Assembly (NCBI GenBank): GCA_030591195.1
Contig: JAUVBO010000275.1
Location: 1 to 5,530 of the forward strand
Length of the DNA: 5,530 nucleotides
Source of the DNA: Pseudomonadota bacterium
GTDB taxonomy: Bacteria > Myxococcota > Polyangia > GCA-2747355 > JACKDQ01
Direction of reading: 5' to 3'
The translations under genes were made by a program, and so were the position numbers. The notes under the pieces were generated by a model. The model did not search any database, was not told the DNA's origin, and worked only from the letters and a program-made list of their open reading frames with translations. Of this stretch, positions 1 through 5,530 are shown piece after piece; position 1 is the stretch's first letter; every line of letters begins with the position of its first letter.

Positions 1-202
1 CCGCGGCCAGCGCTCGCTGGCGCGCGCGAGGATAGTCGTCGTCGATCCAGTCCAACGGCTGCTGCGCCAGGGCCCTGGTGGCGGCGGGCGAGACATCCTT
101 CGCGCGGTCAGGGTTCGCGGCGCGGTCAGGTGAGGCGCAGGTGCAGCCAGCGGCAGTGGCGGCGAGCACGGCGCAGAGCGAGAGCATCGATCGTCGTTTC
201 AC
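1..202 (-). CDS. Lipoprotein, N-terminal part only, possibly thioredoxin-like
   Basis: The frame is open from a GTG at 202-200 to the left edge: 67 codons with the C-terminus missing. The start KRRSMLSLCAVLAATAAGC is a classic lipoprotein signal: a basic n-region, a short hydrophobic core and a Cys at residue 20 after AAG. The mature protein should therefore be lipid-anchored outside the cytoplasm. GTG is chosen over the in-frame ATG at 187-185 because it supplies the Lys-Arg-Arg n-region and has GGAG 9 nt upstream (212-215). After a Pro/Asp/Ala-rich linker the visible part ends in LDWIDDDYPRARQRALAA. That resembles the segment just before the CxxC motif in many thioredoxin-like lipoproteins, but the motif itself would lie outside the window, so this call is inference. 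The gene begins 25 nt after the read-through end of the M28 peptidase gene on the same strand, which suggests one operon. Confidence 0.7.
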   Translation of the reverse strand, partial: MKRRSMLSLCAVLAATAAGCTCASPDRAANPDRAKDVSPAATRALAQQPLDWIDDDYPRARQRALAA

Positions 203-211
203 CGGCGGAGA

Positions 212-215
212 CTCC
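212..215 (-). promoter_or_regulatory. Ribosome binding site of the partial lipoprotein gene
   Basis: GGAG on the minus strand, 9 nt before the GTG at 202. It favours GTG over the ATG five codons later. It lies in the short gap between the distal stop of the peptidase gene (228-230) and the next start, so the two genes are packed as expected for an operon only if the peptidase gene really extends to 228. Confidence 0.5.
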
Positions 216-227
216 GAGCAGGAGTGG

Positions 228-1262
228 TCACGGCTTGTTGGCGAGGGTCGCGAGGGTGGCGATCACGCCGCGGGTGACGTTGGCGTGGAAGGTCAGGTTG
301 AGCGTCTCGACCGTGTCGGTGACTGTCTCGTAGTGCGGGTTCGGGATCGGGTGATCGTGGTCGCTGGCGTCGTACTCTTCGATCGCGAACAGCGCTGCGT
401 AGCCTTCTGACCAGAAGGCGCCCTCGTCACCTCACCCACAGTGGTCGCTGACGATCAGCTTGGTCCTGAGCGCCGTGTGCTGGGCCACCGCCGCGGCCAT
501 CTCCTCGGCCAGGCTGCGGTAGGCCGGCTTGGTGGCGAGGTCGAGGTCCTCGTCGGCCGGGCCGTAGCCGATCATGTCGACGTTGATCAACCCGAGCATC
601 TTCTCTCGCGGCAGCACCGCCTTGAGCTGCGTGACGTAGGCCGACGAGCCGATCAGCCCGCGCTCCTCGTTGGAGAAAAAGAGCAGGCGGATGCCGCGGC
701 GGGGCGCGCAGCCGGCGAGCACGCGCGCCGCCTCGAGCACCGCCACGGTGCCCGAGGCGTTGTCATCGGCGCCCGGTGCGAGGGCCTGGTCGTCGCTGTT
801 CGAGTCGTAGTGGGCCCCGGCCATCACCAGCTCGTCGGGCCGCTCGCTGCCGGCGATGTCGACGATCAGGTTGACGAAGCTCGCGCCGAGGTAGCTGTAG
901 CGGTGCTCCTCGACGGTGACGCCGGCGAGCCCCGCTAGCTGGCCGCGGAGATAGGCCGCGGCCTTTGTCTGCCCCTCGAGGGTCCGGCGCTCGCCGAGCC
1001 CGACCAGGTGCTCGAGGTCGGCGAGCATCCGCGCCGGGTCGACCCTGGCGAGCAGCTCCTCTCCGGCGAGGCACCGGTTGGTCGCCAGGCCCCGGTCGGC
1101 TCCCGGCGGCGCGTCGGGGGCGGGGGCGGCGAGGTCGGCGCTGGGCAGGCCCCGATCGGGCAGCGGTCCGCTCCCGCCGCCATCGCCGCTGCAGGCGGCG
1201 GCCAGCAACCCGAGGGCGACCGTGACCTCTCTCCAGTGAAGCTTGCTCATCCATCGCAGCAT
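228..1262 (-). CDS. M28-family metallopeptidase lipoprotein, probable selenoprotein (Sec277)
   Basis: This is a predicted exported zinc aminopeptidase-type enzyme. An N-terminal lipoprotein signal ends at Cys24 (LLAAAC) and is followed by a Gly/Pro/Asp/Ala-rich linker (about 25-60). The M28 domain shows GAHYDS (metal ligand His151), PGADDNASG (bridging Asp166/167), SNEE (catalytic Glu199 and ligand Glu200) and NVDMIG (ligand Asp229). An in-frame TGA at 432-434 follows SDHCG. Reading through gives 67 further residues with family-typical GAFWSEGYAALFAIE and NPHYETVTDTVETLN, ending at TGA 228-230 (344 aa in total). Stopping at 432 would remove the last metal ligand region and the final strands. 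A SECIS-like hairpin at 402-419 supports selenocysteine at residue 277. The position where the family usually has a final metal-binding His (HT after NPxx) reads Glu312, with His310 two residues before it. An alternative start is Met5 (1250), which gives a more usual signal length; neither start has a clear ribosome binding site. If it is not a selenoprotein, it is a pseudogene or contains a sequence error. Confidence 0.85.
402..419 (-). promoter_or_regulatory. Bacterial SECIS-like hairpin inside the peptidase gene
   Basis: In the minus-strand mRNA the element reads GCCUUCU-GGUC-AGAAGGC: a perfect 7-bp stem with a GGUC tetraloop. The loop begins 20 nt after the UGA (19 nt between). In E. coli fdhF the SelB-recognised GGUC loop begins 19 nt after its UGA (18 nt between), so both spacing and loop sequence agree with a known SECIS. 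The 3' arm is coded by TCA GAA. In the 276 codons before the UGA all 15 Ser are AGC/TCG/TCC and all 17 Glu are GAG, so these two codons look chosen for RNA pairing; one further GAA lies nine codons later. The bulged U of the E. coli element is absent, but it is not universal. Confidence 0.8.
432..434 (-). other. In-frame UGA, probable selenocysteine codon (residue 277)
   Basis: TGA lies in frame between ...SDHCG and GDEGAFWSEGY... of the M28 domain. No frameshift is needed and no other stop occurs before 228-230. The residue falls in a Cys275-Gly276-Sec277 motif. TGA also ends the kinase gene and this gene itself, so a general reassignment of TGA to an amino acid is unlikely. Confidence 0.78.
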
Positions 1263-1305
1263 ACACCATGATCCGGACCCTCGGCTGGCAGGGCGGCGTT
1301 GGCGT

Positions 1306-1335
1306 TTGCACGGGGCCCCTGTGGTCGGCTAGCCT
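1306..1335 (+). promoter_or_regulatory. Weak sigma-70-like promoter candidate for the kinase gene
   Basis: TTGCAC (1306-1311), an 18-nt spacer and TAGCCT (1330-1335) lie in the gap between the divergent peptidase and kinase genes. Transcription would start near 1342, downstream of the ATG at 1268 and upstream of the ATG at 1373, which agrees with the later start. The -10 match is poor (3 of 6), so this is only a candidate. Confidence 0.25.
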
Positions 1336-1372
1336 CGATCACTCGCTGCCGAGAGCCGAGGACGAGCTTGGG

Positions 1373-3442
1373 ATGGACCCGATTCGCACGGACCCGATTC
1401 GAGTGCTGTACATCGGAGATCGAGCGGACCAGCGCCGCTCGCTGGCCGAGCACCTCGAGGTCCGCGGGTGCAGCGTCGCGCTCGCCTCGTGCGGCGCCGA
1501 GGGGCTCGCGGCGGTGCGCGCCGGCGCGGATGGTGCCAGCCCGCTGGAGGTCGTGGTCTGCGACTACCAGCTGCAGCAGGAGACTGGCCTGGAGGTGCTC
1601 GGCGCGCTGCGCCGGCTCGATCCCGAGCTGCCGTTGATCATTCTCACTTCCCACGGGTCGATCCCTCTGGTCGTCGAGGCGATCAAGCAGGGCGCGTTCC
1701 AGTTCATCACCAAGCCCTACGACCCGGACGCCCTCGAGGTGGTGGTCGGCCGGGCGCGCGAGCATCGGCTGATGCAGCAGCGGCTCGCTCGCGACGCCAG
1801 CGAGCGCGAGGCCCTCGAGGAGGAGCTGCGCCGGCGCACGCTCTCGCTCGAGCGGGTCAACGCCGAGCTGGCGACCAACACCGAGGTGCTGCAGGCGATC
1901 CTCGACTCGTCGCCGACGGCGATCCTGATGGTCGATCTCGACGGCCGGATCACCGCCAGCAACCGCGCCACGGGCGAGATGTTCGGCGTCGATGGCGAGG
2001 TGGCGATCGGGCAGACGATCGACGCCTTCCTCGAGCGGATCGAGCCCTGCTTCGCCGACCGGCAGGGGTTCCGGCGCCTGGCCGAGCAGCTCAAGCGGGA
2101 GCCGGACAGCCATGACGTTGGGAGCGAGCCGGACCACGGGCGGATCTTCGAGCGGATGCTCGAGGCGGTGCGGCCCCAGCGGCGCTACCTCTCGCTCTTC
2201 TGCGCGCCGGTCCGCGACCGGTGCTGCCGCGAGCTCGGGCGGGTCTGGGTCTGCTCCGACGTGACCCAGCTCAAGGCGGCCGACGAGCAGCTGCACATGA
2301 TCGTCGATCTCTCGCCGGTGCCGCTGATCATCACCCGGGTCGAGGACGGCGAGATCCTCTTCGCCAACCAGCCGCTCGGCGAGCTGGTCGGTATCGCCCC
2401 CGACGAGCTCATCGGACAGCGGTCGCCGGATTTTTATTGCAGCGCCGAGGACCGGACCCTGGCGCTGCAGCGGCTCGAGCGCGACGGCGAGCTGCGCAAC
2501 CACGAGGTCTGCTACCGGCGGGCCGATGGCACGACCTTCTGGGCGCTGGTCTCGATGGCCACGGCCCAGATCGATGGTCGACGGGCGATCATCGGTGCGA
2601 TCAACGACATCAGCGAGATGAAGCGGGTGGTCGAGGATCTCGAGCAGGCCAACCTCGAGCTGAAGCAAACCCACACCCAGCTGGTGCAGAGCGAGAAGAT
2701 GGCGGCGCTCGGGATGCTCGTCGCTGGCATCGCCCACGAGATCAACACCCCGGTGGGGGCGATCAACAGCACCCACAGCACGCTGGTTCAAGCGGTCGCC
2801 AAGCTGAAGAAGGTGCTGCAGGAGACGATCCCCGAGCGGCTCGACAGCGACCGCAAGCTGCAGCTGGTGTTGCGGGTGATGGATGAGTCGAACCAGGTGA
2901 TCGAGTCGGCCGCCGGGCGGGTGACGAGCATCGTCCGGCGGCTGCGCTCCTTCGCGCGCCTCGACGAGGCGGAGCTCAAGGCGGTCGACCTGCACGAGGG
3001 GCTCGAGGACACGCTGGCGCTCCTGCATCACGAGCTGAAGCGCTGCGTCGAGCTGGTTCGTGACTACGGCGAGCTGCCACGGGTTCCCTGCTACCCCGGG
3101 CCGCTGAACCAGGTCTTCCTCAACCTGCTGGTCAACGCCAAGCAGGCGATCGCCGACAAGGGCACGATCGGGATCTCGACCCGGGTCGAGGGCGACCGGG
3201 TGCTGGTGGAGATCCGTGACGACGGCCACGGTATCGACCCCGAGACGGTGAAGCGGATCTTCGACCCGGGCTTCACCACCAAGGGTGTCGGCGTCGGCAC
3301 CGGCCTCGGCCTGTCGATCTGCTACCGGATCATGCAGGACCACCACGGCAAGATCCGCGTCGAGAGCCAGGTCGGCGAGGGATCGACCTTCACCGTGGTG
3401 CTGCCGCGCGACCTCGACAAGATCCTCGGCAAGGACCTCTGA
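1373..3442 (+). CDS. Hybrid REC-PAS-PAS sensor histidine kinase
   Basis: A cytoplasmic two-component protein of 689 aa with no membrane segments. An N-terminal receiver domain (about 10-130) has phospho-acceptor Asp64 (VVVCDYQL), Thr92 and Lys114 (TKPYDP). A helical linker (about 130-170) leads into two PAS domains (about 170-300, with an extra segment near 225-265, and about 303-415). A coiled stretch (415-440) precedes the dimerisation helix with the H-box GIAHEINTP (phospho-donor His455). The ATPase part shows the N-box NQVFLNLLVNAKQAI (579-593), the G1 box DDGHGID (616-622) and the G2 box GTGLGLS (642-648). All catalytic residues are present. Because the receiver comes first, it probably takes phosphate from an upstream kinase to control this one. 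The ATG at 1373 is chosen because the receiver fold begins within ten residues; an in-frame ATG at 1268 would add 35 non-conserved residues and sit 5 nt from the divergent gene. No response regulator gene is adjacent on the visible side, so its target is unknown. Confidence 0.93.
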   Translation: MDPIRTDPIRVLYIGDRADQRRSLAEHLEVRGCSVALASCGAEGLAAVRAGADGASPLEVVVCDYQLQQETGLEVLGALRRLDPELPLIILTSHGSIPLVVEAIKQGAFQFITKPYDPDALEVVVGRAREHRLMQQRLARDASEREALEEELRRRTLSLERVNAELATNTEVLQAILDSSPTAILMVDLDGRITASNRATGEMFGVDGEVAIGQTIDAFLERIEPCFADRQGFRRLAEQLKREPDSHDVGSEPDHGRIFERMLEAVRPQRRYLSLFCAPVRDRCCRELGRVWVCSDVTQLKAADEQLHMIVDLSPVPLIITRVEDGEILFANQPLGELVGIAPDELIGQRSPDFYCSAEDRTLALQRLERDGELRNHEVCYRRADGTTFWALVSMATAQIDGRRAIIGAINDISEMKRVVEDLEQANLELKQTHTQLVQSEKMAALGMLVAGIAHEINTPVGAINSTHSTLVQAVAKLKKVLQETIPERLDSDRKLQLVLRVMDESNQVIESAAGRVTSIVRRLRSFARLDEAELKAVDLHEGLEDTLALLHHELKRCVELVRDYGELPRVPCYPGPLNQVFLNLLVNAKQAIADKGTIGISTRVEGDRVLVEIRDDGHGIDPETVKRIFDPGFTTKGVGVGTGLGLSICYRIMQDHHGKIRVESQVGEGSTFTVVLPRDLDKILGKDL

Positions 3443-3538
3443 TCGCCTGCCCCCATAGCTCCCAGGTAACCCTGACGCAGACGCCTCCGTATCTGCTGCC
3501 AGCTTGAGCTTGTTGCGCATCAGGCCTCCGGCGGAGCG

Positions 3539-3576
3539 GCTTGAGAATATTGTTCAATGGGCTTCAGGATATTCTC
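3539..3576. repeat. AT-rich dyad and 22-bp-period direct repeat, possible activator site
   Basis: GAGAATAT (3543-3550) and ATATTCTC (3569-3576) form a perfect 8-bp inverted repeat with an 18-nt spacer. The same stretch also reads as an imperfect direct repeat, GCTT-GAGA-ATATT (3539-3551) and GCTT-CAGG-ATATT (3561-3573), with a period of 22 bp, about two helical turns. It is clearly more AT-rich than its surroundings and lies in the gene-free gap 3443-3732. It is centred about 118 bp before the start site expected from the sigma-54-like promoter at 3652-3667, a usual distance for an enhancer-binding activator. The function is inferred from position only. Confidence 0.4.
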
Positions 3577-3651
3577 CGCGCTCGGCGTGGCGTTCGGCAT
3601 CTTCCCGCGCCAACCTGCGGAAATCAGACAGACAAGGCGTGTTGCTCCCTG

Positions 3652-3667
3652 TGGCGTACCGATTGCA
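3652..3667 (+). promoter_or_regulatory. Sigma-54-type -24/-12 promoter candidate for the efflux genes
   Basis: TGGCGTACCGATTGCA matches the sigma-54 core TGGC-N7-TTGCA, with GG and GC separated by exactly 10 nt. The ACG part of the -24 element is not conserved. Transcription would start near 3678, leaving a leader of about 55 nt before the ATG at 3733. The dyad at 3543-3576 upstream could bind the obligatory activator. Chance matches of this quality occur in GC-rich DNA, so confidence is moderate. Confidence 0.4.
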
Positions 3668-3720
3668 GAGGATTCGGGCGGCTGAGGGCCGTGGGCGAGT
3701 GAAGACCAGACGAGATGAAC

Positions 3721-3724
3721 AGGA
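3721..3724 (+). promoter_or_regulatory. Ribosome binding site of the outer membrane factor gene
   Basis: AGGA, 8 nt before the ATG at 3733. It supports initiation there, upstream of the in-frame TGA, rather than at the ATG 3715 or at the TTG 3784 beyond the TGA. TTG 3784 also has GAGG 7 nt upstream (3773-3776), but a start there would give a protein without an export signal. Confidence 0.5.
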
Positions 3725-3732
3725 TTCAAGTC

Positions 3733-5025
3733 ATGGCGACAGACAAGGCACTAGCGCTGTTGATCATCGCCTGAGGTGCGATCTTGGGGGCTCGACAGGC
3801 CGGAGCTGAGACGGCGGCGGGTGACGAGTCGTCCGGCGATCGGTCGACGGCCTTGGCGGCGCAGGCGGCTCGGCAGAACCCGAGCATTGCAGCGATCAAG
3901 TCGCGAGTCCGCGCGCTCGAGCAGCGGATCCGCGCCGCCGGCGCCTGGCTCGACCCGAAGGTCGCTGTCGAGTACTCCAATATCCCCATCGATAGCTGGA
4001 CCCTGGGCGATCACGGCATGAGCGGTCTGCAGCTCAAGCTCCAGCAGACCTTCTTCTTCCCGGGAAAGGTCGGACTACGGCAAGAGGTGGCCAGGGGCGA
4101 GGTTCGACAGCAGCGGCTGTTGCTCGAAGAGCGCAAGGTCCAGCTTCGCGCGGCTGTCAAGCGTGCCTACTACAGCCTCGCCCTCGTTCGCCAGCTGAAG
4201 AAGGTGACGCAGGACCACATCAAGCTAGTCGATCAGTTCATCGATGTCGTGCGGGTCAAGTACGAGGTGGGCAAGGTCGGGCAGCACGATCTGCTGCGGC
4301 TGCAGGTGCTGAGGAACAAGCTGAGAGACGACCTCAAGGGCTTCGCGCGGGACGATCGTGCCCTGACCGCGACGATCAACGCCACGCTGCACCGCGCGGT
4401 GAGCGTCCCGATCAGGACGCCGGAGCGGATCTTCGAGCCCCGACTGCACCGAACGATCGAGCAGCTGACCGCAGCAGCCAGCCGGTCTCGTCCCCTGCTC
4501 CGCTGGTACCTCGAGCAGGCTCGAACCCGCCGCGCCGCGGCCAAGCAGGCGGCGAGGGAGGGCTACCCCGATCTGACCGCGTGGATCGGCTATCGGGTGC
4601 GGACCCAAGCCGGCCCGGACGTGGGGACCGACTTCTTCTCCGCAGGCATCTCGGTGCCGATCCCGCTCTCCCACGACAGCCGCTGGGGCAGCCAGCGGCG
4701 AGAACAGAGAGCTCGCGCGAGAGCTGCCGAACAGCAGCGAGAGGCAGAGCTTGACCGCATCCGGGGATCGCTCGGCCGGCGCGTCGCTGCCTGGACCAGG
4801 GCGGCACAGCAGGCGCAGACCTATCGCGACCAGCTGATGCCCCAGGCCCACCGGACGCTGGACGCCACCTTCGCCGCCTATCAGGTGGACCGCGCCGATT
4901 TTGCCTCGCTGTTTCAGGCAGAGATCCAGCTCTTGGACTTCGAGCGCACGATTCGGCGCTCCGAGGCACTGGCCGCCCTGTCTCGCGTCGAGCTCGAGGC
5001 GCTGACCGGAAGACAGGTTCGATAG
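3733..5025 (+). CDS. TolC-family outer membrane factor of a metal efflux pump, with in-frame UGA
   Basis: This is the outer membrane channel of a CusABC/CzcABC-type tripartite pump, 430 aa if the TGA at residue 14 (3772-3774) is read through. The N-terminus MATDKALALLIIA-x-GAILGA is a signal peptide. With Cys or Sec at x it makes a lipobox-like IIA-C, as in lipidated channels of the OprM/CusC type; otherwise signal peptidase I could cut after QAGA. The mature part is largely helical and shows outer-membrane-efflux features: LQQTFFFPGK (104-113), YEVGKVGQHDLLRLQ (177-191), a second repeat half with ISVPIPL, and a C-terminal helix ending in RVELEALTGRQVR. Length is in the family's normal range. 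It ends with TAG 11 nt before the adaptor gene, so the two are co-transcribed. Starting at TTG 3784 would avoid the TGA but remove the export signal. If the TGA is a true stop, the gene is a recent pseudogene. Confidence 0.85.
3772..3774 (+). other. In-frame UGA in the signal peptide of the outer membrane factor
   Basis: TGA sits between LALLIIA and GAILGARQAGAE in the frame of the channel protein, with hydrophobic signal-peptide sequence on both sides. TGC (Cys) there would complete a lipobox, so a single-base change or error TGC to TGA is possible. A weak hairpin follows at 3790-3806 (GCTC/GAGC, 9-nt loop starting with G, 20 nt after the UGA). It meets only the loosest SECIS rules and lacks a GGUC loop. 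Confidence 0.5.
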
Positions 5026-5036
5026 TGGAGACCGAA

Positions 5037-5530
5037 ATGAAGCGCAAGAAAGCTCGCTTGTTCTTGGCCACGACCATCGCCCTGGTGATGGTCGTCGGGG
5101 GTCTGCTGGCCTGGCAGATCCTCGGGTCCAGTGAGCCGACCGCCCGCCAGCTCGACGACGGCGTCGTCAGCGTCGCTCACGCCCAAAGCAAGGGCGGCAA
5201 GCAGCTCCACACCTGCGGCATGCACCCCAACGTGATCCAGGAGGGGCCCGGAACCTGCCCGATCTGTGGCATGGACCTGACTCCGATGCGGAAGGGCTCG
5301 GCCGGCGACCCTGCCAACAAGGCGAAGCAGGGGGGCAAGCGTGGCGAGGGCACGGTCACCGTCGATCCGGTGATGGTCCAGAACATGGGCGTGCGGGTGG
5401 CCCACGTCAAGCGGGGGGCACTGTCGCGGCGCGTGAGGACCATCGGCGAGGTGGTCGTGGCCGAGGACCTGGTCTCGGTGGTCAACCTCAAGTTCTCGGG
5501 CTGGATCGAGCGACTGCATGTCGACCAGAC
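5037..5530 (+). CDS. cusB: CusB-type periplasmic adaptor with heavy-metal-binding domain, N-terminal part
   Basis: Membrane-fusion subunit of an RND metal efflux pump; it links the inner membrane pump to the outer membrane factor and hands over metal ions. The window holds 164 codons and the frame is still open at the right edge. It begins with a basic n-region and a membrane anchor or uncleaved signal (residues 7-30). A small heavy-metal-binding domain follows, with Cys60, Met62, His63, Cys74, Cys77 and Met79 (HTCGMHP and CPICGMDL). A Lys/Gly-rich linker leads into the start of the adaptor barrel (from about 105, TVTVDPVMVQNMGVRVAHV) and GWIERLHVDQ. This domain order is typical of CusB-like copper/silver adaptors, though zinc/cobalt relatives are not excluded. 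GGAG (5027-5030) lies 6 nt before the ATG. The gene follows the channel gene by 11 nt, and the RND pump gene should come next beyond the window. Confidence 0.93.
   Translation, partial: MKRKKARLFLATTIALVMVVGGLLAWQILGSSEPTARQLDDGVVSVAHAQSKGGKQLHTCGMHPNVIQEGPGTCPICGMDLTPMRKGSAGDPANKAKQGGKRGEGTVTVDPVMVQNMGVRVAHVKRGALSRRVRTIGEVVVAEDLVSVVNLKFSGWIERLHVDQ

Follow-up and report, generated by a model that had tools for sequence, protein, structure and literature searches.

Genes and features of the window

The window (the whole stretch of DNA analysed, 5,530 nucleotides) carries an M28-type lipoprotein gene whose minus-strand reading frame contains one internal TGA, flanked by the start of a second putative lipoprotein gene and, on the plus strand, by histidine kinase and efflux genes.

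2–202, minus strand: first part of an orf for a putative lipoprotein, next after the M28 gene on this strand and truncated at the window end.
228–1262, minus strand: 344-codon gene for an M28-type lipoprotein, with a single TGA inside the frame (orf list, translation, Pfam).
231–431, minus strand: M28 C-terminal part after the TGA, 67 codons (GDEGAFWSEGYAALFAIEEYD ... NPHYET; codon-position GC, 54% identity to the relative P0014, fold).
327–329, minus strand: Glu312, where the His of zinc site 5 is expected (His256 in 1amp; alignment, numbering from PMC7522609, Table 1).
402–419, minus strand: SECIS-like hairpin GCCUUCU-GGUC-AGAAGGC (folding, published bSECIS constraints).
432–434, minus strand: in-frame TGA, candidate codon of selenocysteine (Sec) 277 (frame, break point of relatives, Cys in P0062, P0124 and P0125).
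438–440, minus strand: Cys275, putative partner of Sec277 in Cys-Gly-Sec (C-termini of relatives).
1268–3442, plus strand: histidine kinase gene with N-terminal receiver and two PAS stretches, divergent from the M28 gene.
3733–5025, plus strand: outer-membrane efflux gene of the TolC family, one TGA in frame (3772–3774).
5025–5528, plus strand: start of a CusB/HlyD-type metal-efflux adaptor gene that includes a heavy-metal-binding domain (HMBD) and runs past the window end.

No family match was obtained for orf 2–202, and its one PDB match is at chance level (E 0.18); DWIDDDYPRARQRALAA in this orf resembles the start of thioredoxin-like proteins. The real start of the histidine kinase gene is, at a guess, the ATG at 1374. 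In the TolC-family gene the TGA at 3772–3774 lies inside a likely signal peptide following the ATG at 3733 (MATDKALALLIIA, then the stop, then GAILG...). Sec was rejected here because no bSECIS-like hairpin follows this TGA, position 3772 not being among the 16 bSECIS-like hits in the window; the TGA may reflect a mistaken base, gene decay or a start codon lying further downstream.

The M28-type gene and its in-frame TGA

From the ATG at 1262 the M28 frame runs for 276 codons to the TGA at 434–432 and, past it, for a further 67 codons to a second TGA (230–228), so that, with one Sec counted, the product has 344 amino acids with Sec at position 277. Codon 5 is also an ATG (1250), and translation may plausibly begin there instead. 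The translated N-terminus, which includes a lipobox-like LAAAC (LLAAAC; Cys24) identified by eye, looks like a lipoprotein signal. Peptidase_M28 (Pfam PF04389) matches the read-through product with 112.5 bits (cut-off 21.3) over residues 131–335, and the match therefore crosses the TGA; in the structure model, an M28 fold is confidently predicted from residue 61 onward.

An open frame past a TGA is by itself weak evidence in DNA this rich in GC: in 231–431 a second frame is likewise open once past its first codon, and the third has two stops. However, GC at the three codon positions after the TGA is 0.63/0.43/0.90, compared with 0.74/0.50/0.94 in the upstream part, and the 67 codons carry M28 motifs and are 54% identical to P0014. 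By Pfam match, identity to P0014 and codon-position GC, the UGA sits within a conserved coding region. Both the in-frame TGA and the 67 further codons with M28 C-terminal motifs in the same frame, as given in a preliminary description of this DNA, were thus confirmed, and these motifs and the codon-position GC, together with a break point common to 62 of 71 relatives (see below), exceed chance.

Close relatives share the break point

Searching with the read-through protein gave 305 proteins (the best 120 of the 305 listed), one of which, P0002, is the truncated product of the window gene itself; a second search, from a 66-row alignment, gave 106. The close family was defined as P0003–P0067 plus P0122–P0127 (n = 71), its border in the first search lying where the E-value steps from 8.1e-51 to 1.8e-39 at the next match. 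P0095 (1.3e-55, next in the second search) and the 112-aa P0129 were left out, and likewise end in Cys-x (HCY and QCG). Family proteins carry the source labels ena, jgi, lgn and ncbi, and two bear organism names: P0042 (Deltaproteobacteria MAG) and P0126 (Proteobacteria MAG).

A Cys-x-stop ending is found in 65 of the 71 close relatives (62 Cys-Gly, 2 Cys-Ile, 1 Cys-Ala), and in pairwise alignment of protein sequences alone the last residue of 62 of the 71 falls exactly on residue 276, directly ahead of the window TGA. The equivalent of Cys275 is the second-last residue in the 65 that stop there and is also present in three full-length members, P0062, P0124 and P0125, which have Cys at the Sec column (CGC, compared with CGU in the window). 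Homologs in which Cys replaces Sec typically mark a selenoprotein family. The check proposed earlier, for homologs with Cys or TGA at this column, thus gave Cys in three proteins and an end at this point in most others. P0014 is full length with PGM at the motif, i.e. neither Cys nor Sec, and since both are missing this single case hints that the two residues may work as a pair. The remaining two, P0052 and P0127, have divergent tails.

The C-terminal piece used as query matched two proteins from 23 candidates. P0141 equals the P0014 C-terminus, beginning with the Met of that protein; P0142 varies slightly from it and does not extend to the Sec column. Neither of these short orfs shows a Sec form, and they speak neither for nor against the Sec reading. 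A neighbouring M28 group, made up of 11 of the 28 rows reaching this part (P0097, P0099, P0101, P0103, P0104, P0107, P0111, P0112, P0115, P0117 and P0119), has CYGDDH at the loop, with one Cys kept and no Sec or Cys partner.

The 76 rows of a quick maximum-likelihood tree (LG+G4, SH-aLRT only) comprised the window protein, 10 outgroup rows and 65 of the 72 rows that the family has when P0095 is added to the 71. Six rows under 215 aa and P0052 were dropped, and the motif residues of the family rows were trimmed. Of the 73 inner branches 26 are open. Proteins that stop at the break point are spread over many of the deep branches, and 3 changes in all suffice for the labels on the tree (shuffled mean 13.3; 0 of 200 shuffles as low), where the label ‘Sec’ denotes the stop position, the actual TGA being known for the window only. 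P0126, which stops there, adjoins the Cys clade; P0095, whose placement is unsure, lies towards the outgroup on a long branch.

SECIS-like hairpin

In the mRNA sense, the UGA is followed after 12 nt by a perfect 7-bp stem (GCCUUCU/AGAAGGC; 419–413 and 408–402), with a GGUC loop (412–409) beginning 19 nt past the UGA, exactly as first described. GGUC likewise forms the apical loop of the E. coli fdhF SECIS, whose spacing from the UGA is nearly equal and whose stem sequence differs. Folding energy is -10.5 kcal/mol for the 40 nt counted from the UGA and -8.9 for the bare hairpin. Published bSECIS constraints are a loop of 3–9 nt, a stem of 4–16 bp, a spacing of 16–37 nt, a G in the first two loop positions and an MFE of -7.5 or below (PMC13188914, section 5), and the hairpin agrees with all of them (loop 4, stem 7, GG, 19 nt, -10.5).

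Our own implementation of these constraints was applied to TGA triplets of any frame on both strands. In the window 16 of 133 TGA triplets pass, and when the 72 nt following the M28 TGA were shuffled 5000 times (mononucleotide shuffles) the pass rate was 8.2%, so that the hairpin alone is weak evidence. It conforms to the constraints, as evidence for Sec it is much weaker than the preliminary description had implied, and it supports the Sec reading but proves nothing alone. The case for Sec at this position is decided by the homology, not by the hairpin.

Zinc site and peptidase activity

H151, D166, E199, E200 and D229 of the window protein are common to 77, 77, 75, 74 and 76 of 77 rows, respectively, and represent zinc-site residues 1–4 plus the catalytic Glu, the individual roles being suggested by alignment with 1amp. 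Among the 28 rows reaching zinc site 5, His is found in 26, Asp in P0120 and Glu in the window protein. The M28 reference structures of PMC7522609 are reported there to have His at sites 1 and 5, and the window protein lacks the site-5 His by which a competent M28 aminopeptidase is recognised. Its peptidase activity thus appears uncertain, since Glu312 stands in place of His; the substitution could reflect relaxed constraint after the TGA. The designation ‘M28 metallopeptidase’ therefore holds for Pfam match, fold and zinc sites 1–4, but with Glu312 for His the activity it implies is not secured.

In comparison with the leucyl aminopeptidase of Vibrio proteolyticus (Aeromonas; 1amp), also of M28, the CGU loop aligns with the CGYAC segment, with Sec for the second Cys and one residue between the pair rather than three. 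The window protein further differs in having Glu, not His, at site 5 and a lipoprotein-type signal, whereas the Vibrio enzyme is a secreted proenzyme. A literature search for a disulfide in the Vibrio proteolyticus enzyme gave no confirmation.

Searches for relatives’ DNA

A scan of genome contigs found five distant loci only (four in Sphingomonas, one in a Gemmatimonadetes MAG; best segments 35–48% identical), with patterns that are window-specific because the query was the single window protein. Two scans of viral contigs had no match, and another gave 85 distant M28 relatives, of which 80 were kept, with best segments at most 45% identical. A motif match in a viral contig (L129) was rejected as chance, having no M28 frame, and a six-frame scan of the collected loci for the Cys-x-stop/Cys motif gave one match (L031), unlike the motif. 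By tblastn against plasmids, no family member was recognised among the best 20 of 92 records (27–33% identical).

When the M28 product was compared with 100, 116, 195, 290, 82, 1, 386 and 40 genomes (overlapping sets), no family member was recognised among the matches listed; these searches were run without a positive control and scored only the best candidates per genome (five in the run on 386 genomes). The best match listed (E 1.8e-35, 39% identical) has no internal stop. The window histidine kinase was matched in 46 of 56 genomes at 1e-20, in 2 of 80 at 1e-70 and in 0 of 80 at 1e-85, and a member of the M28 family was still not found in phyla picked by similarity to this kinase.

Alternative readings of the in-frame TGA

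We consider it very likely that the gene encodes an exported lipoprotein of M28 fold in which UGA 434–432 is decoded as Sec, through the downstream hairpin and the usual SelB/tRNA-Sec route. The read-through gene, the M28 fold, the common break point and, in protein sequences, the equivalence of Cys and Sec are shown, whereas Sec insertion itself is inferred. The 344-aa selenoprotein proposed at the outset, with Sec277, is thus supported by Cys homologs, the shared break point and the bSECIS constraints.

Genuine termination, by which the family would be a naturally shortened M28 group ending in Cys-Gly and the downstream M28 sequence a relic, is very improbable. It agrees with the record of 65 of the 71 relatives as ending there and with a site-5 ligand altered after the window TGA, but a relic would decay, whereas the 67 codons are free of further stops, retain the composition of coding sequence, share 54% identity with P0014 and complete the fold, and the Cys forms P0062, P0124 and P0125 are full length. 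Reading of UGA as another amino acid, for example Trp by a changed genetic code, or Cys, is slightly less probable still: TGA 3772–3774 of the TolC-family gene would then give Trp or Cys inside a plausible signal sequence, but TGA terminates the histidine kinase gene (1268–3442) and the M28 gene itself, and the residue at this column in the four full-length members is Cys (three) or Met (one), never Trp. A sequencing error or nonsense mutation (pseudogene) private to this contig, conceivable because the TolC-family gene also has an in-frame TGA (3772–3774, after the ATG at 3733), is effectively ruled out, since 62 other proteins from four source collections share the break point.

Relation to known selenoproteins

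UshA-like proteins are of the hydrolase type. Neither M28 nor any other peptidase is among the 119 prokaryotic selenoprotein families and subfamilies of the 2026 catalogue (PMC13188914, Table 1). Cys-x-Sec also occurs there in UshA-like NF041198, ferredoxin-thioredoxin reductase, rhodanese form 3 and thioredoxin-like Sec.1; unlike the window protein, these belong to other families, none of them M28 or peptidase. A word-start search of the PMC13188914 text for peptidase, protease and M28 gave 0 occurrences; ‘aminopeptidase’ would escape such a search because terms match word starts. NCBIfam (June 2026) returned LapA, PRK10199 and PRK09290 only, all far below cut-offs. No paper on an M28 selenoprotein was found by title or opening abstract in the literature searched, subscription papers being largely outside it.

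In the parts of the following papers that were accessible, the M28 mention in PMC10531186 concerns prostate-specific membrane antigen, PMC9312934 lists a trypsin-like serine protease, and trypsin-like serine protease and MucD-like selenoproteins are predicted from GOS metagenomes (PMC2398784). Like the window protein, the latter two would be peptidase-family members with Sec, which in the trypsin-like protein takes the place of a conserved Cys, but they are described there as serine proteases, whereas the window protein belongs to the zinc family M28. Given the predictions in that part of PMC2398784, Sec in a peptidase family has computational precedent, outside M28. The suggestion that this may be a new selenoprotein family gains support from the absence of M28 from the catalogue, and exported M28 lipoproteins with a Cys-Gly-Sec pair look like a selenoprotein family that has been overlooked.

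Proposed function and significance

On the Sec reading, the ribosome would insert Sec at UGA 434–432 with SelB bound to the hairpin, and the lipoprotein would presumably be exported. Sec277 would pair with Cys275 (Cys-Gly-Sec) in an active-site loop that probably lies close to the zinc site, giving a faster, more reversible redox pair in place of the two Cys that ordinary enzymes of this aminopeptidase type have. The most likely role is that of a redox switch, in which a selenenylsulfide formed reversibly by Cys-x-Sec would tune or protect the loop at the active site; we give this role slightly less than an even chance. A wider proposal, which we regard as rather unlikely, is that a large, deep-branching clade of exported M28 lipoproteins is selenium-dependent, with a Cys-Gly-Sec redox centre by the zinc site, and that some members, the window protein with its site-5 Glu being an example, may have exchanged a peptidase role for redox or metal-binding functions.

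If the Sec reading holds, there is a gap in annotation: in 65 of the 71 database proteins UGA was mistaken for a stop, so that their records are about 67 residues too short and lack a zinc ligand. Characterized selenoproteins mostly have a thioredoxin-like fold (PMC13188914, section 7); a zinc-peptidase fold would join the selenoproteome, and redox control of an extracytoplasmic, aminopeptidase-type protein would be suggested.
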